A DNA stretch of 64,000 nucleotides from Marinococcus halotolerans DSM 16375 (GCF_000420725.1 NZ_ATVM01000002.1:62001-126000), one strand, 5' to 3'; shown: positions 1 through 64,000, counted from the stretch's first letter. Notes: a model not told the origin generated them from the letters alone. Numbers and translations: made by a program.

Positions 1-448
1 CTGACACCTTCCAGCCTGAGTTTTTAAACGTAATCGTAGCAACGGTTACTTTTTCGCACCGGACGATCAGCTGCTCGTGGCGGTTCTGGTAGATTTCAAG
101 CTGTTCATTGTCAATGTGGCCCTTTACATGAAAACGAAAGTAAGGGAAAAATATTTGGTCGCGCAGCTCAATTTCATCTGCCCCGCTGCATGGCTGAAAC
201 ATATAATGATAGCGGAGACGCCGGTGCATCTTACCTTTTTTCACACCCATGGCCATCCTTGTTTGGCCGTGAGTATCTTTAAACCGGTACGCGTCTCCGG
301 TACGCATATGGTCTGTGTTAACGTCGATGGTTTTGGCGTCGGCACGCTCAAGCAGGCCGACCGTTTCCCCTCCGTGGTTGTAGACTGAAACTGAATTGTG
401 GGAGGAAAAGAAAAGTATATCGTTAAAGATCCACTCCTGATTCTGCAT
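1..448 (-). CDS. Unrecognised protein, 3' part cut by the window edge
   Basis: An open frame of about 149 codons starts at ATG 448 and runs off the left edge without a stop, so the C-terminus is missing. A GGGGGG ribosome binding site lies about ten bases upstream. The protein begins MQNQEWIFNDILFFSSHNSV and is rich in short beta-prone segments such as VSVYNHGGETVGLLER and FPYFRFHVKGHI, with no membrane segment or signal peptide. I do not recognise the family; a compact beta-barrel (LURP/tubby-like) fold is a guess only. Frames on the other strand over the same bases have poor starts and look like shadows. It is divergent from the peptidase gene at 659, leaving about 210 bp for two promoters. 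Confidence 0.6.
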   Translation of the reverse strand, partial: MQNQEWIFNDILFFSSHNSVSVYNHGGETVGLLERADAKTIDVNTDHMRTGDAYRFKDTHGQTRMAMGVKKGKMHRRLRYHYMFQPCSGADEIELRDQIFFPYFRFHVKGHIDNEQLEIYQNRHEQLIVRCEKVTVATITFKNSGWKVS

Positions 449-658
449 AGATGCTGTCCCCCCTTTATGGTTCGCGCGGCATGCGCTAAACCACCCCGCT
501 GTTTATCTATGTATGTGTACGCCTTCAAAAAGGGTATCGTTTCACTTATCGTTGTCATTATTTCCCGTTTTTGCCTTTAGGCAAACCCTGGGGAAAGAAG
601 GAACGGCTGGAAAGCATCTAAAAAATTGTGCGATACTAAAGAAAAAGGAGGTCAAAAA

Positions 659-1750
659 ATGAAGGCGGTAACCGAAGCATGGACCCGGGCATTAAAAGCA
701 CGGGAGGAGGACGCAGCCGTTCTCACGAACCCGGCTGATATTTACTATGCGAGTGGCTTTTACACAGACCCGCATGAACGGCTGTTGATGCTTATTCTTT
801 TTCAGGAGGGAGAGCCGGTGCTTGTCTGTCCGGAAATGGAAAGGGCGCTGGTGGAAACAAGCGGATGGCACGGGAGCATTGTTACCTACACCGATAGTGA
901 AGACCCGTGGGACATTGTGAAAAAAGCACTTCACACACAGATGCCGAACCCATTCCGGATTGCGGTGCAAAAAACCTATTTATCCGTTGCCCGGTTTGAA
1001 AGGCTGCAGCACATCTATCCGGGAGTCCGCTATACAGACTTTGAGCGGGTGATTGTGCAGAGTCGCCAGGTGAAATCGCCGGAGGAGCTGACGCAAATCC
1101 AGCACGCAGTCGATATTGCTGAACGGGCGCTTGAAATCGTCGCAGGCGGGCTCCAGGAAGGAGTGACCGAGCGGCAGGTTGTTCATCAGCTGGAAGAGGC
1201 GATGAAGCAGGAAGGAGCAGACGGGGCGGCTTTTGGTACAATCGTCCTGTTTGGAGAAAAAAGCGCTTATCCACACGGCGTGCCGTCAGAAGCACAGCTG
1301 CAAAAGGGCGACCTGATTCTGGTGGATCTCGGCGCACGGTACGGACGCTTCTGCTCGGATATGACGCGTACCTGGATATTTGGCGGAGCGGATAAAATTG
1401 CGCTGGAACGCCTCGAGCTCGTATCAGAAGCGAAAGCAGAAGCGATAAAGGCGTGCCGGGACGGCAGGCGCATCGGGGATGTGGACAAAGCCGCCCGGGA
1501 CGTGCTGACAGAAGCCGGCTATGGTGATCATTTTATTACCCGTGTTGGTCATGGTCTCGGCATGGATGTGCACGAAGCACCGTCGATTCACGGCGGCAAC
1601 AACAACCTGCTGGAAGCCGGGATGGTGCTCACCATTGAACCGGGCATTTATATTGAAGGCTGGGGCGGCATCCGCCTGGAGGACGATGTGGTTGTCAGCA
1701 GGCAGGGCGGGGAAATCATGAACCGTCTGGAAACGCTTTTAAGCAAATAG
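659..1750 (+). CDS. M24B family Xaa-Pro dipeptidase/aminopeptidase
   Basis: This 363-residue cytoplasmic metallopeptidase should release residues N-terminal to proline in peptide turnover. The N-terminal creatinase-like domain covers about residues 1-125 and the pita-bread catalytic domain the rest. The five metal ligands are visible: Asp in LVDLGARY (near 222), Asp in CSDMTRTW (near 234), His in GHGLGMDVHE (near 296), Glu in TIEPGIY (near 326) and Glu in IRLEDDVV (near 340). The start at 659 was chosen because AAAGGAGG sits just upstream; the frame stays open upstream to 626 without a better site. Length is normal for the YqhT/PepQ group. It is monocistronic, ending in a strong hairpin. The exact substrate (dipeptide or longer peptide) cannot be read from sequence. 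Confidence 0.9.
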   Translation: MKAVTEAWTRALKAREEDAAVLTNPADIYYASGFYTDPHERLLMLILFQEGEPVLVCPEMERALVETSGWHGSIVTYTDSEDPWDIVKKALHTQMPNPFRIAVQKTYLSVARFERLQHIYPGVRYTDFERVIVQSRQVKSPEELTQIQHAVDIAERALEIVAGGLQEGVTERQVVHQLEEAMKQEGADGAAFGTIVLFGEKSAYPHGVPSEAQLQKGDLILVDLGARYGRFCSDMTRTWIFGGADKIALERLELVSEAKAEAIKACRDGRRIGDVDKAARDVLTEAGYGDHFITRVGHGLGMDVHEAPSIHGGNNNLLEAGMVLTIEPGIYIEGWGGIRLEDDVVVSRQGGEIMNRLETLLSK

Positions 1751-1765
1751 GAGCTGTCATACAAG

Positions 1766-1798
1766 AAGGGCCTGGACGCATATTGCGCCCAGGCCCTT
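1766..1798. terminator. Bidirectional intrinsic terminator
   Basis: A 15-bp stem (AAGGGCCTGGACGCA paired with TGCGCCCAGGCCCTT, one mismatch) with a 3-base loop and T-run lies between the convergent peptidase and hydrolase genes. Confidence 0.9.
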
Positions 1799-1806
1799 TT
1801 CGTTGT

Positions 1807-2799
1807 TTACGTACGGCTGTACGTATCGATAAAAGCAGTCAGGGAACGGAATGTCTGCCGGGCGGCAGGCTTATCCATTTGAAACTGGTATTCGTGTTCA
1901 ACCGGTGTTTCATCCTTGTCGTAAAAGATGTCCCGAACGGGCACGCGGCGGCTTAATAGGGCAGCGAGCCGGCGTCCCTGGGTGTCGAAGGAGTTTTTAT
2001 TGCCGTCTGTAATAAATGTCGGGGCGAATTTTTCCGGCGGGCGCTGCAGCATCGATATTTCCGTAAGTGCCGGGGTGTCCTCCCAATTGTACGTGCCGAT
2101 GTATGCCCATCCGATACGCTTGAACAGGAAGCGGTTGAACCACCCGAGCGGTGCGCCGGCGATCTGGCGAAGGTCATACGGACCGCAGAAGAGCAGCACG
2201 CCCTTAATATAAAGCGGATCAATATGCCGTCTTACCGGCACCCACGGGGAGTACCCCTCGTTCAGCTGGATGGCCGCATACTGGGAGACAATCTGTGCGC
2301 CGGCCGAGTCCCCGGCGAAAAAAATATTCGTCAGATCAATGCCGTAGTCCCCGGCGTGCCGTTTAATATAGCGGTACGCTTCATCGAGCTGGATTAATGG
2401 CGCCGGATAAGCGGCGGACGGGGCGAGTTCGTAATTAATGTTAATCACATTGTAGCCGGAGGCAGCCAGGTAGGTGGCGTATTTGGAAGCATCCTGCTTA
2501 TCGCCTCCGACGTAAGCGCCGCCGTGCATCCAAAAAATGACCGGCGTTTTTTCTTCTTTTTTTGTCGTTAAAATAATATCGAGCCGTCCGTTACGGTATT
2601 GGGATTCGTAGTCAATATCCTGGTACTGGACCGTTTGTTCGGCTGCTTCGGCAAAGTCGGGAGCTTCAGTTTCAAGCCCACCCTTAAAGGCCTGTCTAAC
2701 ATACCAGGCGGCCGGTCGCGGTGAAAAGAACGCATAGGCAGCAGCTGCAGCGATCAGCCCGCAGGCGCCAAGGCCTGTCTGTTTGACTAGTTTGTGCAT
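1807..2799 (-). CDS. Membrane-anchored alpha/beta hydrolase (BD-FAE/carboxylesterase-like)
   Basis: This 330-residue hydrolase belongs to the HSL/carboxylesterase side of the alpha/beta fold. A hydrophobic stretch near residues 8-25 (GACGLIAAAAAYAFF) suggests an N-terminal signal anchor, so the enzyme probably faces outward. The oxyanion motif HGGAYVGG is near residue 93 and the nucleophile elbow GDSAG near 161; the C-terminal region supplies the Asp (ITDGN area) and His (VEHEYQF area). Of two in-frame ATGs, 2805 is only three bases from AAGGAG while 2799 is nine bases away, so 2799 is preferred. Substrate is unknown. A cre-like sequence lies just upstream at 2825, which would suit carbon-regulated expression. 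It shares a terminator with the peptidase gene. Confidence 0.85.
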   Translation of the reverse strand: MHKLVKQTGLGACGLIAAAAAYAFFSPRPAAWYVRQAFKGGLETEAPDFAEAAEQTVQYQDIDYESQYRNGRLDIILTTKKEEKTPVIFWMHGGAYVGGDKQDASKYATYLAASGYNVININYELAPSAAYPAPLIQLDEAYRYIKRHAGDYGIDLTNIFFAGDSAGAQIVSQYAAIQLNEGYSPWVPVRRHIDPLYIKGVLLFCGPYDLRQIAGAPLGWFNRFLFKRIGWAYIGTYNWEDTPALTEISMLQRPPEKFAPTFITDGNKNSFDTQGRRLAALLSRRVPVRDIFYDKDETPVEHEYQFQMDKPAARQTFRSLTAFIDTYSRT

Positions 2800-2824
2800 A
2801 AACATCTTCTCCTTGTATAAGTTT

Positions 2825-2838
2825 TGTAAACGTTAACT
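2825..2838 (-). promoter_or_regulatory. Possible CcpA cre box for the hydrolase at 1807
   Basis: TGTAAACGTTAACT matches the cre consensus TGWNANCGNTNWCA except at the last base. It lies about 25 bp upstream of the hydrolase start. Inferred from sequence only. Confidence 0.4.
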
Positions 2839-2889
2839 TCTACGTACGTTACTGTATTCCCTTCTCAGGAAAAATTTAGACATTTTATT

Positions 2890-2951
2890 ATTCAAAAGAA
2901 CGTTTGAATAAAAGAGTGAAAGTGGTATAATATAGTCAAAAGAAGGTTTGA
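2890..2951 (+). promoter_or_regulatory. czcD promoter with two inverted-repeat operators
   Basis: A promoter is visible: TTGAAT (2904-2909), a 16-bp spacer and TATAAT (2926-2931). Two related dyads flank it. ATTCAAA-N6-TTTGAAT spans 2890-2909 and covers the -35 box; TCAAA-N6-TTTGA spans 2936-2951, just after the -10 box. Their centres are 44 bp apart, about four helical turns. This arrangement suits a dimeric metal-sensing repressor of the ArsR/SmtB type, but no regulator gene is adjacent, so the binder is inferred. Confidence 0.6.
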
Positions 2952-2984
2952 ATATAAAAGATAAAGAAACAGGGAGGAGAAACT

Positions 2985-3887
2985 ATGTCACATGAAGGGC
3001 ACAGCCATGATCACGGCACCACAAATCAAACGGCCCTGAAGTGGTCATTTATTTTAATTACCGTTTTTATGGTCGTCGAAGTAATCGGCGGCCTGTGGAC
3101 GAACAGTCTGGCGCTGCTTTCTGACGCTGGGCATATGCTGAGTGATTCAGCGGCGCTCGGCCTCAGCTTTGCAGCTATATGGTATGGCAAGCGCAGCGCC
3201 AACTCATCGAAAACTTACGGCTACCGCCGGTTTGAGGTGCTGGCGGCGTTTATTAACGGTCTCGCGCTGATGGTGATTGCCGTGTATATTACGTATGAAG
3301 GCATTCAGCGTTTAATGGATCCGCCGTCTGTAATCAGTACGGGGATGCTCATCGTGGCCACCATCGGCCTGATCGTAAATATTGTTGTGGCCCGCATTCT
3401 TCACAGCGGGGACAATCATGATAATTTAAACGTCCGGAGTGCCTTTCTGCATGTGCTTGGCGACCTGCTCGGCTCGGTAGGCGCCATCGCAGCTGCGATT
3501 TTAATCATGCTGTTTGGCTGGAGCCTGGCTGACCCGATCGCCAGCATGATCGTTGCGGTGCTTGTTTTTATCAGTGGTCTGCGGGTGCTGCGGGATTCGG
3601 TGCACGTACTTATGGAAGGTGCGCCGGAAGGAATCGATACGAAGCAGATCAAAGAACAGCTGATGACCGTCGATCATGTCAAAGATGTTCACGACCTTCA
3701 CGTCTGGTCGATTACGTCAGACTTCCCAGCTCTCAGCTGCCACCTGGTTGTTAAAGAAGATACGAGCCAGCAGGAGGCGCTGAAAAACGCCAATGAGCTG
3801 CTGCACAGGGAGTACGGCATCCACCATACGACTATCCAGATTGACATGGAGAACCGCGATATCTGCGAAGACACGATCTGTAACTAA
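2985..3887 (+). CDS. czcD: Cation diffusion facilitator, zinc/cobalt/cadmium exporter CzcD-type
   Basis: This 300-residue inner-membrane antiporter should export Zn2+ and related divalent metals in exchange for H+ or K+. The N-terminus is His-rich (HEGHSHDHG, residues 3-11), followed by six predicted membrane segments. The two metal-site HxxxD motifs are present: SDAGHMLSD in TM2 and HVLGDLLG in TM5. The cytoplasmic C-terminal ferredoxin-like domain (about 210-300) contains DVHDLHVWSI, typical of the family. Length is normal. The ATG follows GGAGGAGAAACT. It is monocistronic behind a double dyad operator, consistent with metal induction. The metal preference cannot be fixed from sequence alone. 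Confidence 0.93.
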   Translation: MSHEGHSHDHGTTNQTALKWSFILITVFMVVEVIGGLWTNSLALLSDAGHMLSDSAALGLSFAAIWYGKRSANSSKTYGYRRFEVLAAFINGLALMVIAVYITYEGIQRLMDPPSVISTGMLIVATIGLIVNIVVARILHSGDNHDNLNVRSAFLHVLGDLLGSVGAIAAAILIMLFGWSLADPIASMIVAVLVFISGLRVLRDSVHVLMEGAPEGIDTKQIKEQLMTVDHVKDVHDLHVWSITSDFPALSCHLVVKEDTSQQEALKNANELLHREYGIHHTTIQIDMENRDICEDTICN

Positions 3888-3891
3888 AAAA

Positions 3892-3912
3892 GCCGCCCGG
3901 GTGAAGGGCGGC
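3892..3912 (-). terminator. Terminator for the hydrolase at 3951
   Basis: GCCGCCC pairs with GGGCGGC around a 7-base loop; the T-run (TTTTTT) lies on the minus-strand 3' side, so it serves the leftward gene. Confidence 0.75.
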
Positions 3913-3922
3913 GGTGCATGAC

Positions 3923-3944
3923 CCGGCCGTTACCGAACGGTCGG
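3923..3944 (+). terminator. Terminator for czcD
   Basis: CCGGCCGTT pairs with AACGGTCGG around ACCG, followed by TTTCTTTT on the plus strand. It sits beside a separate hairpin that serves the opposite strand. Confidence 0.75.
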
Positions 3945-3950
3945 TTTCTT

Positions 3951-4841
3951 TTATTTAAAGGCACGCTTAAGCGCATGGATGATTGTAGTCCACGCCTCGA
4001 GTGCGGTTTCTTCATTGCCCATATGCGTAAATCCGTGGCTGGTCGCAGAAAATGGATAATGCTGCACCGGAACGCCGGCTTTTTCCAGGCGGTTCACGTA
4101 CTGGGTTGCTTCTCTTGCGAGCGAATCGTATTCAGCGGTAATGACAAGCGCCGGGGGCAGGCCTTCGAGATGTTCGGCATACAACGGCGAGGCGTAAGGG
4201 TGACGGGCGTCCTGGGGTGTCTGCAGGTAGCTGTCGTTAAAAATCTGCGCAATGTACGGCGGGATGGCGGTCGAATACGCCGGTTTTTCATAGGGATCCG
4301 TCTGCAGGTCGAGTACGGGGTAGTCAAGAATCTGCAGCTTTGGGAGCCTGTGGCCGGTATCGCGCAGCATCATGCTCGCGGTGGCGGCAAGATTGCCTCC
4401 GGCGCTGTGGCCGCCGAGCACGTAGTTATCCATCTGCAGTGAAAGGCGTCCGGCTTGCGCGGTCAGCCATTCAACAATCTCAAACACCTCAAGCACCGGA
4501 GCCGGGAAGCGGGTCTTTGGTGCGAGGTGGTAGTCTACGTTTACCACCACACAAGCCGCTTCGGCGGCAATGTATCTGCACCAGCCCTGGTCTTCACCGG
4601 AGCTGCCCATCACAAATCCGCCTCCGTGCAGGTTGATATACACCGGAAGCTTTTTGGAAACGTCCGCGATCGGATAATAAATATGTACCGGCGTAGCTCC
4701 AGGGGTTGTTTCGACCAGGTAGGAGAAGGTGCTGACCGAATCCGCCGGCGGTGGGGTAATATACGACTGGGACTGCTGGCTGACACGTTTTTGAAAAGAG
4801 CGCAGCATTGCTGCCTGCGTAGACGTTTTCCATTTGGCCAT
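3951..4841 (-). CDS. Alpha/beta hydrolase, hormone-sensitive lipase (family IV) type
   Basis: This 296-residue cytoplasmic esterase/lipase shows the HSL oxyanion motif HGGGFVMG (near residue 70), the nucleophile elbow GGHSAGG (near 142), and the acid/base pair in TAEYDSLA (Asp near 238) and SATSHGF (His near 265). The start at 4841 (MAKWKTS) follows GGAAAGGAAG; the frame is open further upstream to 4913 without a ribosome binding site. Length is normal for family IV. It is unrelated in sequence detail to the anchored hydrolase at 1807, so the two are neighbours rather than a tandem duplication. The natural ester substrate is unknown. Confidence 0.88.
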   Translation of the reverse strand: MAKWKTSTQAAMLRSFQKRVSQQSQSYITPPPADSVSTFSYLVETTPGATPVHIYYPIADVSKKLPVYINLHGGGFVMGSSGEDQGWCRYIAAEAACVVVNVDYHLAPKTRFPAPVLEVFEIVEWLTAQAGRLSLQMDNYVLGGHSAGGNLAATASMMLRDTGHRLPKLQILDYPVLDLQTDPYEKPAYSTAIPPYIAQIFNDSYLQTPQDARHPYASPLYAEHLEGLPPALVITAEYDSLAREATQYVNRLEKAGVPVQHYPFSATSHGFTHMGNEETALEAWTTIIHALKRAFK

Positions 4842-4936
4842 AAGTAACTGCTTCCTTTCCTGAAAAGTATTAAAAATCATATTCCTGTTTTTAGGCAGAA
4901 ATAAACAAGACACGCCTGCATAAGGCGTGCCCCGCT

Positions 4937-5239
4937 TTAAATTTCTTTTTCGCGCTGATATCCAAAGGCTTCAACAAGCAGCCAGATGCCGGTGAGGATG
5001 TGCATAAACATACCGACAACCGGGATATAGGCGACGACTGACGTAATGATGCCGAGAATGTTGCCGCTTTTCTTTTGCTTATCATAAATAGACGCAATAA
5101 GAGCGATAATATGGACGACAAGCATAATCTGCAGCGGCAGGTACCCTGTGCCGACAATAATGAGCCCGCCGATAATCGGGATACCGAGAAACAGTTCAAT
5201 CCCGCCGGTGACCCATTTGAGTATCCGGGACGTTTCCAT
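4937..5239 (-). CDS. Small membrane protein of unknown function
   Basis: A 100-residue hydrophobic protein with three or four predicted membrane segments: about residues 12-30 (GGIELFLGIPIIGGLIIVG), 33-50, 60-75 (LGIITSVVAYIPVVGMF) and 78-92. The start at 5239 is well supported by AAAAGGAGGCAACC upstream. The C-terminus is charged (YQREKEI). It lies 95 bp upstream of the family IV hydrolase on the same strand and may be cotranscribed with it. I recognise no family; it resembles short DUF-type integral membrane proteins of Bacillaceae only in general character. Confidence 0.7.
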   Translation of the reverse strand: METSRILKWVTGGIELFLGIPIIGGLIIVGTGYLPLQIMLVVHIIALIASIYDKQKKSGNILGIITSVVAYIPVVGMFMHILTGIWLLVEAFGYQREKEI

Positions 5240-5538
5240 GAATGGTTGCCTCCTTTTGATGTGCGTATACCACTATACGTCCTTTCCCTGTAAAAGGTTT
5301 CGTTACGCATATAAACGCAAAAGGGCTGATTGCTATGGAGAATAAAAAATCAATGTTAAGATAAAAGAGTATATTATTATGTACCAATTTCCCCGTTTGA
5401 TGCAGACGTGTGCTGCATTCTTCCGTATCAATTCCTGACGCGCTGTGAAGCAGCGTATGAGCTTTCCCTAATAAGACACCGTAAAACTATAAAACATAAC
5501 GCATGCAAAGGCATGCGTCATGAAAGGAACGAAACATA
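5240..5538 (+). promoter_or_regulatory. Divergent promoter region and structured leader of the K+/H+ antiporter
   Basis: This 299-bp stretch holds no gene. AT-rich sequence around 5360-5380 offers -10-like boxes. Downstream are three short hairpins: TGCAG/CTGCA (5401-5417), CGCTG/CAGCG (5441-5455) and a perfect ACGCATGC-AAAG-GCATGCGT (5499-5518) ending three bases before the ribosome binding site GAAAGGAAC. A structured 5' UTR is likely. No known riboswitch consensus, including the c-di-AMP ydaO type, was recognised. Confidence 0.45.
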
Positions 5539-7032
5539 TTGGATTTTTTGGAAGCAAACGATGGAGTCGTTCTGCTTGTCGGTTTACTGCTGGTGGCCGG
5601 CATTGTTGTGGCTAAATTTTCGAACCGGCTCGGGCTGCCGGCTCTGGTGCTGTTTATTCTGATCGGCATGCTGATCGGAAGCGATGGCCTGGAAATCGTT
5701 TATTTTGATAATGCCGAAATAGCCCAGCTGGTCGGTATATTTGCCCTAGTGATTATCCTGTTTGAGGGCGGCCTGCAGACAAAATGGTCAACGGTGCGCC
5801 GGGTGGCGGTGCCGTCCATTTCGCTTGCGACCGCGGGCGTAGTGATCACCTCCTTGTGTGTTGGGGGCACGGCGTACCTGCTGCTCGACTTTACCTGGTA
5901 TGAAGCGCTGCTTCTCGGGTCCATTGTCGGTTCCACTGACGCGGCAGCCGTGTTTGCTGCCCTGAAGGAGAGAAATATTAAAGCCAAGCTCGGGGCAACA
6001 CTTGAAGCCGAGTCGGGAACGAACGACCCGATGGCCGTTTTTTTAACAATATCCTTTATTGAACTCCTTACAAATGCGGATGCCAACATCTGGATGCTCA
6101 TTCCGTCATTTTTCTGGCAGATCGGCGCCGGTATTATTTTCGGTCTGCTGTTCGGCCGCTTCGCTTCGTTTGCGATTAACCATATCGGCCTTGAATCAAG
6201 TGGTCTGTACCCGATCTTTTCAGTAGCCTTTGCGCTTCTGGCCTACAGCGTGACGGCGGCCGTTGGAGCGAGCGGGTTTTTGGCAGTATACATAGCTGCG
6301 CTTGTAATCGGCAACTCGGAGCTGACGTTTCGCTACTCGATCTTTCAGTTTAATGAAGGCTTCGCCTGGATGAGTCAGATTCTGATGTTTATTATTCTTG
6401 GTCTGCTTGCTTTTCCGGGCCAGGTGTTTACGGCAGATGTGATGCTTGCCGGTATTGCGCTGTCCTTTGTCCTGATGTTTGTCGCACGGCCGCTTGCCGT
6501 CTTTATATCTACGGCATTTCTCGGCTATACGATAAAAGAACGGACGTTTTTATCCTGGGCAGGCCTGCGCGGAGCGGTGCCGATCGTCCTCGCAACGTTT
6601 CCGGTGGTTGCCGGTCTCGACAATGCCCAGCTGATTTTTAACCTCGTGTTTTTTATTGTGCTGACATCCGCGCTCATTCAGGGCTCGAGCATTTCCTACG
6701 TGGCGAAGCTTCTGCATCTGGTCGGGCCGAAAAAAGAAATACCGTACCACTCCATCGAGCTCGTCAGCATGGGCTCGGCCAACGCAGAAATGGTACAGTT
6801 TGAAGCGAGCGAGGAATCGGCGATTGTCGGTAAACAGCTGTATGAAATCAACTTTCCAAATGATGCAACTGTAAGCGCCATGGTGCGGAATAATGAACTC
6901 GTAACGCCGGGCGGAAATACCGAGATTCAGGAAGGGGACTTTCTGTACATTCTCGTTTCCAGACAGCAAAAGGACGATCTGCGGCGGCTGTTGAACCGCA
7001 AAAAGCACCCTGAGCCTAAGACGAGCCCTTAA
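5539..7032 (+). CDS. Potassium/proton antiporter, CPA1 (NhaP2) family with RCK_C domain
   Basis: This 497-residue antiporter has about 12-13 membrane segments over residues 1-390. The CPA1 ion-site signature is seen in GSTDAAAVFAAL and LEAESGTNDPMAVF (near residues 130-160), and LSWAGLRGAVPIVLA is the conserved late helix. A soluble RCK_C/TrkA-C domain covers about 405-485, which usually binds nucleotide or c-di-AMP and gates K+ flux. The start is TTG at 5539, chosen because GAAAGGAAC lies ten bases upstream and no ATG fits. It lacks the extra CorC domain of Escherichia coli NhaP2. Role: K+ and pH homeostasis, likely important in a salt- or alkali-adapted cell. It is monocistronic between a structured leader and a terminator. 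Confidence 0.9.
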   Translation: MDFLEANDGVVLLVGLLLVAGIVVAKFSNRLGLPALVLFILIGMLIGSDGLEIVYFDNAEIAQLVGIFALVIILFEGGLQTKWSTVRRVAVPSISLATAGVVITSLCVGGTAYLLLDFTWYEALLLGSIVGSTDAAAVFAALKERNIKAKLGATLEAESGTNDPMAVFLTISFIELLTNADANIWMLIPSFFWQIGAGIIFGLLFGRFASFAINHIGLESSGLYPIFSVAFALLAYSVTAAVGASGFLAVYIAALVIGNSELTFRYSIFQFNEGFAWMSQILMFIILGLLAFPGQVFTADVMLAGIALSFVLMFVARPLAVFISTAFLGYTIKERTFLSWAGLRGAVPIVLATFPVVAGLDNAQLIFNLVFFIVLTSALIQGSSISYVAKLLHLVGPKKEIPYHSIELVSMGSANAEMVQFEASEESAIVGKQLYEINFPNDATVSAMVRNNELVTPGGNTEIQEGDFLYILVSRQQKDDLRRLLNRKKHPEPKTSP

Positions 7033-7038
7033 TAGATC

Positions 7039-7062
7039 GCTGCCTTCCAGATGGAGGGCAGC
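7039..7062 (+). terminator. Terminator of the antiporter gene
   Basis: GCTGCCTTCC pairs imperfectly with GGAGGGCAGC around a short loop, followed by TTTTTT. Confidence 0.85.
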
Positions 7063-7196
7063 TTTTTTGTGAGGGAAGCGTTTGCACGAAATTTATTGAT
7101 ACAGCAAGCTTTCATTCGTTTTCATTCCTGCTGATTTGTATTAAGATAGAACACGTGCAGCTTCAGGAAAATAATGAAAGAACCGAGGCGAGACGG

Positions 7197-8147
7197 ATGT
7201 CTATTATTGATATAATTACGCCGGTGTTTATGATGGCCGTGATGGTGGTCATCGGCCTTGTCACCTCTAAAATGATTGACGTTTCGGTGGAAACGCGCCG
7301 TTTTATCTCCTTTGTGGCTATTAATTTCGCGCTTCCGGCCGTGGTGGTATACAGTATTTTTCAGCTGGATTTCAACAGCTCCACCTGGGCGTCGTTTGCG
7401 ATGATTTATGCATGTGCGCTCGGGCTCACATGGACCGGGATGGCTCTTGGCTATTCGATTGGGCGCTCGTTTCATTATACAGATATGGAGGCCCGCCAGC
7501 TTGCGATTGTATCGGGATGCGGCAATACCGGCTTTATCGGTATTCCGCTGATTACCATTTTGTTTGGCACCGAAGCAGGGTCGTATGCGGCGGTGTATGA
7601 TGCCGGAACCATGACGAGCGTGTTCACGATTGGTATTCTGCTGTTGAAGCCGGGGCGTTTTTCGTTCCGGCAGCTGACGGCGATTTTAAATACGCCGTTT
7701 TTGACGCTTGTCTGTTCGGTGGGGCTGGCCTCCGCCGGTGTTATGCTTCCGATGATTTTTCTCGAAACGATAAATACCATTTCGGGACTGGCTGCCCCGC
7801 TTGCGATGATTCTGATCGGGCTTTTGATTCCGACGATCACGTCTGCGAACTGGAAAATGGTGAAAACCGGGTACAAGCGGTTTATGGGCACAGCCGTACT
7901 GGTGAAGGTGTTTACCGTCCCGACGGCGGCCTGCCTCCTGGTATGGCTGCTTCCGATTCCTGAGCTTCTCGGTAAAATTATTATCGTGCAGGCGTCGATG
8001 CCAACCTTTACGCTTGCTACCGTGTTATTTGAACGCTACATTCACGGCGGCTCCAAGCAGCTCGGTATCGTAGCGCTGATTGCAACAACGGTCATCAGCC
8101 TTCTGCTGCTGCCGCTTACCGTGTTTATCGCCCAGCAGGTGGCCTGA
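7197..8147 (+). CDS. AEC (auxin efflux carrier) family permease, malate-permease-like
   Basis: A 316-residue membrane protein with about ten predicted helices arranged as two halves, typical of the AEC family. Characteristic family features are NFALPAVVVYSIF in the first half and SGCGNTGFIGIPLI (the conserved GNxGxxG/P element, near residues 103-116). Known members export or exchange dicarboxylates such as malate; the substrate here is not determined. The start at 7197 (MSIIDIITP) follows a modest GAGGCGAGA site; the frame continues upstream to a GTG at 7155 without a better site. It is monocistronic and ends in a strong bidirectional terminator. Confidence 0.85.
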   Translation: MSIIDIITPVFMMAVMVVIGLVTSKMIDVSVETRRFISFVAINFALPAVVVYSIFQLDFNSSTWASFAMIYACALGLTWTGMALGYSIGRSFHYTDMEARQLAIVSGCGNTGFIGIPLITILFGTEAGSYAAVYDAGTMTSVFTIGILLLKPGRFSFRQLTAILNTPFLTLVCSVGLASAGVMLPMIFLETINTISGLAAPLAMILIGLLIPTITSANWKMVKTGYKRFMGTAVLVKVFTVPTAACLLVWLLPIPELLGKIIIVQASMPTFTLATVLFERYIHGGSKQLGIVALIATTVISLLLLPLTVFIAQQVA

Positions 8148-8165
8148 TTAAATCTGAATAACGCA

Positions 8166-8195
8166 CAAAAACACCGGAGCCGCTCCGGTGTTTTT
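8166..8195. terminator. Bidirectional terminator
   Basis: ACACCGGAGC pairs with GCTCCGGTGT, flanked by A5 and T5 runs, between the convergent AEC permease and acetate symporter genes. Confidence 0.93.
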
Positions 8196-8204
8196 GTATG
8201 AAGG

Positions 8205-9767
8205 CTATTCGTCTTTTTTAATGGCGCGACCCTGAAGGTCGTATTCGCGGTAGCCGGTGTTGGCTTTAAATAGTACCTTGTCGTAACGTCCGGATTCCGC
8301 TTCTTTGGAAACAAGCGTACCGATCCAGCCGCCAAGAAAGCCGAGCGGTACAGATACGATCGCCGGGTTGGTGAGCGGAAAGATTGCCTGGGCGGCAATG
8401 AATGCGCTGCCGTCAGGGTTCATGACGTTCGGGCTGATAATTACCAGGCCGACTGAGCTGATCAGACCAACTGCAATCGCGGTAATCGCTCCGTTTGTAT
8501 TAAAGCGTCTCCAGTAAATCGTGTAAACGATAACCGGCAGGTTCGCACTGGCGGCTACACAGAAGGCGAGTGCCACGAGAAAGGCAACGTTTAAGTTCTG
8601 CGCGAAAATCGCAAGTGCAATGGAAAGCACAGCCACTGTCAGAGAAGCAGTACGGGCTGCGACTACCTCCTGACGCTCGGTCACCTTCCCTTTTTTAACA
8701 ATCTGGCCGTACAGGTCGTGGGCAAAGGCACTGGCGCCGGAAAGAACGAGGCCTGCCACAACGGCGAGAATCGTCGCGAAGGCTACGGCACAGACAAAGG
8801 AGAACAGCAGATCGCCGCCGAGAGCCTGAGCGAGAAGCGGTGCAGCCATGTTTCCGGCCGGGTTGGCAGCGATAATGTCGGAGCGGCCGACAAAAATTGC
8901 AGCGCCAAAGCCTAAGCAGACAGTTAGAATATAAAAGATACCAACGATCCATGTAGCCGTAACAACGGAGCTCCGGGCCGTTTTTGCATCTTTAACAGTG
9001 AAAAAGCGCATCAGAATATGTGGAAGGCCGGCTGTACCAAGTACAAGTGCAATCATGAGGGACAAGGAGTCAAGCGGCAGTTTATCCTGCTGTCCCGGAT
9101 TCAGGAAATTGGTTCCTGCGGGCGTCGCCTGGCCTGCTTCCCGGAACATGGCAATGACGTTAAAGTTAAACTGCCACAGCACCATGATGGAAATAATCAG
9201 TGTACCAATCATAAGTAGTACAGCTTTTGTGATCTGCACCCAGCTGGTGGCAGTCATGCCGCCAAACAGCACGTAGGTTGTCATCATAATACCTACCAGA
9301 ATAACGGCCCAGATGTAAGGAATGCCAAACAGAAGTTGAATGAGAGCTCCTGCGCCGACGAGCTGGGCAATCATATAAAAAATAACGATGGTAATGGTAC
9401 TGAAGGCTGCTGCCCCGCGGATTTTTTTCGCGTCGAAGCGGGCGTTCAGCATGTCAGCAAGCGTGTACTGGCCGAGGTTACGAAGCGGTTCAGCGACCAC
9501 AAACATAACGACCAGGTAAGCTACTAAGTAACCGATGCTGAAAAGAAAACCGTCAAAGCCGTATAAGGCAATGGCGCCGGCGATCCCGAGAAAGGAAGCG
9601 GCCGATAAGTAGTCCCCTGAAATGGCGAGGCCGTTCTGCCAGCCGGTCAGTCCGCCGCCGGCCGTATAGAAGTCACTGGCCGAGCTGGTTTTTTTCGCTG
9701 AAAAGTACGTAATAACAAGGGTGAGACTGACGATTATTAGAAATAGTGTGATGACCGTTGCATTCAT
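8205..9767 (-). CDS. actP: Cation/acetate symporter (SSS family), ActP/YwcA-type
   Basis: This 520-residue sodium:solute symporter has about 13 membrane segments with the family fold. Typical ActP elements include YLSAASFLGIAG near residues 53-64, QYTLADMLNARF near 100 and GTAGLPHILMRFFTV near 245. It should import acetate and other short monocarboxylates with Na+ or H+. The start overlaps the end of the DUF485 gene by four bases (ATGA), so the two are translationally coupled. A cre-like site upstream of the pair suggests CcpA control, as expected for overflow-metabolite reuse. Pyruvate or propionate transport by the same family cannot be excluded. Confidence 0.9.
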   Translation of the reverse strand: MNATVITLFLIIVSLTLVITYFSAKKTSSASDFYTAGGGLTGWQNGLAISGDYLSAASFLGIAGAIALYGFDGFLFSIGYLVAYLVVMFVVAEPLRNLGQYTLADMLNARFDAKKIRGAAAFSTITIVIFYMIAQLVGAGALIQLLFGIPYIWAVILVGIMMTTYVLFGGMTATSWVQITKAVLLMIGTLIISIMVLWQFNFNVIAMFREAGQATPAGTNFLNPGQQDKLPLDSLSLMIALVLGTAGLPHILMRFFTVKDAKTARSSVVTATWIVGIFYILTVCLGFGAAIFVGRSDIIAANPAGNMAAPLLAQALGGDLLFSFVCAVAFATILAVVAGLVLSGASAFAHDLYGQIVKKGKVTERQEVVAARTASLTVAVLSIALAIFAQNLNVAFLVALAFCVAASANLPVIVYTIYWRRFNTNGAITAIAVGLISSVGLVIISPNVMNPDGSAFIAAQAIFPLTNPAIVSVPLGFLGGWIGTLVSKEAESGRYDKVLFKANTGYREYDLQGRAIKKDE

Positions 9768-10132
9768 GAATGATCCCCCTTAGCTTTGCGTTCTTCTTCC
9801 TCGATGATAGCTTCGGCGTCTTTATCGAATTTAGCGGATTTACGTACGTAAAGAATACAGAGTGTCCAGGTCATGGCAAACTGTGCGAAGGCGAGAATCC
9901 ATGCCCAGGTGATTGGCCCGATGGCCGAGTTGTTCAGCACGTCCGATGTAAGAATTAAAACCGGAAGAGCCAGGTAAAATAGCAGGAAGAACACCGTTAA
10001 GGGTGCGATAAATTTTTTCTTTTTTGACATGAGGTTTTTAAATGCAGGGTTTTCCACGGCTTCGGAATATTTCACCCCGCCGCCGGAGGTAAAGGTTTCG
10101 TTAGTTGCATCGGACTCTTTTTTGACAGCCAT
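9764..10132 (-). CDS. DUF485 membrane protein, partner of the acetate symporter
   Basis: A 122-residue protein with two membrane helices, about residues 42-63 (IAPLTVFFLLFYLALPVLIL) and 75-98, a conserved NPAFKNLMSKKKKF segment before the first helix, and a charged C-terminal tail rich in Glu and Lys. This is the DUF485 (YjcH/YwcB) architecture, found almost always directly upstream of SSS acetate permeases. It overlaps actP by four bases. It is probably an accessory subunit or stabiliser; its biochemical role is not established. The ATG at 10132 is preceded by GGAGGAATAAACT. Confidence 0.9.
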   Translation of the reverse strand: MAVKKESDATNETFTSGGGVKYSEAVENPAFKNLMSKKKKFIAPLTVFFLLFYLALPVLILTSDVLNNSAIGPITWAWILAFAQFAMTWTLCILYVRKSAKFDKDAEAIIEEEERKAKGDHS

Positions 10133-10426
10133 AGTTTATTCCTCCTTTTTCAAATAAAATTCAGTCAGCGTAAGTAAGATAAAAGTATCGACAGCAACGA
10201 CATGCAGCAGAAAGGAAGGAGACAAATTAAACTTATAATATGAAAGCGCTTCCGTCAATCGGAAATGTCAGAAAAAATCCAAAATTGTTGCATAACAGTA
10301 CCTTAGAAACTTAAATTAGTACAAAACTCCTAGTTAATAATTCCGGAGGTAAAAAATCTTTCATGAAAATAGGCTAAGACCGCGTTATTCGTTATAATAA
10401 ATCATGAACGAAAGGACGGGGTTAAT
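10133..10426. promoter_or_regulatory. Divergent regulatory region with a cre-like site
   Basis: The 294-bp intergenic region lies between the leftward DUF485-actP pair and the rightward DUF2294 gene. TGAAAGCGCTTCCG (10241-10254) resembles a CcpA cre with two mismatches, about 110 bp upstream of the DUF485 start. TATAAT near 10394 is a likely -10 box for the DUF2294 gene. No open frame of interest was found. Confidence 0.5.
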
Positions 10427-10786
10427 GTGTGGGAAAAACAGTTTGAGAGTGAAAAATGGATCAAACAGCAAATCGCCCAGTTGTACAACAGTGTGAACCA
10501 GGAGATGTATGATGTGGGGGTGAAAACGTTAAAGGTAGAGCTGTTACAGCACAAGTGTATTATTTTTGCGGAGCACAAAAGAGTGCCTGCGCTGCGGGCA
10601 CTCGAACAGCGCAATGAGGCTTTGACCGGCCAGGTGGATGCGGCGTTGGTGGACGAATTTAAGAAACGCCTGCATCATCTGCTGATACAGGAGCTGGATC
10701 TGCCGGTACGTACTGTGCTGAAGGATTTTGATCCTGTATCGGGGGCAGCGGCGACCGTTATTTACTTGGAAGAAAAAACGCGTTAG
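10427..10786 (+). CDS. DUF2294 family protein
   Basis: A 119-residue soluble protein beginning at a GTG (MWEKQFESEKW), chosen from the AAAGGACGGGG site upstream. The sequence shows the DUF2294 pattern: an N-terminal helix (IAQLYNSVNQEMYDVGVK), the strand VELLQHKCIIFAEHK, a middle helix around VDEFKKRLHHLLIQEL, and a closing AAATVIYLEEKT. Members occur as single genes or domains in Firmicutes and some have been linked to sodium or bicarbonate physiology, but no function is firmly known. It is transcribed alone, ahead of the xanthine dehydrogenase leader. Confidence 0.75.
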   Translation: MWEKQFESEKWIKQQIAQLYNSVNQEMYDVGVKTLKVELLQHKCIIFAEHKRVPALRALEQRNEALTGQVDAALVDEFKKRLHHLLIQELDLPVRTVLKDFDPVSGAAATVIYLEEKTR

Positions 10787-10850
10787 ATTATATGACATCT
10801 TTCCTTACAGGCAGCCTGGATATAAGTAAAATAAATACAAATAGTTAAGA

Positions 10851-10971
10851 AGAAGACCTGCTGTAGACCGGCAGCTCTTCTCTTTCCATCCAGACGGAAG
10901 CTTGATTCTTGTTAGACGAGGATGAAGAGGCCGGAGAAACGCAGGAGCAGACGCCTGTGCCTTTCTCCGGC
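10851..10971 (+). promoter_or_regulatory. Leader of the xanthine dehydrogenase operon with attenuator hairpin
   Basis: Two hairpins occupy the gap before xdhC. The first (10851-10881) pairs AGAAGA with TCTTCT and CTGCTG with CGGCAG. The second (10930-10971) pairs GCCGGAGAAA with TTTCTCCGGC, has an inner CAGG/CCTG stem, and is followed at once by seven Ts. The T-run ends about 20 bases before the xdhC start, with its AAAGGAGCGAG site in between. No promoter is evident between this hairpin and xdhC, so operon transcription probably has to read through it. No known aptamer (purine, Moco) was recognised. Confidence 0.6.
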
Positions 10972-10996
10972 TTTTTTTATAAAAGGAGCGAGATGC

Positions 10997-11998
10997 ATGG
11001 ACCATCTGCATGATATTATTCCGCAGCTTACTGCAGACGAAAAACAAATAATGGCGACGATTACGAATGTGGAAGGATCGGCGTACCGGAAGGAAGGCAC
11101 AACCATGCTGCTAAAGGCAGATGGGGTTTCCGTCGGCATGCTGAGTTCCGGCTGTCTTGAAGGGGACCTCCATCACCGGATTGAAGACGTGCATGCTGAA
11201 GGTGCGCAGCTGGTTTCGTATGACATGCGGGGCTACGAAGAGCTTTCCTGGGGAGAAGGTACAGGCTGCAACGGAGTGATTGAAGTGCTGCTTGAACCGG
11301 TAAGGGAAGCACTGGCCGCCTCTATGCGCCGGATGCAAGAGGCCGTAAACCAGGGAGAAACAGTGCTGAGGTGGGCGACGACCACAGAGAGCGGGTGGTT
11401 CATCTGCGGCAGGGCACCGGATGGACAGACAGCGCAGCTGGCCGGGCAGGCAGCCACCATGAAGCGCGGAAGCGGCTGTTCTTCCATTTCAGACAGCCGG
11501 AATGAAAAGATATTTGTCCAGACGATCCGCCCGAGGCCAAGACTGTTTGTTTTCGGCGCCGGAGCGGATGCGCGTCCGCTCATACAAATGGCGGCGCGCT
11601 GCCGATACGACGTTACGGCTCTTGACTGGCGCCCGGCGGCCCTGGAAGCCGTAAAAAACGAGGTGCCGGAGGCCGGCAGGGTACTTGGATTTCCCCATGA
11701 ATGGTGGGCAGAAACAGCTTTTCGCCCCGGAGACATGGCGGTGATTATGACTCATCATTTTGAAAGGGACAGGGAGGCGCTGACGCATCTTTTGCAGCAG
11801 CCAATGGCATATATCGGTGTACTCGGTTCAAAGACGAGAACGAAACGCCTGCTGCAGACAGAGACGCTGCCGGAGATGGTTACAACCCCGATTGGTTTGT
11901 CCATTGGAGCAGAAGGGCCTGAAGAAATTGCGGTAAGCGTGGTCAGCCAGCTGATAGCTCTTCAAAATACCGCAGCAACTAAAGAGGTGATGGCATGA
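10997..11998 (+). CDS. pucA: XdhC/CoxI family xanthine dehydrogenase maturation factor
   Basis: A 333-residue XdhC-type protein. The N-terminal XdhC_CoxI domain includes NVEGSAYRKEGTTML and MLSSGCLEGDL (the conserved Cys near residue 54). The C-terminal Rossmann-like domain begins at LFVFGAGADARPL (near residue 177) and continues through TALDWRP and GVLGSKTRTKRL. The family binds sulfurated molybdenum cofactor and inserts it into xanthine dehydrogenase in the cytoplasm. The start at 10997 follows AAAGGAGCGAG; the frame is open upstream through the leader hairpin, which is not considered coding. It heads the operon and overlaps the next gene by four bases, matching the B. subtilis pucABCDE order. 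Confidence 0.92.
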   Translation: MDHLHDIIPQLTADEKQIMATITNVEGSAYRKEGTTMLLKADGVSVGMLSSGCLEGDLHHRIEDVHAEGAQLVSYDMRGYEELSWGEGTGCNGVIEVLLEPVREALAASMRRMQEAVNQGETVLRWATTTESGWFICGRAPDGQTAQLAGQAATMKRGSGCSSISDSRNEKIFVQTIRPRPRLFVFGAGADARPLIQMAARCRYDVTALDWRPAALEAVKNEVPEAGRVLGFPHEWWAETAFRPGDMAVIMTHHFERDREALTHLLQQPMAYIGVLGSKTRTKRLLQTETLPEMVTTPIGLSIGAEGPEEIAVSVVSQLIALQNTAATKEVMA

Positions 11999-12597
11999 AA
12001 ACGGCAGTGATTTATTTAGCAGCAGGAAAAAGCTCCCGCATGGGCCACAATAAACTCGAAAAACCCTGGAGAAATACGACGCTCGGAAGCAGTGCGCTGC
12101 AGCAGGTGCTAAAGAGCAGCGCCGAGGAAGTTATTATCGTGACGAATCAGTCTGTATGGATAGATAACAGAATATTCGAACAAAACAAGCGGACGGTACG
12201 TCTGGCGGCCAGTCCGCAGGCAGTGAAAGGGCAGGCGTATTCCCTCCGTACTGGAGTGAACGAAGCGGTTCGTATCGGTGCGGAAGCGGTCCTCGTCGTA
12301 CTTGCCGACCAGCCTGGCCTGACAGCAGAAACAATCGACCGGTTAATAGCCCAGGCCCGGACCCAGGCGTGCGATTTCGCAGGCATGTGGACCGGTCACC
12401 ATTACCAGCCGCCTATGCTGTTTAAAGAACAGATGTTTGCTGCGCTGCAGATGGTGGAGGGCGACCGCGGGGCTGCTTCTATTCTGCGGACGGAGCACGC
12501 CTGGACAGGAAGCCCGTACACAGGCTTTCGGCAGGTCGAACAGCTGGACGTTGACACCGAGGAGGAGTACAGATGGATGCTGCACAGACAACAGTAA
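11995..12597 (+). CDS. pucB: MobA-like nucleotidyltransferase (PucB/MocA type)
   Basis: A 200-residue NTP-transferase domain protein. The signature AAGKSSRMGHNK near residues 9-20 is the nucleotide-binding loop, VVLADQPGLT (near 100) is the metal-binding DxP element, and GDRGAASIL lies near 158. PucB/MocA proteins convert molybdopterin cofactor to the cytosine dinucleotide form or otherwise tailor it for xanthine dehydrogenase. It overlaps pucA by four bases (ATGA) and pucC by 25 bases, so all three are tightly coupled. Whether CTP or GTP is used cannot be read with certainty. Confidence 0.88.
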   Translation: MKTAVIYLAAGKSSRMGHNKLEKPWRNTTLGSSALQQVLKSSAEEVIIVTNQSVWIDNRIFEQNKRTVRLAASPQAVKGQAYSLRTGVNEAVRIGAEAVLVVLADQPGLTAETIDRLIAQARTQACDFAGMWTGHHYQPPMLFKEQMFAALQMVEGDRGAASILRTEHAWTGSPYTGFRQVEQLDVDTEEEYRWMLHRQQ

Positions 12598-13439
12598 CAC
12601 CGGTGGTATGGATACCGGAAACGGTTCAGGAAGCCTTTGCTCTGTATCAGGAATTTCTCCCTGACGCGGAATGGATTGCCGGAGGTACATGGCGGCAGGT
12701 CGAACGGGAAAAGGGAAAAGCATTCGCCGGCAACGTGATTGTCCTTGAGCGTATCTTCGGACTTGCGTCTCTGCAGGAAGAAGAAAAGTACGTGCGCGTC
12801 GGTGCCTGTATGACACTCGAACAGTTAATACAGGAGGCGGTTATTTCCCGGGAAATACTGGGGGAGGCGATGCGGCGGATTGCTGCTCCGGCTGTGCGCA
12901 CGCGAGGTACCATCGGCGGCAACATTATGTACGGACACGGAGACACCCTGCCGGCACTGATTGCGCTGCAGGCGGAGCTTGAAATCTGGAACGGGGAGTC
13001 ATATGACCGTATTCCGGTGGAAGAAGCAGCTTCCTATGATGGGGTGTTTCTATTAACGGCTGTGCTGCTGCCAAAAACGCTGGAAGCCGGGCCGGAGGAA
13101 GTACATTTTTTTGAAAAAATCGGCCGCCGGGAAGCATTCACTGCCTCGCTCCTTGCCGTGAGCGGCTGCTTCTGCAGGCAGGGAGACGGAAGCGTGAGGG
13201 CGAGGCTTGCGTTAGTAGGCGGAAAAGATGCCCCGCTGCGGCTTCGTCAGGCAGAAGCATGTGTGGCAGAACCCGGGTGGACTCCGGAAGCGTTCTTTGA
13301 GGCGTTTGCAGCTGATTATCAGCCGGAAGACGAACCATTTTCTTCGGGAAACTACCGCCTGCAGGCGGCCGCCCACTTATTTTTGTCCCACCTGTGGCTC
13401 GACGATAAGGCAGAAAAGGGAGGCGTGCATAAAGCATGA
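12573..13439 (+). CDS. pucC: Xanthine dehydrogenase FAD-binding subunit
   Basis: A 288-residue subunit of the CO dehydrogenase flavoprotein family. WIAGGTWRQVE (near residues 31-41) and RTRGTIGGNIMYGHGDTLPAL (around 109-127) are the FAD-binding segments, and the C-terminal CO_deh_flav_C region follows. It passes electrons from the 2Fe-2S subunit to NAD+ or another acceptor. The ATG at 12573 lies inside the end of pucB, with GAGGAGGAG as its ribosome binding site. The next gene overlaps by four bases. Second half length is typical for split, three-subunit xanthine dehydrogenases. Confidence 0.9.
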   Translation: MDAAQTTVTPVVWIPETVQEAFALYQEFLPDAEWIAGGTWRQVEREKGKAFAGNVIVLERIFGLASLQEEEKYVRVGACMTLEQLIQEAVISREILGEAMRRIAAPAVRTRGTIGGNIMYGHGDTLPALIALQAELEIWNGESYDRIPVEEAASYDGVFLLTAVLLPKTLEAGPEEVHFFEKIGRREAFTASLLAVSGCFCRQGDGSVRARLALVGGKDAPLRLRQAEACVAEPGWTPEAFFEAFAADYQPEDEPFSSGNYRLQAAAHLFLSHLWLDDKAEKGGVHKA

Positions 13440-15712
13440 AACAGCCAGAATATCAGCGCCGGCCGGACGCTGCACCGAAAGTGACCGGGGCCTTAAAATA
13501 TTTAACCGACCGCTTTGAAGAAAATATGCTGATCGGGAAAGTACTTCGAAGCGAGTATCCGCATGCCCGTATTAAAAAAATCGATACGTCAGCGGCAGAA
13601 GCGCTTCCGGGCATTCATGCGGTGCTGACCCATCACGACGTACCCGGATTAAACCGCTTTGGCATCGTTACACCGGACCAGCCCGTGTTTTGTGAAGACA
13701 GAGTACGCTATACAGGGGATGCAGTAGCCGCAGTGGCAGCAGAATCAGCTGAAGCGGCGGATCAGGCGCTGGCCGCTGTAATAGTGGAATACGAGCCGCT
13801 GCCTGTGCTTGATTCGGTCGAGAAAGCACTGGATCCCGAAGCGGAGCTGTTGCACGAAGCCGGGAACATCCTGCATGAAGCTTATTATACACGCGGGAAT
13901 CTGCAGGAGGGCTTTGCGGGATGCACCAGTATTGTCGAAGAAACGTATCAGCTCCCCCGTCAGATGCACGGCTACATGGAAACAGAAGGCGGGGTGGTGG
14001 TCCCGGAAAAAGACGGAGGCATTTCCGTATACATGGCCACCCAGCACGGATTCAAAGACCGTTTTCAGCTGTCGAGAATTCTGGACGCCCCGGAAGAGAA
14101 AATACGCATCATCTCGAGCCCGATTGGAGGCTCGTTTGGCGGCAAGGATGAGCTGAACCTGCAGCCGTACGGAGCGCTGCTGGCACTAAAAGCAGGCCTT
14201 CCGGTCCGTGTGCATAACACCCGGGAAGAGTCGGTGCGGGCAGGATTGAAGCGCCATCCGATGGCAATTACGATGCGGACGGGCGCTGATGAAAACGGGC
14301 GTGTCCTTGCACATGAAACGACGATTTATGCGGATACCGGGGCTTACGCGACGCTTGGCCCGGCGATTCTGGAATTTGCTGTCGAGCATGCGAGCGGGCT
14401 GTATCCGATCCCAAACATTGCGACTACCGGTGTTTCCGTCTTCACAAATAACGGAGTGGCCGGAGAGTTCCGTGGATTTGGTGGCAATCAGGTAACGTTT
14501 GCGCTTGAGGGGCAGATGGACCGGCTGGCTGAAAGGCTGGGAATGGAAGGAGCAGAGCTGCGCGCCAAAAATATGAGAAAGCCTTCAGATGCCGGGCCGC
14601 TCGGCCAGGAAATTGCTCCGACGGATGGTGGACGGATGATACTTGAAGACGTCACCGCCTGGCAGCAGCTGCCGCTGAGTAATGCGGGAGAAACTCCGTG
14701 GGTGAAAAACGGCCGGGGAGGCGCGGTCTCCATGCACGGAGGAGGTCTTGGCTACGGCCGGCTGGATCCCTCCGGCGGGCGGCTTGCCCTCACGAAGGAA
14801 GGAAAGCTTGAGGCCGCTTTTGGGTTTGAAGAATGCGGGCAGGGCATTGCAGCTGTAATTGAAACGGTGATGAAAGACACATTTTCCTGCCATGAAGAGG
14901 ATATTGAAATTACGATCGGTGATACCAACAAAGTGCCGGTTTCTGGTTCAACCACCGCTTCACGCGGCACAGGTATGGTCTGGACAGCAGTGGAAAATAT
15001 GAAGGACTCCTTTCGCAGACAGCTGCTGGCTGAAGCATCGAGAGTAACCGCGACGGCCGCAGCAGATTTATACCTGGGGGCAGGCGGTGTTCATAAAATA
15101 GGGACAGAGCCTTCGCTCTTTTTAAGCTACAAGGCGCTGGCGGAATATGTGCAGGAGGGCGATATTGAAACGCACACGGCATTTGATTTTCCGGTCACGC
15201 CGGATGAAATTGACTCGGGTCATTATTTGTATTCCTTCGGCGGTGTGAGTGCAGAGGTAGAGGTAAACCTGTTAACCGGCACCGTGCGGGTACTTGATTT
15301 GAAACAGTCTGTATCCGCCGGTCCTGTTATGTATCCGCAGGGGTACAGAGGACAGATTGAAGGCGGCGGCATTATGGCGCTCGGGTACACATTGATGGAG
15401 GACGCCGTAATGGACGAAGGGCGCTACCAGACGGAAAATTTCGATACGTACCTGATGCCGGGAGTAAAGGACCTTCCGGATAATGTGACGGTAAAGCCGC
15501 GTGAAGAAGTGATGGAAGGGGACATTCACGGACCAAGGGGCGTCGGGGAAATAGGGACAATTGCAGTGGCACCGGCGATTGCGGAAGCTATTTATCAGGC
15601 AATTGGAGCCCGTCCACATAAGCTTCCTGTTTCAAGAGAATGGGTACTACAACAGATTCAGCAAAGGGGGCTTCTGCCTTGGAACAAACCAGAAAAGATT
15701 CCCGGGGGATAG
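13436..15712 (+). CDS. pucD: Xanthine dehydrogenase molybdopterin-binding subunit
   Basis: The 758-residue catalytic subunit binds the molybdenum cofactor and hydroxylates hypoxanthine and xanthine to uric acid. The N-terminal hammerhead domain (about 1-115) is followed by the large cofactor domain. Key motifs are IGGSFGGKDEL (near residue 225), GEFRGFGGNQVTFALE (near 343, with the substrate-region Arg), HGGGLGYGR, and the C-terminal GPRGVGEIGTIAVAPAIA, where the conserved catalytic Glu lies. Start overlaps pucC (ATGA). The order A-B-C-D-E equals that of B. subtilis puc. No purine permease or PucR gene is seen nearby, so those must lie elsewhere. Confidence 0.93.
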   Translation: MKQPEYQRRPDAAPKVTGALKYLTDRFEENMLIGKVLRSEYPHARIKKIDTSAAEALPGIHAVLTHHDVPGLNRFGIVTPDQPVFCEDRVRYTGDAVAAVAAESAEAADQALAAVIVEYEPLPVLDSVEKALDPEAELLHEAGNILHEAYYTRGNLQEGFAGCTSIVEETYQLPRQMHGYMETEGGVVVPEKDGGISVYMATQHGFKDRFQLSRILDAPEEKIRIISSPIGGSFGGKDELNLQPYGALLALKAGLPVRVHNTREESVRAGLKRHPMAITMRTGADENGRVLAHETTIYADTGAYATLGPAILEFAVEHASGLYPIPNIATTGVSVFTNNGVAGEFRGFGGNQVTFALEGQMDRLAERLGMEGAELRAKNMRKPSDAGPLGQEIAPTDGGRMILEDVTAWQQLPLSNAGETPWVKNGRGGAVSMHGGGLGYGRLDPSGGRLALTKEGKLEAAFGFEECGQGIAAVIETVMKDTFSCHEEDIEITIGDTNKVPVSGSTTASRGTGMVWTAVENMKDSFRRQLLAEASRVTATAAADLYLGAGGVHKIGTEPSLFLSYKALAEYVQEGDIETHTAFDFPVTPDEIDSGHYLYSFGGVSAEVEVNLLTGTVRVLDLKQSVSAGPVMYPQGYRGQIEGGGIMALGYTLMEDAVMDEGRYQTENFDTYLMPGVKDLPDNVTVKPREEVMEGDIHGPRGVGEIGTIAVAPAIAEAIYQAIGARPHKLPVSREWVLQQIQQRGLLPWNKPEKIPGG

Positions 15713-16191
15713 AACGCCGGCAGGGCAAATACGCGTGCACCTTCCATGTTAATGGAGAAGAGGTGAGTATCGAGGCTTCCCCCATGGACCGGGTCGTCGA
15801 TCTTTTAAGAGACCGGATGCATGAAACAGGAACGAAGATTTCCTGTGGCATCGGCCGGTGCGGGGCATGTTCGATCTGGTTGGACGGCCGGCTCACAAGC
15901 TCGTGTCTGCTGCTTGCCTATCAGGTGGAAGGCAAGGAAGTAACAACGATCGAGGGCATAGGTACAGAAGAACGCTGCAGTATAGTACAGGAAGCATTTA
16001 TGAACGAAGGAGGCTTTCAGTGCGGCTACTGTACGCCGGGCATGATCATGGCCACAGAGTCGCTGCTCAGGCATACGCCGGACCCGGATGATGAACAGAT
16101 CCGGGAAGGGCTGTCCGGAAACATCTGCAGATGTACCGGCTACAGTGGTATTATCCGGGCGGTGAGGGCAGCCTCCGTCAATCTTCAGTAA
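15679..16191 (+). CDS. pucE: Xanthine dehydrogenase 2Fe-2S subunit
   Basis: A 170-residue ferredoxin-type subunit. The plant-type 2Fe-2S cluster is bound by SCGIGRCGACSIWL plus the following Cys in SSCLLL; the second cluster by FQCGYCTPGMI and NICRCTGYSGI. It carries electrons from the molybdenum centre to the flavin subunit. The TTG at 15679 is chosen as start because AAAGGGGG lies eight bases upstream and it gives a normal length; the frame extends to an ATG at 15640 inside pucD with a poorer site. Overlap with pucD is 34 bases. It ends the operon. Confidence 0.9.
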   Translation: MEQTRKDSRGIERRQGKYACTFHVNGEEVSIEASPMDRVVDLLRDRMHETGTKISCGIGRCGACSIWLDGRLTSSCLLLAYQVEGKEVTTIEGIGTEERCSIVQEAFMNEGGFQCGYCTPGMIMATESLLRHTPDPDDEQIREGLSGNICRCTGYSGIIRAVRAASVNLQ

Positions 16192-16200
16192 TCAGCAGGT

Positions 16201-16217
16201 CCGGGCATTCAGCCCGG
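16201..16217 (+). terminator. Terminator of the xanthine dehydrogenase operon
   Basis: CCGGGC-ATTCA-GCCCGG followed by GCTTTTTTG, nine bases after the pucE stop. Confidence 0.88.
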
Positions 16218-16255
16218 GCTTTTTTGTTTCTGCAGAGACAGAAAAACCATACAAA

Positions 16256-16283
16256 AAGCCGGCGCTCTCAAGCATGCCGGCTT
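16256..16283 (-). terminator. Terminator for the small gene at 16303
   Basis: AAGCCGGC pairs with GCCGGCTT; the minus-strand 3' side is T-rich, so it terminates the leftward gene. Confidence 0.7.
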
Positions 16284-16302
16284 CCCCCTGTTATATGTCT
16301 AT

Positions 16303-16515
16303 TTATGTTACTTTCCGGAGTGGTACGACGGTTTTGTACCTGCGTGATACGGTATCATACGCCTGCAGAAGTCTTCGCATCACTTCCACTTTCTTCTCCG
16401 AGTCGACGCCTTGATCCAGAATCGTACGGGATAACTCCATGAAGCTCTGATGCGGATCATCAGAAGATTCAAGCAATTCTACATAAAGCGTCTCATTTTT
16501 CTCCGACACTGTCAT
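16303..16515 (-). CDS. Small hypothetical protein, about 70 residues
   Basis: A short acidic-basic, helix-prone protein (MTVSEKNETLYVELLESSDD to YKTVVPLRKVT) with no Cys, signal or membrane segment. The ATG at 16515 follows AAGGGGGCGA closely; a GTG at 16530 is an alternative. It is bounded by its own terminator at 16256. I do not recognise a family. Even residue composition and a defined site-plus-terminator arrangement favour a real gene, but no homology can be stated. Confidence 0.55.
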   Translation of the reverse strand: MTVSEKNETLYVELLESSDDPHQSFMELSRTILDQGVDSEKKVEVMRRLLQAYDTVSRRYKTVVPLRKVT

Positions 16516-16530
16516 TCGCCCCCTTAACAC

Positions 16531-17286
16531 TTTTTACACCATTGTCGAAAGGAAAAGTTCGTTACATCTACCGTACCACGATACAAATTTGGAAGAAATG
16601 CTAAATAAGTAACAATTCTAATTACAGATACTGTTCCTGAGAGAATTCCAGTTTGCTAAAAAGAACAGCAAACACATTACAAATTTGCAATTTGCAATAA
16701 AATACATGCTTTAAATGCTTTAGTATCAACACTTCACTGATTTAGAAGAAAATAGAAAGAGGTAACGATAAAAGCGGGGGCCGGGAGCCATGTCCCGCTT
16801 TCAAGAATAAAGACCTATCTTTTGTCGATCCGTATGAAAAGCATATGGACGTGTAGATAAAAGGTGAAAATACTGATATATAAGTGATTGTAATCTATCG
16901 TAATAAGGATATCGCTAGGAAAGCATTAAATATGCATTTAAAAGGACTATTTACCTGTTTTTACCTTCTTTTTTATCAGAAAAATCGATTGTTGTAGTTT
17001 ATTTGTCCGCTTTTGACCGGGAAATAAGCAATTTAGTTAAATTGTGCAAAAAATTTACAAATATTAGTGCTTTAGAAGAGGGAGCTATAAAAGAATAACT
17101 CTGAAAGCAGATTCTTCAACGAAAGGATTCATATGAAAGGTATATACAGTTATAATTAGTAATTGAAACATATGAAAATATATAAAGAGTTAATTTCATC
17201 TTAACAGGTTTTTTCGCTTCCCAACCAGAATAACGCGTGCTAAAATAATTTTTGTGTGAAATTTTGGCGGGGAAGGGGGAGAAATA
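16531..17286. other. Long AT-rich intergenic region with an isolated hairpin
   Basis: About 750 bp without a credible gene on either strand. It contains short direct repeats (TTGCAA twice near 16686-16698, ATGCTTTA twice near 16707-16722) and one GC-rich hairpin at 16771-16801 (AAAGCGGG/CCCGCTTT with a 15-base GC-rich loop). The base composition differs sharply from flanking genes. The last 60 bp before 17287 form the promoter and GGGGAAGGGGGAG ribosome binding site of the next gene. A small RNA or a decayed gene is possible but not shown. Confidence 0.5.
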
Positions 17287-17715
17287 ATGGAATACATCTC
17301 GATGGCTTCATTAGCCTGGTTTATGGGGTTTTTTCCACTGTTTGAAATTTATATTGCAGTACCTGTAGTGATGGGGGCAGGGTTTGACCCTGTATCAGCT
17401 GTGCTGTGGGCAGCCGTAGGAAACTTTATGGCGGTGCCGACCGTGACACTTTTTTACCGGCAGATGGAGAGAATCAGCTTTTTCTCCAACTGGATGGAAA
17501 AACTGGCTGCTAACCGGTTCCGGAGTAAAATAGAGCAGTACGGAGGCTGGGTTATCCTACTCCTGACGCCGATTGCGGGTGTATGGGCCATTTCTGTGAT
17601 TGCTAAAGCCATCGGCATGTCAAAGCGGACATTGTTTCTCTCCACCGGTACGAGTATTCTAATTTACGGTATTGCTATTGCCGGATCAATGCAGCTTGGA
17701 CTCGGCTGGTTTTAA
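17287..17715 (+). CDS. Small multidrug export protein family (PF06695-like) membrane protein
   Basis: A 142-residue membrane protein with four predicted helices: about 5-30, 38-56, 85-110 and 118-140. FFPLFEIYIAVPVVMGAG and NRFRSKIEQYGGWVILL, followed by TPIAGVWAISVIAKAIGM, match the pattern of the small multidrug export (YqgA/DedA-distant) family. The name is historical and transport has little direct proof. The start follows GGGGAAGGGGGAGAAATA. It is monocistronic. Confidence 0.75.
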   Translation: MEYISMASLAWFMGFFPLFEIYIAVPVVMGAGFDPVSAVLWAAVGNFMAVPTVTLFYRQMERISFFSNWMEKLAANRFRSKIEQYGGWVILLLTPIAGVWAISVIAKAIGMSKRTLFLSTGTSILIYGIAIAGSMQLGLGWF

Positions 17716-17729
17716 TATGTAACGGCAGA

Positions 17730-17770
17730 AAAAAGCCGGCAGCGCGCAATGATGCGGCTGCCGGCTTTTT
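17730..17770. terminator. Bidirectional terminator
   Basis: AAAAAGCCGGCAGC pairs with GCTGCCGGCTTTTT around a 13-base loop, between two convergent membrane-protein genes. Confidence 0.93.
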
Positions 17771-17775
17771 TATAG

Positions 17776-18882
17776 TTAAATCATTTCTTCACGGCGGTGT
17801 TTGTTCCCGCGCCGGTTAATCTGCCAAATCCGGTACAGGTTGGTAACGACCACTTTTATAAGGGCGTACGCTGGTATCGCGAGAATGAGCCCAAGCAGGC
17901 CGAACATACTGCTTGCAAACAGCAGGACGAAAATGACGGTGACGGGGTGTACCTTCAGCACCCGTCCCATGACCTGTGGAGAGATCAGGTTGGATTCAAA
18001 CTGCTGGATTACCACGACGCCGATAATAACCAACAGTGCGGTTACCGGGGACTGGAATAACCCGACCACTACGGCAGGTATAGTGCCGATGAACGGTCCG
18101 ACGAACGGTACAAGATTCGTCAGCATGCAGATGATGCCGAGAATGAGCACGTAATCCAGACCGATAATCCAGAAAAGGATCATGGAAAGAATACCTACAA
18201 TAAAGCTGACGGTAATTTGTCCCTGAATATAATTGGCAAGGGCGCGGTCCATGTCCTGTAAAATTTTGTGTACCTCCGGACGGTGGTCGCGGTCCACGAA
18301 TTTCAGCATAAAACCAGGAAGCTTGTGGCCTTCGCGCAGAATATAGAAAAGCACAAAGGGAATAACAAACAGGATAACAAAGAAGCTGACAATGGCGCTG
18401 CCGATCGAAACAATCGTGGAGACAAGAGAATCGGTAATCGTGCTGGCCGAATTCTGGAGCTGGGAGCCAATGGAGTCCATGGAAATGTTATTTCCCTGCA
18501 TAATCGGCTGTATAGCCGGATGGTTCTGGTTGTTCATGATAAAGGACTGTACCTGTTCAAAGTACCTTGGAATCTGATTGATCAGCTGATTAAACTGGCT
18601 GGCAATAATCGGACCGACCAGGTTTACAATCAGAACTATGATGCCAACAAGCACACCGTACAATAGCAGAATAGACAATGAACGGGGTATGTACTTGGAG
18701 AGAAGGGTCACAAACGGCCGGAACAAATAGCTTAAGATGCCCGAAATAATAATTGGTGCAGCAAGTGTTCCTACTAATACGAATAATGGCTGAAAAATAT
18801 ATTCTACCTGCCGGGCCATAAAAGCAATAGCTAAGACGACTAAAATGCCTAAACAGACACGAAACCATTTGTATTGATACAT
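17776..18882 (-). CDS. AI-2E family transporter (PF01594)
   Basis: A 368-residue membrane protein with the AI-2E exporter topology: two N-terminal helices, a long extracytoplasmic segment (about 85-150), and several C-terminal helices. The conserved LTNLVPFVGPFIGTIPAVV (near residues 255-275) and NLISPQVMGRVLKVHPVTVI (near 310-330) elements are present. Members include autoinducer-2 exporters, Na+/H+ antiporters and permeases of unknown substrate, so the role is uncertain; in salt-adapted Bacillaceae some members act as Na+(Li+)/H+ antiporters. The C-terminus is strongly basic (NRRGNKHRREEMI). Confidence 0.85.
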   Translation of the reverse strand: MYQYKWFRVCLGILVVLAIAFMARQVEYIFQPLFVLVGTLAAPIIISGILSYLFRPFVTLLSKYIPRSLSILLLYGVLVGIIVLIVNLVGPIIASQFNQLINQIPRYFEQVQSFIMNNQNHPAIQPIMQGNNISMDSIGSQLQNSASTITDSLVSTIVSIGSAIVSFFVILFVIPFVLFYILREGHKLPGFMLKFVDRDHRPEVHKILQDMDRALANYIQGQITVSFIVGILSMILFWIIGLDYVLILGIICMLTNLVPFVGPFIGTIPAVVVGLFQSPVTALLVIIGVVVIQQFESNLISPQVMGRVLKVHPVTVIFVLLFASSMFGLLGLILAIPAYALIKVVVTNLYRIWQINRRGNKHRREEMI

Positions 18883-19018
18883 GTTTTACAATCACCACTC
18901 TTTTCTTAAATAGGGAATAGACGAAAATCAAGACGTTTGTACACGTTCCCTTCATTATACAGCCGGAAACGTAAAACTGGTTCATGATTTTTCAAAAACC
19001 TATGAAAACATAAAAAAA

Positions 19019-19043
19019 CGCCCGTCCCGGAGGGGAACAGGCG
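19019..19043 (-). terminator. Terminator of the MsmX-type gene
   Basis: An imperfect stem of CGCC..GT and AC..GGCG with a T7 run on the minus-strand 3' side, directly after the ABC ATPase stop. Confidence 0.75.
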
Positions 19044-19055
19044 CTGGAGGCTGTT

Positions 19056-20180
19056 TTACTGAGTGGCAGAAAGCTCTTTTAATTCTGGAGTGAGGACTTC
19101 TTCAGTATCGGGGTTAAAGAAGTGGCAGCGGTCCATGTTGAAGAAAAGATCAAGCTTATCACCGGCATGGATGCTGCTGTTCGCATCTACCCGGGCGATG
19201 ACCTGCTTGCCGTTAACGCTCGTGTAAAGAATCGATTCGGCGCCGTTCATTTCAGAAACTTCGATATCAAGATTCAGTTTATTCTTCGAGGAAGTAGTTC
19301 CACCCATTACATGGTGGATGTCTTCCGGACGAATGCCGAAGGTTACTTTTTCATTTTCAAAGCCCTGATCGCGGAGAATTTGCATTTTGCTCTCCGGAAT
19401 ATCGAGCTTGTGTTCTCCAAGTTCAAGGGTCGTGCCGTTAATTTGTCCTTCCAGGAAGTTCATCGCAGGGGAACCAATGAAACCGCCTACAAAAACGTTC
19501 GCAGGGTGGTCGTATACTTCTTTAGGGGAGCCGACCTGCTGCACGACGCCGTCTTTCATAATAACGATACGGGTCGCCATCGTCATAGCCTCTGTCTGGT
19601 CGTGTGTTACATAAACAGTTGTACTGTTTAAGCGGCGGTGAAGCTTAATGATTTCTGTACGCATCTGCACACGCAGCTTCGCATCCAGGTTGGAAAGCGG
19701 CTCATCCATCAGGAAGACTTTAGGGTCACGGACAATGGCACGGCCAAGAGCAACACGCTGACGCTGACCACCGGAGAGTGCTTTTGGTTTACGGTCAAGG
19801 TAGTCTGTCAGTCCGAGAATATCGGCTGCGTTTTTCACACGCTGATCAATATCCTCTTTTTTGAACTTACGGAGCTTTAAGCCAAAGGCCATATTGTTGT
19901 ATACGTTCATGTGCGGATACAGAGCGTAGTTCTGGAAAACCATCGCAATATCGCGGTCTTTTGGAGAGACATCGTTGACACGCTCATCTCCGATATATAA
20001 ATCGCCACCCGTAATATCCTCGAGCCCGGCAATCATGCGGAGGGTAGTCGATTTCCCGCAACCGGAAGGGCCGACGAAAACGATAAATTCCTTATCCTCG
20101 ACATCAAGATTAAAGTCATCTACTGCAGTAACGTCACCATCGTATGTTTTTGTAATGTGATTCATGCGGATACCAGCCAT
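19056..20180 (-). CDS. msmX: Multisugar ABC importer ATPase, MsmX/UgpC type
   Basis: A 374-residue carbohydrate (CUT1) import ATPase. Walker A is [10 protein letters not shown] (near 36-45), the Q-loop lies in [11 protein letters not shown], the signature is [15 protein letters not shown] (near 135), Walker B is [12 protein letters not shown] (near 155), and the switch His is in VTHDQ. A C-terminal OB-like TOBE domain covers about 235-370. No permease or binding-protein gene is adjacent, which fits a shared MsmX that energises several sugar importers, as in B. subtilis. A good cre box upstream supports CcpA control. The ATG at 20180 has AAAAGGAGCG before it. Confidence 0.92.
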
Positions 20181-20232
20181 AATAAGTTCGCTCCTTTTGA
20201 AGAAGGTTTATGTGATCTGTTGTTTATATTAA

Positions 20233-20246
20233 AGAAAACGCTTTCA
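20233..20246 (-). promoter_or_regulatory. CcpA cre box upstream of msmX
   Basis: Read on the minus strand, TGAAAGCGTTTTCT matches TGWNANCGNTNWCA except the final base. It lies about 55 bp upstream of the msmX start. Confidence 0.6.
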
Positions 20247-20299
20247 GATTAATATAGACAACCTGAACAAAGTTAACAAACGAAAGATTGTGCAACGTG

Positions 20300-20470
20300 A
20301 ATAGAAAAGCGAAGGAGCCTTGGCCAACCGCGACAGGTACTTCCCAGACGTGCAGGGCAGCCTGCTGCCCGAAGTCGGCTGGAAAGTAACCCCGAGCGGT
20401 TAGGCTCCGAAGCTGGACAGAAAGAAAAGCGAAGGAAGCCGTTCAGAAAGAAAAGCGAAGGTTATTAAGG
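20300..20470. repeat. Dispersed AGAAAAGCGAAGG repeat units
   Basis: The unit AGAAAAGCGAAGG occurs three times: near 20302-20314, near 20424-20436 and near 20448-20460. The first two enclose about 110 bp of GC-rich, non-coding sequence that includes GGCAGCCTGCTGCC, and GAGCCT.. near the start faces AGGCTCC near 20402, so the block can fold back. The structure suggests a genome-dispersed non-coding repeat family. Function is unknown. Confidence 0.55.
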
Positions 20471-20472
20471 TT

Positions 20473-20574
20473 GTTCGACTAAAATCGCTACATCCTGTAG
20501 CAACGTCGAACTGACCCGCGTCGTGCGGGCCCGATGTTCGATTAAACCCGCTACGTCCTGTAGCAACATCGAAC
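20473..20574. repeat. Tandem 39-bp double-stem hairpin elements
   Basis: Two 39-bp copies (20473-20511 and 20536-20574) share an outer 7-bp stem and an inner stem GCTAC/GTAGC with TCCT in the loop. The outer arms are GTTCGAC/GTCGAAC in copy 1 and GTTCGAT/ATCGAAC in copy 2. The last pair thus changes on both sides together, so pairing is kept. They lie just downstream of the leftward SDR gene, in its 3' region, and may act in termination or RNA stability. Confidence 0.65.
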
Positions 20575-20594
20575 TGACCGGCCTCCTGCCAGCC

Positions 20595-21329
20595 TTAGCT
20601 ACGCAAAAACCCGCCTTCGGAGTGAATGACCTGGCCGACGATCCAGTCCGACTCGTCCGACAGCAGAAAGGCGATTGCTTTGGCGGCGTCTTCCGGCTGT
20701 CCAATCCGGCCTTTACTGAATTTTTTTGACAGCTCTTTTTCCATGGCCGGGTCCATCCATCCAGTGTTGGTCGGGCCTGGGTTCACGGCGTTAACGTTGA
20801 TATCATAAGGGGCGAGCTCGGCGGCCAGCGATTCGGTAAATGCCCGAACCGCTGCTTTCGTAGATACATAGGCGATTTCATTTACCATCGGTCCGAGATC
20901 CTGCCCGGAGGTCAAGTTTACAATTTTTCCGCTGATGCCAAAATCAATCCAACGCTGGGCGATCTTTGTGGTAAGCAGAAAAGGGGTACGCATATTAACG
21001 TAATAATGTTCATCAAGTGCTTCCCCGTTTAAACGTTCATAGCTGTCGTTGGCTGAATAGGCAGCGTTATTGACGAGCGCGGTCGGAAACAGCGGCAGTT
21101 CGTTCAGCTGATCGATGAGTTCATCCGCCGCGCCCGGATTTGAGAAATCGGCTTCGATATAATAAATTTCGATGCCTTGATTTTCGAGGTGGAGTTTAAA
21201 TTCTGCGGCCCAGTCGATGTCAGAGCCCCAGGTAGTGAAAATAATATTCTCCCCACGCTCAGCAAGCAGACGGCATACGGCAGCACCGATTCCCTGGTCA
21301 TGGCTTACTCCGGTTACTAGTGTTGTCAT
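20595..21329 (-). CDS. Short-chain dehydrogenase/reductase (SDR), FabG-like
   Basis: A 244-residue classical SDR. The cofactor motif is TGVSHDQGIGAAV (TGxxxxxGIG, near residues 6-18), NNAAYSAND is the NNAG equivalent, catalytic Ser is in IVNLTSG, and Tyr/Lys are in AYVSTKAAV (near 157-165). NAVNPGPTNTGWM follows. Likely a cytoplasmic NAD(P)H-dependent reductase; the substrate is not predictable. Start is at 21329 after AAGGAGGACGATACC. It is monocistronic and is followed by the tandem hairpin elements. The Asp in TTWGSDID suggests no simple cofactor rule. Confidence 0.88.
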   Translation of the reverse strand: MTTLVTGVSHDQGIGAAVCRLLAERGENIIFTTWGSDIDWAAEFKLHLENQGIEIYYIEADFSNPGAADELIDQLNELPLFPTALVNNAAYSANDSYERLNGEALDEHYYVNMRTPFLLTTKIAQRWIDFGISGKIVNLTSGQDLGPMVNEIAYVSTKAAVRAFTESLAAELAPYDINVNAVNPGPTNTGWMDPAMEKELSKKFSKGRIGQPEDAAKAIAFLLSDESDWIVGQVIHSEGGFLRS

Positions 21330-21442
21330 GGTATCGTCCTCCTTGAGCTTCTCTTCTTTTAAATATGAAGGAAAGGCGCCAACAAAGTAAACTAAAAACT
21401 AGTTTGCAGAAGAGGTTTTTTCTGCTAAAATAATAAAAAATG

Positions 21443-21463
21443 TTTGTGATCACAGATCACAAA
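21443..21463 (+). promoter_or_regulatory. Probable autoregulatory operator of the GntR gene
   Basis: TTTGTGATC-ACA-GATCACAAA is a perfect 9-bp inverted repeat with a 3-base centre. It ends in the ribosome binding site AAAGGAGCG of the gntR-family gene, so a bound dimer would block transcription elongation or ribosome access. Confidence 0.7.
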
Positions 21464-21475
21464 GGAGCGAGTGCT

Positions 21476-22150
21476 GTGAATCAACCATCTTTGCACGTCT
21501 CAACGTTGCGTACAGAAGTATACAAGCTGCTGAAGCAGCAGATCATCCAGGGAGAGCGGCGGCCCGGGGAGAAGGTGACGATCCGGCAGATTGCCCAGGA
21601 TTTCGGGGTGAGTACGATGCCGGTCCGGGAAGCGATTACGACGCTGAAAACAGAAGGGTTTCTGTTTGAAGAAAAGCGGAGTGTCTATGTGAGCCGCCTG
21701 TCTGCCAGTGAAGTCCGTGAGCTGTTTGCCATCCGTAATAAGCTCGAAGAACTGGCGGTGGCCTGGGCCTTTGAACAGATGAATGAAGAGAGTCTGCACA
21801 GGCTGAAGGAGCGAATCGCAGAGATGGACCGGTACGCTTTAGAACCGATGGAGTGGCGCAGACAGAATCGTTTGTTTCACCAGATCTGGTACGAGGCCTC
21901 CCGTTCCGAACCACTGGTAAAATCGCTTGAATACGTATGGAGCCGGATTGAAGCGTACATGAACATCTATACAAACATTGATTCAGACGTGCATTCGATC
22001 CATATGTCCCAAAAAGAACACAAGCAGATGCTTGCTCTGCTGCAGGAGAATAAACGCGAAGAACTGCTTCGGCTGAACGGAGAGCACGCAGAAAAAACGG
22101 CTGAAGCCATCATTCAGGCTATTTCCGAGGAGGATTCGATAAATGAATAG
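21476..22150 (+). CDS. GntR family regulator, FadR subfamily (FCD domain)
   Basis: A 224-residue DNA-binding regulator. The N-terminal winged helix-turn-helix includes IIQGERRPGEKVTIRQIAQ and GVSTMPVREAITTLKTEG, with the typical Pro-Val-Arg-Glu-Ala recognition start. The C-terminal all-helical FCD domain (about 80-215) contains the ligand/metal region RNRLFHQIWYEAS and HIHMSQKEHKQML-type His residues. The GTG at 21476 is preferred since AAAGGAGCG precedes it; the upstream ATG at 21440 would place the operator palindrome inside the gene. It overlaps the amidase start by eight bases, so it probably governs the amidase-GGT-ChrA operon. Confidence 0.88.
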   Translation: MNQPSLHVSTLRTEVYKLLKQQIIQGERRPGEKVTIRQIAQDFGVSTMPVREAITTLKTEGFLFEEKRSVYVSRLSASEVRELFAIRNKLEELAVAWAFEQMNEESLHRLKERIAEMDRYALEPMEWRRQNRLFHQIWYEASRSEPLVKSLEYVWSRIEAYMNIYTNIDSDVHSIHMSQKEHKQMLALLQENKREELLRLNGEHAEKTAEAIIQAISEEDSINE

Positions 22151-23327
22151 ACAGGAAGCGTTTATGAATAAAAAACTGCGGCTTGAACCTACGATGAGCG
22201 GAAGTCTTTCGGGGTATACATTTGCAGTAAAAGACGTGTTCGCGATCCATGGCGAAAAAACATCTGCCGGGCACCCGGAATGGCTTCGAACGCACCCGGA
22301 AAACACGGCCACTGCACCGGCGATTGAACGACTGCTCCGAAGCGGGGCTGCGCTGGCTGGAACGACTATAAGTGATGAATTAATGTACAGCCTGCACGGT
22401 GATAACGTACATTACGGTATGCCGGTTAATCCGGCCGACCCGGAAGCAATACCGGGCGGTTCCTCGAGCGGCTCGGCTTCAGCGGCAGCGGCCGGCAGTG
22501 TCGATTTTGCCCTGGGCACCGATACAGGCGGATCGGTGCGCGTCCCCTCGTCCTACTGCGGCCTGTACGGCATACGCCCGACACACGGAGCCGTATCGCT
22601 TGAAGGCGTCGTTCCGCTCGCTCCAAGCTTTGATACCGTTGGATGGATGAGCAGAGACCCAGAGATTTTAAAGCAGGTAGGAGAGGCGCTGCTGCCGGCA
22701 GGAGAGGAAGCGGCGCCGTACCGGACGATCTGGTGGGAGGAGGAGTCGTGGGCCGATTATGCCGATGAACACAAGCAGACGCTTGGAAAAGTATTTTCCG
22801 CCGTGCAGGCGCAGGCAGAAACACTAAATGAAAACAGGCTGGCTGAAGATTCGCTCGCAGAATGGGCTGAAGTCTTCCGGCTGCATCAGGCGGTGGAAAT
22901 TGGGGAAATGCACCGAGAATGGATCCGGGAGCACAACCCGTCGTTTGGGCCCGGTGTCCGGGACCGGTTTGCATTTGCTGCTGACACCCGGCGGGAGAAC
23001 TACCCTCATATATTTGAAAAACGAAAGCAATTGCAGGACGAGGTGGAGCAAAGACTTGGAAGGGACACGGTGATGGTTATTCCGACTGTGCCCGGGCCGG
23101 CCCCGAAAATTCAAGCCGGAGAAGACGAGATCCAGGCGGTGCGGAAGCGTACGATGCAGCTGACCTGTATTGCGGGTATCGGCGGGCTGCCGCAGGTGAC
23201 CATTCCAGTGGAAAGACCGGGGGAAGCCCCGATCTCAATTTCGATTATTGCAGGCCGGCACGATGACCGCCGGCTGCTGGCCTTTGTCCAGGATGTCGTC
23301 CGTCATCTTCAAAACAATGGTTTATAA
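22143..23327 (+). CDS. Amidase signature family enzyme
   Basis: A 394-residue amidase. The Ser-cisSer-Lys triad is visible: Lys in FAVKDVF (near residue 29), Ser in PGGSSSGSASA (near 104) and the nucleophile Ser in GTDTGGSVRVPS (near 128). It should hydrolyse an amide to carboxylate and ammonia in the cytoplasm. Length is shorter than GatA and suits small-amide amidases such as AtzF or Glu/aryl amidases. GAGGAGG just inside the gntR end serves as ribosome binding site. The neighbouring gamma-glutamyltransferase-like gene suggests breakdown of a gamma-glutamyl amide or a related compound, which is inference. Confidence 0.9.
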   Translation: MNRQEAFMNKKLRLEPTMSGSLSGYTFAVKDVFAIHGEKTSAGHPEWLRTHPENTATAPAIERLLRSGAALAGTTISDELMYSLHGDNVHYGMPVNPADPEAIPGGSSSGSASAAAAGSVDFALGTDTGGSVRVPSSYCGLYGIRPTHGAVSLEGVVPLAPSFDTVGWMSRDPEILKQVGEALLPAGEEAAPYRTIWWEEESWADYADEHKQTLGKVFSAVQAQAETLNENRLAEDSLAEWAEVFRLHQAVEIGEMHREWIREHNPSFGPGVRDRFAFAADTRRENYPHIFEKRKQLQDEVEQRLGRDTVMVIPTVPGPAPKIQAGEDEIQAVRKRTMQLTCIAGIGGLPQVTIPVERPGEAPISISIIAGRHDDRRLLAFVQDVVRHLQNNGL

Positions 23328-23341
23328 AAGGAGCGATTGTC

Positions 23342-24955
23342 ATGATTTCATTTGATCCGCACCATCACCCCTATGCGTCCTACCGCGCGCCAACGTACGG
23401 TAAAAAAGGCATGGTGGCCACCTCACAGCCGCTTGCTTCCCAGGTAGGTCTCGACATTTTAAAAAAAGGAGGCAATGCTGTGGATGCAGCCGTCGCTGTA
23501 GCAGCAAGCCTGACTGTACTCGAGCCGACATCCAACGGCATTGGCGGGGACGCTTTTGCACTCGTCTGGATGGACGGTGAGCTCCGCGGCCTGAATGCCA
23601 GCGGCTATGCTCCGGAGGAGCTTTCCATTGATGGGCTGTATAAGGACGGCTATGACGAGATGCCAAAACGGGGGCCGGTGCCAATTACCGTACCTGGTGC
23701 GCCGGCTGCATGGGCAGAACTGTCGCGTGCTTTCGGGAAGCTTCCATTTTCCGAATTGATCGCTCCGGCTGTGGCTTACGCTGAGGAAGGCTATCCGGTA
23801 GCTTCGACGCTCGCCACGCTGTGGGCATCTGCCTTTGAGACGCTGGAAAAAGAGCTCAATCCGACAGTGTTTGCCGACTGGAGCCGGGTGTTCGCTCCGG
23901 AAGGCCGCACACCGGCAGCAGGAGAGCTGTGGAGCTCCAGGGAGCACGCAGAGACGTTAAAAGAAATTGCTGACACAAAGGCGGAATCCTTTTACCGCGG
24001 GGACCTGGCGAAAAACATAGACGCCTACATGAAGGAGCAGGGCGGCTATCTGCGTTCCAAGGATCTGGCGCTGTACAAGCCGGAATGGGTAAAGCCGATC
24101 TCGGTGCATTACAAAGGCTATGACGTATGGGAGATTCCGCCGAACGGACAGGGAATTGTGGCTTTAATGGCGCTGAACATATTAAAGGGATACGATTTTC
24201 AGGAGCGCGACAGCATCAGCACGCTTCATCATCAGATGGAGGCGATGAAGCTTGCGTTTGTGGACGGGGAGAAATACGTCGCCCAGTCGGATGCCATGAC
24301 CCGGAGCACTGAAGAGCTGCTCTCCGAGACTTACGGAGAGGCCCGGCGTGGTGAAATTGGAAACGAAGCGAAGGTGCCGGAAGCAGGGGACCCAAGCAGC
24401 GGAGGCACAGTGTATCTTGCCACTGCTGACGGGGAAGGCAATATGGTGTCGTTTATCCAAAGCAATTACATGGGCTTCGGCTCAGGAATGGTCGTGCCGG
24501 AGACCGGGATTGCCCTGCATAACCGGGCGCACAATTTTTCCATGGATGAAAAGCACGCCAATGGGCTGATGCCTGGAAAGCGGCCGTATCATACGATCAT
24601 TCCCGGCTTTTTGACCAGGGGGAACGACCCTGTCGGACCGTTCGGGGTGATGGGGGAATTCATGCAGCCCCAGGGCCACATGCAGATGATTATGAATACC
24701 ATTGATTTCGGTCTTCACCCGCAGGCCGCCCTGGATGCACCGCGGTGGCAGTGGAAGCGGGATACTCTGATTACGGTGGAGCCCGACTTCTCCAGGGCAG
24801 CCGCTCAGGCGCTGAGCCGGAAAGGACACACGGTAAAAATAGAAACAGAGTCTTCGAGCTTTGGCCGGGGACAGATTATATGGAGAGATCCGGAAACCGG
24901 AGTGCTCTGCGGGGGCAGTGAGTCCCGCACAGACGGCAACGTAGCTGCCTGGTAA
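23342..24955 (+). CDS. Gamma-glutamyltransferase family protein (YwrD-like)
   Basis: A 537-residue Ntn-hydrolase of the GGT family. The large subunit covers about residues 1-358; the autocleavage site is SSGGTVYLATADGEG, where the Thr becomes the N-terminal nucleophile of the small subunit. NGIGGDAFALVW and GFGSGMVVP are other family motifs. There is no signal peptide, so unlike secreted Ggt it should act in the cytoplasm, as proposed for YwrD-like members; it may process gamma-glutamyl compounds or act as an acylase. AAAGGAGCG precedes the ATG. In B. subtilis the ywrA/ywrB chromate-transport genes neighbour ywrD, a similar combination to this operon. Confidence 0.88.
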   Translation: MISFDPHHHPYASYRAPTYGKKGMVATSQPLASQVGLDILKKGGNAVDAAVAVAASLTVLEPTSNGIGGDAFALVWMDGELRGLNASGYAPEELSIDGLYKDGYDEMPKRGPVPITVPGAPAAWAELSRAFGKLPFSELIAPAVAYAEEGYPVASTLATLWASAFETLEKELNPTVFADWSRVFAPEGRTPAAGELWSSREHAETLKEIADTKAESFYRGDLAKNIDAYMKEQGGYLRSKDLALYKPEWVKPISVHYKGYDVWEIPPNGQGIVALMALNILKGYDFQERDSISTLHHQMEAMKLAFVDGEKYVAQSDAMTRSTEELLSETYGEARRGEIGNEAKVPEAGDPSSGGTVYLATADGEGNMVSFIQSNYMGFGSGMVVPETGIALHNRAHNFSMDEKHANGLMPGKRPYHTIIPGFLTRGNDPVGPFGVMGEFMQPQGHMQMIMNTIDFGLHPQAALDAPRWQWKRDTLITVEPDFSRAAAQALSRKGHTVKIETESSSFGRGQIIWRDPETGVLCGGSESRTDGNVAAW

Positions 24956-24978
24956 TAAAAAGAGAAGAGGTGGAAGTG

Positions 24979-25536
24979 ATGCAGTGGAAAATTTTTCTGG
25001 CCTTCTTCCGGGTTGGCATTTTTGGCTACGGGGGAGGCCCGGCGTCGATTCCGCTTGTGCAAAAAGAAGTGGTGGAGCACTATAACTGGATGAGCGACGA
25101 GGAGTTCGGCGATACACTCGCGATTGCCAACACGCTGCCCGGGCCGATCGTCACCAAGCTTGCCGGCTATATCGGCTACAGCCGCGGCGGCGTTCTTGGG
25201 GCGCTGAACGGGGTGACGGCAATCATCGCCCCGACGGCATTGTTAATGATTTTGTTTTTCAGCATTTTATCCCAGTACCGGGACGCTTCGTGGGTGAGCG
25301 GACTTGCAAACGGAGTGCTGCCCGTAGTGACAGTGCTGATGGGGGTGCTGACCTGGGGATTTATTAAAAAATCCGGCGGCGACCTGGGCTGGACAAAGAC
25401 GATTGCATTTATTATCGGAGCCGCTGTGGTGCTCGGCGTACTCGGCGTGCACCCCGCGATCGTCATTGCCGTGCTTCTGATTGCAGCACTGGTGCAGAAG
25501 GACCCCCCTAAACGAGAGGAGGACGCCTCCACGTGA
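24979..25536 (+). CDS. Chromate transporter, N-terminal-type half (ChrA/YwrB-like)
   Basis: A 185-residue membrane protein of the CHR superfamily with about six helices. Conserved motifs are FFRVGIFGYGGGPASIPLVQ (near residues 8-27), NTLPGPIVTKLAGYIGY, and the basic PTALL segment. As a short CHR protein it must pair with a second half, which is the next gene. Start at 24979 (MQWKIF) follows AGAGGTGGAAGTG; a GTG at 24970 is an alternative. It overlaps the next gene by four bases. Exported substrate is nominally chromate, but the gene context of amidase and GGT hints at a different organic or oxyanion. Confidence 0.88.
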   Translation: MQWKIFLAFFRVGIFGYGGGPASIPLVQKEVVEHYNWMSDEEFGDTLAIANTLPGPIVTKLAGYIGYSRGGVLGALNGVTAIIAPTALLMILFFSILSQYRDASWVSGLANGVLPVVTVLMGVLTWGFIKKSGGDLGWTKTIAFIIGAAVVLGVLGVHPAIVIAVLLIAALVQKDPPKREEDAST

Positions 25537-26063
25537 TTTACTTAGAGGTTTTTATGGCATTTTTTATACCGGGTATTCTCGGCTACGGCGGCGGCCCGGC
25601 CTCCATTCCGCTTATCCAGCACGAAGTCGTGAACCGGTATGAATGGATGAGCATGAGTGAATTCAGTGAAGTGCTTGCCATCAGCAACGCCCTGCCCGGG
25701 CCGATTGCCACAAAAATGGCCGGCTACATCGGATATGAAGTCGCCGGCTGGCCGGGGCTCGCTGCCGGTCTGTTTGCAACCGTCGCCCCGTCGTTAATTT
25801 TAATGATCGTACTTATGGGCTTTTTATACAAATACCGGCACTCCCCAAAGGTAAAACGGCTCACAGCCTACGTACGTCCGGTCATCGGGGTGCTGCTCGG
25901 CATATTAACGCTGCAGTTTTTTACCAACGCCTGGGAGGGCGCGGGCGGCTGGCAGACAGCTGGCATGCTCGTGGCAAGCTACCTGCTGCTTGAAAAAACG
26001 AAGCTGCATCCGGCGCTGGTCATTGTTCTTGCGATCATCTACGGCATTTTGTTTTTAGGATGA
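25533..26063 (+). CDS. Chromate transporter, second half (ChrA/YwrA-like)
   Basis: A 176-residue CHR-family half protein with repeated motifs: GYGGGPASIPLIQHEVV, SNALPGPIATKMAGYIGY and VAPSLILMIVLMG. The similarity to the first half is the usual pseudo-symmetric pair of short-chain CHR proteins, which insert with opposite orientation and work as heterodimers. Start is GTG 25533 with GAGAGGAGG upstream, overlapping the preceding stop by four bases. Its last nine bases overlap the convergent methyltransferase end, so no terminator is visible for the operon. Confidence 0.87.
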   Translation: MIYLEVFMAFFIPGILGYGGGPASIPLIQHEVVNRYEWMSMSEFSEVLAISNALPGPIATKMAGYIGYEVAGWPGLAAGLFATVAPSLILMIVLMGFLYKYRHSPKVKRLTAYVRPVIGVLLGILTLQFFTNAWEGAGGWQTAGMLVASYLLLEKTKLHPALVIVLAIIYGILFLG

Positions 26064-26657
26064 CGGCTCTGGAGGAAGCACAGCCTGCATGGATAATAAA
26101 AACCCCTGAAAATAACTGTCTGTCCGGGTGATGCTCCATCCGGCCCGTTCAATGTGCGAACGGGTGGGACGGTCGAGATGGCAGCCGTCGCAAAAATGCT
26201 TCCATACCGGGGTTATACTTTGCTGAAGCCGGGCAGCCCCGGGTTGTGGCATCTGGACATGCTCGAGAAAATAAGCGGCAGCACCGGGTTTACATACCCG
26301 TTTTAATTCCTGCAGCACCTGGATTTGGTCCTCTACAGAACAGAGCACGATCGTACAGACAAGGCTGTCAAAGGTGTTGTCTTCAAAGGGCAGACGTTCA
26401 GCTGAAGCGCCGAGCGTGCGGATAGGAACCTGCGCGTGCAGCTGCGCTGGCAGAGACAGCAGACGCATTCGGTCATTTGGCTCGATGGCCGTTACCTTTG
26501 TGGCTGCCCGGTAGTAAGGGAAATTTGCGCCGGGGCCGGAGCCGATCTCGAGAACTTGGCCGGAAAGAGGTGGAATATGTTTTTGCCGGAGTGCATAAAG
26601 AAACTGTTTTTCCACGGGCTGCATGATCGGAGTATATAATAGAGGAAAGATGTTCAT
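26055..26657 (-). CDS. Class I SAM-dependent methyltransferase
   Basis: A 200-residue Methyltransf_11-type enzyme. Motif I is LEIGSGPGANFPYY (near residues 36-49), motif II lies in VTAIEPNDRM, and motif IV is in DSLVCTIVLCSVED (near 110). Start MNIFPLLYT at 26657 is preferred over the longer frame to 26789, which would cross the manA terminator. Ribosome binding is weak (GGCGGCGG). The target substrate is not identifiable; relatives include UbiE/PhoMTs-like lipid or thiol methyltransferases. Its end overlaps the convergent chrA half by nine bases. Confidence 0.82.
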   Translation of the reverse strand: MNIFPLLYTPIMQPVEKQFLYALRQKHIPPLSGQVLEIGSGPGANFPYYRAATKVTAIEPNDRMRLLSLPAQLHAQVPIRTLGASAERLPFEDNTFDSLVCTIVLCSVEDQIQVLQELKRVCKPGAAAYFLEHVQMPQPGAARLQQSITPVWKHFCDGCHLDRPTRSHIERAGWSITRTDSYFQGFLLSMQAVLPPEPSS

Positions 26658-26694
26658 CGTACCGCCGCCAATCTTTGTTTTCTTATAGTATAAC

Positions 26695-26727
26695 AAAACC
26701 ACCCTCTGCCTGGCAGAAGGTGGTTTT
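26695..26727 (-). terminator. Terminator after manA
   Basis: AAAACCACC pairs with GGTGGTTTT with an inner TCTGCC/GGCAGA stem. It ends seven bases after the manA stop (leftward). Confidence 0.85.
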
Positions 26728-26733
26728 CTGTAT

Positions 26734-27702
26734 TTAAGAGGAGTGAAGGGAAGCATTCGGATGGGACACAATGCAGGTGACATTGCCATCGATCGTAAAG
26801 TCGGTCACGTGATTTGGTACGAGAAAATGGTCGCCCTTTTGGATTGGCGCACTGTCGGTCAGATTATCGACAGTGCCGCTGCCCTCAATGACGCTGCAGA
26901 GCAGAAACGGTGCTTCGCATGTGAACGAAGCGGTGCCGTGCACCTCCCATTTGTAGACGGAAAAGTAGTCTTCCTCCACAAAGGTAGTGACTTCTGCCTC
27001 GCCGTCGGACTCTACGGAAGGTTCCACCTTCGCATCCTCATGGGGGAAATGAGTCACGTCAAGGGCCTGCTGCAGATGAAGCTCCCGCTTGTTCCCTTCA
27101 TTATCGGTCCGGTCGTAATCATAGACGCGGTAGGTGACGTCCGAGTTCTGCTGGGTTTCTAAAATGAGCACACTTTCGCCAATGGCGTGCATCGTACCGC
27201 TCGGCACGTAAACAAAATCACCGGGTTTTACCGGTACTCTTCGTAAAAAAGCGTCCCATTCGCCGGCAGCAATAAGCTCTGTAGCCTCTGACCGGCTGTC
27301 GGCGTTGTGCCCGAGGACGAGCTCTGCGTCTTCATCGCAGTCAATCACGTACCAGCATTCAGTCTTGCCGTATTCCCCATTTTCGTTCGCAGCGGCGTAC
27401 TGGTTGTCCGGATGCACCTGTACCGAAAGATCCCTGGCTGCGTCGAGAATTTTTGTTAAAAGTGGAAAGCGGTCGCCTTTTAACGATCCGAACCACTCCC
27501 GTTTGTCCTGCCAGAGGTCCATGAGCGTTTTGCCTGCGTAGGAGCCGTTTGCTACGACGCTTGAGCCATTCTGGTGGGCGGCAAATACCCAGGCTTCCCC
27601 GGTTGATGCCGACGGGATATCGTAATGAAAATGAGTATGTAGTTTATTTCCACCCCAGATACGTTCCTGAAAGATTGGTTGAAAAAAGATAAATTGATCC
27701 AT
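26734..27702 (-). CDS. manA: Mannose-6-phosphate isomerase, class I
   Basis: A 322-residue zinc enzyme interconverting mannose-6-phosphate and fructose-6-phosphate. Zinc-ligand motifs are SVQVHPDNQYA (Gln and His, near residues 93-103), KTECWYVI (Glu, near 113) and VPSGTMHAIG (His, near 172). The short Bacillus-type length is normal. Monocistronic; start at 27702 with CGGAGGC upstream. Role: mannose entry into glycolysis or supply of mannose-6-phosphate for polymers. Confidence 0.92.
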   Translation of the reverse strand: MDQFIFFQPIFQERIWGGNKLHTHFHYDIPSASTGEAWVFAAHQNGSSVVANGSYAGKTLMDLWQDKREWFGSLKGDRFPLLTKILDAARDLSVQVHPDNQYAAANENGEYGKTECWYVIDCDEDAELVLGHNADSRSEATELIAAGEWDAFLRRVPVKPGDFVYVPSGTMHAIGESVLILETQQNSDVTYRVYDYDRTDNEGNKRELHLQQALDVTHFPHEDAKVEPSVESDGEAEVTTFVEEDYFSVYKWEVHGTASFTCEAPFLLCSVIEGSGTVDNLTDSAPIQKGDHFLVPNHVTDFTIDGNVTCIVSHPNASLHSS

Positions 27703-27951
27703 GTTCAGCCTCCGTTTATAGTGTGTCTCCTATTTAATATGACAAAGAGCAGAATGCTTTGCAATTCCTGCAAGAATGTTTATGAAAATCCGTACGTAAA
27801 TTTTTCCGGCTTCAGCGGAAATACGACCGGCAGACCACCCTATTATAGGATATAGTAAAGGTATAGAAAACGGGAAGGAACAGGGCATGGTTGTAGTATC
27901 GCGAACTTCCATAAAGCATGTCTGCACTTTTTTATTGGCCAGCTCCGAATG

Positions 27952-28036
27952 TTACCGGCCGTGGTCCGTTCAAGATTCAGCCCGTTTGCGACTTCGTCTC
28001 AAGCCAGGCTGAATTTCGAGCCGTCCCAGCCGGTAA
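27952..28036. repeat. Long imperfect inverted repeat (85 bp)
   Basis: Outer arms TTACCGGC/GCCGGTAA are perfect, inner arms ATTCAGCC/GGCTGAAT are perfect, and the segments between them pair partly. The central loop is about 24 bases. No T-run follows. It may be a REP- or MITE-like dispersed element or a structured RNA. Confidence 0.5.
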
Positions 28037-28307
28037 TCAAACATTCTACGCTTTTCTTTTAAAAAATTTTCTTTTGACATTTTGCTGACACACAAACCAC
28101 TTATAGTAATAAATGTAGAGGCCGCCACGGCTTATAACACTCCCGCGCCGCACCATGATCAACTTCTTAGAAAGCGGAGTGAAAGCCGGCTTCTGATACA
28201 GTTGCCACGTAAACGGCATCGAATCATCGTTTTCTTCCGCCCTGTATTTGCTGCATTGTCGAAAGGGAAAGTGTAACAAATAACTGGCACCTATGAAGAA
28301 AAGATGA

Positions 28308-28616
28308 GGATATGCAGCTTACTGGTTCCAGGACCTTAAATATGTTGACCCCCCTAGAACAACGATTGATCGTCCTGTAACTGCAGATGAAGCCGAAAAG
28401 CCATGTGGATACGATGGCCCTATGCAAACAATCCAATTGTGTTTTAGCTGGGTATTAATGCTCGGCTTAAGAGCTGCACTCACTCGGGTAGTGCACTCTT
28501 CATGGAATTACCCCCTAGATTCATATAGCTGTACGCCCTCGTTCCCCCGCGAGGGTCTTTTTTTTGTACCAGACCACAGGGAAACCCGTTTGTTCCTGGG
28601 CAACGTTGATTTATAA
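28308..28616 (+). pseudogene. Possible decayed coding remnant
   Basis: A plus-strand frame is open from 28308 to the stop at 28614-28616, but has no start codon until 28422. The part before that start reads like real protein (GYAAYWFQDLKYVDP, RPVTADEAEKPCGYDGP), while the later part runs through a terminator hairpin and is less protein-like. A gene that has lost its 5' end would explain this. I recognise no family, and chance is possible. Confidence 0.25.
28536..28555 (+). terminator. Intrinsic terminator with no clear upstream gene
   Basis: CCCTCG pairs with CGAGGG around GTTCCCCC-type loop bases and is followed by TCTTTTTTTTT. It ends a transcript from the gene-poor region. Confidence 0.85.
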
Positions 28617-28647
28617 TGAAAGTACATAGAGAAAGGAGAGAGCATCT

Positions 28648-29346
28648 ATGAGCTCGATTCTTGTAATTGAAGACGAAACATCAATCAGTCAGGTGCTTCG
28701 GGCCTATCTGCAGAAGGCGGGCTTTGAAGTGACTCAAATATATGAAGGAAACGAAGCCGTGGAGACGTTCGACCGCGGAGCGTTTGATTTAGCCTTAATT
28801 GATGTCATGCTCCCGGGCCGGGACGGCTGGGCGGTGCTTGAACATATCCGGAACACGAGCGACTGCCCGTGTATAATGCTGACCGCCCTCGGGGACGTGG
28901 ACTACCGTTTAAAAGGGTTCGACGGCGGGGCGGACGACTACATCCCAAAGCCGTTCGAAGGCGATGAAGTGGTGGCCCGTGTTCAGGCTGTGCTCCGGCG
29001 GAGCGGTAAAACTGTCTCTGCATCAGAAGAGGAACAGTACCTTAAACGGTTTGGAAGCCTGGTTATTGATGAAAAGGCCTACGCTGTAACGCTGAACGGT
29101 CTGCAGCTTGATCTGACACCGCGGGATCTGTCGCTGCTTATTTTTCTGAGCAATCACCCGAATCAGTTTTTTGACCGGGAGCAGTTAATTTCCCACGTGT
29201 GGGGCATCGATTACGAGGGTAGCGACCGGGCAGTGGACCTGGCCATCAAGCGGATCCGCCGGTCACTGAAAAACTGGCCGGTGGAAGAAGGAGAGATCAG
29301 GACGCTCCGGGGAGTGGGGTATCAGCTCAGTGTTAAAGAGGAATAA
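28648..29346 (+). CDS. OmpR/PhoB-family response regulator
   Basis: A 232-residue regulator with a receiver domain (about 1-120): acidic pair in VIEDETS, phosphoacceptor Asp in ALIDVMLPGRDGW (near 52), Thr in MLTALG and Lys in IPKPFEG. The C-terminal winged helix (about 135-230) ends in AVDLAIKRIRRSLKN and TLRGVGYQL, typical for OmpR-type DNA binders. It overlaps the kinase gene by 17 bases. Direct repeats upstream of the secreted-protein gene at 30892 are a likely target. Stimulus unknown; BaeR/YkoG-like is the nearest comparison. Confidence 0.92.
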   Translation: MSSILVIEDETSISQVLRAYLQKAGFEVTQIYEGNEAVETFDRGAFDLALIDVMLPGRDGWAVLEHIRNTSDCPCIMLTALGDVDYRLKGFDGGADDYIPKPFEGDEVVARVQAVLRRSGKTVSASEEEQYLKRFGSLVIDEKAYAVTLNGLQLDLTPRDLSLLIFLSNHPNQFFDREQLISHVWGIDYEGSDRAVDLAIKRIRRSLKNWPVEEGEIRTLRGVGYQLSVKEE

Positions 29347-30805
29347 AGATAAAAAAGTTTCGCTGCTCCGTTACTGGACGACACGCTATTTTATTACGCT
29401 GTGCATCGGTTTAATTATCGTTGGCCTGATTTCATTTTTCTGGCTCCGTTCCTATAATCTTGAACGCGGACTGAACGTTACATCTTTTCTAGCGGATGAA
29501 ATTTCGGATGATTTATCCGGCACAGAAGATAATTCGATTGGCTTAAACGCAGATCTTGCTTCATACGTGCGTGAGCGCCAGCAGGCATTTGATATTGAAA
29601 CAGAGCCGCTTGTATACGTCGTGGATAATAATGGAAACATTGTATCCAATTCTTTATTCGGAAATTCGCTCTACCAGGATCCCGTCGTATTTCCGGATTC
29701 CTTTCTCGAGTCCGGACCGCAGACGGTTAAGGTGCAGCAGGGAAATCTGGAGCAGTACCTGGTTAAGTCACGTATACAGGGTGATGACGGGTCATTTGAA
29801 GGATGGGTGGTGATCGTCCAGCCGGCTGATTCACTGGTAAGAGTCGGCGGCCAGTACCAATTGGTCGGCATTCTGCTGGTGAGTTTGGCTGTACTGGGGT
29901 GGCTCACGATTTACATTTTATCCAAACGAATGCTCCGGCCGATCAAGCAAATTGCCGAAGCCTTTCAGCGTGTGAAGGAAGAAAAGTACGCCATTCATAT
30001 TGATACCGAGGCGAAGGAGCGGGAGGTTGATGAGCTGGTTACCGGCTTTAATGATATGACCACAAGACTCGGACAGCTTGAAAGCATGCGGACCGAGCTG
30101 CTTGCCGGGGTCACCCACGAGTTAAAAACTCCGGTTACTTCTATCAGCGGGATGGTGCAGGCGGTCAAAGATGATGTAGTGACCGGCGATGAGGCGAAGG
30201 AATTTTTGAGCGTAACGCTGGCTGAAACAGGCAGAATGCGGAACATGATTGCGGATCTGCTTGAATTTAACACCTTCTCCTCCCAGGGCGTCCCGACAGA
30301 CATGCAGCCATTGACGCTGGAGTCGCTGCTGAATGAGGTCATCCATCAATGGTCGATTTCTAATGATACGGACCGGCTGGATATTCAAAAGCTGTACGGT
30401 GAAAAAACGCACGCGGTTTATACCGACCCGATGCGCTTCCAGCAGATTATGGTAAACCTTTTGAATAATGCGAACCAGGCGATGAATAAGGAAGGGACGC
30501 TGATTATACGGTGTCGTGAAACAGAGAATCACATGGTGGCAATTGAAGTAATAGACAGCGGCATGGGTATTGACGAGGAGGAACAGCTGCTTGTATTTGA
30601 ACGTTTCTACCGGGGAGAAAATAAAAAGTACAGCGTGCACGGCCTCGGTCTCGGCCTGCCGTTCAGTAAACTAATCGCCCAGGGGCTTGGTGGTGACCTG
30701 TATCTGCAGTCAAGCCGCCCGGAAGAAACAGTATTTGTATTTGAACTGCCGCAGGACGTGCCGGGCGAGGAGACCAATCGTGAAAAACAAACAGATGTAA
30801 TGTAA
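29330..30805 (+). CDS. Membrane sensor histidine kinase with HAMP domain
   Basis: A 491-residue kinase. TM1 is near residues 18-42, the extracytoplasmic sensor domain about 43-178, TM2 about 180-200, then HAMP (about 200-255), HisKA with GVTHELKTPVTSISG (His near 262), and HATPase_c with NLLNNANQAM, DSGMGI and GLGLGLPFSK. The GTG at 29330 overlaps the regulator end; the true start could lie a few codons downstream. It should phosphorylate the regulator at 28648. Signal unknown. Confidence 0.9.
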   Translation: MLKRNKDKKVSLLRYWTTRYFITLCIGLIIVGLISFFWLRSYNLERGLNVTSFLADEISDDLSGTEDNSIGLNADLASYVRERQQAFDIETEPLVYVVDNNGNIVSNSLFGNSLYQDPVVFPDSFLESGPQTVKVQQGNLEQYLVKSRIQGDDGSFEGWVVIVQPADSLVRVGGQYQLVGILLVSLAVLGWLTIYILSKRMLRPIKQIAEAFQRVKEEKYAIHIDTEAKEREVDELVTGFNDMTTRLGQLESMRTELLAGVTHELKTPVTSISGMVQAVKDDVVTGDEAKEFLSVTLAETGRMRNMIADLLEFNTFSSQGVPTDMQPLTLESLLNEVIHQWSISNDTDRLDIQKLYGEKTHAVYTDPMRFQQIMVNLLNNANQAMNKEGTLIIRCRETENHMVAIEVIDSGMGIDEEEQLLVFERFYRGENKKYSVHGLGLGLPFSKLIAQGLGGDLYLQSSRPEETVFVFELPQDVPGEETNREKQTDVM

Positions 30806-30814
30806 AACCCTATG

Positions 30815-30849
30815 CCTGACTTCTTCCTGACATGTTTCACTTATAAGAT
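30815..30849 (+). promoter_or_regulatory. Likely response-regulator-dependent promoter of the secreted-protein gene
   Basis: CCTGAC occurs twice with 11-bp periodicity (30815-30820 and 30826-30831), positioned over the -35 region of a -10 box TATAAG (30842-30847). OmpR-family regulators bind such 11-bp spaced direct repeats. No consensus -35 is present, which suits activation. Confidence 0.5.
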
Positions 30850-30891
30850 GAAGTGAGAATTCACTCTATGTATAAAAAAGAGGTCGAACTG

Positions 30892-31320
30892 ATGAAAAAA
30901 TGGATGTATGCCATCATTACCGCCTGTATACTGTCGAGTGTGGTCCTGCCGGCCAATGTATCCGCGCAAAAAAGCGCTTCGGGCATAGAGCGGATGGGGA
31001 CGGATATCCGGGAAAATGATTTAATGAAAAAGGCAGAGCGTTACGGTATCGTCACTCAAGATAAAGATGAACAGGCCTTAATTGATGAAGTGCTTCTGGC
31101 GGAATGGAAGAAAAAAGCAGCCGCTTACGGGGTGGACGTTACCGAAGAGGTGTCGCAGATGATGGCGGACGTGCGAATAAAAGAAATTATGCATGCCGCC
31201 AAAGTGCTTGGCGTTGATGCTTCAGGGAAAGATACCGAGGATATACTTGAAGAAATTTTAAACAACTATGCCGCTGAAGCTGAAGCAGAGGGACTGTATC
31301 CGTTTGAACAGGAGTTTTAA
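30892..31320 (+). CDS. Small secreted protein of unknown function
   Basis: A 142-residue protein with a Sec signal peptide: MKKWMYAIITACILSSVVL followed by a cleavage-like ANVSA-Q near residue 24. The mature part is helical and charged, with two similar units of the form KKAERYGIVTQDKDEQALIDE and KKAAAYGVDVTEEVSQM, then KVLGVDASGKDTEDILEE, giving a three-repeat look. No Cys pair or lipobox. Start at 30892 follows AGAGGTCG; the frame is open upstream to 30853. It lies 87 bp after the kinase gene with its own regulated promoter, so it is likely a target or a signalling accessory of that system. Confidence 0.72.
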   Translation: MKKWMYAIITACILSSVVLPANVSAQKSASGIERMGTDIRENDLMKKAERYGIVTQDKDEQALIDEVLLAEWKKKAAAYGVDVTEEVSQMMADVRIKEIMHAAKVLGVDASGKDTEDILEEILNNYAAEAEAEGLYPFEQEF

Positions 31321-31326
31321 ATGTAA

Positions 31327-31360
31327 AAAGCAGCGTTCTCCCAAAGGAGGACGCTGCTTT
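31327..31360. terminator. Bidirectional terminator
   Basis: AAAGCAGCGTTCTCC pairs with GGAGGACGCTGCTTT; between the convergent secreted-protein and DUF3892 genes. Confidence 0.9.
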
Positions 31361-31367
31361 AATGCGG

Positions 31368-31658
31368 TTACGGAGTGTACGTCGGTTCAAACGTCGGCAG
31401 CTTTAACAAATTGTCTGTCGTTGACTGATCCGGATGGGTCCGAAGATAGGCAGGGGTGTTTGGATCTTCCGGGTGAACCGTGTCCACGCGGACTTTATCC
31501 CCGCCGTCTACACGGTAATAGTAATCCTTGCCTTCATCAATACTTGCGATCGCTTTTTCAATTGTTTCCTCGGTACCGTCCACCAGCTGTATATGCGTAA
31601 TGTGCTCTTCCTTTTCCCGGCTGCCGCCTATATGAACGGCAGTAATTTGATAATCCAT
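31368..31658 (-). CDS. DUF3892 family protein
   Basis: A 96-residue small soluble protein matching the DUF3892 pattern: ITAVHIGGSREKEEHITHIQL, a middle acidic helix (EETIEKAIASIDEG), YYYRVDGGDKVRVDTVH and a TPAYLRTHPDQSTTDNLLKL tail. Function unknown; found singly in Bacillaceae. Start follows AAAGGAGGC. Monocistronic. Confidence 0.82.
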   Translation of the reverse strand: MDYQITAVHIGGSREKEEHITHIQLVDGTEETIEKAIASIDEGKDYYYRVDGGDKVRVDTVHPEDPNTPAYLRTHPDQSTTDNLLKLPTFEPTYTP

Positions 31659-31759
31659 GAAAAGCCTCCTTTACTTATTCGTATACTATGCGTGTTTCCC
31701 GAAATATAAATTTTTAATCCGGGGTTTCTGTCTCAGAGCTTTGTTTACTAATGAAAAAA

Positions 31760-31788
31760 GACCAGGAGAGCTAGAAGCTCTCCTGGTC
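31760..31788 (-). terminator. Terminator of the MurE-like gene
   Basis: GACCAGGAGAGCT pairs with AGCTCTCCTGGTC; the minus-strand 3' side is T-rich (six Ts). Confidence 0.88.
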
Positions 31789-31800
31789 CTTAAAAAATAT

Positions 31801-33294
31801 TTATGATAGCTGCCGGTTTTCCTGAAAATATGAATCAATTACTTCAAGTTCATCGTAAGGCACATGCTGATCGTTGATCACCTGATATCCGCCGAACCCA
31901 AGGCCGGTAATCACGATAAGGTCATCGTTCTCCGCAAGCGAGAGAGCCTTATGAATACCGTCCTCCCGGTGTTTTCTTTTATATATATTCTCTGCTTCGG
32001 GGTTATGAAAACCGGAAGCAACATCATCGACGATCCGCTGGCGGTTATACGGGCCGGGGTGATCGACAGAAACAATGATATGATCTGCTTTCCCGTCCAC
32101 CGCTGCAGCCATTTTCGGGCGTTTGGCCGGATCCCGGAGACCGATTCCGGTAATCATGAGGATAAGCCTTTTATGCGGCAGGCTTTTAACTGTCTCCACG
32201 ACAAGCTCCAGGGCGTCAGGCGTATGCGCGTAATCGAGGATAATCTGCTTTCCCGGATAATCGGAGACAATCTGAAAACGCCCTTCGGCCCCCTGAATAC
32301 CTGGAAGAGAGCACAGAATTTCGGATACCGTGTAGCCGACAGCAAGACACGAACCCACCGCTGCCAGAGTGTTGGAGATATTATATTCACCAAATACCGG
32401 AGCTCTGGCTAAGTAGGAGCGTCCCTGTACAGTGAGCAGAAAGCTCGAGCCGCCTGCATCCGTACGGATGTTGCTCGCCATAATATCTGCGGAGCGGCGG
32501 ATGCCGTATGTCCAGACCGGGCCGCCGAACATGTTTAAAATGTCCTGGGCCATGCCGTCATCATCAAGATTCACTACTGCCTGGCGCGACTGCTGAAATA
32601 ATTTTAATTTTGCCCGTTTATAGTTTTCCATCGTTCCGTGAAACTCCATATGCTCAGATACGAGATTAGTGTGAACGCCCACCTCGAATTCGAGACCGTG
32701 CAGCCGTTTTAAATCGATAGCAATAGAAGTCGCCTCCATTGCTACTGTGCGTGTGCCTTCTTCATAAAATGAGGCAAAAATATCATGCAGGTCTGCCGCT
32801 TCCGGCGTAGTGGGGGTGGTGGGCTTAAACGGATGCTTATTATTTTGGGACCATACTCCAGCTGTTCCTATAATGCCCGCAGGCTCTCCTAAATTGTTCA
32901 GCATTGACCGTATATAAGCCGTAACGGTAGTTTTTCCATTAGTACCTGTTACGCCGAAAAGGTTCATTTTTTTGTGAATGTGGTGGTGCAGATGCGCCGC
33001 ATAGTCAGCCATCGCTGTTTTGCTGTCCTCCACGAGAACGAATGTGACGGCTGGAAATGAAGCAGCATAGTGAGTGAGTGTATCGCGGTCGCTTCCTACG
33101 ATGGTGGATGCGCCGTTATGGACAGCATCCGGAATAAACGTATGGCCATCGATATTTTTGCCCGGTATCGAGACAAAGCAGCCGTTTTCCTGGATTTTCC
33201 GGGAATCATAAGTGACATGAGTGATTGTCGATTCAGCTGGGCCGAAAACATCCTGAAAAGGCAGAGAAGTATTTTTTTCCCAGTTCCATTTCAT
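31801..33294 (-). CDS. MurE-like Mur ligase family protein, divergent substrate motifs
   Basis: A 497-residue ATP-dependent ligase with Mur_ligase N, middle and C domains. The P-loop GVTGTNGKTTVTAYI (near residues 110-124), TTPTTPEA, the likely carbamylated Lys in YKRAKLKLFQ (near 225), and DYAHTPDAL (near 350) are intact. However, the usual meso-DAP motif DNPR is replaced by DHPG in SVDHPGPYNRQ, and the GKGHE motif reads GLGFG in ITGLGFGGYQ. It therefore may add a different amino acid or act on another UDP-MurNAc-like acceptor. It stands alone, outside any dcw cell-wall cluster, so a second standard murE is expected elsewhere. Start follows AGGAGAG. Confidence 0.85.
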   Translation of the reverse strand: MKWNWEKNTSLPFQDVFGPAESTITHVTYDSRKIQENGCFVSIPGKNIDGHTFIPDAVHNGASTIVGSDRDTLTHYAASFPAVTFVLVEDSKTAMADYAAHLHHHIHKKMNLFGVTGTNGKTTVTAYIRSMLNNLGEPAGIIGTAGVWSQNNKHPFKPTTPTTPEAADLHDIFASFYEEGTRTVAMEATSIAIDLKRLHGLEFEVGVHTNLVSEHMEFHGTMENYKRAKLKLFQQSRQAVVNLDDDGMAQDILNMFGGPVWTYGIRRSADIMASNIRTDAGGSSFLLTVQGRSYLARAPVFGEYNISNTLAAVGSCLAVGYTVSEILCSLPGIQGAEGRFQIVSDYPGKQIILDYAHTPDALELVVETVKSLPHKRLILMITGIGLRDPAKRPKMAAAVDGKADHIIVSVDHPGPYNRQRIVDDVASGFHNPEAENIYKRKHREDGIHKALSLAENDDLIVITGLGFGGYQVINDQHVPYDELEVIDSYFQENRQLS

Positions 33295-33488
33295 CTATTT
33301 TTTTCTCTCCTTTCTGCTTGTAGTCACAACTACCGGGGCAGGAAGTATGTGTGATACCCCATTCCCTATCAAATGGATAATTAATCCTTGTTTCCTAAAT
33401 ACATGTTTTTTAAAAAGTGTATAAACTCCTAAAGAAAGGGCATACGTGCTACAATGCAGGCAGAATGATAGTGATAAGGAGAAAAAAC

Positions 33489-34283
33489 ATGAGAATATAT
33501 ACGATCGATGCTTTTACGAACGAGGTTTTTTACGGTAATCCGGCAGGCGTATGCCTGCTTGAAGAAACGGAGCAGAAGTCTGAGGCCTGGATGCAGCAGA
33601 CAGCTGCAGAAATGAACCTTTCAGAGACTGCGTTTTTGGTTAAAAAGGGAGATGGCGAATACGGCATACGCTGGTTTACCCCGTCCGCTGAAGTGGATTT
33701 ATGCGGTCATGCGACACTTGCCTCCGCGCACGTGCTGTGGGAAGAGAAGGAAGTGGCCGAAACGCAGAGGATTACGTTTCAAAGCGCGGGCGGGCCTTTG
33801 GCTGCTTTTCTAAAAGAAGGATCTATTTGGCTTGATTTTCCATCGGAGCCGCCGGAGCCTGCGCCTTTAAATGAAGAACTTCTAGAGGCGCTTGGAGTGG
33901 AGACGCCTGCCGTGGAGCAGAACCGGATGGACGTTGTTGTAGAGGTCGATTCCGAGGAGGCGCTTCGAAATATCGTACCGGATATGGAAGCATTAGCAGA
34001 GCATACAACACGCGGATGCATAGTTACGTCTTTATCGGAAGAGGAAGGAATCGACTTTGTGTCACGCTGCTTCTTTCCAGCCATTGGAGTGGATGAGGAT
34101 CCGGTGACGGGCTCGGCGCACTGTGCCCTCGGCCCGTATTGGGCAAAACGGATGGCAAAGCAGCGCTTCACGGCCAAACAGGCGAGTAAACGAGAAGGGA
34201 TTGTGGAGGTGGAAATGCACCGAAGCCGCTGTCACATCGGAGGACGTGCAGTAACTGTTATGAAGGGCGAGTGGCTGGCCTGA
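33489..34283 (+). CDS. PhzF family isomerase-like protein
   Basis: A 264-residue PhzF/DapF-fold protein. YTIDAFTNEVFYGNPAGVC (near residues 4-22), the catalytic Glu in MNLSETAFL (near 45), DLCGHATLASAHV (near 70), and DPVTGSAHCALGPYW (near 200) are family signatures. Members catalyse metal-free isomerisations or are uncharacterised. The start at 33489 follows AAGGAGAAAAAAC; the longer frame to 33417 has no site. Monocistronic; substrate unknown. Confidence 0.88.
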   Translation: MRIYTIDAFTNEVFYGNPAGVCLLEETEQKSEAWMQQTAAEMNLSETAFLVKKGDGEYGIRWFTPSAEVDLCGHATLASAHVLWEEKEVAETQRITFQSAGGPLAAFLKEGSIWLDFPSEPPEPAPLNEELLEALGVETPAVEQNRMDVVVEVDSEEALRNIVPDMEALAEHTTRGCIVTSLSEEEGIDFVSRCFFPAIGVDEDPVTGSAHCALGPYWAKRMAKQRFTAKQASKREGIVEVEMHRSRCHIGGRAVTVMKGEWLA

Positions 34284-34310
34284 TAGTGTCTAAAGAGAAC
34301 CGAATCCAGA

Positions 34311-34351
34311 AATAAAAGCGGACGCCTGTTGACCGGGCGTCCGCTTTTATT
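34311..34351. terminator. Bidirectional terminator overlapping the ubiX stop codon
   Basis: AATAAAAGCGGACGCC pairs with GGCGTCCGCTTTTATT. The ubiX stop (34347-34349) lies inside the stem. Confidence 0.9.
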
Positions 34352-34922
34352 TGGGCTTCGAAGATGATATGCCTTCCCATCGTTCAGCTTCCTCCATATG
34401 AATGCCAAACTGGTCGAGCGTGCGGTAGGCAATATGGTCGACAAGTTCATTGATATCCGCCGGCTGATTGTAAAAGGCAGGCATCGGAGGAGCAATGGTT
34501 ACACCGAGCCTGGAAAGGGCGAGCATGTTTTCCAGGTGGATGGTGTTAAGAGGCGTTTCCCGCGTCATCAACAGCAGGTGCTTGCGCTCTTTTAAAACGA
34601 CGTCCGCAGCGCGGGCAATAAGGTTATCCGCAAAGCCGTGACGGATGGAGGCGGTCGTTTTCATGCTGCACGGAGCGATAATCATGCCTTCGGTACGAAA
34701 GGAGCCGCTGGATATGCGGGCGGCCTGATCCTTCGAGGAATACGAAACGTCAGCCAGTGCCTCCACCTGGGAGGTGGTGTACGAAGTTTCAAGCGGAATA
34801 GTAGCCTTTGCCCAGGAGGATAAAATCAGATGGGTTTCGATGTCGGTAGATTTTAATATTTCGAGCAGACGAATGCCAAAAATGGCGCCCGTTGCGCCGG
34901 TTATACCAATAATTAATTTCAA
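34347..34922 (-). CDS. ubiX: UbiX/Pad1-type flavin prenyltransferase
   Basis: A 191-residue flavoprotein that prenylates FMN to give the cofactor for UbiD decarboxylases. The fold signature IIGITGATGAIFGIRLLEIL (near residues 3-22), the SSWAK segment, IIAPCSMKTTASIRHGFADN (near 95) and LMTRETPLNTIHLENM (near 125) match. Start is taken at TTG 34922, six bases after AAGGAGG. No ubiD-like gene lies in the window, so the prenylated FMN must serve an enzyme elsewhere. Confidence 0.9.
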   Translation of the reverse strand: MKLIIGITGATGAIFGIRLLEILKSTDIETHLILSSWAKATIPLETSYTTSQVEALADVSYSSKDQAARISSGSFRTEGMIIAPCSMKTTASIRHGFADNLIARAADVVLKERKHLLLMTRETPLNTIHLENMLALSRLGVTIAPPMPAFYNQPADINELVDHIAYRTLDQFGIHMEEAERWEGISSSKPK

Positions 34923-35256
34923 AAAAGAACCTCCTTCATACAGGCCGTCGGAAGACCCTGTTCGCTCGTTTGATTGTATCATGAGTTAAAGTGGATACGC
35001 ATGAAGAAGGTATTCGGGTCAGGAGCTGCAGCGTCTTTCGATTGCTTCCTTTAAACCATTAATGTCAGAAAATATACGTTTCATATGGAATAAATCACCT
35101 ATTTTTAGTAATGATGCACAGAGAAAATAATAAATTTGTGTGATGATAAACAATGATCCGGTGCATGTATCTCCGATAAAATAAAATTAATCATTAAACG
35201 AATGAATAAATAAAGAAGTCATGAATTGTTCGTTTTTTATTTAGGAGGGAACTATT

Positions 35257-36651
35257 ATGCAGGCACGGCAGGATCTGAGGCCAATTACTAATGAAAAAGA
35301 AAGAATCCTCGGCCCGAAAGCTTACGTGGCGATGTGGTGGGGTGATACCATCATGATCGGTACATTCATGCTCGGTTCGAGTCTGATTCCGCCGTTTGGC
35401 GACCTGAACCTTTACCAGGCAGGCGCGGCACTGCTTCTTGCCAATATTATGGCTGCTCTGTTGTTTTCATTAAATGGATATGTAGGGTGGAAGCACGGGA
35501 TTCCGATGGTGGTCCAGCTTCGTTCGTCCTTTGGCCCGATCGGCTCAAGAATCCCCGCCCTTTTGCGCAGTATACCGGCTTTGTTCTGGTTCGGGATCCA
35601 GACGTGGCTCGGGGCGCAGGCGTTGAATCAGATTGCCTCGGGCTTTATAGGCTTTGAAAACGTATGGGTGTGGTTTTTCGGCTTTCAGGCGCTGCAGATT
35701 TTCCTTTCGGCTAAAGGCATTGAATCCATCAAATGGGTCGAAATTGTCGGCTCTGTAATTATAATGGGCGGTATCATCTACTTAATTTTCCTGTTCTTAA
35801 CAACGTTTGGATTTGAAGTGCAGGCAGCCGCAAATGTGGACGGCTCCTGGGGCATTCCGCTCTGGCTGGCAATGACCGTTCTGGTGGGACAGTTTGCCGC
35901 TCTTTTAATCAACGTCTCGGACTACACAAGATACCTGCCGAAAAAGACAAAGACGTCCACCTATATTAATGCCCATCTTGTCGGCATGGTGCCGCCAAGC
36001 ATTCTGCTTCCCTTTATCGGGATGCTCGGGGCGGCCGCGGTTGGCATCTGGAATCCGATTGATGTAATTTCCGAGTATATTCCTTCCACTGTCGCAAGCA
36101 TCATTGTATTGGTTTTTATCGCTATTGCCCAGGTGACCACGAACTTAATGGCCAATATTATGCCCCCGGCGCTCGTGGCGATGGATCTGTTCAAAATTTC
36201 GTGGGCGAAGTCATGTATTATCATCGGCATACTCGCCACGTTCACATGCCCGTGGTGGCTGATGAACGCTGCTTATTTCACCACCTTTATTGCAATTGTC
36301 TCCGCCTTTTTAGGACCGGTGTTCGGCGTGATGATTGCAGACTTCTTTTTCGTGCATAAACGCAACTACAACGTGGCAGCGCTGTACGAAAAGAACAAGC
36401 TGTTTCAGGCTTTTAAAGGATGGAACCCGGCTGCCATCATTTCCATCGCTGTTGGTACTGGCATCTCCTTTATTAATATCGATGGCTCCTGGTTTATCGG
36501 CGGAGTGCCGGCGCTTTTACTTTATACTGTATTAATGAAATACTGGATCGCTGGGCACGAACCGTACGTTCAGGAAGGAATGAACCAGAGCTTCAGCGAA
36601 GAAGAGATCGGGGACGAAAAACCAGTTCCACAGTGGATAAAGGATTCGTAA
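35257..36651 (+). CDS. NCS1 family cytosine/purine (or related) permease
   Basis: A 464-residue nucleobase:cation symporter-1 with twelve predicted helices. WWGDTIMIGTFMLGSSLIPP (near residues 27-46), GIPMVVQLRSSFGPIGSRIPA (near 80-100), and INVSDYTRYLPKKT (near 213-226) are NCS1 signatures. It should import a nucleobase or hydantoin-like solute with H+ or Na+. Without adjacent deaminase or hydantoinase genes the substrate is uncertain, though the xanthine dehydrogenase operon shows active purine use. Start follows AGGAGGGAACTATT. Confidence 0.88.
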   Translation: MQARQDLRPITNEKERILGPKAYVAMWWGDTIMIGTFMLGSSLIPPFGDLNLYQAGAALLLANIMAALLFSLNGYVGWKHGIPMVVQLRSSFGPIGSRIPALLRSIPALFWFGIQTWLGAQALNQIASGFIGFENVWVWFFGFQALQIFLSAKGIESIKWVEIVGSVIIMGGIIYLIFLFLTTFGFEVQAAANVDGSWGIPLWLAMTVLVGQFAALLINVSDYTRYLPKKTKTSTYINAHLVGMVPPSILLPFIGMLGAAAVGIWNPIDVISEYIPSTVASIIVLVFIAIAQVTTNLMANIMPPALVAMDLFKISWAKSCIIIGILATFTCPWWLMNAAYFTTFIAIVSAFLGPVFGVMIADFFFVHKRNYNVAALYEKNKLFQAFKGWNPAAIISIAVGTGISFINIDGSWFIGGVPALLLYTVLMKYWIAGHEPYVQEGMNQSFSEEEIGDEKPVPQWIKDS

Positions 36652-36658
36652 TACGAGG

Positions 36659-36688
36659 AAAAAGAACAGGCGACGGCCTGTTCTTTTT
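36659..36688 (+). terminator. Terminator of the NCS1 permease gene
   Basis: AAAAAGAACAGGC pairs with GCCTGTTCTTTTT around a short loop. Confidence 0.9.
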
Positions 36689-36739
36689 GTATTTAAATGC
36701 TTGTGTAAGTATAATTATACAATGAGAGGTGGTGAGCAC

Positions 36740-37336
36740 ATGAAAAAATATTTACAGGCAACCTATGATGTTAATTATGATACACAGAGCATTCAGCAGA
36801 AAGCGGCGGAATTGTTTTGTCCAGAAATGAACGAGAAAGAAAAAATAGAAGCTGCCTACCTATTTGTGCGTGATGAAGTCAGCCATTCGTGGGACATTCA
36901 GGGAGAAACGGTTACCCGGAGAGCCTCGGAGGCGTTGAAACACCGTGAGGGGATCTGCTGGTCCAAGTCGCACCTGCTGGCGGCACTTCTCCGCGCGGAA
37001 GGGATACCCTGCGGCTTCTGCTACCAGCGGTTAACGCTCTTTGTGGAACCGGCAGACGGCTACTGTATCCATGCGTTAAATGCCGTCTATCTTAACGAGG
37101 AAGACAGATGGGTGCGGCTGGACGCAAGAGGCAATAAACCAGGCATTGATGCTCAATTTTTTACCGATAAAGAGCAGCTGGCCTTTAGCGTGGAGAAAGC
37201 AAAGGATGAGCGGGACTACCCGGGGATATACGCGGACCCCCCGACAGAGCTTCTGGATGTTCTGGATCGTCACGAGGACCCGGTGTATATGTATCGGTAT
37301 GCGCTTCCCGAGTCGTTGTCTGTTAAAATGAATTAA
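36740..37336 (+). CDS. Transglutaminase-like cysteine protease superfamily protein
   Basis: A 198-residue soluble transglutaminase-core protein. The catalytic triad is visible: Cys in EGICWSKSHLLAALLR (near residue 73), His in CIHALNAVYL (near 112) and Asp in VRLDARGNKPG (near 130). Bacterial members act as proteases or amidases and often have no known substrate. Start MKKYLQ at 36740 follows GAGAGGTGGTGAGC. No signal peptide, so cytoplasmic. Monocistronic. Confidence 0.85.
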   Translation: MKKYLQATYDVNYDTQSIQQKAAELFCPEMNEKEKIEAAYLFVRDEVSHSWDIQGETVTRRASEALKHREGICWSKSHLLAALLRAEGIPCGFCYQRLTLFVEPADGYCIHALNAVYLNEEDRWVRLDARGNKPGIDAQFFTDKEQLAFSVEKAKDERDYPGIYADPPTELLDVLDRHEDPVYMYRYALPESLSVKMN

Positions 37337-37341
37337 AGAGA

Positions 37342-37370
37342 AGCCAGTCCTGTAGAGACACAGGCTGGTT
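37342..37370 (+). terminator. Terminator of the transglutaminase-like gene
   Basis: An 11-bp imperfect stem (GCCAG-CCTGT with ACAGG-CTGGT) followed by TTTTTT. Confidence 0.85.
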
Positions 37371-37471
37371 TTTTGTGCCGGGGGTTCCGTTCGGCGTGTA
37401 TAGGGCTTATGATTTGTGGCATTCGGGTAAAATAAAAGTAGTTAAAGAAGCAGAAGCAGGAGGGGGAGTCT

Positions 37472-38746
37472 ATGGATTACTGGTACTACAGACAGAACGA
37501 GGAAGAGCATGGCCCGCTGTCGAGTGCGCAGATGCGGGCGTTAATCGATGAAAAGCAAATTGGCGCTAAAACGCTGGTATGGTCGGAAGCCACCGGGGGT
37601 CGCTGGCTTTCGCTCAGCCGCACGATCCTCGCCGAAACGCTTATAGAAGAAGAGCATCCGGGCGACCAGGCGAGAAGTGCCTTTATCCGTGCTTCGACCC
37701 GGATTAATCAATATGTCGGGGAAGAAGGGTCGGCAGATTTTCATTTGAAAAATTTGTTTTCTGACGTGTTCAAGCGGCATACGAGAGAGGAAGCAGAGCT
37801 GGTGTTTATTTCCGGCACGTCTCTTACCACGCCAAACGAGCAGGAAATCCCACTTTCGTGGCCCAAGCCGTGGCTGTTTTCGCGCGTGCTTCTGGTGCTT
37901 GTGATAACATATTTGATTTTGTATGGATGCACGCTGTTTTTCGGCAACGTGCTGACTATCCCAGGCATGATCGCCATCGGTTCATTTGCTGCCCCTTTTG
38001 CGCTCGTTGTATTTTTTTACGAACTGAACGCTCCGAGAAATATCAGTATGCTGCGTGTGCTTCAGATGTTTTTCGTCGGCGGGGTGGCGTCGATTTTTGT
38101 CACGCTGATTTTGTATTCCTTTATCCCCATCGGTGAAATCGGGTTCTTCAGTGCTATCGTTATCGGCGTTGTTGAAGAAGTGGGAAAGCTGATTATTATC
38201 GCATACTTAATAAAGAAAACGCAGGTAAAATATATTCTGAACGGGCTCTTGATCGGTGCTGTTGTGGGGGCAGGCTTCGCTGCCTTTGAATCCGCCGGCT
38301 ATGCGCTTAATTTCGGGCTGCAGTACGGAACCGGCGTAATGATCGATGTTATTTTCGAACGCGGCTGGCTGTCGATTGGCGGGCACGTGGTATGGGGCGC
38401 CATCATCGGTGCTGCTTTACTGCTCGTAAAGCGGGATGAACCGCTCCAGATAAAGCATTTGAGGGACCGGCAGTTTTTGAAAATCTTTATTATTCCGGTG
38501 CTGCTTCATGCAGTATGGGATATGCCGATTGCGTTGGTTCCTGACAGCCGTTTTGTGCAACTGATTTTGATCGCAGTGGCCTGGTATTTGATTTTGACGA
38601 TGATCCAGGCAGGTCTTCGTCAGATAGCAGCCCTGCACACAAATGGAAAGAAGCCGGAACAGCCCGGAGAAGACGGACTCGAAGCCGATACGATGTCCCG
38701 GGGACAGACGATGTCACGAATGGGCCGGAAAGATAAAAAAGAATAA
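37472..38746 (+). CDS. PrsW-like intramembrane protease with N-terminal GYF_2 domain
   Basis: A 424-residue protein. An N-terminal GYF_2 (DUF4339) domain spans about residues 1-50 (YWYYRQNEEEHGPLSSAQM and ATGGRWLSLS). A hydrophilic linker follows to about 125, then eight or so membrane helices with the PrsW metalloprotease motifs: EEVGKL (near 229), FAAFESAGYA (near 270), GHVVWGAIIG (near 310) and HAVWDMP (near 350). In B. subtilis PrsW cleaves the anti-sigma factor RsiW. The GYF_2 domain may dock a partner; that is inference. The tail is charged. Start follows AGGAGGGGGAGTC. It is 15 bp from the nei-like gene, so likely cotranscribed. Confidence 0.88.
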   Translation: MDYWYYRQNEEEHGPLSSAQMRALIDEKQIGAKTLVWSEATGGRWLSLSRTILAETLIEEEHPGDQARSAFIRASTRINQYVGEEGSADFHLKNLFSDVFKRHTREEAELVFISGTSLTTPNEQEIPLSWPKPWLFSRVLLVLVITYLILYGCTLFFGNVLTIPGMIAIGSFAAPFALVVFFYELNAPRNISMLRVLQMFFVGGVASIFVTLILYSFIPIGEIGFFSAIVIGVVEEVGKLIIIAYLIKKTQVKYILNGLLIGAVVGAGFAAFESAGYALNFGLQYGTGVMIDVIFERGWLSIGGHVVWGAIIGAALLLVKRDEPLQIKHLRDRQFLKIFIIPVLLHAVWDMPIALVPDSRFVQLILIAVAWYLILTMIQAGLRQIAALHTNGKKPEQPGEDGLEADTMSRGQTMSRMGRKDKKE

Positions 38747-38761
38747 GGAGCGAACAGCGAC

Positions 38762-39583
38762 ATGCCGGAAGGACCAGAGATACGGCGGGAAGCCGATAAG
38801 GTGGAAAAAGCCCTGCAAAAAGGGCCGGTCATCGAGATGTACACAGCATTTGAACGATTAAAGGCTTACGAAAATCTGCTTTCAGGATCAGAGGTCAACG
38901 AGGTGGCAACAAAAGGGAAAGCGATGCTCATTCACTTGAGCAGCGGCTATACCATTTATTCCCACAATCAGCTGTACGGAAGATGGTATGTTAAAAACAG
39001 CTACACGTACCCGAAAACAAACCGCAAGCTTCGTCTGGCCCTGCACAATGAAAAGCAGTCTGCCCTGTTGTACAGCGCCTCGGATGTGGAAATTATGCCG
39101 ACAGAAGAAATCGGGGACCACCCGTTTGTCTCAAAGGTCGGGCCGGATCCGCTCAGCGAGAAAGTAACAACGGAGATGATTGTGGAACGCGCTTTGGATA
39201 GGAGGTTTCGGAACCGGCGACTGACCTCCCTTTTGCTTGACCAGCACTTTATCGGCGGTATCGGTAATTACCTTCGCAGTGAAATACTGTTTGCCGCCGG
39301 CATATATCCGGAGAAGCGGCCGGCTGATTTAAGTGACGGGCAGGTCCACCAGGTGGCGGAAGCACTCCTTTTATTAATGAATCGTTCCTATAAATATAAA
39401 GGAGTAACGACCGATGAGACAGTGGTTGAGCGGGCGAAGGCAGAAGGAAAAACGTACAGCGAATACCGGCACTGGGTGTTTAATCGCGGCGGGCAGCCAT
39501 GCCGGGTGGACGGGACGGAAATTATACGCTTCACTGCTGGTTCAAGGCGCTGCTACTACTGCCCGACCTGCCAGTCAGGATAA
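38762..39583 (+). CDS. nei: Endonuclease VIII-like DNA glycosylase (Fpg/Nei family)
   Basis: A 273-residue base-excision repair enzyme. The N-terminus PEGPEIRREADKV carries the catalytic Pro2 and Glu3; Lys of GKAMLIH (near residue 52) is the usual beta-clamp Lys. The helix-two-turn-helix HFIGGIGNYLRSEILF (near 161-176) and a C-terminal zinc finger with Cys in GQPCRV, RRCYYCPTC follow. PEGPEIR rather than PELPEVE fits Nei more than Fpg. It likely removes oxidised pyrimidines. Start follows AAGGAGCG and lies 15 bp after the PrsW gene. Confidence 0.88.
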   Translation: MPEGPEIRREADKVEKALQKGPVIEMYTAFERLKAYENLLSGSEVNEVATKGKAMLIHLSSGYTIYSHNQLYGRWYVKNSYTYPKTNRKLRLALHNEKQSALLYSASDVEIMPTEEIGDHPFVSKVGPDPLSEKVTTEMIVERALDRRFRNRRLTSLLLDQHFIGGIGNYLRSEILFAAGIYPEKRPADLSDGQVHQVAEALLLLMNRSYKYKGVTTDETVVERAKAEGKTYSEYRHWVFNRGGQPCRVDGTEIIRFTAGSRRCYYCPTCQSG

Positions 39584-39669
39584 AAGCCAGAGCCGCCGTC
39601 ACCTTCGTTTGAAAAAAAGGACAGCTCCCTGCATAATAAATATGTTATTAAACATAAGTATTTGCAGCA

Positions 39670-41283
39670 GTGATGGGGGATATGGTGGGGGAAAAGCAAA
39701 CTAAACCGTTAAAGCTTGTAACATGGATTACCTTGTTAATTTCTACAGTGATGCTTATTGCGCTTTGCATTACCGGTATCATTGTCGCCGTGGATACGGC
39801 TGACGATGTCCGGGATCAGCAGGCGGAAAAAGCACTGAATATTGCCGAGGCTGTCAGCCGTTCACCGGAAGCAGCACAAGCGCTGCAGGCCGGCGAACAG
39901 GGAGGCAGCCTACAGGAATATACAAAAGAAGTGCAGGAAGCAACGAACATGGAATATGTGGTTGTTATGGATATGAACAGCGTGCGCTATACGCATCCCC
40001 GTGAGGACCGGATCGGTGAGCAGTTCGCGGGCGGTGATGAGGCGAAGGCGTTAAACGGCCGCACATACGTATCCACGGCTGAAGGGACGCTGGGTGTTTC
40101 CATGCGGGCGTTTGTACCGGTGATGAATGGCGGAGAGCAGATCGGTGTTACCTCAGTGGGCATTCTGACTGACAGCATTCAGGAAGACATCTGGGCAGAT
40201 CAGCAGACGCTTGTTCTTGGCAGCGGTATCGGGCTGGCTGCCGGCGTGGTCGGTGCCTTCTGGCTCGCCCGCCGGATCAAAAAAACGATGCACGGACTCG
40301 AGCCGATTGAAATATCGCAGGTGCTTGAACAGCGTGAGGCAATTATGTCCTCCGTGCGGGAAGGGGTGCTTGCTGTCAACAGCAGCGGCACAGTGATTCT
40401 GGCCAACGACGCGGCCAGGGAGCTGTTTGCGGAAGCCGGTGCCGAAGAAGACCCGATGGGCAAGGATATATCTTATTTCTTTGCCGATTCTCTCCTGAAA
40501 AGAGTGCTGGAGACACAAGAGCAGGAGCTCGACCAGGTCCAGCAGCTGAACGACGTGGAAATTATCGTAAGCTGCATGCCGGTTGTTTCAAATACGACCC
40601 TGCTCGGAGCTGTGGCAACTTTTCGCAACAAAGACGAGCTGACACGGCTCGTCGAGCAGCTGTCCGGAGCCAGGACCTACGCAGAAACGCTCCGGGCCCA
40701 GTCCCATGAGTTTATGAACAAGCTTCACGTCATTTCGGCCATGATCCAGACGGAGTCGTATGAAGAGCTCGATGACTATGTGATGAGCATTTCAAGCAAC
40801 TACCGCCAGGAGGTCGGATGGGTGACCGCGTATGTAAAAGACCCGGTGCTTGCCGGCTATTTAATGAATAAAATATCCAACCTGCAGGAAAACGGGATCG
40901 AAGTGGAGCTTTCCGGGAACGGAATGTGGCCGGCAATGGCCGATCCTGAATGGACCGACCATATGATCACGATTATCGGCAATCTGATCGATAATGCCCG
41001 TGACGCGATGAAGCATACGCCGTCTCCTCATTTATTTATGCATATTTACGAAGAGAACAGCTATCTCGGTTTTCAAATCGAAGATAACGGGCAGGGAATG
41101 GACGAGAAGACCCAGACAGAACTGTTTGCACGGGGGTATTCGACGAAGGGCGAGGGCCGTGGCTTTGGCATGTACAATACGAAGCGATCGCTCGAAACGC
41201 TCGAAGCAGAAGTGTTTATCGATTCCCAGCCGGGGGAAGGGACGGCCTTTGACGTGCAGATACCAATGGAGAAGGAGAACTGA
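39670..41283 (+). CDS. CitA/DcuS-family sensor histidine kinase (C4-dicarboxylate or tartrate sensor)
   Basis: A 537-residue kinase with TM1 near residues 18-40, a periplasmic-type PAS/PDC sensor (about 41-175, with EYVVVMDMNSVRYTHP and RAFVPVMN), TM2 near 177-198, a cytoplasmic PAS (about 215-325), and the SPOB_a-type His box AQSHEFMNKLHVIS (His near 346) with HATPase_c (NLIDNARDAM, DNGQGM, GRGFGMYN). This is the CitA/DcuS/MalK architecture for di- and tricarboxylates. Start is uncertain: GTG 39670, ATG 39673, ATG 39682 and GTG 39685 all compete. It precedes its regulator by one base, and the DASS symporter and D-tartrate dehydratase follow. Confidence 0.9.
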   Translation: MMGDMVGEKQTKPLKLVTWITLLISTVMLIALCITGIIVAVDTADDVRDQQAEKALNIAEAVSRSPEAAQALQAGEQGGSLQEYTKEVQEATNMEYVVVMDMNSVRYTHPREDRIGEQFAGGDEAKALNGRTYVSTAEGTLGVSMRAFVPVMNGGEQIGVTSVGILTDSIQEDIWADQQTLVLGSGIGLAAGVVGAFWLARRIKKTMHGLEPIEISQVLEQREAIMSSVREGVLAVNSSGTVILANDAARELFAEAGAEEDPMGKDISYFFADSLLKRVLETQEQELDQVQQLNDVEIIVSCMPVVSNTTLLGAVATFRNKDELTRLVEQLSGARTYAETLRAQSHEFMNKLHVISAMIQTESYEELDDYVMSISSNYRQEVGWVTAYVKDPVLAGYLMNKISNLQENGIEVELSGNGMWPAMADPEWTDHMITIIGNLIDNARDAMKHTPSPHLFMHIYEENSYLGFQIEDNGQGMDEKTQTELFARGYSTKGEGRGFGMYNTKRSLETLEAEVFIDSQPGEGTAFDVQIPMEKEN

Positions 41284-41284
41284 A

Positions 41285-41995
41285 ATGAGAGTATTAATGG
41301 TCGAAGATGACCCAATGGTAGCTAAATTTAACCGTATGTATGTCGAACGTGTTCCCGGGTTTGACGTAGCGGGGCATGCGGAAAACCTGACGAAGGCAAA
41401 AGAGATGCTTCAAGCAGAAGCGATTGATATCGTGCTTTTGGACGTGTATTTAAATAAAGAAAACGGCCTCGATCTTCTCGAGGAGCTGCGAAAAGAACAG
41501 ATTCCGGTGGACGTGATTGCAATCACGTCGGCTAACGATACCTCTTCGCTGCAGCGGGCCAAACGGCTCGGCTGTACGGATTACCTGATTAAACCGTTTC
41601 ATTTTGAACGTTTCCGGGAAGCGTTAATTAATGTCAAGGAATGGCAGAAGGCGTCCGGAACGAAAAAGGAATGGGGACAGGAGGATGTGGATCAGCTGTT
41701 TTTAGCCAACAAAGGCAACCAGGAGGAGCACGAGCTGCCTAAAGGCCTGACGACAGAAACCTTCCGGATTGTCGGCGAAGAGATACTGCAGCATGCGGGC
41801 AGTACCTTTACGACGCAGGGGCTCGCAGAAAGCACGGGGATATCGAGAGTGTCCGTGCGAAAGTACCTCGCTTTTTTAGAAGGAGAAGGGGTGCTTAAAA
41901 TAACGATGAATTATGCGGGAAGCGGCAGGCCGCTGCAGCAGTACACGATGCCTCCGGAACAGGTGGAAATACTTAAAGACTGGATGGAAAAGTAA
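41285..41995 (+). CDS. CitB/DcuR-family response regulator
   Basis: A 236-residue regulator with a receiver (VEDDPMVAK, Asp in IVLLDVYLN near residue 54, Lys in LIKPFHFE) and a C-terminal CitT-type helix-turn-helix (TTQGLAESTGISRVSVRKYLAFL, near 180-202). Start MRVLMVEDD at 41285 follows GGAGAAGGAGAACTGAA and lies just after the kinase stop. It should activate the downstream carboxylate transporter and dehydratase genes in response to the neighbouring kinase. Confidence 0.92.
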   Translation: MRVLMVEDDPMVAKFNRMYVERVPGFDVAGHAENLTKAKEMLQAEAIDIVLLDVYLNKENGLDLLEELRKEQIPVDVIAITSANDTSSLQRAKRLGCTDYLIKPFHFERFREALINVKEWQKASGTKKEWGQEDVDQLFLANKGNQEEHELPKGLTTETFRIVGEEILQHAGSTFTTQGLAESTGISRVSVRKYLAFLEGEGVLKITMNYAGSGRPLQQYTMPPEQVEILKDWMEK

Positions 41996-42026
41996 GGAAA
42001 ACAGCTGGCAGTTTTGGTTATTTTGT

Positions 42027-42064
42027 TTACAAAAGTATGTGCTTACTTACAAAATGTATACAAA
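42027..42064 (+). promoter_or_regulatory. Candidate regulator-binding repeats upstream of the DASS gene
   Basis: TTACAAAA occurs at 42027-42034 and 42047-42054 and a variant TATACAAA at 42057-42064, spaced 20 and 10 bp. They precede a TATATT-like -10 region. They are good candidates for the CitB-type regulator at 41285, by inference. Confidence 0.4.
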
Positions 42065-42089
42065 GAATCAAAACTTTATTATATTAGTC

Positions 42090-42103
42090 AGCAAGCGCTT
42101 TCA
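42090..42103 (-). promoter_or_regulatory. cre-like site upstream of the DASS gene
   Basis: On the minus strand TGAAAGCGCTTGCT matches cre with two mismatches. It is just downstream of the likely promoter, where CcpA could act as a roadblock. Confidence 0.45.
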
Positions 42104-42131
42104 ATAATCTGAAAAGTAAGAGGTGAGAAGG

Positions 42132-43838
42132 ATGAAGAATACGGTTACTTCCGGCTGGAAATCATTATGGAATTCCCACCGGCAGACAAAGAAACTGCTG
42201 AATGTTTTTCAGACGGACCGGTCACCAACACGTCACAAGGAAGAAGAGATCCAGGACCCTTCTACTGCAGGCCGCAAGACCAGTCGCGGCGGAAATGATG
42301 GAGGAGGAAACGACGGAGGAGACAGTGGAGGGCAGGACCCCGCCTACAAACGTCCTCAGCTCGTAGGACTTATTTTAGGGCCATTATTATTTCTCATTAC
42401 CATGTTATTTTTGGATCCTTCGGGACTCAGCTATGAAGGAAAAGCAGTACTTGCCACCACGCTTTGGATTGCCACCTGGTGGATAACAGAAGCGATCCCA
42501 ATTCCGGCGACCTCACTTTTGCCGATTGTCCTTCTGCCGATTACCGGGGCACTGGACGGCGACACTGTCGTTTCTTCCTACGGTAACGATATTATCTTCT
42601 TGTTCTTAGGTGGTTTCTTTATTGCCTATGCAATGGAAAAATGGAACCTACATAAGAGAATTGCGCTGTTTATCATCGCGGTGATTGGTACAAGCACCAA
42701 CCGGATTATTCTCGGCTTTATGGTTGCCACAGGCTTTTTATCCATGTGGGTATCCAATACAGCATCAACGATGATGATGCTTCCGATTGCGCTTGCGATT
42801 ACGTATCAGGTATCGGAAGCCCTCAAGGAAGAAAAGGATTCCGAAAAAGAAGTAAAAAAATTCGAAAAAGCGCTTATTTTCGGTGTTGGTTACGCCGGAA
42901 CGGTCGGCGGACTCGGTACACTGATCGGAACGCCGCCGCTCAGCATTCTGGCTGCACAGTCGGAGGAGCTGTTTGGGCAGCAGATTTCCTTTGCTCAGTG
43001 GATTATGTTCGGTGCGCCGATCGTAGCCGTTTTCTTATTGATCGTCTGGTTCTATCTGACCCGTTTTGTCTATAATATCGGCTTTTCGACTATTCCGGGC
43101 GGCCGGGACATGATTCAGGCCGAGAGAACAAAGCTGGGTGCGATGAAATACGAAGAAAAAATTGTTATGTCCGTATTCGTATTTGCCGCTGTGATGTGGA
43201 TCACCCGTTCCTTCTTCTGGCAGGAAATAGTCGGAGTAACCGGTCTCAGTGATGGCGGTATTGCCATGATCGCCACCGTGCTGTTGTTTTTAGTGCCTGC
43301 CACGAAAAAGCAGGAGGATCCTCGGGTCCTGGTCTGGAAAGACTCCCGGGAAATTCCGTGGGGCATTCTGCTGTTGTTCGGGGGCGGTCTCGCGATTGCT
43401 GCCGGCTTTAGTAACACCGACCTTGCCGAATGGATCGGTAACAGCTTAACTATACTTGAAGGCGTAAATATCATTCTTGTGATTCTTGTGTCTGCTGCGC
43501 TCGTATTGTTCTTAACGGAAATTACGTCCAACACAGCGACAGGCACCATGATTATTCCACTGGTGGCCTCTTTGGCACTTGCGATTCAGGTTCACCCGTT
43601 CGCACTGATGGTGCCGTGTGCCATGGCTGCAAACTGTGCGTTTATGCTGCCGGTTGGTACACCGCCAAACGCCATTATTTTCGGGAGCGGGAAAATACGG
43701 ATCATCGACATGGTGAAAAATGGTTTCTTCCTGAATATATTTGCGATAATACTAATTACGGCATTAGTCTACCTGGTTCTGCCAACGCTATGGGGCATCG
43801 ATTTGACTACCGTACCCGACTCGTTCCGTAATAACTAA
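42132..43838 (+). CDS. DASS (SLC13) family sodium:dicarboxylate symporter
   Basis: A 568-residue transporter. The first 70 residues are a hydrophilic, Gly/Asp-rich extension (GGNDGGGNDGGDSGG near 57-71), then about 12-13 helices. SNTASTMMMLPIALA (near 205-220) and ITSNTATGTMIIPLVASLA (near 463-480) are the two SNT substrate/sodium motifs. TPPLSILAAQSEELF and LPVGTPPNAIIFGSG match SdcS-like proteins. It should import dicarboxylates with Na+; the next gene suggests D-tartrate. Start ATG 42132 follows AGAGGTGAGAAGG. It lies 136 bp after the regulator and 12 bp before the dehydratase. Confidence 0.9.
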   Translation: MKNTVTSGWKSLWNSHRQTKKLLNVFQTDRSPTRHKEEEIQDPSTAGRKTSRGGNDGGGNDGGDSGGQDPAYKRPQLVGLILGPLLFLITMLFLDPSGLSYEGKAVLATTLWIATWWITEAIPIPATSLLPIVLLPITGALDGDTVVSSYGNDIIFLFLGGFFIAYAMEKWNLHKRIALFIIAVIGTSTNRIILGFMVATGFLSMWVSNTASTMMMLPIALAITYQVSEALKEEKDSEKEVKKFEKALIFGVGYAGTVGGLGTLIGTPPLSILAAQSEELFGQQISFAQWIMFGAPIVAVFLLIVWFYLTRFVYNIGFSTIPGGRDMIQAERTKLGAMKYEEKIVMSVFVFAAVMWITRSFFWQEIVGVTGLSDGGIAMIATVLLFLVPATKKQEDPRVLVWKDSREIPWGILLLFGGGLAIAAGFSNTDLAEWIGNSLTILEGVNIILVILVSAALVLFLTEITSNTATGTMIIPLVASLALAIQVHPFALMVPCAMAANCAFMLPVGTPPNAIIFGSGKIRIIDMVKNGFFLNIFAIILITALVYLVLPTLWGIDLTTVPDSFRNN

Positions 43839-43850
43839 GGGGGATTCGTG

Positions 43851-45017
43851 ATGAAAATTGTACAGGTAGAAGAGCAGGCGGTGCCGATCAAATCGGATAT
43901 CCGTAACGCGTTTATTGATTTCAGTAAAATGAATGTCTCTGTCGTCGCGGTCAAAACCGATGTCATAAAAAACGGCAAACCGGTTGTAGGCTACGGGTTT
44001 AACTCCAACGGCCGGTATGCACCGAGTGGGCTTTTGCGCGAGCGGTTTATTCCGCGTCTGCTTGAAGCATCTGAGCAGGAAATGATGAGCGACGACGGCA
44101 GCAATCTGGATCCCTTTAAAATTTGGAGCATATTGATGACCGGTGAAAAGCCCGGCGGCCACGGGGAACGCTCTGTGGCTGTCGGGGTCATCGATATGGC
44201 GATATGGGATGCGGTGGCAAAAATTGAGGAAAAGCCGCTGTATCAGCTGCTTGCCGAAAGGTATAGCGAGGGAAGTGCAGACAGCAATGTTTTTGTATAT
44301 GCCGCCGGGGGCTATTACCAGCCCGGAAAAGGAGTCGATGCACTTCAGCAGGAGATGCGTACGTATTTGGAGTCCGGCTATTCGGTGGTGAAGATGAAAA
44401 TAGGGGGATCATCGATTGAGGAGGACATTCAGCGCATCGAAGCAGTCATTGAGGTGACCGGGGATCCGGGTAAGCTTGCGGTGGATGCAAACGGCCGCTT
44501 CGACCTGGATGAAGCGATTGCCTATGCGAAAGCGCTCGAACCTTATGGGTTGTTTTGGTACGAGGAGGCGGGCGACCCGCTTGATTACGCTCTGCAAAAT
44601 ACATTGAGTCGCTACTATTCCCATCCGATGGCCACTGGCGAAAATCTGTTTTCCATGCAGGATGCACGGAATTTAATCAGCTACGGCGGCATGCGGCCGG
44701 ACCGGGACTACCTGCAGTTTGACTGTGCCCTCAGCTACGGTCTGGTGGAATATATGCGCACGCTTGATATGCTGGAAGCAAACGGCTGGTCAACAAGGAG
44801 ATGCATTCCGCACGGCGGTCACCAGATGTCTCTCAATATTGCAGCCGGACTCGGTCTTGGCGGCAATGAATCCTATCCCGGCGTCTTTGAGCCATTCGGC
44901 GGATTTGCCGATGACTATCCGGTGGAAAATGGCTATGTGCAGCTGCCGGAGGTTCCCGGCATCGGCTTTGAAGCGAAAAACAATCTTTATACGCTGCTGC
45001 GCTCGGTGCTGCAGTAA
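43851..45017 (+). CDS. tarD: D-tartrate dehydratase-like, mandelate racemase/enolase superfamily
   Basis: A 388-residue enolase-superfamily enzyme that matches, by recall of the family, the Bradyrhizobium D-tartrate dehydratase in length and in motifs throughout: GYGFNSNGRYAPSGL, NEKPGGHGERSVAV-type MTGEKPGGHGERSVAVGV, VVKMKIGG (catalytic KxK near residue 180), AVDANGRFDLDE, WYEEAGDPLDYALQ, MATGENLF (metal ligands Asp, Glu, Glu), and IPHGGHQMSLNIAAGLGLGG with the catalytic His. It would convert D-tartrate to oxaloacetate. The gene lies directly after the DASS symporter with AGGGGGATTCGTG before the ATG at 43851. Other acid sugars are possible substrates. Confidence 0.85.
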   Translation: MKIVQVEEQAVPIKSDIRNAFIDFSKMNVSVVAVKTDVIKNGKPVVGYGFNSNGRYAPSGLLRERFIPRLLEASEQEMMSDDGSNLDPFKIWSILMTGEKPGGHGERSVAVGVIDMAIWDAVAKIEEKPLYQLLAERYSEGSADSNVFVYAAGGYYQPGKGVDALQQEMRTYLESGYSVVKMKIGGSSIEEDIQRIEAVIEVTGDPGKLAVDANGRFDLDEAIAYAKALEPYGLFWYEEAGDPLDYALQNTLSRYYSHPMATGENLFSMQDARNLISYGGMRPDRDYLQFDCALSYGLVEYMRTLDMLEANGWSTRRCIPHGGHQMSLNIAAGLGLGGNESYPGVFEPFGGFADDYPVENGYVQLPEVPGIGFEAKNNLYTLLRSVLQ

Positions 45018-45022
45018 AGGAA

Positions 45023-45054
45023 AGCCTGCATTCATCCTTTGATGAGTGCAGGCT
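45023..45054 (+). terminator. Terminator of the DASS-tarD transcript
   Basis: AGCCTGCA pairs with TGCAGGCT, continued by CATC/GATG, then a GTTTCT run. Confidence 0.82.
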
Positions 45055-45061
45055 GTTTCTA

Positions 45062-46210
45062 TTATAGGAGCCGGTACAGGCTGGCGAGACCGAGCCCGCC
45101 CCCGATTCCGATCGTGGCCACGCCGAGTGGGAGATCGCCGTTTTGCATCAGCCGCATGAGCCTTGCTACAAGAATTGCCCCCGAAGCACCGTACGGATGC
45201 CCCTGAGCGATGGCGCCACCGGCTGTATTCAGCCGCTCAGGCGGAATGCCGAGCTGAAAGGCCGAGGCAAGCACCTGGGAGGCAAATGCTTCATTGCATT
45301 CCCATACGGAAATGTCCTGGACAGACAAGTGGTTCCGTGCAAGCAGCCGGCGTACAGCAGGAACCGGGCCAATTCCCGGCATAGTAGGATCGACGCCAAC
45401 CGCGGCGGCATCGAGGATTTCAAGCGCAGGCACGAGTCCGTGCCGCTGGCAGGAGGAGCGGCTGGCCATCAGCGTGAGTGCCGCTCCGTCACTGATTCGG
45501 GAGGAGTTGGCGGCGGTGACTGTGCCGTTTTTCTCAAAAATAACGGGCGCACGGCGGATAATTTTGTTCATTTTTTCTGGAGAACGAATCTCAGCGTCTG
45601 CATGGACGGTACTCACCGGAATGATTTCCCGGGAAATATCCGTTTTTGCTGCTTCCTCCCACGAAAGCCTGTAGCTGCGTTCGGCAAAGGCGTCCTGATC
45701 TGCACGGGATATACTGTAGGCTTTCGCCACCGTTTCCGCAGCTTCTCCCATATCAGGATCTCCGATAAATTTGGGAGAAAAGCGGGCTCTTTCCTGCGTC
45801 GAGGAAACCGGGTAGGCTTCCGAGGCGAAAAAGGAGCGTTGCGGGGCCCGGCTTATGCTTTCGACCCCGCCGGCAAGAACGGTCTCCGCCGCCCCGGCCT
45901 GCAGGTGCCGAAATCCCTGATGCACAGCTTCAAGGCCGGAGCCGCACTGGCGGTCCACCGTTACACCAGGAACAGACCTGTCATAACCGGCTTCAAGCAG
46001 ACTGAGCCGGGCAAGGTTACCGCCCGGACCAACCGCATTTCCCATAAATACTTCGTCAGCCGGTATCCGGTCGTTTATCCCGTGATGGAGCTGGAAATGC
46101 TTATACAGCGGCGTTGTCAGCTGTTCCGGCTCCAGCTTTGAAAACCTCCCGTTCACATGATGGATGGGGCTTCTTTTGGCGTCAATGATATAGACAGGTT
46201 CAGTCATCAT
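45062..46210 (-). CDS. yhfS: Thiolase-family protein (YhfS-like) lacking the second catalytic Cys
   Basis: A 382-residue thiolase. The nucleophile Cys is in VDRQCGSGLEA (near residue 84), CNEAFASQVL (near 315) is the NEAFA motif, and GGAIAQGHPYGASG holds the catalytic His (near 345). The usual CxG motif before the C-terminus (LCIGGG, Cys378 in the Zoogloea enzyme) reads ATIGIGGG, so this acid/base Cys is Gly. It overlaps the ligase gene by 11 bases. In B. subtilis, yhfU-yhfT-yhfS form the same order and are in the BirA regulon, so a role in pimelate-type or biotin-linked acyl chemistry is inferred. Thiolytic activity is doubtful. Confidence 0.85.
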   Translation of the reverse strand: MMTEPVYIIDAKRSPIHHVNGRFSKLEPEQLTTPLYKHFQLHHGINDRIPADEVFMGNAVGPGGNLARLSLLEAGYDRSVPGVTVDRQCGSGLEAVHQGFRHLQAGAAETVLAGGVESISRAPQRSFFASEAYPVSSTQERARFSPKFIGDPDMGEAAETVAKAYSISRADQDAFAERSYRLSWEEAAKTDISREIIPVSTVHADAEIRSPEKMNKIIRRAPVIFEKNGTVTAANSSRISDGAALTLMASRSSCQRHGLVPALEILDAAAVGVDPTMPGIGPVPAVRRLLARNHLSVQDISVWECNEAFASQVLASAFQLGIPPERLNTAGGAIAQGHPYGASGAILVARLMRLMQNGDLPLGVATIGIGGGLGLASLYRLL

Positions 46211-47618
46211 TACCGTTCTCCTTTAATAAGGCTTCGTAATACTTCTGCGCGCGCAGCCGGTCGATTTTTCCGCTGCCTAGAACCGGCAGGCAGTTTGTCT
46301 GCAGGCATGCAGGCAGTTTATAAGCTGGCAGCCATTGGCGGCCATGTACATGCAGGTCGTGAGCAGTAACGCTTCCAGTATAAAGCGCAACGATTTTTTC
46401 TCCCTCGAAAGCATCAGGCACACCGAAAACAGCTGCCCGGTTAACATCCGGATGGCTCATGAGTATCTGTTCAATTTCTTCGGCATAAATATTTCGACCG
46501 CGGCTGACAATTTTTCCGCTCCGGCGGCCGGTAATATAAAGGAAGCCTTCTTCGTCGACAAAGCCAATATCTCCGGTGGCAACTGACCGCGGGTAGGATA
46601 AGGACTCGTCTTCAGCATACCCGCTGAATAAAAATGGGCTTGTGACGACTAATTCCCCGGATTCCGGGGGGGGACCGGCTTCCACCATGGGAAACAGGCG
46701 TCCGGTGCAGGAAGAGCTGACCTGTTCTGCGCGGTGGTTTAGGGCGCTGATAAAGCTGGTTTCCGCACTGCCGTAAAATTCATACAGCGCAGCCGAGGGA
46801 AAGCGGGCGAATATTTGTTGGTTATCAGCAGGAAACCATTTTTCTCCTCCCGTAATGATCAGTCTGACTGAGGAAGAGGGAGGAAAGGAGTGACTGAGAA
46901 GCCAGCGGAGCGTTGTAGGCACTGCGTACAATACGGTAATCTGCTGCCTGTCCACCATCCGAGCAAACACCCGCGGCGAGTGCCTTACAGGCAGAACCAC
47001 GGTGTGGCCGTATTCGAGCATACGCAAGGCCCCGTATAAAAAAAGAGAGTGGGAAAGCTTTCCGGTGATCAGGACGCGTTCGTCCTCCTGAAATGGAAAA
47101 AGCTGCTCGTCCGCCTCAAAGCTTTTCAGCCAGGAACGGTGGCTTCGCAGACATACCTTTGGCGTTCCGGAGGAGCCTGACGTGCAGGCGCCGTAAAACA
47201 AATCGGTCTCTTCGCAGAACGCAGCAGGTGCAGACAGACAGGACTCCGCGCCGGTAACGGCTGCAAGTGCCAGGGAAGGCACCGGCAGCCCGTCGGCTTC
47301 ATTGTCTGTGATAAAAAGGCCGGGCCTGGAAGAGGAAAGAAAAGAAGCTATCGCACCGCTTTCCAGCGTTTCATCCACTGGCACAGCAATGCCGCCTCCA
47401 GACACGATCGCAAAAAACATATACAGCTGCTCCAGTGGGTCCTGAAGCGCAAAGGCGATCTGCTTTTGAAAAAAGGGGCCGGCAGCTGCTTGCAGCTGAC
47501 TCCGCCGGCGGTTAATGGTCTCATGCAGCTCCTGCCAGCTGATCGAACGAGCCGAGTATTCGACCGCCGTCTTTGCAGGATGAGAAGCGGCGTACCGGGC
47601 GATGGCCTGGCCGATCAT
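46200..47618 (-). CDS. yhfT: AMP-binding acyl-CoA ligase (YhfT-like)
   Basis: A 472-residue ANL-superfamily adenylate-forming enzyme. The P-loop-like motif is YGACTSGSSGTPKVCLRSH (near residue 135), YEFYGSAETSF is the A5 motif (near 280), and TGDIGFVDEEGFLYITGR (near 350) with GKIVSRGRNIYAEEIEQ (near 370) are A7-A8. GSGKIDR near 452 is the A10 Lys. It activates a carboxylic acid, probably a fatty or dicarboxylic acid, to its CoA thioester. Start follows AAGGGGGGATTTCC. Operon with bioY upstream and the thiolase downstream, all leftward. Confidence 0.88.
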   Translation of the reverse strand: MIGQAIARYAASHPAKTAVEYSARSISWQELHETINRRRSQLQAAAGPFFQKQIAFALQDPLEQLYMFFAIVSGGGIAVPVDETLESGAIASFLSSSRPGLFITDNEADGLPVPSLALAAVTGAESCLSAPAAFCEETDLFYGACTSGSSGTPKVCLRSHRSWLKSFEADEQLFPFQEDERVLITGKLSHSLFLYGALRMLEYGHTVVLPVRHSPRVFARMVDRQQITVLYAVPTTLRWLLSHSFPPSSSVRLIITGGEKWFPADNQQIFARFPSAALYEFYGSAETSFISALNHRAEQVSSSCTGRLFPMVEAGPPPESGELVVTSPFLFSGYAEDESLSYPRSVATGDIGFVDEEGFLYITGRRSGKIVSRGRNIYAEEIEQILMSHPDVNRAAVFGVPDAFEGEKIVALYTGSVTAHDLHVHGRQWLPAYKLPACLQTNCLPVLGSGKIDRLRAQKYYEALLKENGNDD

Positions 47619-47638
47619 GGAAATCCCCCCTTTTGGCG

Positions 47639-48175
47639 CTACAGCCTGATTTTGTGCTGCTTGTTCAGCCGGACTGCTACAAAGCCGGCAACGACTGCTT
47701 TAAAAATATCCCCCGGCAGAAAAGCGAGTGCCTGAATGGCGGCAGTGGTCCATGGTATGTTTATTAAAAACGACAAGTAGGTAACGCCGCCGGCATAAAT
47801 GACAAGAATACCGCCGATAATATTAGCAAACAAGTACTTTGGAAACGATGGTTTCCTGAAAGAATGGGCGATCCAGCCAATGATAAACGCTCCGATCGGC
47901 CAGCTCAGAATGTAGCCGCCACTAGCGCCAAACAATACCCCGGCACCGCCCCGTCCACCGGAAAGCAGAGGCAGGCCTATCATTACGAGTACGACAAACA
48001 AGAGTATGCTGAGACCGCCGTATCTCGCTCCAAGCAGAGAGCCTGCAAGCATGACACCGAGTGTCTGCAGGGTGATCGGCACTGGACTGAATGGAAGCGG
48101 AATGGGCGGCACAATGCCTAAAGCTGCCATGATTGCTGCAAATAAAGCCGTATAAATAATTTTTTGTATACGCAT
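47639..48175 (-). CDS. bioY: BioY biotin transporter (ECF S component)
   Basis: A 178-residue substrate-binding membrane component with six helices. VPITLQTLGVMLAGSLLGAR (near residues 35-54) and FGASGGYILSWPIGAF (near 83-98) are the BioY signatures for biotin binding. It needs the general ECF ATPases and EcfT, not in this window. First gene of the bioY-yhfT-yhfS operon. The upstream BirA-like operator suggests repression when biotin is plentiful. Start at 48175 follows GTGAGGTGAACATAG. Confidence 0.92.
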   Translation of the reverse strand: MRIQKIIYTALFAAIMAALGIVPPIPLPFSPVPITLQTLGVMLAGSLLGARYGGLSILLFVVLVMIGLPLLSGGRGGAGVLFGASGGYILSWPIGAFIIGWIAHSFRKPSFPKYLFANIIGGILVIYAGGVTYLSFLINIPWTTAAIQALAFLPGDIFKAVVAGFVAVRLNKQHKIRL

Positions 48176-48189
48176 CTATGTTCACCTCA

Positions 48190-48252
48190 CTGATTTCTAA
48201 GGATAGAAAGAAATCAGCCATTTGTCAACTTGATTTTAAAAATGGTTTACGA
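48190..48252 (-). promoter_or_regulatory. bioY promoter with BirA-like operator and inverted repeat
   Basis: On the minus strand a TTGACA -35 box is followed 17 bp later by TATCCT. BirA-like half sites on the plus strand are TTGTCAACT (48222-48230) and GGTTTACGA (48244-48252), resembling TTGTAAACC and GGTTTACAA with a 13-bp spacer; they overlap the -35 box. A further perfect 9-bp inverted repeat (CTGATTTCT/AGAAATCAG, 48190-48217) brackets the -10 box. Confidence 0.6.
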
Positions 48253-48290
48253 AAAGTGGGCAATTTGTTAAATCAGTATAAAAAGTAAAA

Positions 48291-48309
48291 AACCCGGAAA
48301 GCCCGGGTT
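48291..48309 (-). terminator. Terminator of the tctCBA operon
   Basis: AACCCGG pairs with CCGGGTT around AAAGC, flanked by A- and T-runs on the two sides. Confidence 0.85.
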
Positions 48310-48312
48310 TTT

Positions 48313-49797
48313 TTATGCTGAAGTTGTCTTTTTCTGGCGGATGATTGGGACGAGGAAGGAAAGAAGAGCAACAATCAGCATACTGAGAGCAATCGGCCGG
48401 GTGAAAAAGACCGTTAAATCGTCGTTGGCAATGGTCATGGCCTGACGGAAGGATTCCTCCATCATCCCGCCGAGAATAAATGCCAGGATAAGCGGAGCTG
48501 CCGGGAAATTGTACAGCTTCATCAAATAGCCGATCACGCCAAAAGCAAGCAGTAAGTAAAGATCAAACGTGCTGAAGCTGATGGAGTACACCCCGATCAT
48601 ACTAAACATAATCACAAGCGAAATCAGCATCGGGCGCGGGATCAACAGCACTTTAGCAATGTACGGTATAAGCGGCAGGTTCAGGATCAGGAGGAACACG
48701 TTGCCAATATACATACTGATGATAACGCCCCAGAACAGATCAGGCTGCTCTTCGATTAACAGCGGTCCCGGCGGCACGTTCAGCACAAGCAGGGCACCGA
48801 GCAGGACGGCCGTCGTTCCGGAACCGGGAATACCGAGGCTGAGCAGGGGCACAAAGGCACCGCTCGTGGCGGCGTTGTTGGCCGTTTCCGGAGCGGAGAT
48901 ACCTTTAACCGCGCCCTTCCCGAATTCTTCCGGACGTTTGGCAATCTTTTTTTCCGTAATGTAGCCGATAAAAGAAGCGATCGTTGCACCGGCACCCGGG
49001 AGCACCCCGAGAATAAACCCCAGGAAGGACTGGCGGGTCATCGGGCCGCTCATATCTTTAAAGTCCTGTTTGGACAGCTTCAGGCTTCCGATATTGCCCT
49101 GGTTTTTAATTGTTTTTTTCCGGTTGACAATTAGGTTGCAGATTTCTGCGATCGCAAACAAACCGAGCGCGATTACGAGAAAATCAATGCCCTCAAGCAG
49201 ATTTGAATTGTTAAATGTAAACCGCGTCGTCCCCGTCTGGCTGTCCATGCCGATGGTGACAAACATGAGGCCGAGTACTGCAGAAATAAGTGCTTTAATC
49301 GTCGAGCCGTCGGACAGACTGGCTATCGCGGTTAGCCCGAGCAGCATTAGGGCAAAATATTCAGGCGGACCAAACACAATGGCGACGCTTGCCAGAAGCG
49401 GAGCGAAAAGCATCAGCAGAACGACACTCACCGTACCGCCGGCAAAGGATGAAATAGCAGCAATGGCGAGCGCTTTTCCCGCCTGGCCGTTCTGGGCCAT
49501 GGGGTAGCCGTCAAAAGCGGTCGCGACTGTGCCGGAAATGCCCGGGGCGTTCAAAAGAATCGAGGAGGTGGAGCCCCCGAAAACAGCTCCGTAATACACA
49601 CCGGCCATAAGTACGAGAGCGACAGTCGGCTCCATGTTGTATGTCAGCGGGATCATGATAGCGATCGCGCTGATCGGCCCGAGCCCGGGCATCATTCCGA
49701 TAAATGTTCCGGCGAAAACGCCGATCAGCACAAACAGCATTCCCTGTACACTAAATGCGACGCTGAGGCCGCTTAATATTCCATCAAATGTTCCCAT
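48313..49797 (-). CDS. tctA: Tripartite tricarboxylate transporter large permease TctA
   Basis: A 494-residue membrane protein of the TctA family with about 11-12 helices. GTFIGMMPGLGPISAIAIMIPLTY (two pieces near residues 28-51) and LGVLPGAGATIASFIGY (near 265-281) are the duplicated GxxPG elements, and LLSLGIPGSGTTAVLLGAL follows near 318. With TctB and TctC it imports citrate-type tricarboxylates in a periplasmic-binding-protein-dependent, Na+-driven way. Start after AGGAGGTTCACCGC. Last gene of the tctCBA operon. Confidence 0.92.
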   Translation of the reverse strand: MGTFDGILSGLSVAFSVQGMLFVLIGVFAGTFIGMMPGLGPISAIAIMIPLTYNMEPTVALVLMAGVYYGAVFGGSTSSILLNAPGISGTVATAFDGYPMAQNGQAGKALAIAAISSFAGGTVSVVLLMLFAPLLASVAIVFGPPEYFALMLLGLTAIASLSDGSTIKALISAVLGLMFVTIGMDSQTGTTRFTFNNSNLLEGIDFLVIALGLFAIAEICNLIVNRKKTIKNQGNIGSLKLSKQDFKDMSGPMTRQSFLGFILGVLPGAGATIASFIGYITEKKIAKRPEEFGKGAVKGISAPETANNAATSGAFVPLLSLGIPGSGTTAVLLGALLVLNVPPGPLLIEEQPDLFWGVIISMYIGNVFLLILNLPLIPYIAKVLLIPRPMLISLVIMFSMIGVYSISFSTFDLYLLLAFGVIGYLMKLYNFPAAPLILAFILGGMMEESFRQAMTIANDDLTVFFTRPIALSMLIVALLSFLVPIIRQKKTTSA

Positions 49798-49813
49798 GCG
49801 GTGAACCTCCTTT

Positions 49814-50272
49814 CTACAGCGGCAGAATGCCCGGAGGCAGACTTATATTTAATAACTGGGTAAAAACTAAATAAAGAGTTAGCGGGAAAACAATCGAGGT
49901 CACAGCGTTGACGATATGTTTCCGGTAGCCCATAAACAGGCTGCACAGAAAAATAAATATAGTGGAGGCTAAAATGAAACCAACAGGCTCTAAAAGAGTA
50001 ATGTACAGCAGGATCATTACGCCTACACCGCCTAAGTAAAAAATATGCTGCCCGGCTTCCTTTCGTTTTTCCTGGTCTTCTTCGCTCTCGCCTTCCTTAA
50101 TGAAGAATAAAAAGATGCTGAGTAAAATTAATAAAAAACCGGCGGCTTTTGGCATAGTGGAAGCAGTAAACATGCCTGTAGCAAAAGCGGGAATTTGAAA
50201 AGCCAGGTATAAATAAAAAATGGCAATGACGATGAGAATCATACTGATCATTTTATTTGCGGAACGAAACAT
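49814..50272 (-). CDS. tctB: Tripartite tricarboxylate transporter small permease TctB
   Basis: A 152-residue membrane protein with four helices (about 12-29, 33-54, 80-103 and 107-150 as two close ones). This is the small permease of the TTT family, poorly conserved but recognisable by position and topology. Start ATG 50272 (MFRSANKMI) follows AGAGGTGATACGT; the frame opens at GTG 50281. It is 16 bp from tctA and 76 bp after tctC, with a hairpin in between that may lower its expression relative to the binding protein. Confidence 0.85.
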   Translation of the reverse strand: MFRSANKMISMILIVIAIFYLYLAFQIPAFATGMFTASTMPKAAGFLLILLSIFLFFIKEGESEEDQEKRKEAGQHIFYLGGVGVMILLYITLLEPVGFILASTIFIFLCSLFMGYRKHIVNAVTSIVFPLTLYLVFTQLLNISLPPGILPL

Positions 50273-50306
50273 ACGTATCACCTCTTTCGGCTGCTTTTAA
50301 TATAAG

Positions 50307-50337
50307 AGAGCCCTGGACGCAGAACGTTCAGAGCTCT
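50307..50337 (-). terminator. Intercistronic hairpin between tctC and tctB
   Basis: GAGC-CTG pairs with CAG-GCTC around a 13-base loop, with weak T-richness after it. It is likely partial termination or 3' protection that raises tctC messenger above tctBA, usual for binding-protein operons. Confidence 0.55.
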
Positions 50338-50348
50338 TTCGGACGCTG

Positions 50349-51386
50349 TTACTCGCCGCCCCGGTCAATGCCTACTTCATCAAGCAGGTCCTGCATGGAT
50401 TCTTCTTCTTCAGCCAAAAACTCTTCAAATTCTTCGCTGTCCATGTAGTTTTCTTCCCAGGCGTAGGACTGACGGGTTTCCTGCCAGTAGTCAGATTCAC
50501 TGAGTTCCTTGAACGTTTCTTCATAATAAGCAATTTCGGCATCGCTCATATCCGGCGGCCCCAAGAAACCGCGCCAGTTGACGAACGTTTCTTCGATGCC
50601 CTGTTCCGTAGCGGTTGGGAATTCGCTGACCGTGTCACCTTCGAGCCGTTCTTCGGCTGTAATGCCGAGCACTTTAACATCGCCGGCTCTCACCTGCTCA
50701 ACTGTCTCAGTGATGCCCGTTGAATAAACATCGGCCTGGCCGTTTAAGAGGTTTGTCAGGGCGCTGCCATCCTGGGCGGATACGTATTTGATGGTAGAAG
50801 GGTCGACGCCGGCGCCGGCTGCAATTTTGGCAAACTGCATATGGTCCATGCTGCCCGGGGAGGATTCGCCAACGACGGTAATGTCATCCGGATTTTCCTT
50901 CATGTCATCGAACAGGTCGTTCAAATCATCCCACTTAGAATCTTCCGTAACGGCGAACGCCCCGTAGTCGGCAATCATATTCGAAAGAGGAGTGAAATCT
51001 TCATAGCTGTATTCCGACTGTCCGTTCAGCGGCACGAGCAGAAGGGGAGGGGAGGCCACAAAGGAATACTCCGGGTTGCCTGCCTGGTTATGAATATAGG
51101 ACCAGCCGTTTGCGCCTCCGCCGCCTTCCCGGTTGACTACGCCGATGCCCTGATCAACGATTTCTTCTTTTTCGAGGCCTTCAGCAGCTGAACGGGCCAC
51201 TGTGTCCCAGCCGCCGCCAGCGCCGGCAGGTGCCACAATTTCAAGTGAGGAATCCGGCTCGTAGTTTTCTTCTTCGCCACCGCCGTCACCGCCGCCTGAT
51301 GAGCTGTCCCCGCCTCCGCTTCCACAGGCGCTTAAAACGCTAAGCGAAAGTACTCCGGCACCAATCCAATATTTCGAATGTTTCAT
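50349..51386 (-). CDS. tctC: Tripartite tricarboxylate transporter substrate-binding lipoprotein TctC
   Basis: A 345-residue secreted binding protein. The signal peptide ends in the lipobox LSAC (Cys near residue 21), followed by a Gly/Ser-rich acidic linker (GSGGGDSSSGGGDGGGEEEN). The mature Bug/TctC fold begins at SLEIVAPAGAGGGWDTVARS and includes NREGGGGANGW, typical of the Bug family. It captures the carboxylate outside the membrane for TctAB. Start MKHSKYW at 51386 follows AAAGGGGGC; the frame opens at 51440. First gene of the operon, with two cre sites upstream. Confidence 0.92.
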   Translation of the reverse strand: MKHSKYWIGAGVLSLSVLSACGSGGGDSSSGGGDGGGEEENYEPDSSLEIVAPAGAGGGWDTVARSAAEGLEKEEIVDQGIGVVNREGGGGANGWSYIHNQAGNPEYSFVASPPLLLVPLNGQSEYSYEDFTPLSNMIADYGAFAVTEDSKWDDLNDLFDDMKENPDDITVVGESSPGSMDHMQFAKIAAGAGVDPSTIKYVSAQDGSALTNLLNGQADVYSTGITETVEQVRAGDVKVLGITAEERLEGDTVSEFPTATEQGIEETFVNWRGFLGPPDMSDAEIAYYEETFKELSESDYWQETRQSYAWEENYMDSEEFEEFLAEEEESMQDLLDEVGIDRGGE

Positions 51387-51414
51387 AATATGTAGCCCCC
51401 TTTTTTTATATTGA

Positions 51415-51455
51415 TGTAAGCGTAACCAAAAAATGCTCAAATGTAACCGTTTACA
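51415..51455. promoter_or_regulatory. Two cre boxes upstream of tctC, one a full consensus match
   Basis: TGTAACCGTTTACA (51442-51455) equals cre consensus TGWNANCGNTNWCA on the minus strand with no mismatch. TGTAAGCGTAACCA (51415-51428) is a weaker second copy with two mismatches. Strong evidence for CcpA repression of tctCBA. Confidence 0.8.
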
Positions 51456-51516
51456 ATTTAAAATGTATATCTTTCGTTTATTGTATTTGTTTCATAAATG
51501 TCACGAACATAAATAA

Positions 51517-51545
51517 ACCGGCTGCATGGTTTGGCTGCAGCCGGT
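51517..51545 (-). terminator. Terminator of the second carboxylate two-component system
   Basis: ACCGGCTGCA pairs with TGCAGCCGGT, with a TTTATTTAT run on the minus-strand 3' side. Confidence 0.88.
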
Positions 51546-51552
51546 GAAAGGT

Positions 51553-52233
51553 TTATTTTTTAAAATATCTGCGTTCAGGGCGGCCGACGATGCCATAGAT
51601 GGGCCGGACCTCGATTTCGTTTGTGGATAACAAATATTTAAAATAGCGGTGCGCGGTGGTGCGGGAGGCGCCGAGGAAAAAGGCCATTTCATCGGCGGTT
51701 ACTCCGTGCTCCGCCTGCTGGATATGGTCTTTAACCTGATCGAGCGTGAATGCATCAATGCCTTTGGGCAGATCTTTTTCTGCTTTGGTTTCTGCTGCGC
51801 CAGACGGGGCAGAAGAGGAAAAGTAACGATCAATCTCCTCCTGGCTGAGGTCCCCTTCAGGACGGGCTGCCTGCAGAGCCTGGAATTTTTTCAGCGATTC
51901 CTCAAGCCGTTTGGGAGAAGCAGGTTTAATAATATAATCGATCACACCCGAGCGGTAGGCCTTCTGCACATGCTCGAGATCGTTTGAAGCCGAAATAATA
52001 ATAACGTACGCATCATGGCGGTCCAATATTTGCCCGAGGATGTCTGTGCCAAGCTGATCGGGCAGATAAATGTCGAGAAGTAGTACATCAACCGGCGTGT
52101 GCTCCATCGTCTCTAGCAGCTCCTTGGCGGTGCCGGCTGTGAATCTGCATGAAAATCCTTCAATTTGTTCAATCAGCTGTCGGTGAATATCTGCAATCCG
52201 AAAGTCGTCTTCGGCAATACCAACATGAATCAT
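51553..52233 (-). CDS. CitB/CitT-family response regulator of the tctCBA system
   Basis: A 226-residue regulator with a receiver (IAEDDFRIA, Asp in VLLLDIYLP near residue 53, Lys in IIKPASPK) and a C-terminal helix-turn-helix (TADEMAFFLGASRTTAHRYFKYL, near 180-202). It parallels the regulator at 41285. Start is ATG 52233, one base into the kinase stop (TGATG). It should activate the divergent-in-order tctCBA operon when citrate-like acids are sensed. Confidence 0.9.
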   Translation of the reverse strand: MIHVGIAEDDFRIADIHRQLIEQIEGFSCRFTAGTAKELLETMEHTPVDVLLLDIYLPDQLGTDILGQILDRHDAYVIIISASNDLEHVQKAYRSGVIDYIIKPASPKRLEESLKKFQALQAARPEGDLSQEEIDRYFSSSAPSGAAETKAEKDLPKGIDAFTLDQVKDHIQQAEHGVTADEMAFFLGASRTTAHRYFKYLLSTNEIEVRPIYGIVGRPERRYFKK

Positions 52234-53813
52234 CAACTACCCCCTTGCGGCAACGTTTTGGGCAGGTAGACCGTAAAGTAGGCGCCCTGGTTTTCATTGT
52301 TGCCAAATTCAAGCATACCCTCTAGTTCGTTAATCGTTCTTTCAACGATCGAAAGCCCGTATCCTCTTGGCTGATCGCCGGATTTTGTAGAGGCCCCCTG
52401 GGAAGTAATATCTACCCCTTCCGGCAGCCCGGGCCCGTTATCGACCACTTCAAACATAATTTCCTCCTCCATTTCGGTGACAAAAAAAGTCACTTCCGGT
52501 GCCGGGCAGCCCACCGCGCTGTCGATGGCATTATCGATAAGGTTGCCTAAAATGGAGACAAGCTGAACCTTCTGAATGTGGTTTGGAAGAGTCCCCAGCC
52601 GGCTTTCGCTGTCAATGTGAAAAGCTGTCTTTTTCTCGGAAGCCCGGGCTGCTTTTCCGGTCAGAATCGCCTGCACGGTCGGGTCCTGAATCTGCTGGAA
52701 GACCACGGAGTGGGTTTTACGCTGCTGGGACGTTTCTTCTTCGACAAGCTGCACTGCCTCATCATATTTCCGGAGGTGAAGATACCCGGACAGCGCATAC
52801 AGCTTATTCAAGTATTCATGGTTTTGCGAACGAAGGCTGTCCGAATAGCGCTGAATGTCAGAAAGCGTATTGGCCATCTGCATCATCTCCGTTTTGTCCC
52901 GGAACGAAGAAACAACTCCGACGAGCTGCCCGTCGATAGTGATCGGCTCCCGGTTAACGATGTAAGGAGCGCCGCGGAGCATTAATTCCTGATCGTATTC
53001 CGGCTGGCCGTGCTTCAGTACCTTTGGCATTTCCGAGTCCGGCAGCACGTGATGAATATTCTGCCCCTCGATTACCCCGTTAATGGCAAGCATGTTCCGC
53101 GCCGAGTCATTCATCATCGTGATCCGTCCGTCTGTGTCAATCGCAATAATGCCCTCCCGGATAGCGGTAAGTACACTTTCTTTTTCCTGGTACAGCTGGC
53201 CGATTTCATGAGGCTCGAGGCCGAACATGTCTTTTCGTATATTTCTTGAAACTGCCATACTGCCGATCACGCCCAGGGCGAGAAGGACGAGTGCGAGGAC
53301 AAACAGAAGGCCAAAGCGTTCCCAGATGGCGGCGCGCACATCTTCAAGCAGAAAGCCGACGGAAACGATGCCGACAATGTCCCCGTCTTCATCGCGAACC
53401 GGAGCTTTGCCGCGAAGGGAGGGTCCTCGGGTGCCGGTGGCAGTGGATACGTAGGACTGCCCCTGCTCAAGCGCGCGGGCGTTGTCGCCGCCTACCATGG
53501 ATTCGCCGATTTTCCATTCATCCGGGTGAGCATAGCGGATGCCCTCGGTATCTCCAAGGACTACAAATTCAGCGCCGGCCTGCTTACGGACCCGTTCAGC
53601 ATAGGGCTGAAGCACAGAGCTTGGATCATCGGAGGCATACGCTCCCTGAACAACCGGGGAGCTCGCTATGTAGGTGGCTGTGCTTAATGCTTTATCTCCA
53701 AGCTCTTCTTCGATATCATTATATTCTAAATAAGCAAACACTCCGAAGGAGCTTATCGTAATAAAAGCGACAAGCCCGACGACGAGAAACATAATTTTTG
53801 TCTGCATCTTCAT
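52233..53813 (-). CDS. CitA/DcuS-family sensor histidine kinase of the tctCBA system
   Basis: A 526-residue kinase with TM1 near residues 8-30, a PDC/PAS sensor (about 31-165; EFVVLGDTEGIRYAHPDEW, GKAPVRDEDGDIVGIVSVGF), TM2 near 170-192, a cytoplasmic PAS (about 205-310), the His box RSQNHEYLNKLYALSGYL (near 340) and HATPase_c (NLIDNAIDSA, DNGPGL, RGYGLSIVE). It is a paralogue of the kinase at 39670. The strong ribosome site AAAGGAGGGAG lies 24 bases before ATG 53813 and is better spaced to an in-frame ATT, so the start is unsettled. Confidence 0.88.
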   Translation of the reverse strand: MKMQTKIMFLVVGLVAFITISSFGVFAYLEYNDIEEELGDKALSTATYIASSPVVQGAYASDDPSSVLQPYAERVRKQAGAEFVVLGDTEGIRYAHPDEWKIGESMVGGDNARALEQGQSYVSTATGTRGPSLRGKAPVRDEDGDIVGIVSVGFLLEDVRAAIWERFGLLFVLALVLLALGVIGSMAVSRNIRKDMFGLEPHEIGQLYQEKESVLTAIREGIIAIDTDGRITMMNDSARNMLAINGVIEGQNIHHVLPDSEMPKVLKHGQPEYDQELMLRGAPYIVNREPITIDGQLVGVVSSFRDKTEMMQMANTLSDIQRYSDSLRSQNHEYLNKLYALSGYLHLRKYDEAVQLVEEETSQQRKTHSVVFQQIQDPTVQAILTGKAARASEKKTAFHIDSESRLGTLPNHIQKVQLVSILGNLIDNAIDSAVGCPAPEVTFFVTEMEEEIMFEVVDNGPGLPEGVDITSQGASTKSGDQPRGYGLSIVERTINELEGMLEFGNNENQGAYFTVYLPKTLPQGGS

Positions 53814-53844
53814 GTTCTTTCTTATAATGGGCTCCCTCCTTTCA

Positions 53845-53858
53845 GGAGAACGCTTTCA
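53845..53858 (-). promoter_or_regulatory. cre-like site before the kinase-regulator operon
   Basis: On the minus strand TGAAAGCGTTCTCC matches the cre consensus with one mismatch at the end, just upstream of the AAAGGAGGGAG ribosome site. Confidence 0.5.
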
Positions 53859-53954
53859 GAAAGTGCGTAACTATATCCTCCTATTTAAAAATACGGGTTG
53901 TTCAAAGAGTAGCATATCGAAGACAGAGCGGCAATTGCAGATAGGAGGGAGAAG

Positions 53955-54956
53955 ATGGGTCATACCAGTATAAAAACATACGTCAGCTCGTTTGGAATAC
54001 CGTCTGAACAAGTCTGCATCAGGGAGGGAGCAAAAGAGGAGTTAAAAGCTGACGACGTGGAAGTACGGATGCGTCTGTCTCCAATTAACCCCTCGGATCT
54101 CATTCCCATTCACGGCCGTTATGCCCACCGGGTGACGCTGCCGCTCGTGCCCGGCTACGAAGGTGTCGGGGTGATCGAACGGATCGGATCAGGAGTGAAC
54201 AGGAGAGTGATAGGAAAGCGCGTGCTGCCGCTGCGGGGCGAGGGCACGTGGCAGACGCTGGTTCATGCGCCGGCAGCCTTAGCCGTTCCAGTGCCGGACA
54301 GCCTTTCCAATGAAACGGCTGCCCAGATGTATATTAACCCGGTGACGGCGTACATTCTTTTAACCGAAAAACTTAAAATTCCTTCCGGTGGAATGCTTGT
54401 CATCAACGCGGCTAATTCTGTAATGGGAAGGCTTCTGATTCAGCTGGCCTCCCGGATGAATATTCGCGTGGTGGGCCTTGTACGCCGAAAAGAGGTAATA
54501 AGCGAGCTGATGCAGCTCGGCGCAGAAAAAATAGTGGCAGCCGGGGATGGGGAAGAAGAGCACCGGCTGCAGGCTGCCCTGCTAGGGGAGAAGGCAGAAG
54601 CTGCCGTGGATATGGTCGGAGGAGGTGCAGGAGCAGCCCTTGCCCGGGCAGTTAAGCCGGGCAAAACGCTTTTAGCCCTCGGCCTGCTCTCGGGAAAGCC
54701 GCTCGACTGGCCATATATTACAGAAGTGCTGGGGGTGAAGGGAGAGATGTTTCATCTGAGGCACTGGAATGCCTCCGTTTCCAGCGCGCGCTTCCAGCAG
54801 GTATTTCGTACGCTGTTTCATATGGTGGAAAGCGGACAGCTCGTGGTTCCGCGTGCCGAGCATACGTATCCGTTCGGACAGGTGCAACAGGCGTTACGGG
54901 ACTATGAAAGCGAAAAACTCAGCGGCGGCGGAAAAATAATGCTCGGCAGACCGTGA
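53955..54956 (+). CDS. MDR family zinc-less alcohol dehydrogenase/2-enoyl reductase
   Basis: A 333-residue medium-chain reductase. The catalytic N-domain has VPGYEGVGVIERIGSGV (near residues 65-81); the Rossmann domain has INAANSVMGRLLIQLASR (near 152-169). Zn-ligand residues are absent, pointing to quinone or enoyl-thioester reductase activity with NADPH. Substrate not predicted. Start follows AGGAGGGAGAAG. Alone on its transcript. Confidence 0.86.
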   Translation: MGHTSIKTYVSSFGIPSEQVCIREGAKEELKADDVEVRMRLSPINPSDLIPIHGRYAHRVTLPLVPGYEGVGVIERIGSGVNRRVIGKRVLPLRGEGTWQTLVHAPAALAVPVPDSLSNETAAQMYINPVTAYILLTEKLKIPSGGMLVINAANSVMGRLLIQLASRMNIRVVGLVRRKEVISELMQLGAEKIVAAGDGEEEHRLQAALLGEKAEAAVDMVGGGAGAALARAVKPGKTLLALGLLSGKPLDWPYITEVLGVKGEMFHLRHWNASVSSARFQQVFRTLFHMVESGQLVVPRAEHTYPFGQVQQALRDYESEKLSGGGKIMLGRP

Positions 54957-55031
54957 CTGCCTGCTCTATACAAGAGCGGCTGTCCCGATTTATAATAAAC
55001 ATACTCAATCCAACAGAAACGGTGAGAACTT

Positions 55032-57257
55032 ATGCGGGAATTTTCTTTTTATTCGACTCCCTTCGGTGTAAGCGGAGAAGAAGTACCATATGCAGCAATC
55101 GCGAAAGCTACAACAAGCAGGGAGCTCGTATCGGATCAGGAATCCGATGCCTTTTATTTTCGTTCGCTTGAAGCGGACGGTATTTTTTTGAACGAAGCCC
55201 AGATTGAAGCCGTACGCTTTGGCAGCGGGCCGCTGCTTGCGCTTGCAGGTGCCGGCTCGGGCAAAACGTCGGTGCTTGTCTGCCGGGCCGGCTATTTAAT
55301 GGCGGTCCAGCAGGTGCCTGCAGAATCCGTTCTGCTGATTACCTTTACAAAAAAAGCAGCGGAGGAAATGAAAACGAGGGTAATGAACCTGCCGGGCGTC
55401 GGTGAAACAGCCAGCAATCTGCAGGTTCGTACGTTCCACGCCTTTTTCCTGCTTCTGCTCCGGCGCCACGGTATACGCCAGGAAATTGTTTCAAGCGAGC
55501 GGAAAAAGCAGCTGGCCGTTAAGCTTTTAATGAAGGATATGGGTCTTGAAGACGTCTATCAGCCGGAGGCCCTTTTATCCTTTCTGTCCTATCATAAGAT
55601 GAACGACACCGCCGTCTCAGATCTTCCTGAAAAAGAAACGAGCCAGAAGCAGTTAAAACGTATCTGCCAGGCGTATGAAGAGTGGAAGCTCGAGCGCAAT
55701 TATATTGATTTTGACGATATTTTAATGAAAGCCAAAGCATTAATGGACGAGGACCCGGCTTTTCTGCAGCAGCTGCAGGACCGGTTTGAGTACGTAATGG
55801 TTGATGAATTCCAGGATACCAACTACCTCCAGTACAGGCTGATACAGATGATTGTGGAAAAGCACCGCAATTTGTTTGTGGTGGGTGATGACGATCAGAC
55901 AATTTATTCGTTTAACGGCGCCCGGCATGAATTCATTCTGGAGTTTGACCAGAAGTATCCGGAAGCACAGACGATTGTGCTCGACGTCAACTACCGTTCC
56001 CATAAAGCCATCGCCGGTCTTGGAAACGAAGTGGTGCGCCACAACAAACAGCGCAAAACGAAAACCCTGCAGGTGATGAATGCAGAGGCTTCGTCCCCGT
56101 TTTACTTTCGTGCTGCGTCCACTGACGAGGAAGCGGAGCAGGTGGTGGCAGATATGAAACGTGCTGTGGCAGAGGGAGAATGCGAGTGGCGTGATATGGC
56201 TGTGCTGCACCGGACGATCAGTGTCAGCCGTGCTATCTTTGAGCAGCTCACCGCCCAGGATGTGCCATTTGTGCACCATTCCCTCGGCAACCAGATGTTT
56301 TACGAGCAGTGGCCGGTAAAAGCCATGATGGACTACCTGCGGCTGAGCCTGAACCCGACGCTGGTGGAGGCGATGCCCGAGGTCGTGCCGACTTTATTTA
56401 TCTCCCGGGAGCGCGGCATGCGGCATATTAAAGAGCAGGAAATATTTTCACCCCGCAGCGAACCGCTGCTTCATTTAACAGACATGCCGGGCATCCGCCC
56501 GTTTCAGCGTAAAAAAGTGGAGGAGCGTCAGAGCATGATTCAGAAGCTGAAGGAAAAACGCCCGGAAACAGCGATCCGCCAGATGAGGCGCCAGTTTTAC
56601 GACGGCTATCTGGAGGCGGATGAGCAGCAGGTAAGCATGAAAAAGGAAACGTTAAAGGAAACTCTCGATGAACTCGAGTCCTCAGCCAAACGGTTTGAGA
56701 GCGTATCATCGTTTGTATACTTTGTCGACGACATGCTCCGCACGTTCCGCGAGATGAAGGAGCGCGAGAAGGACCCTGACGCGAACCACGTGTCGCTGAT
56801 GACGATTCACCGGGCCAAAGGCATGGAGTTCCCAGTTGTCTACGTCATTGGTGCCTCGGAAACGATTATGCCGCACGACTCTGCGTTAAAGGCTGACCGG
56901 ATGAAGGATCTTTTATACGGAGAAAAGGCAGAAAATAAGCAGACCCAGGCTCTGGAGGAAGAGCGCCGGCTCGCTTACGTGGCGATTACGCGTGCGAAGC
57001 AGAAGCTGTGTATCAGCTCGCCGGCGTTTTACCGCGGCAAGGAGGTTGAAGTATCACGCTTTCTGCTTGAAGCCTTTCCGGGAGAAACACATACCGGGGA
57101 AAAACAGGAAACGGAAACCATCGAGGCGCTCGTTTGTGAAGAAGCGATGTGCCCTGCCTGGATACGTCTGTCCGAAGCGCCTGAGGAAACCGAAAAAGAA
57201 TGTCCAATGTGTAAAGGAAAAATGGTGCCCGGCACCAAACAGGTCATTAAAAAGTAA
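55032..57257 (+). CDS. UvrD/Rep-family DNA helicase with a C-terminal zinc-binding-like tail
   Basis: A 741-residue SF1A helicase. Motif I is ALAGAGSGKTSVLV (near residues 73-86), motif II VMVDEFQDTNYLQ (near 257), motif III VGDDDQTIYSFNGAR (near 290), motif IV DVNYRSH, motif V MTIHRAKGMEFPVV (near 590) and motif VI LAYVAITRAKQKL (near 650). The C-terminal part has ALVCEEAMCPAW and KECPMCKGKM, a C-x4-C...C-x2-C pattern like a zinc ribbon. The residues missing from PcrA/UvrD at the N-terminus and the tail fit YjcD-type helicases. Start at 55032 follows GGTGAG. Role in DNA repair is likely but unproven. Confidence 0.88.
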   Translation: MREFSFYSTPFGVSGEEVPYAAIAKATTSRELVSDQESDAFYFRSLEADGIFLNEAQIEAVRFGSGPLLALAGAGSGKTSVLVCRAGYLMAVQQVPAESVLLITFTKKAAEEMKTRVMNLPGVGETASNLQVRTFHAFFLLLLRRHGIRQEIVSSERKKQLAVKLLMKDMGLEDVYQPEALLSFLSYHKMNDTAVSDLPEKETSQKQLKRICQAYEEWKLERNYIDFDDILMKAKALMDEDPAFLQQLQDRFEYVMVDEFQDTNYLQYRLIQMIVEKHRNLFVVGDDDQTIYSFNGARHEFILEFDQKYPEAQTIVLDVNYRSHKAIAGLGNEVVRHNKQRKTKTLQVMNAEASSPFYFRAASTDEEAEQVVADMKRAVAEGECEWRDMAVLHRTISVSRAIFEQLTAQDVPFVHHSLGNQMFYEQWPVKAMMDYLRLSLNPTLVEAMPEVVPTLFISRERGMRHIKEQEIFSPRSEPLLHLTDMPGIRPFQRKKVEERQSMIQKLKEKRPETAIRQMRRQFYDGYLEADEQQVSMKKETLKETLDELESSAKRFESVSSFVYFVDDMLRTFREMKEREKDPDANHVSLMTIHRAKGMEFPVVYVIGASETIMPHDSALKADRMKDLLYGEKAENKQTQALEEERRLAYVAITRAKQKLCISSPAFYRGKEVEVSRFLLEAFPGETHTGEKQETETIEALVCEEAMCPAWIRLSEAPEETEKECPMCKGKMVPGTKQVIKK

Positions 57258-57351
57258 CTTCCGCGGCCAGCTCAGCGAAATAGTTGAATAATCACGCGGT
57301 GCAGGCTACGATAAGTTGAGAGATACTAATGTTTCTAAGGGGGAGCTAGGA

Positions 57352-58830
57352 ATGGCAGACGAATCAGTAACATTATATGCATGGATTAACGGAAAAAGAG
57401 TGGACGCCGACGAATATATGGAAAGAGAAAACCCGGCCGACCCGCAAAAAATTGTGGCCTACGTGCCGAAAACGACCACAGAGCAGGCAGCAGAAGCCAT
57501 CGAAGCAGCCCGTGCTGCTTTTCCTGCTTGGAAGGAAGTACCGGTGGACGAGCGGATCGAACGGATGGAACGGGCGATTCAAACACTGAAGGACCGCACG
57601 CCGGAGCTGGCTGAAACGCTTGCGGAGGAACACGGCAAGCCGATTTATGACGCCCAGGGCGAAATGGCGGTCTCGATCATGTGGATGGAATACGCCTGCC
57701 AGACGGTCAAAGAAACAATTGCCGATCAGGTGGACGAAGGCGAGGGCGGTAAAACAATCGTCCGGCAGGAGCCGATAGGCGTGGTGTCCGCCATCAGCCC
57801 GTGGAACTATCCAATTGCGCTGTCTACCATCAAGATTGCTCCGGCGATTTTGACAGGAAATACAGTCGTTTCTAAGCCGAGCCCGTTTGCTCCGCACGCG
57901 GTCAGCCTGGTGGTGGAAATGATTGCGGGTGAATTTCCGGACGGAGTGCTGAATCTTGTCCACGGAGAAGCTGAGGTCGGCGTAGAGCTTACATCCAACA
58001 AGCACGTGGATAAAATTGCCTTTACCGGCGGTACGGAAACAGCGAAGAAAATTATGAAATCGGCGGCGGATACAATCAAGGACATGACGCTTGAGCTCGG
58101 CGGCAACGATGCCGCTGTAGTACTGCCGGACTTTGACGTAAACGATGAGCGGGCAATGCGCCGCATGGTGATATCCAATTTCCTGACCGCCGGCCAGATC
58201 TGCATGATTGCCAAACGTATCTATGTACCGCGTACCCTGTACAATGAGTTTGTGGAAAAGTATCAGGAAGCAGCCAATAAATGGGTGAAAATCGGCAGTC
58301 CGTTTGATGAGCAGGTCACGACCGGCCCGCTCAATAACAAGCAGCAGCTCGATTTTGTGAAAAACCTTGTGGACAACGCGGCAGAAAAAGGCGCCGATGT
58401 TATTCCGCTCGGCCACATTGTGGATAACGAGCTGTTTGAACAGGGGTACTTCCTGCAGCCGACCCTGGTGCTCGGCGCTGACCAGCAGGACGACATTGTG
58501 AAAGAAGAGCAGTTTGGACCGACCGTGCCTATTGTACCGTACGATACGGTGGATGAAGCGGTAGCAATGGCGAACGACAGTATTTACGGCCTCACAAGCT
58601 CGGTGTGGGGAGAAGAAAATCATGCCATCGAAGTGGCAGCCCGCATTGAAGCAGGCACGACGATGGTCAATACCGCCGCTGTGCAGGGGCTCGATGTCCG
58701 CTATCCATTCGGCGGAGTCAAGCAGTCCGGCATCGGCCGCGAATACGGAAAAGAAGGCCTTCTCGGCTACGTCACCCCTCACGTCATCAATGTACCGAAA
58801 ATGCGGGATCTGCCGTATATTCCCGAATAA
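57352..58830 (+). CDS. Aldehyde dehydrogenase family protein
   Basis: A 492-residue NAD(P)+-dependent ALDH. Cofactor motif SPWNYPIALSTIKIAPAIL (near residues 147-165), catalytic Glu in LELGGNDAAV (near 247), nucleophile Cys in TAGQICMIAKRIYV (near 282), and the C-terminal EQFGPTVPIVPY and FGGVKQSGIGRE. No signature fixes the substrate; betaine aldehyde, succinate semialdehyde and other aldehydes remain options. Start MADESVT at 57352 follows AAGGGGGAGCTAGGA. Confidence 0.9.
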   Translation: MADESVTLYAWINGKRVDADEYMERENPADPQKIVAYVPKTTTEQAAEAIEAARAAFPAWKEVPVDERIERMERAIQTLKDRTPELAETLAEEHGKPIYDAQGEMAVSIMWMEYACQTVKETIADQVDEGEGGKTIVRQEPIGVVSAISPWNYPIALSTIKIAPAILTGNTVVSKPSPFAPHAVSLVVEMIAGEFPDGVLNLVHGEAEVGVELTSNKHVDKIAFTGGTETAKKIMKSAADTIKDMTLELGGNDAAVVLPDFDVNDERAMRRMVISNFLTAGQICMIAKRIYVPRTLYNEFVEKYQEAANKWVKIGSPFDEQVTTGPLNNKQQLDFVKNLVDNAAEKGADVIPLGHIVDNELFEQGYFLQPTLVLGADQQDDIVKEEQFGPTVPIVPYDTVDEAVAMANDSIYGLTSSVWGEENHAIEVAARIEAGTTMVNTAAVQGLDVRYPFGGVKQSGIGREYGKEGLLGYVTPHVINVPKMRDLPYIPE

Positions 58831-58844
58831 ACGAAATCAAGCAG

Positions 58845-58868
58845 CTGTCCTGGAGGCCTCCAGGGCAG
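58845..58868 (+). terminator. Terminator of the ALDH gene
   Basis: CTGTCCTGGAGG pairs with CCTCCAGGGCAG (one mismatch), followed by TTTTTT. Confidence 0.9.
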
Positions 58869-58921
58869 TTTTTTATGCTAAAGTTTAAGTAGAGCAAAAA
58901 GCTTTGAAAAGGAGTGATCCG

Positions 58922-59440
58922 ATGCGAACCATACAGGTCGTGCCGTGGCAAAGGAAGTGGCAGGACTATTTTTATCACGAACAAAAGCTGTTGGAGCTTG
59001 AAGCCGGCGGTCCAGAAGATCATATTCATCATATAGGAAGCACGAGCGTCCCGGGACTTGCGGCAAAGCCAATCATTGATATCCTGATAGAAACGCCGGG
59101 GCTTTCTTTGTGGCCTGAAGACCGTCTGGAAGGGCTCGGGTATACGGGGAAAGGAGAGCACGGTATTAAGGGAAGGGCTTTTTATTATAAAGGGGAACAT
59201 GTCCGCCGCTTTCACGTGCACGTGTTTGAAAAAGAAAGCGAAGGGAGCGGGCGTCACCTGGCCCTCCGCGATTACCTCCGCTTTTTTCCGGCAAAAGCGA
59301 AGGAATATGAACTCATTAAAATACAGGCGGCGACCCGGCATCCGCACAGCCCGTCAGAATATATGAACGAAAAGCATGCCGTCGTGCAAAAGCTCGAACA
59401 GGAGGCTCTCTGCTGGAAGCGAACAGAAGAAGAAAACTGA
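58922..59440 (+). CDS. GrpB/UPF0157 family nucleotidyltransferase-fold protein
   Basis: A 172-residue protein of the GrpB (UPF0157) family. HHIGSTSVPGLAAKPIIDI (near residues 40-58) is the hallmark, with VHVFEKES and RHLALRDYLRFFPAKAKEYE following near 98-125. The fold is that of a nucleotidyltransferase but activity is not established. Start at 58922 follows AAAAGGAGTGATCC. Monocistronic. Confidence 0.88.
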   Translation: MRTIQVVPWQRKWQDYFYHEQKLLELEAGGPEDHIHHIGSTSVPGLAAKPIIDILIETPGLSLWPEDRLEGLGYTGKGEHGIKGRAFYYKGEHVRRFHVHVFEKESEGSGRHLALRDYLRFFPAKAKEYELIKIQAATRHPHSPSEYMNEKHAVVQKLEQEALCWKRTEEEN

Positions 59441-59740
59441 CAAAACCGTCCACAGACATATACACAATGGGGATGGTTTTCAGCTGGACTCAGGAAGTGA
59501 AGAGATCAGCGGAAGTATTTATCCACAGGTTTTGGTACAACCTAAAACATTATCGCCTTATTTCAGCAGCATGAACGAGGAATTAAGGGGTAAAGACGTA
59601 AAAAATCGAAGCGGCTGCTTCGATTGAAGGTATTGCTGGCAAATAATTTACTAAATTGAAAAACCGGCTTGTGGACAATTTTTGAAATAGTTTGGATATT
59701 ATCCACAGCCGGACGGAAAGCGGAGTTCGATTGAAAGATG
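59441..59740. other. Convergent intergenic region with DnaA-box cluster
   Basis: This 300-bp region has no gene. TTATCCACA, the consensus DnaA box, occurs at 59519-59527 and 59699-59707; TTGTCCACA (one mismatch) lies on the minus strand at 59670-59678; ATATACACA (one mismatch to TTATNCACA) is at 59458-59466. A short hairpin GAAGC/GCTTC lies at about 59607-59620. Four sites within 250 bp exceed chance, so this may titrate or bind DnaA. Confidence 0.55.
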
Positions 59741-61351
59741 CTACTGATATAAAGCGGTGTGAATTTTTCTCATCAATCGTCCGGTACGTACCGGGTGCTC
59801 GGCAAAAGCAACATAGCCGTCCGGGCGTATGAGCACAGCTGAAAACGTTGGCAGCTTCCATTTGACGGCAAGATCGCGGCGGTAATCAAATAGATGGTGG
59901 ATATTTGGCTTCGAGGCCCGGAGTATGCCCTTGCGCTGAACAACAAGAATAAGAATGGAAGGGCCATACTGCCGGCGCATCTCCTGGATGCTTTCGTCGA
60001 GCTGACGGAGCTCCTGCTCGTCTTCGATATAAAACAGGCAGGTGAACTGCTCGATGTGCAGAAAATCCATTACATCTGCGTGTTCTCCTTCTTCGGTAAG
60101 AACACGTGCCGGCAATGCCCGGGAGCCGGCCGGAATCACTTCTCCCCGGTGCTGGAATTTCGCAAACGAAGCCCTGTTCTGATAGCTGATGTCAATATTG
60201 GCGAGGCGCTGGGTCAGCTTTTGCTGCAGCGAACTGCTTTTGCTCAGCATACTTACAGGGTTCGCCAGGAGGCGTGGAATAAGAGTATGGGAGCGGGTCA
60301 TCACCTGCATCGCCGTATTTGTCATTCGGATAGTCCTGCGTCCGACCGCGTACCGTTCTTCTTCATACGTATCGAGCAGAGCAGGATCCGAATGGCCGCG
60401 CAGCACCCAAGCCAACTTCCAGCAGAGATTGACCGCGTCCTGCATGCCGAGGTTCATTCCCTGGCCGCCAAATGGGCTGTGCAGGTGGGCAGCATCCCCG
60501 GCAAGAAACAGCCGGTTGTCCCGGTAGGCATCAGCCTGGTGGTGGGACGTCCCGAACTGGGACAGCCAGGAAGCATGGGGGAAATGTACCGGCTGCTGGG
60601 TAATACGCCGCACACTTTTTTCAAGATCCTCAAGAGGGAGATCGTCCCGGTGTTCACGATTCTGTTCGGCATGGTCGATGGTAATTACCCGGTACGTTTC
60701 ATCACGGAATGGAAAGAAGGCAGCTACGCCGCGCTCGGTAATAAATGTGGAAATATCGTTGGACAGCGGAAGTCCTTCCACCGTGACATCCCCTAGAAAG
60801 TAGATCGTTTCATGCTTGCCGCCCGGAAAGGAAACGTTCATGTTCTCACGGACTGTACTGTGAGGCCCGTCACATCCGATCACATAGGAAGCGCGGATTA
60901 ATTCCTGCCCATTTTCGGTGGAGCATTCAACCTCCGCATAGTCCCTGTACTGGGTAATCCGTTCGCAGTGGGTGTTCCAGTCGATAAACTGGCCGACTTC
61001 CCGGAGCTGCTTCTTTAAAATATGCTCCGTATCCGACTGTGGCAGCATAAGCATGAAGGGAAACGGGGTATCGAGCGAAGCAAAGGAGGCTTTGGAAGGT
61101 CTTTTGCCTTCCGGCTGAACAGCCGCATCAGTAATTGGGAATCCTTCCTTTAAAAAGGGACGGAGCGCCCCGATCAGGTTGAGCATTTCAAGGGTGCGCG
61201 CCTGGATGCCGAACGCTTTGGAAAAGGGAGAAATAGAGCTTTTTCTGTCTAAAATCCGGACGCGGATGCCGAGTGCTCTTAATGTATTGGCAGCAGTCAA
61301 ACCTACGGGGCCTGCCCCAACAATGCATACATCGGTATTCGTGGTTTTCAT
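59741..61351 (-). CDS. FAD-dependent aromatic hydroxylase-type monooxygenase
   Basis: A 536-residue PheA/TfdB-class flavoprotein. The FAD motif is IVGAGPVGLTAANTL (near residues 10-24), GCDGPHSTVRE is the DG motif (near 155), and FLAGDAAHLHSPFGGQGMN the GD motif (near 280). A C-terminal thioredoxin-like domain follows. It should hydroxylate an aromatic ring using NAD(P)H and O2. Start MKTTNTD at 61351 with GGGAGCG upstream; the frame opens at 61414. It shares a divergent promoter region with tenA. The substrate is unknown; no ring-cleavage genes are near. Confidence 0.85.
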   Translation of the reverse strand: MKTTNTDVCIVGAGPVGLTAANTLRALGIRVRILDRKSSISPFSKAFGIQARTLEMLNLIGALRPFLKEGFPITDAAVQPEGKRPSKASFASLDTPFPFMLMLPQSDTEHILKKQLREVGQFIDWNTHCERITQYRDYAEVECSTENGQELIRASYVIGCDGPHSTVRENMNVSFPGGKHETIYFLGDVTVEGLPLSNDISTFITERGVAAFFPFRDETYRVITIDHAEQNREHRDDLPLEDLEKSVRRITQQPVHFPHASWLSQFGTSHHQADAYRDNRLFLAGDAAHLHSPFGGQGMNLGMQDAVNLCWKLAWVLRGHSDPALLDTYEEERYAVGRRTIRMTNTAMQVMTRSHTLIPRLLANPVSMLSKSSSLQQKLTQRLANIDISYQNRASFAKFQHRGEVIPAGSRALPARVLTEEGEHADVMDFLHIEQFTCLFYIEDEQELRQLDESIQEMRRQYGPSILILVVQRKGILRASKPNIHHLFDYRRDLAVKWKLPTFSAVLIRPDGYVAFAEHPVRTGRLMRKIHTALYQ

Positions 61352-61513
61352 GGATTCATCACGCTCCCTTCGTATACTTGTAGTATACCCTGCCGAGGGC
61401 CGCCTCATGCACATGTTGCCGACGGGGAGCGAACTGTGTTTGAATATGGGAAACTACTGCTTTCAACTGGAATTGAACCGACTTCACTCTTAATGAAGGA
61501 AAGGAAGAGGTTA

Positions 61514-62185
61514 ATGTCATTCACTCACGATTTAAAGGAAAAGCTGCATCCGGTATGGCAGCAGAACCATACGCACCCGTTTGTAGAAGAGCTTGGACGG
61601 GGAATCCTCGATAAGGAAAAATTTCGTTATTTCATGGTCCAGGATTATCTTTATCTCGTGCAATATGCGAAATTGTTTGCGGTTGGCGCTGTTAAAGCCG
61701 AAGACGTCGAAACAATGGGAGCTTTTGCGAAGGTGATGGATGTCACCATGAATGAAGAAATGAGCCTGCACCGCCAGTACGCCAAAAAGTTCGGGATCAC
61801 CGAACAGGAGCTCGAACAGGCAGAACCCGCCCCGACTACACTTGCGTACACAAGGTATATGCTGCACGAAGGACAGAACGGGGGCCTCGCTGAGCTGCTT
61901 GCGGCTGTACTTCCGTGCATGTGGAGCTACGCAGAAATCGGGAGAAAGCTCAGCACGTGGCCGGGAGCACTGGAGCATGAGCTGTACGGTGAATGGGTGC
62001 AGATGTACAGCGATGACGAATTTCAGCAGCTCGCGGACTGGGGCATCAGCATGCTCGACCGCCTGGCAGAAAACAAACCCGACGCGGAAAAAAGAAGGAT
62101 TGAAAATATATTTTTAACGACTACCCGATTTGAGTATTTGTTCTGGGACATGGCGTACCGGCTGGAAGGCTGGCCGCAGACATGA
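61514..62185 (+). CDS. tenA: Thiaminase II, TenA
   Basis: A 223-residue TenA/THI-4 family enzyme that hydrolyses aminopyrimidine thiamin breakdown products for salvage. The catalytic Cys is in LPCMWSYAEIG (near residue 135), with HPFVEELGRG, RYFMVQDYLYLVQY (near 36-49) and the C-terminal RFEYLFWDMAYRLE (Glu near 205). No thiamin biosynthesis gene or TPP riboswitch adjoins it, so it is a stand-alone salvage gene. Start MSFTHD at 61514 follows GGAAAGGAAGAGG. Confidence 0.92.
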   Translation: MSFTHDLKEKLHPVWQQNHTHPFVEELGRGILDKEKFRYFMVQDYLYLVQYAKLFAVGAVKAEDVETMGAFAKVMDVTMNEEMSLHRQYAKKFGITEQELEQAEPAPTTLAYTRYMLHEGQNGGLAELLAAVLPCMWSYAEIGRKLSTWPGALEHELYGEWVQMYSDDEFQQLADWGISMLDRLAENKPDAEKRRIENIFLTTTRFEYLFWDMAYRLEGWPQT

Positions 62186-62215
62186 CAAGGCCCCCGGCGG
62201 ACCGGGGGCTTTGTC
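62184..62215. terminator. Bidirectional terminator
   Basis: GACAAGGCCCCCGG pairs with CCGGGGGCTTTGTC around CGGA, between the convergent tenA and egtD genes. Confidence 0.93.
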
Positions 62216-63172
62216 TTATATTTGAGGGGAAAGCGTAAATACGCCAAACCATTCGTTTTCATCGGTCCACCAGTCGTTGGTTTCCCAGGAGGACTGACGG
62301 GCCAGGTGTATAAATTCCTCCGGAGTGAACTTCCGGCTGTTTTCTGTATGGATAGTCTCGCCGGCACGCATTGTAAACGTTTCTCCGCCGATTGAGAACA
62401 GGGAAGGCTTTTCGGCGCGCAGGTGCATTTCGATTCGTCCGAGCCGTTCATTATAAAAAGCTTCATGTTCAAAATCGCCGGTGTTAATATCAGCGTCAAG
62501 CTCGCGGTTCAGGCGGTGAAGCAGATTCTTATTAAAGGAAGCGGTAATGCCTGCACTGTCGTTGTACGCCCGGTGCAGCACGACTGGGTCCTTCTTCAAA
62601 TCGACGCCGACCACGAGGCTGTCCTCCGGCTTCATGTGAGAAGCGAGCTTCTTTAAAAATTCCGAAGCCTCCTTTGGATCCAGGTTTCCAATCGTGGAGC
62701 CGAGAAAAAAGACAGCTGCGGGCTGGTTTCTATCGCTGTTTAAAAAAGACATCGTTTTTGTATAGTCCGCACATACACCCGAGACCTGCATGGCAGGCAC
62801 GGCTTCCTTCACACGGGCTGCGGTGTCGTGCAGGGCGCTGATTGAAATGTCGACGGGGGTATAGCTTACTGCTTCAGAGAGGAAAGGAAGAAGGCAGCGA
62901 ATTTTATCAAAGCTGCCGCTTCCAAGCTCGATAAGGGAGGCACCCCCGAGACTTTCAGCAATTTCTTCCCCGTAGTCGGACAAAACAGATGCTTCGGTCC
63001 GGCTGACGTAATATTCCGGCAGCCGGGTGATTTCATTAAACAGCAGGCTTCCCCGTTCATCGTAGAAATGCTTGGGGGGGATGCTTTTCGGTTCAGCAGC
63101 CAGCCCGGTGCGGACGTCTTCAGCCAGGGAGGAGAGCGAAGGCTTTAAATCCAATACAGTATAATCAGCCAT
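62216..63172 (-). CDS. egtD: L-histidine N(alpha)-methyltransferase EgtD-like
   Basis: A 318-residue SAM-dependent enzyme that trimethylates histidine to hercynine in the ergothioneine pathway. KHFYDERGSLLFNEITRLPEYY-type opening (two parts near residues 35-55), LIELGSGSFDKIRCLL (near 80, motif I), FFLGSTIGNLDPKEASEFL (near 160) and VGVDLKKDP (near 185) are the EgtD family features. Start MADYTVLD at 63172 lies two bases after the egtB stop, so they are coupled. The length is normal (EgtD about 320). Confidence 0.92.
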   Translation of the reverse strand: MADYTVLDLKPSLSSLAEDVRTGLAAEPKSIPPKHFYDERGSLLFNEITRLPEYYVSRTEASVLSDYGEEIAESLGGASLIELGSGSFDKIRCLLPFLSEAVSYTPVDISISALHDTAARVKEAVPAMQVSGVCADYTKTMSFLNSDRNQPAAVFFLGSTIGNLDPKEASEFLKKLASHMKPEDSLVVGVDLKKDPVVLHRAYNDSAGITASFNKNLLHRLNRELDADINTGDFEHEAFYNERLGRIEMHLRAEKPSLFSIGGETFTMRAGETIHTENSRKFTPEEFIHLARQSSWETNDWWTDENEWFGVFTLSPQI

Positions 63173-63174
63173 GG

Positions 63175-64000
63175 CTATTTCTGCACCCCGTCCTTGGCAA
63201 GCCGGAGCCCGCTGAACTGCCACCGTTTTTCCGGAGGGAAAAAGTTACGGTAGGTGGAGCGGATGTGCGACTGCGGAGTCGCGCATGAACCGCCGCGCAG
63301 CACCATCTGGTTACTCATAAATTTTGCATTGTATTCTCCCATGGCACCCTCCGGCGGGCGGTTGCCCGGATACGGGGAATAAGGACTGCGTGTCCATTCC
63401 CACACATCCCCGTACGCATTGGGAGTCGACTGGAGCGGCCTTGGGTGATAGCTTTCAGACTCAAGAAACGTTCCGTCTGCTTCGGAGCCGCGAAAAGCAT
63501 ATTCCCATTCCTGTTCAGTAGGGAGACGGGCTCCGGCCCAGCGGGCATAGGCATCTGCTTCGTAATAGCTTATATGGGCAATAGGTTCATGAAGGCGCAC
63601 TTCTTTTAAGCCGTTCATCGTAAAGTAAAACCAGATACCGCCCTGCTTCTGCCAGTAAAGTGGTGCTTTCCAGTCCTGCTCCTGGACAATGCCCCAGCCT
63701 TCGGAAAGCCAAAGCTCAGGGTCTTCGTAGCCACCATCTTCAATAAAACGAATATATTCTTCATTGGTCACAGGCCTTGAGGCGATAGAGAAGGCGTGCA
63801 GATAAAATTTATGCTCCGGCCGTTCATTATCAAAGGAAAAGTGCAGATTATCTGTTCCAATAGTTGTCAGCTCGTCTTCATAGGCGTGCCATTTCAGCCC
63901 GGGTGTTTCTCCCTGTTCCTCAAAAGATTCATTTTCCAGATAGGCAGGGTTAAGTGGATTCATCGAAAAGTTGAATTTTGTGTCGGTGACTAACAGCTCC
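63175..64000 (-). CDS. egtB: Ergothioneine sulfoxide synthase EgtB-like, 5' part cut by the window edge
   Basis: The frame runs from the right edge to the stop at 63175. Upstream of ATG 63963 the frame is still open and reads ELLVTDTKFNFS before NPLNPAY, typical for the DinB-FGE junction of EgtB, so 63963 is not the true start. The formylglycine-generating (FGE-sulfatase) domain is clear: ISYYEADAYARWAGARLPTE, GDVWEWTRSPYSPYPG and LRGGSCATPQSHIRSTYRNF, ending SGLRLA. The N-terminal DinB_2 part with the iron-binding His residues lies beyond the window. It joins a sulfur donor to hercynine in the cytoplasm. Confidence 0.9.
   Translation of the reverse strand, partial: ELLVTDTKFNFSMNPLNPAYLENESFEEQGETPGLKWHAYEDELTTIGTDNLHFSFDNERPEHKFYLHAFSIASRPVTNEEYIRFIEDGGYEDPELWLSEGWGIVQEQDWKAPLYWQKQGGIWFYFTMNGLKEVRLHEPIAHISYYEADAYARWAGARLPTEQEWEYAFRGSEADGTFLESESYHPRPLQSTPNAYGDVWEWTRSPYSPYPGNRPPEGAMGEYNAKFMSNQMVLRGGSCATPQSHIRSTYRNFFPPEKRWQFSGLRLAKDGVQK

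Follow-up and report, generated by a model that had tools for sequence, protein, structure and literature searches.

Organization of the locus

The window, the whole 64,000-nucleotide stretch of Marinococcus halotolerans DSM 16375 DNA that was analyzed, carries four genes on one strand between positions 39670 and 45017, in the order sensor kinase, response regulator, DASS symporter, and dehydratase, as in the original prediction. The first gene (39670–41283, + strand) encodes a membrane sensor histidine kinase of the DcuS/MalK family, with a periplasmic sCache_3_2 domain, a PAS domain, and a kinase portion; its start is a GTG at 39670, with alternative ATG starts downstream. A DcuR/CitB-type response regulator follows (41285–41995, + strand), and then an SdcS-like DASS Na+/dicarboxylate symporter (42132–43838, + strand), whose ATG start lies after an AGGTGAG motif, with a GTG at 42123 as the alternative. 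The last gene (43851–45017, + strand) encodes a D-tartrate dehydratase, TarD, of the mandelate racemase subgroup of the enolase superfamily. The spacing between the DASS stop codon and the tarD ATG was measured as 12 bp, in agreement with the original prediction, and no promoter-like match of note was found within this gap. A terminator-like hairpin with a 14-pair stem, a 4-base loop, and a T-rich tail is positioned directly 3' of tarD (45023–45054, + strand) and, together with the short gap, makes it plausible that DASS and tarD form one transcription unit. The four-gene order is also present in the other three Marinococcus genomes with an intact tarD, indicating that the arrangement is not due to chance, and an uncultured Marinococcus contig contains the same locus with a TarD that is 96% identical to the 43851 product.

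Two gene groups on the opposite strand lie beyond the hairpin. Positions 45062–48175 (− strand) contain consecutive genes for a thiolase, an acyl-CoA ligase, and a BioY-like membrane protein, in an order that we take to resemble yhfS-yhfT-yhfU of B. subtilis. Positions 48313–53813 (− strand), 3 kb from tarD, contain TctA, TctB, and a TctC-like protein beside a second CitA/DcuS-type kinase and its regulator. This second kinase is 32% identical to the first, and the group appears to be a separate system for carboxylate sensing and uptake.

Identity of the dehydratase and tarD loci in other Bacillota

Comparison of the 43851 product with solved enolase superfamily structures resulted in E values of 1.9e-176 for Bradyrhizobium japonicum Bll6730 (PDB 2dw6, 2dw7, and 1tzz; the value is for 2dw7/1tzz), an enzyme that has been characterized and crystallized (Yew et al. 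2006, doi 10.1021/bi061688g; cited in PMC10079672), and 5.4e-189 for the unassigned relative 4kem, compared with 3.5e-24 for the best match in any other enolase subgroup. The alignment with Bll6730 covers the full length, with 256 of 384 aligned residues identical (67%), and the positions K182, K184, D213, E239, E265, D292, and H322, as well as N55 and K102, are all kept in Bll6730 numbering. Of these, K184 and the H322-D292 dyad are reportedly catalytic, and D213, E239, and E265 are said to be the metal ligands. The predicted match to the Bradyrhizobium enzyme is thus upheld at full length and at every catalytic residue, although Bll6730 comes from another phylum and the Bacillota and Pseudomonadota TarD proteins form separate clades. 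A better fit to another acid-sugar dehydratase subgroup was looked for, and TarD was far ahead. Membership of the mandelate racemase subgroup and weak matches to the arabinonate and talarate/galactarate dehydratase models would be compatible with a different acid sugar as the substrate, but these matches lie far under the model cut-offs (111 bits against 650 and 110 bits against 500, respectively), and this alternative is very improbable given the identity to TarD, the retained catalytic residues, and the tartrate enzymes that neighbor tarD elsewhere. The same three lines of evidence make the 43851 product almost certainly a D-tartrate dehydratase.

The tarD loci of other Bacillota contain orthologous TarD proteins with about 69–77% identity (L009, L018, L172, L006, L054, L174, L175, L240, and L241). 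Beside or close to tarD are a tartrate dehydrogenase in L009, L240, and L241, the alpha and beta subunits of a tartrate dehydratase/class I fumarase in L173 and L175, and a malic enzyme in L007. The L173 subunits score above the NCBIfam cut-offs for fumarate hydratase and Fe-S hydro-lyase and not above those for L-tartrate dehydratase, so that fumarase is the closer name for them. In L240 and L241 (genomes G371 and G338) there is an apparent tartrate cluster comprising tartrate dehydrogenase, a CitE-like lyase, tarD, and a DASS of a second subfamily. These loci differ from that of Marinococcus in their regulators, which are of the GntR/FCD type (L009, L018, and L172) or PrpR-type sigma-54 activators, or none seen, and in their carriers, which are of other kinds or not adjacent. 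The PrpR-type assignment is by the Pfam PrpR_N domain in L006 and L054 and by BLAST similarity to L006 only in L008, L010, and L077; the large open reading frames upstream of tarD in these five loci had been considered as fused TRAP permeases, a reading that was rejected because of the PrpR_N domain in L006 and L054. KdgT permeases adjoin tarD in Alicyclobacillus (L007, L008, and L010) and lie near it in L009. With tarD found in about a dozen Bacillota genera, D-tartrate use within this phylum extends beyond this organism. Among the papers searched, none linked Marinococcus with tartrate, and for TarD in Bacillus there were chance matches only.

The M. halotolerans genome itself has another locus that is likely to serve tartrate or D-malate (contig C25, 26000–38000; L187). 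It contains a GntR/FCD regulator, a tartrate dehydrogenase scoring over the TIGR02089 cut-off, a DASS that is 48% identical to the one in the window, a glycerate kinase, and a KdgT permease, together with an apparent four-carbon acid sugar kinase and a PdxA-like protein that were recognized by eye only.

Sensor, symporter, and control sequences

The predicted CitA/DcuS type of the kinase agrees with its score of 591.7 bits against the NCBIfam DcuS/MalK-family model NF008298 (PRK11086; cut-off 520), whereas the narrower MalK model gives 518 bits and does not reach its cut-off of 800. The Pfam domains are sCache_3_2, PAS, SPOB_a, and HATPase_c, and the sensor domain (39784–40209) matches that of DcuS (PDB 3by8) with an E value of 4.4e-23. 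The five ligand residues of E. coli DcuS, R107, H110, F120, R147, and F149, have identical counterparts in the kinase. The same five residues occur in relatives lacking tarD, and the adjacent loop is nearly alike with and without tarD. The pocket therefore appears to be of the ordinary C4-dicarboxylate type with no sign of a changed ligand, and fine tuning could still have taken place. For the regulator, the predicted CitB type stands insofar as a Response_reg domain is present and the DcuR equivalog NF007750 is the best NCBIfam model, but the score of 224.7 bits misses the DcuR cut-off of 262, and the protein is therefore named only DcuR-type, by position and best model.

The symporter, also foreseen as a DASS protein, exceeds the TIGR00785 cut-off (283.3 bits compared with 198.6), and its closest solved relatives are SLC13 and VcINDY. 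Its N-terminal extension (42156–42344, + strand) comprises a W..LW..H...K.LL.F segment followed by a Gly/Asp-rich linker, and had been singled out as unusual. The linker is real and distinctive, being strong only in Marinococcus (its G075 counterpart is Gly-rich), but the segment is common to most of 61 aligned DASS homologues, so that the extension itself is clade-wide and was not retained as a special feature. The segment (42156–42212; homologues L176–L229) lies before the first membrane helix and outside the PF00939 match in most Bacillota SdcS-like DASS proteins. Close relatives of the symporter are encoded 15–23 bp upstream of tartrate dehydrogenase genes (L184, L190, and L196), and a distant DASS subfamily (20–21% identical) adjoins tarD in L174 and L175 and lies near it in L240 and L241. 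Both associations make tartrate transport by the Marinococcus DASS plausible.

The best promoter-like match upstream of DASS, a candidate sigma-70 promoter TATACA-17-TATATT (42057–42085, + strand), agrees with 9 of 12 consensus positions and is a weak candidate, matches in the region being about as numerous as in shuffled sequences. Just after it is a cre-like (CcpA) site, GCAAGCGCTTTCAA (42091–42104, + strand). Such sites occur upstream of 24 of 57 DASS homologues, compared with 0.56 expected from shuffles, an enrichment that makes CcpA repression of the DASS promoter likely; all eight of the DcuSR-linked DASS genes examined have one. Attempts to define a binding site for DcuR were unsuccessful. 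The direct repeat TTACAAAA was considered and rejected, since the window copy is equaled in 18% of shuffles and only the G136 copy is significant. An operator-like palindrome (about AATGTATACGTT) is found upstream of tarD in L011, L018, and L009 (as a GTATGC variant in the last) and at the C25 locus. The only counterpart of this GntR operator-like palindrome at the DASS promoter of the window is AATGTATAC, with its core at 42056, and a similar GTATAC is present at the DcuSR-DASS unit of G136; GntR control of the window operon was therefore not adopted. A further palindrome, close to CTGTCGACAG, is located upstream of DASS in L184, L185, L190, and L196 and is likely an operator; a divergent gene that is GntR-type by name lies beside each, and tartrate dehydrogenase follows DASS in three of the four.

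Distribution of the sensor-symporter unit and proposed function

The original prediction described a self-contained module with a sensor dedicated to D-tartrate. The distribution of the genes argues against both parts of this description, as the sensor and transporter are not restricted to genomes with tarD. At least six genomes contain the DcuS-DcuR-DASS unit and no tarD (G075, G035, G049, G146, G045, and G040). G136, a member of the same family as Marinococcus, also has the unit, and its tarD is located ~500 kb from it, next to a gene for a GntR regulator. The units of these seven related Bacillota are like that of Marinococcus in gene order, DASS clade, and cre-like site, and differ in that tarD does not stand behind the symporter. 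In the DASS tree, the Marinococcus proteins fall within a clade of 11 members (100/98) linked to DcuSR; one of the 11, L183, has no adjacent DcuSR. In the TarD tree, whose inner Bacillota forks are weakly supported, the Marinococcus and G136 proteins do not fall together, so that tarD probably has a history of its own. Within the order, tarD is present in 5 of 151 sampled genomes. The DcuSR-DASS-tarD arrangement was found only in Marinococcus in a survey of TarD loci across all bacteria and a 400-genome class sample, in which short-flank loci were checked for the nearest genes only and gene calls were crude in high-GC loci.

Four of the five Marinococcus genomes have an intact tarD adjacent to DASS. 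In the fifth, that of the sister species G152, the alignment to the window runs up to 43903 and resumes at 44845 with nothing between, corresponding to a ~941-bp frame-shifting deletion (43904–44844, + strand) in this one assembly. At the junction the first tarD codons remain and are followed by a frameshift and an early stop. The neighboring genes are intact, with identities of 95% for DcuS, 95% for DASS, and 93% for DcuR. Since tarD is destroyed while sensor, regulator, and symporter are retained, G152 would keep the operon for a purpose other than D-tartrate, unless the deletion is an assembly error or a very recent loss.

The reading that we regard as probable is that a general C4-dicarboxylate DcuS-DcuR-DASS operon had a D-tartrate dehydratase gene added at its end before the Marinococcus species split. 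External C4-dicarboxylates, perhaps including tartrate, would bind the DcuS sensor domain, and DcuR would then activate the DASS promoter, as expected from homology. The DASS protein, with Na+ coupling assigned likewise by homology, would import C4-dicarboxylates and D-tartrate, and co-transcribed TarD would dehydrate D-tartrate to oxaloacetate for central metabolism, the reaction being that of its homologues. When sugar is plentiful, CcpA would repress the DASS promoter, again by analogy with homologous systems. Co-induction of tarD by DcuSR is probable. As GntR/FCD or PrpR-type sigma-54 regulators accompany tarD elsewhere in Bacillota, we infer that its placement under DcuSR is a regulatory rewiring.

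A dedicated module, with both the DcuS-type kinase and the symporter specialized for D-tartrate, would explain the tight DASS-tarD adjacency in four of the five Marinococcus genomes, which may reflect a tighter link, and the single terminator after tarD. The kinase is also the only full DcuS homologue with a DcuS-level score in the genome, leaving no second copy to argue against a change of ligand, but being the sole such sensor argues equally for service to general C4-dicarboxylates. Since at least six genomes have the unit but lack tarD, the two are apart in G136, the unit is intact in G152, and the pocket residues are unchanged, a sensor dedicated to D-tartrate was rejected as the main reading, and we consider such a module unlikely. 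An equally doubtful alternative is that tarD is separately controlled and its place behind DASS incidental, with DASS serving ordinary C4-dicarboxylates and D-tartrate entering through another carrier. Candidates for this carrier would be the KdgT permease or the second DASS at C25, or the TctABC system 3 kb away, and KdgT does accompany tarD in Alicyclobacillus and L009. The 12-bp gap without a notable promoter-like match argues against this explanation, as do the pairing of DASS relatives with tartrate dehydrogenase and of the second DASS subfamily with tarD elsewhere. We give slightly less weight to the possibility that retuning of DcuS and DASS in Marinococcus has made D-tartrate the main ligand of both under physiological conditions, with tarD rewired from GntR to two-component control; if true, the retuned kinase would be a DcuS-type D-tartrate sensor.

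The preferred reading of a general operon with an added dehydratase gene has a counterpart in E. coli, which requires DcuB and FumB to use D-tartrate and in which DcuSR activates fumB-dcuB (PMC3565967, citing Kim et al. 2007). Common to both systems would be a general C4-dicarboxylate sensor and carrier that serve D-tartrate, and oxaloacetate as the product. The Marinococcus system differs in that the enzyme is the enolase-superfamily TarD instead of a class I fumarase, none of which was found in this genome, and the carrier is a DASS instead of DcuB. The locus is a new arrangement of known parts and alters no general view. On a small scale it illustrates clearly how a general uptake operon already in place can take on a catabolic gene, and a sister species shows what the operon looks like once that gene has been lost. 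It also cautions against inferring the specificity of a sensor from an enzyme gene next to it. The analysis extends tarD to about a dozen genera of Bacillota, in which its regulation has been solved in several ways, and yields testable predictions for SdcS-type carriers.
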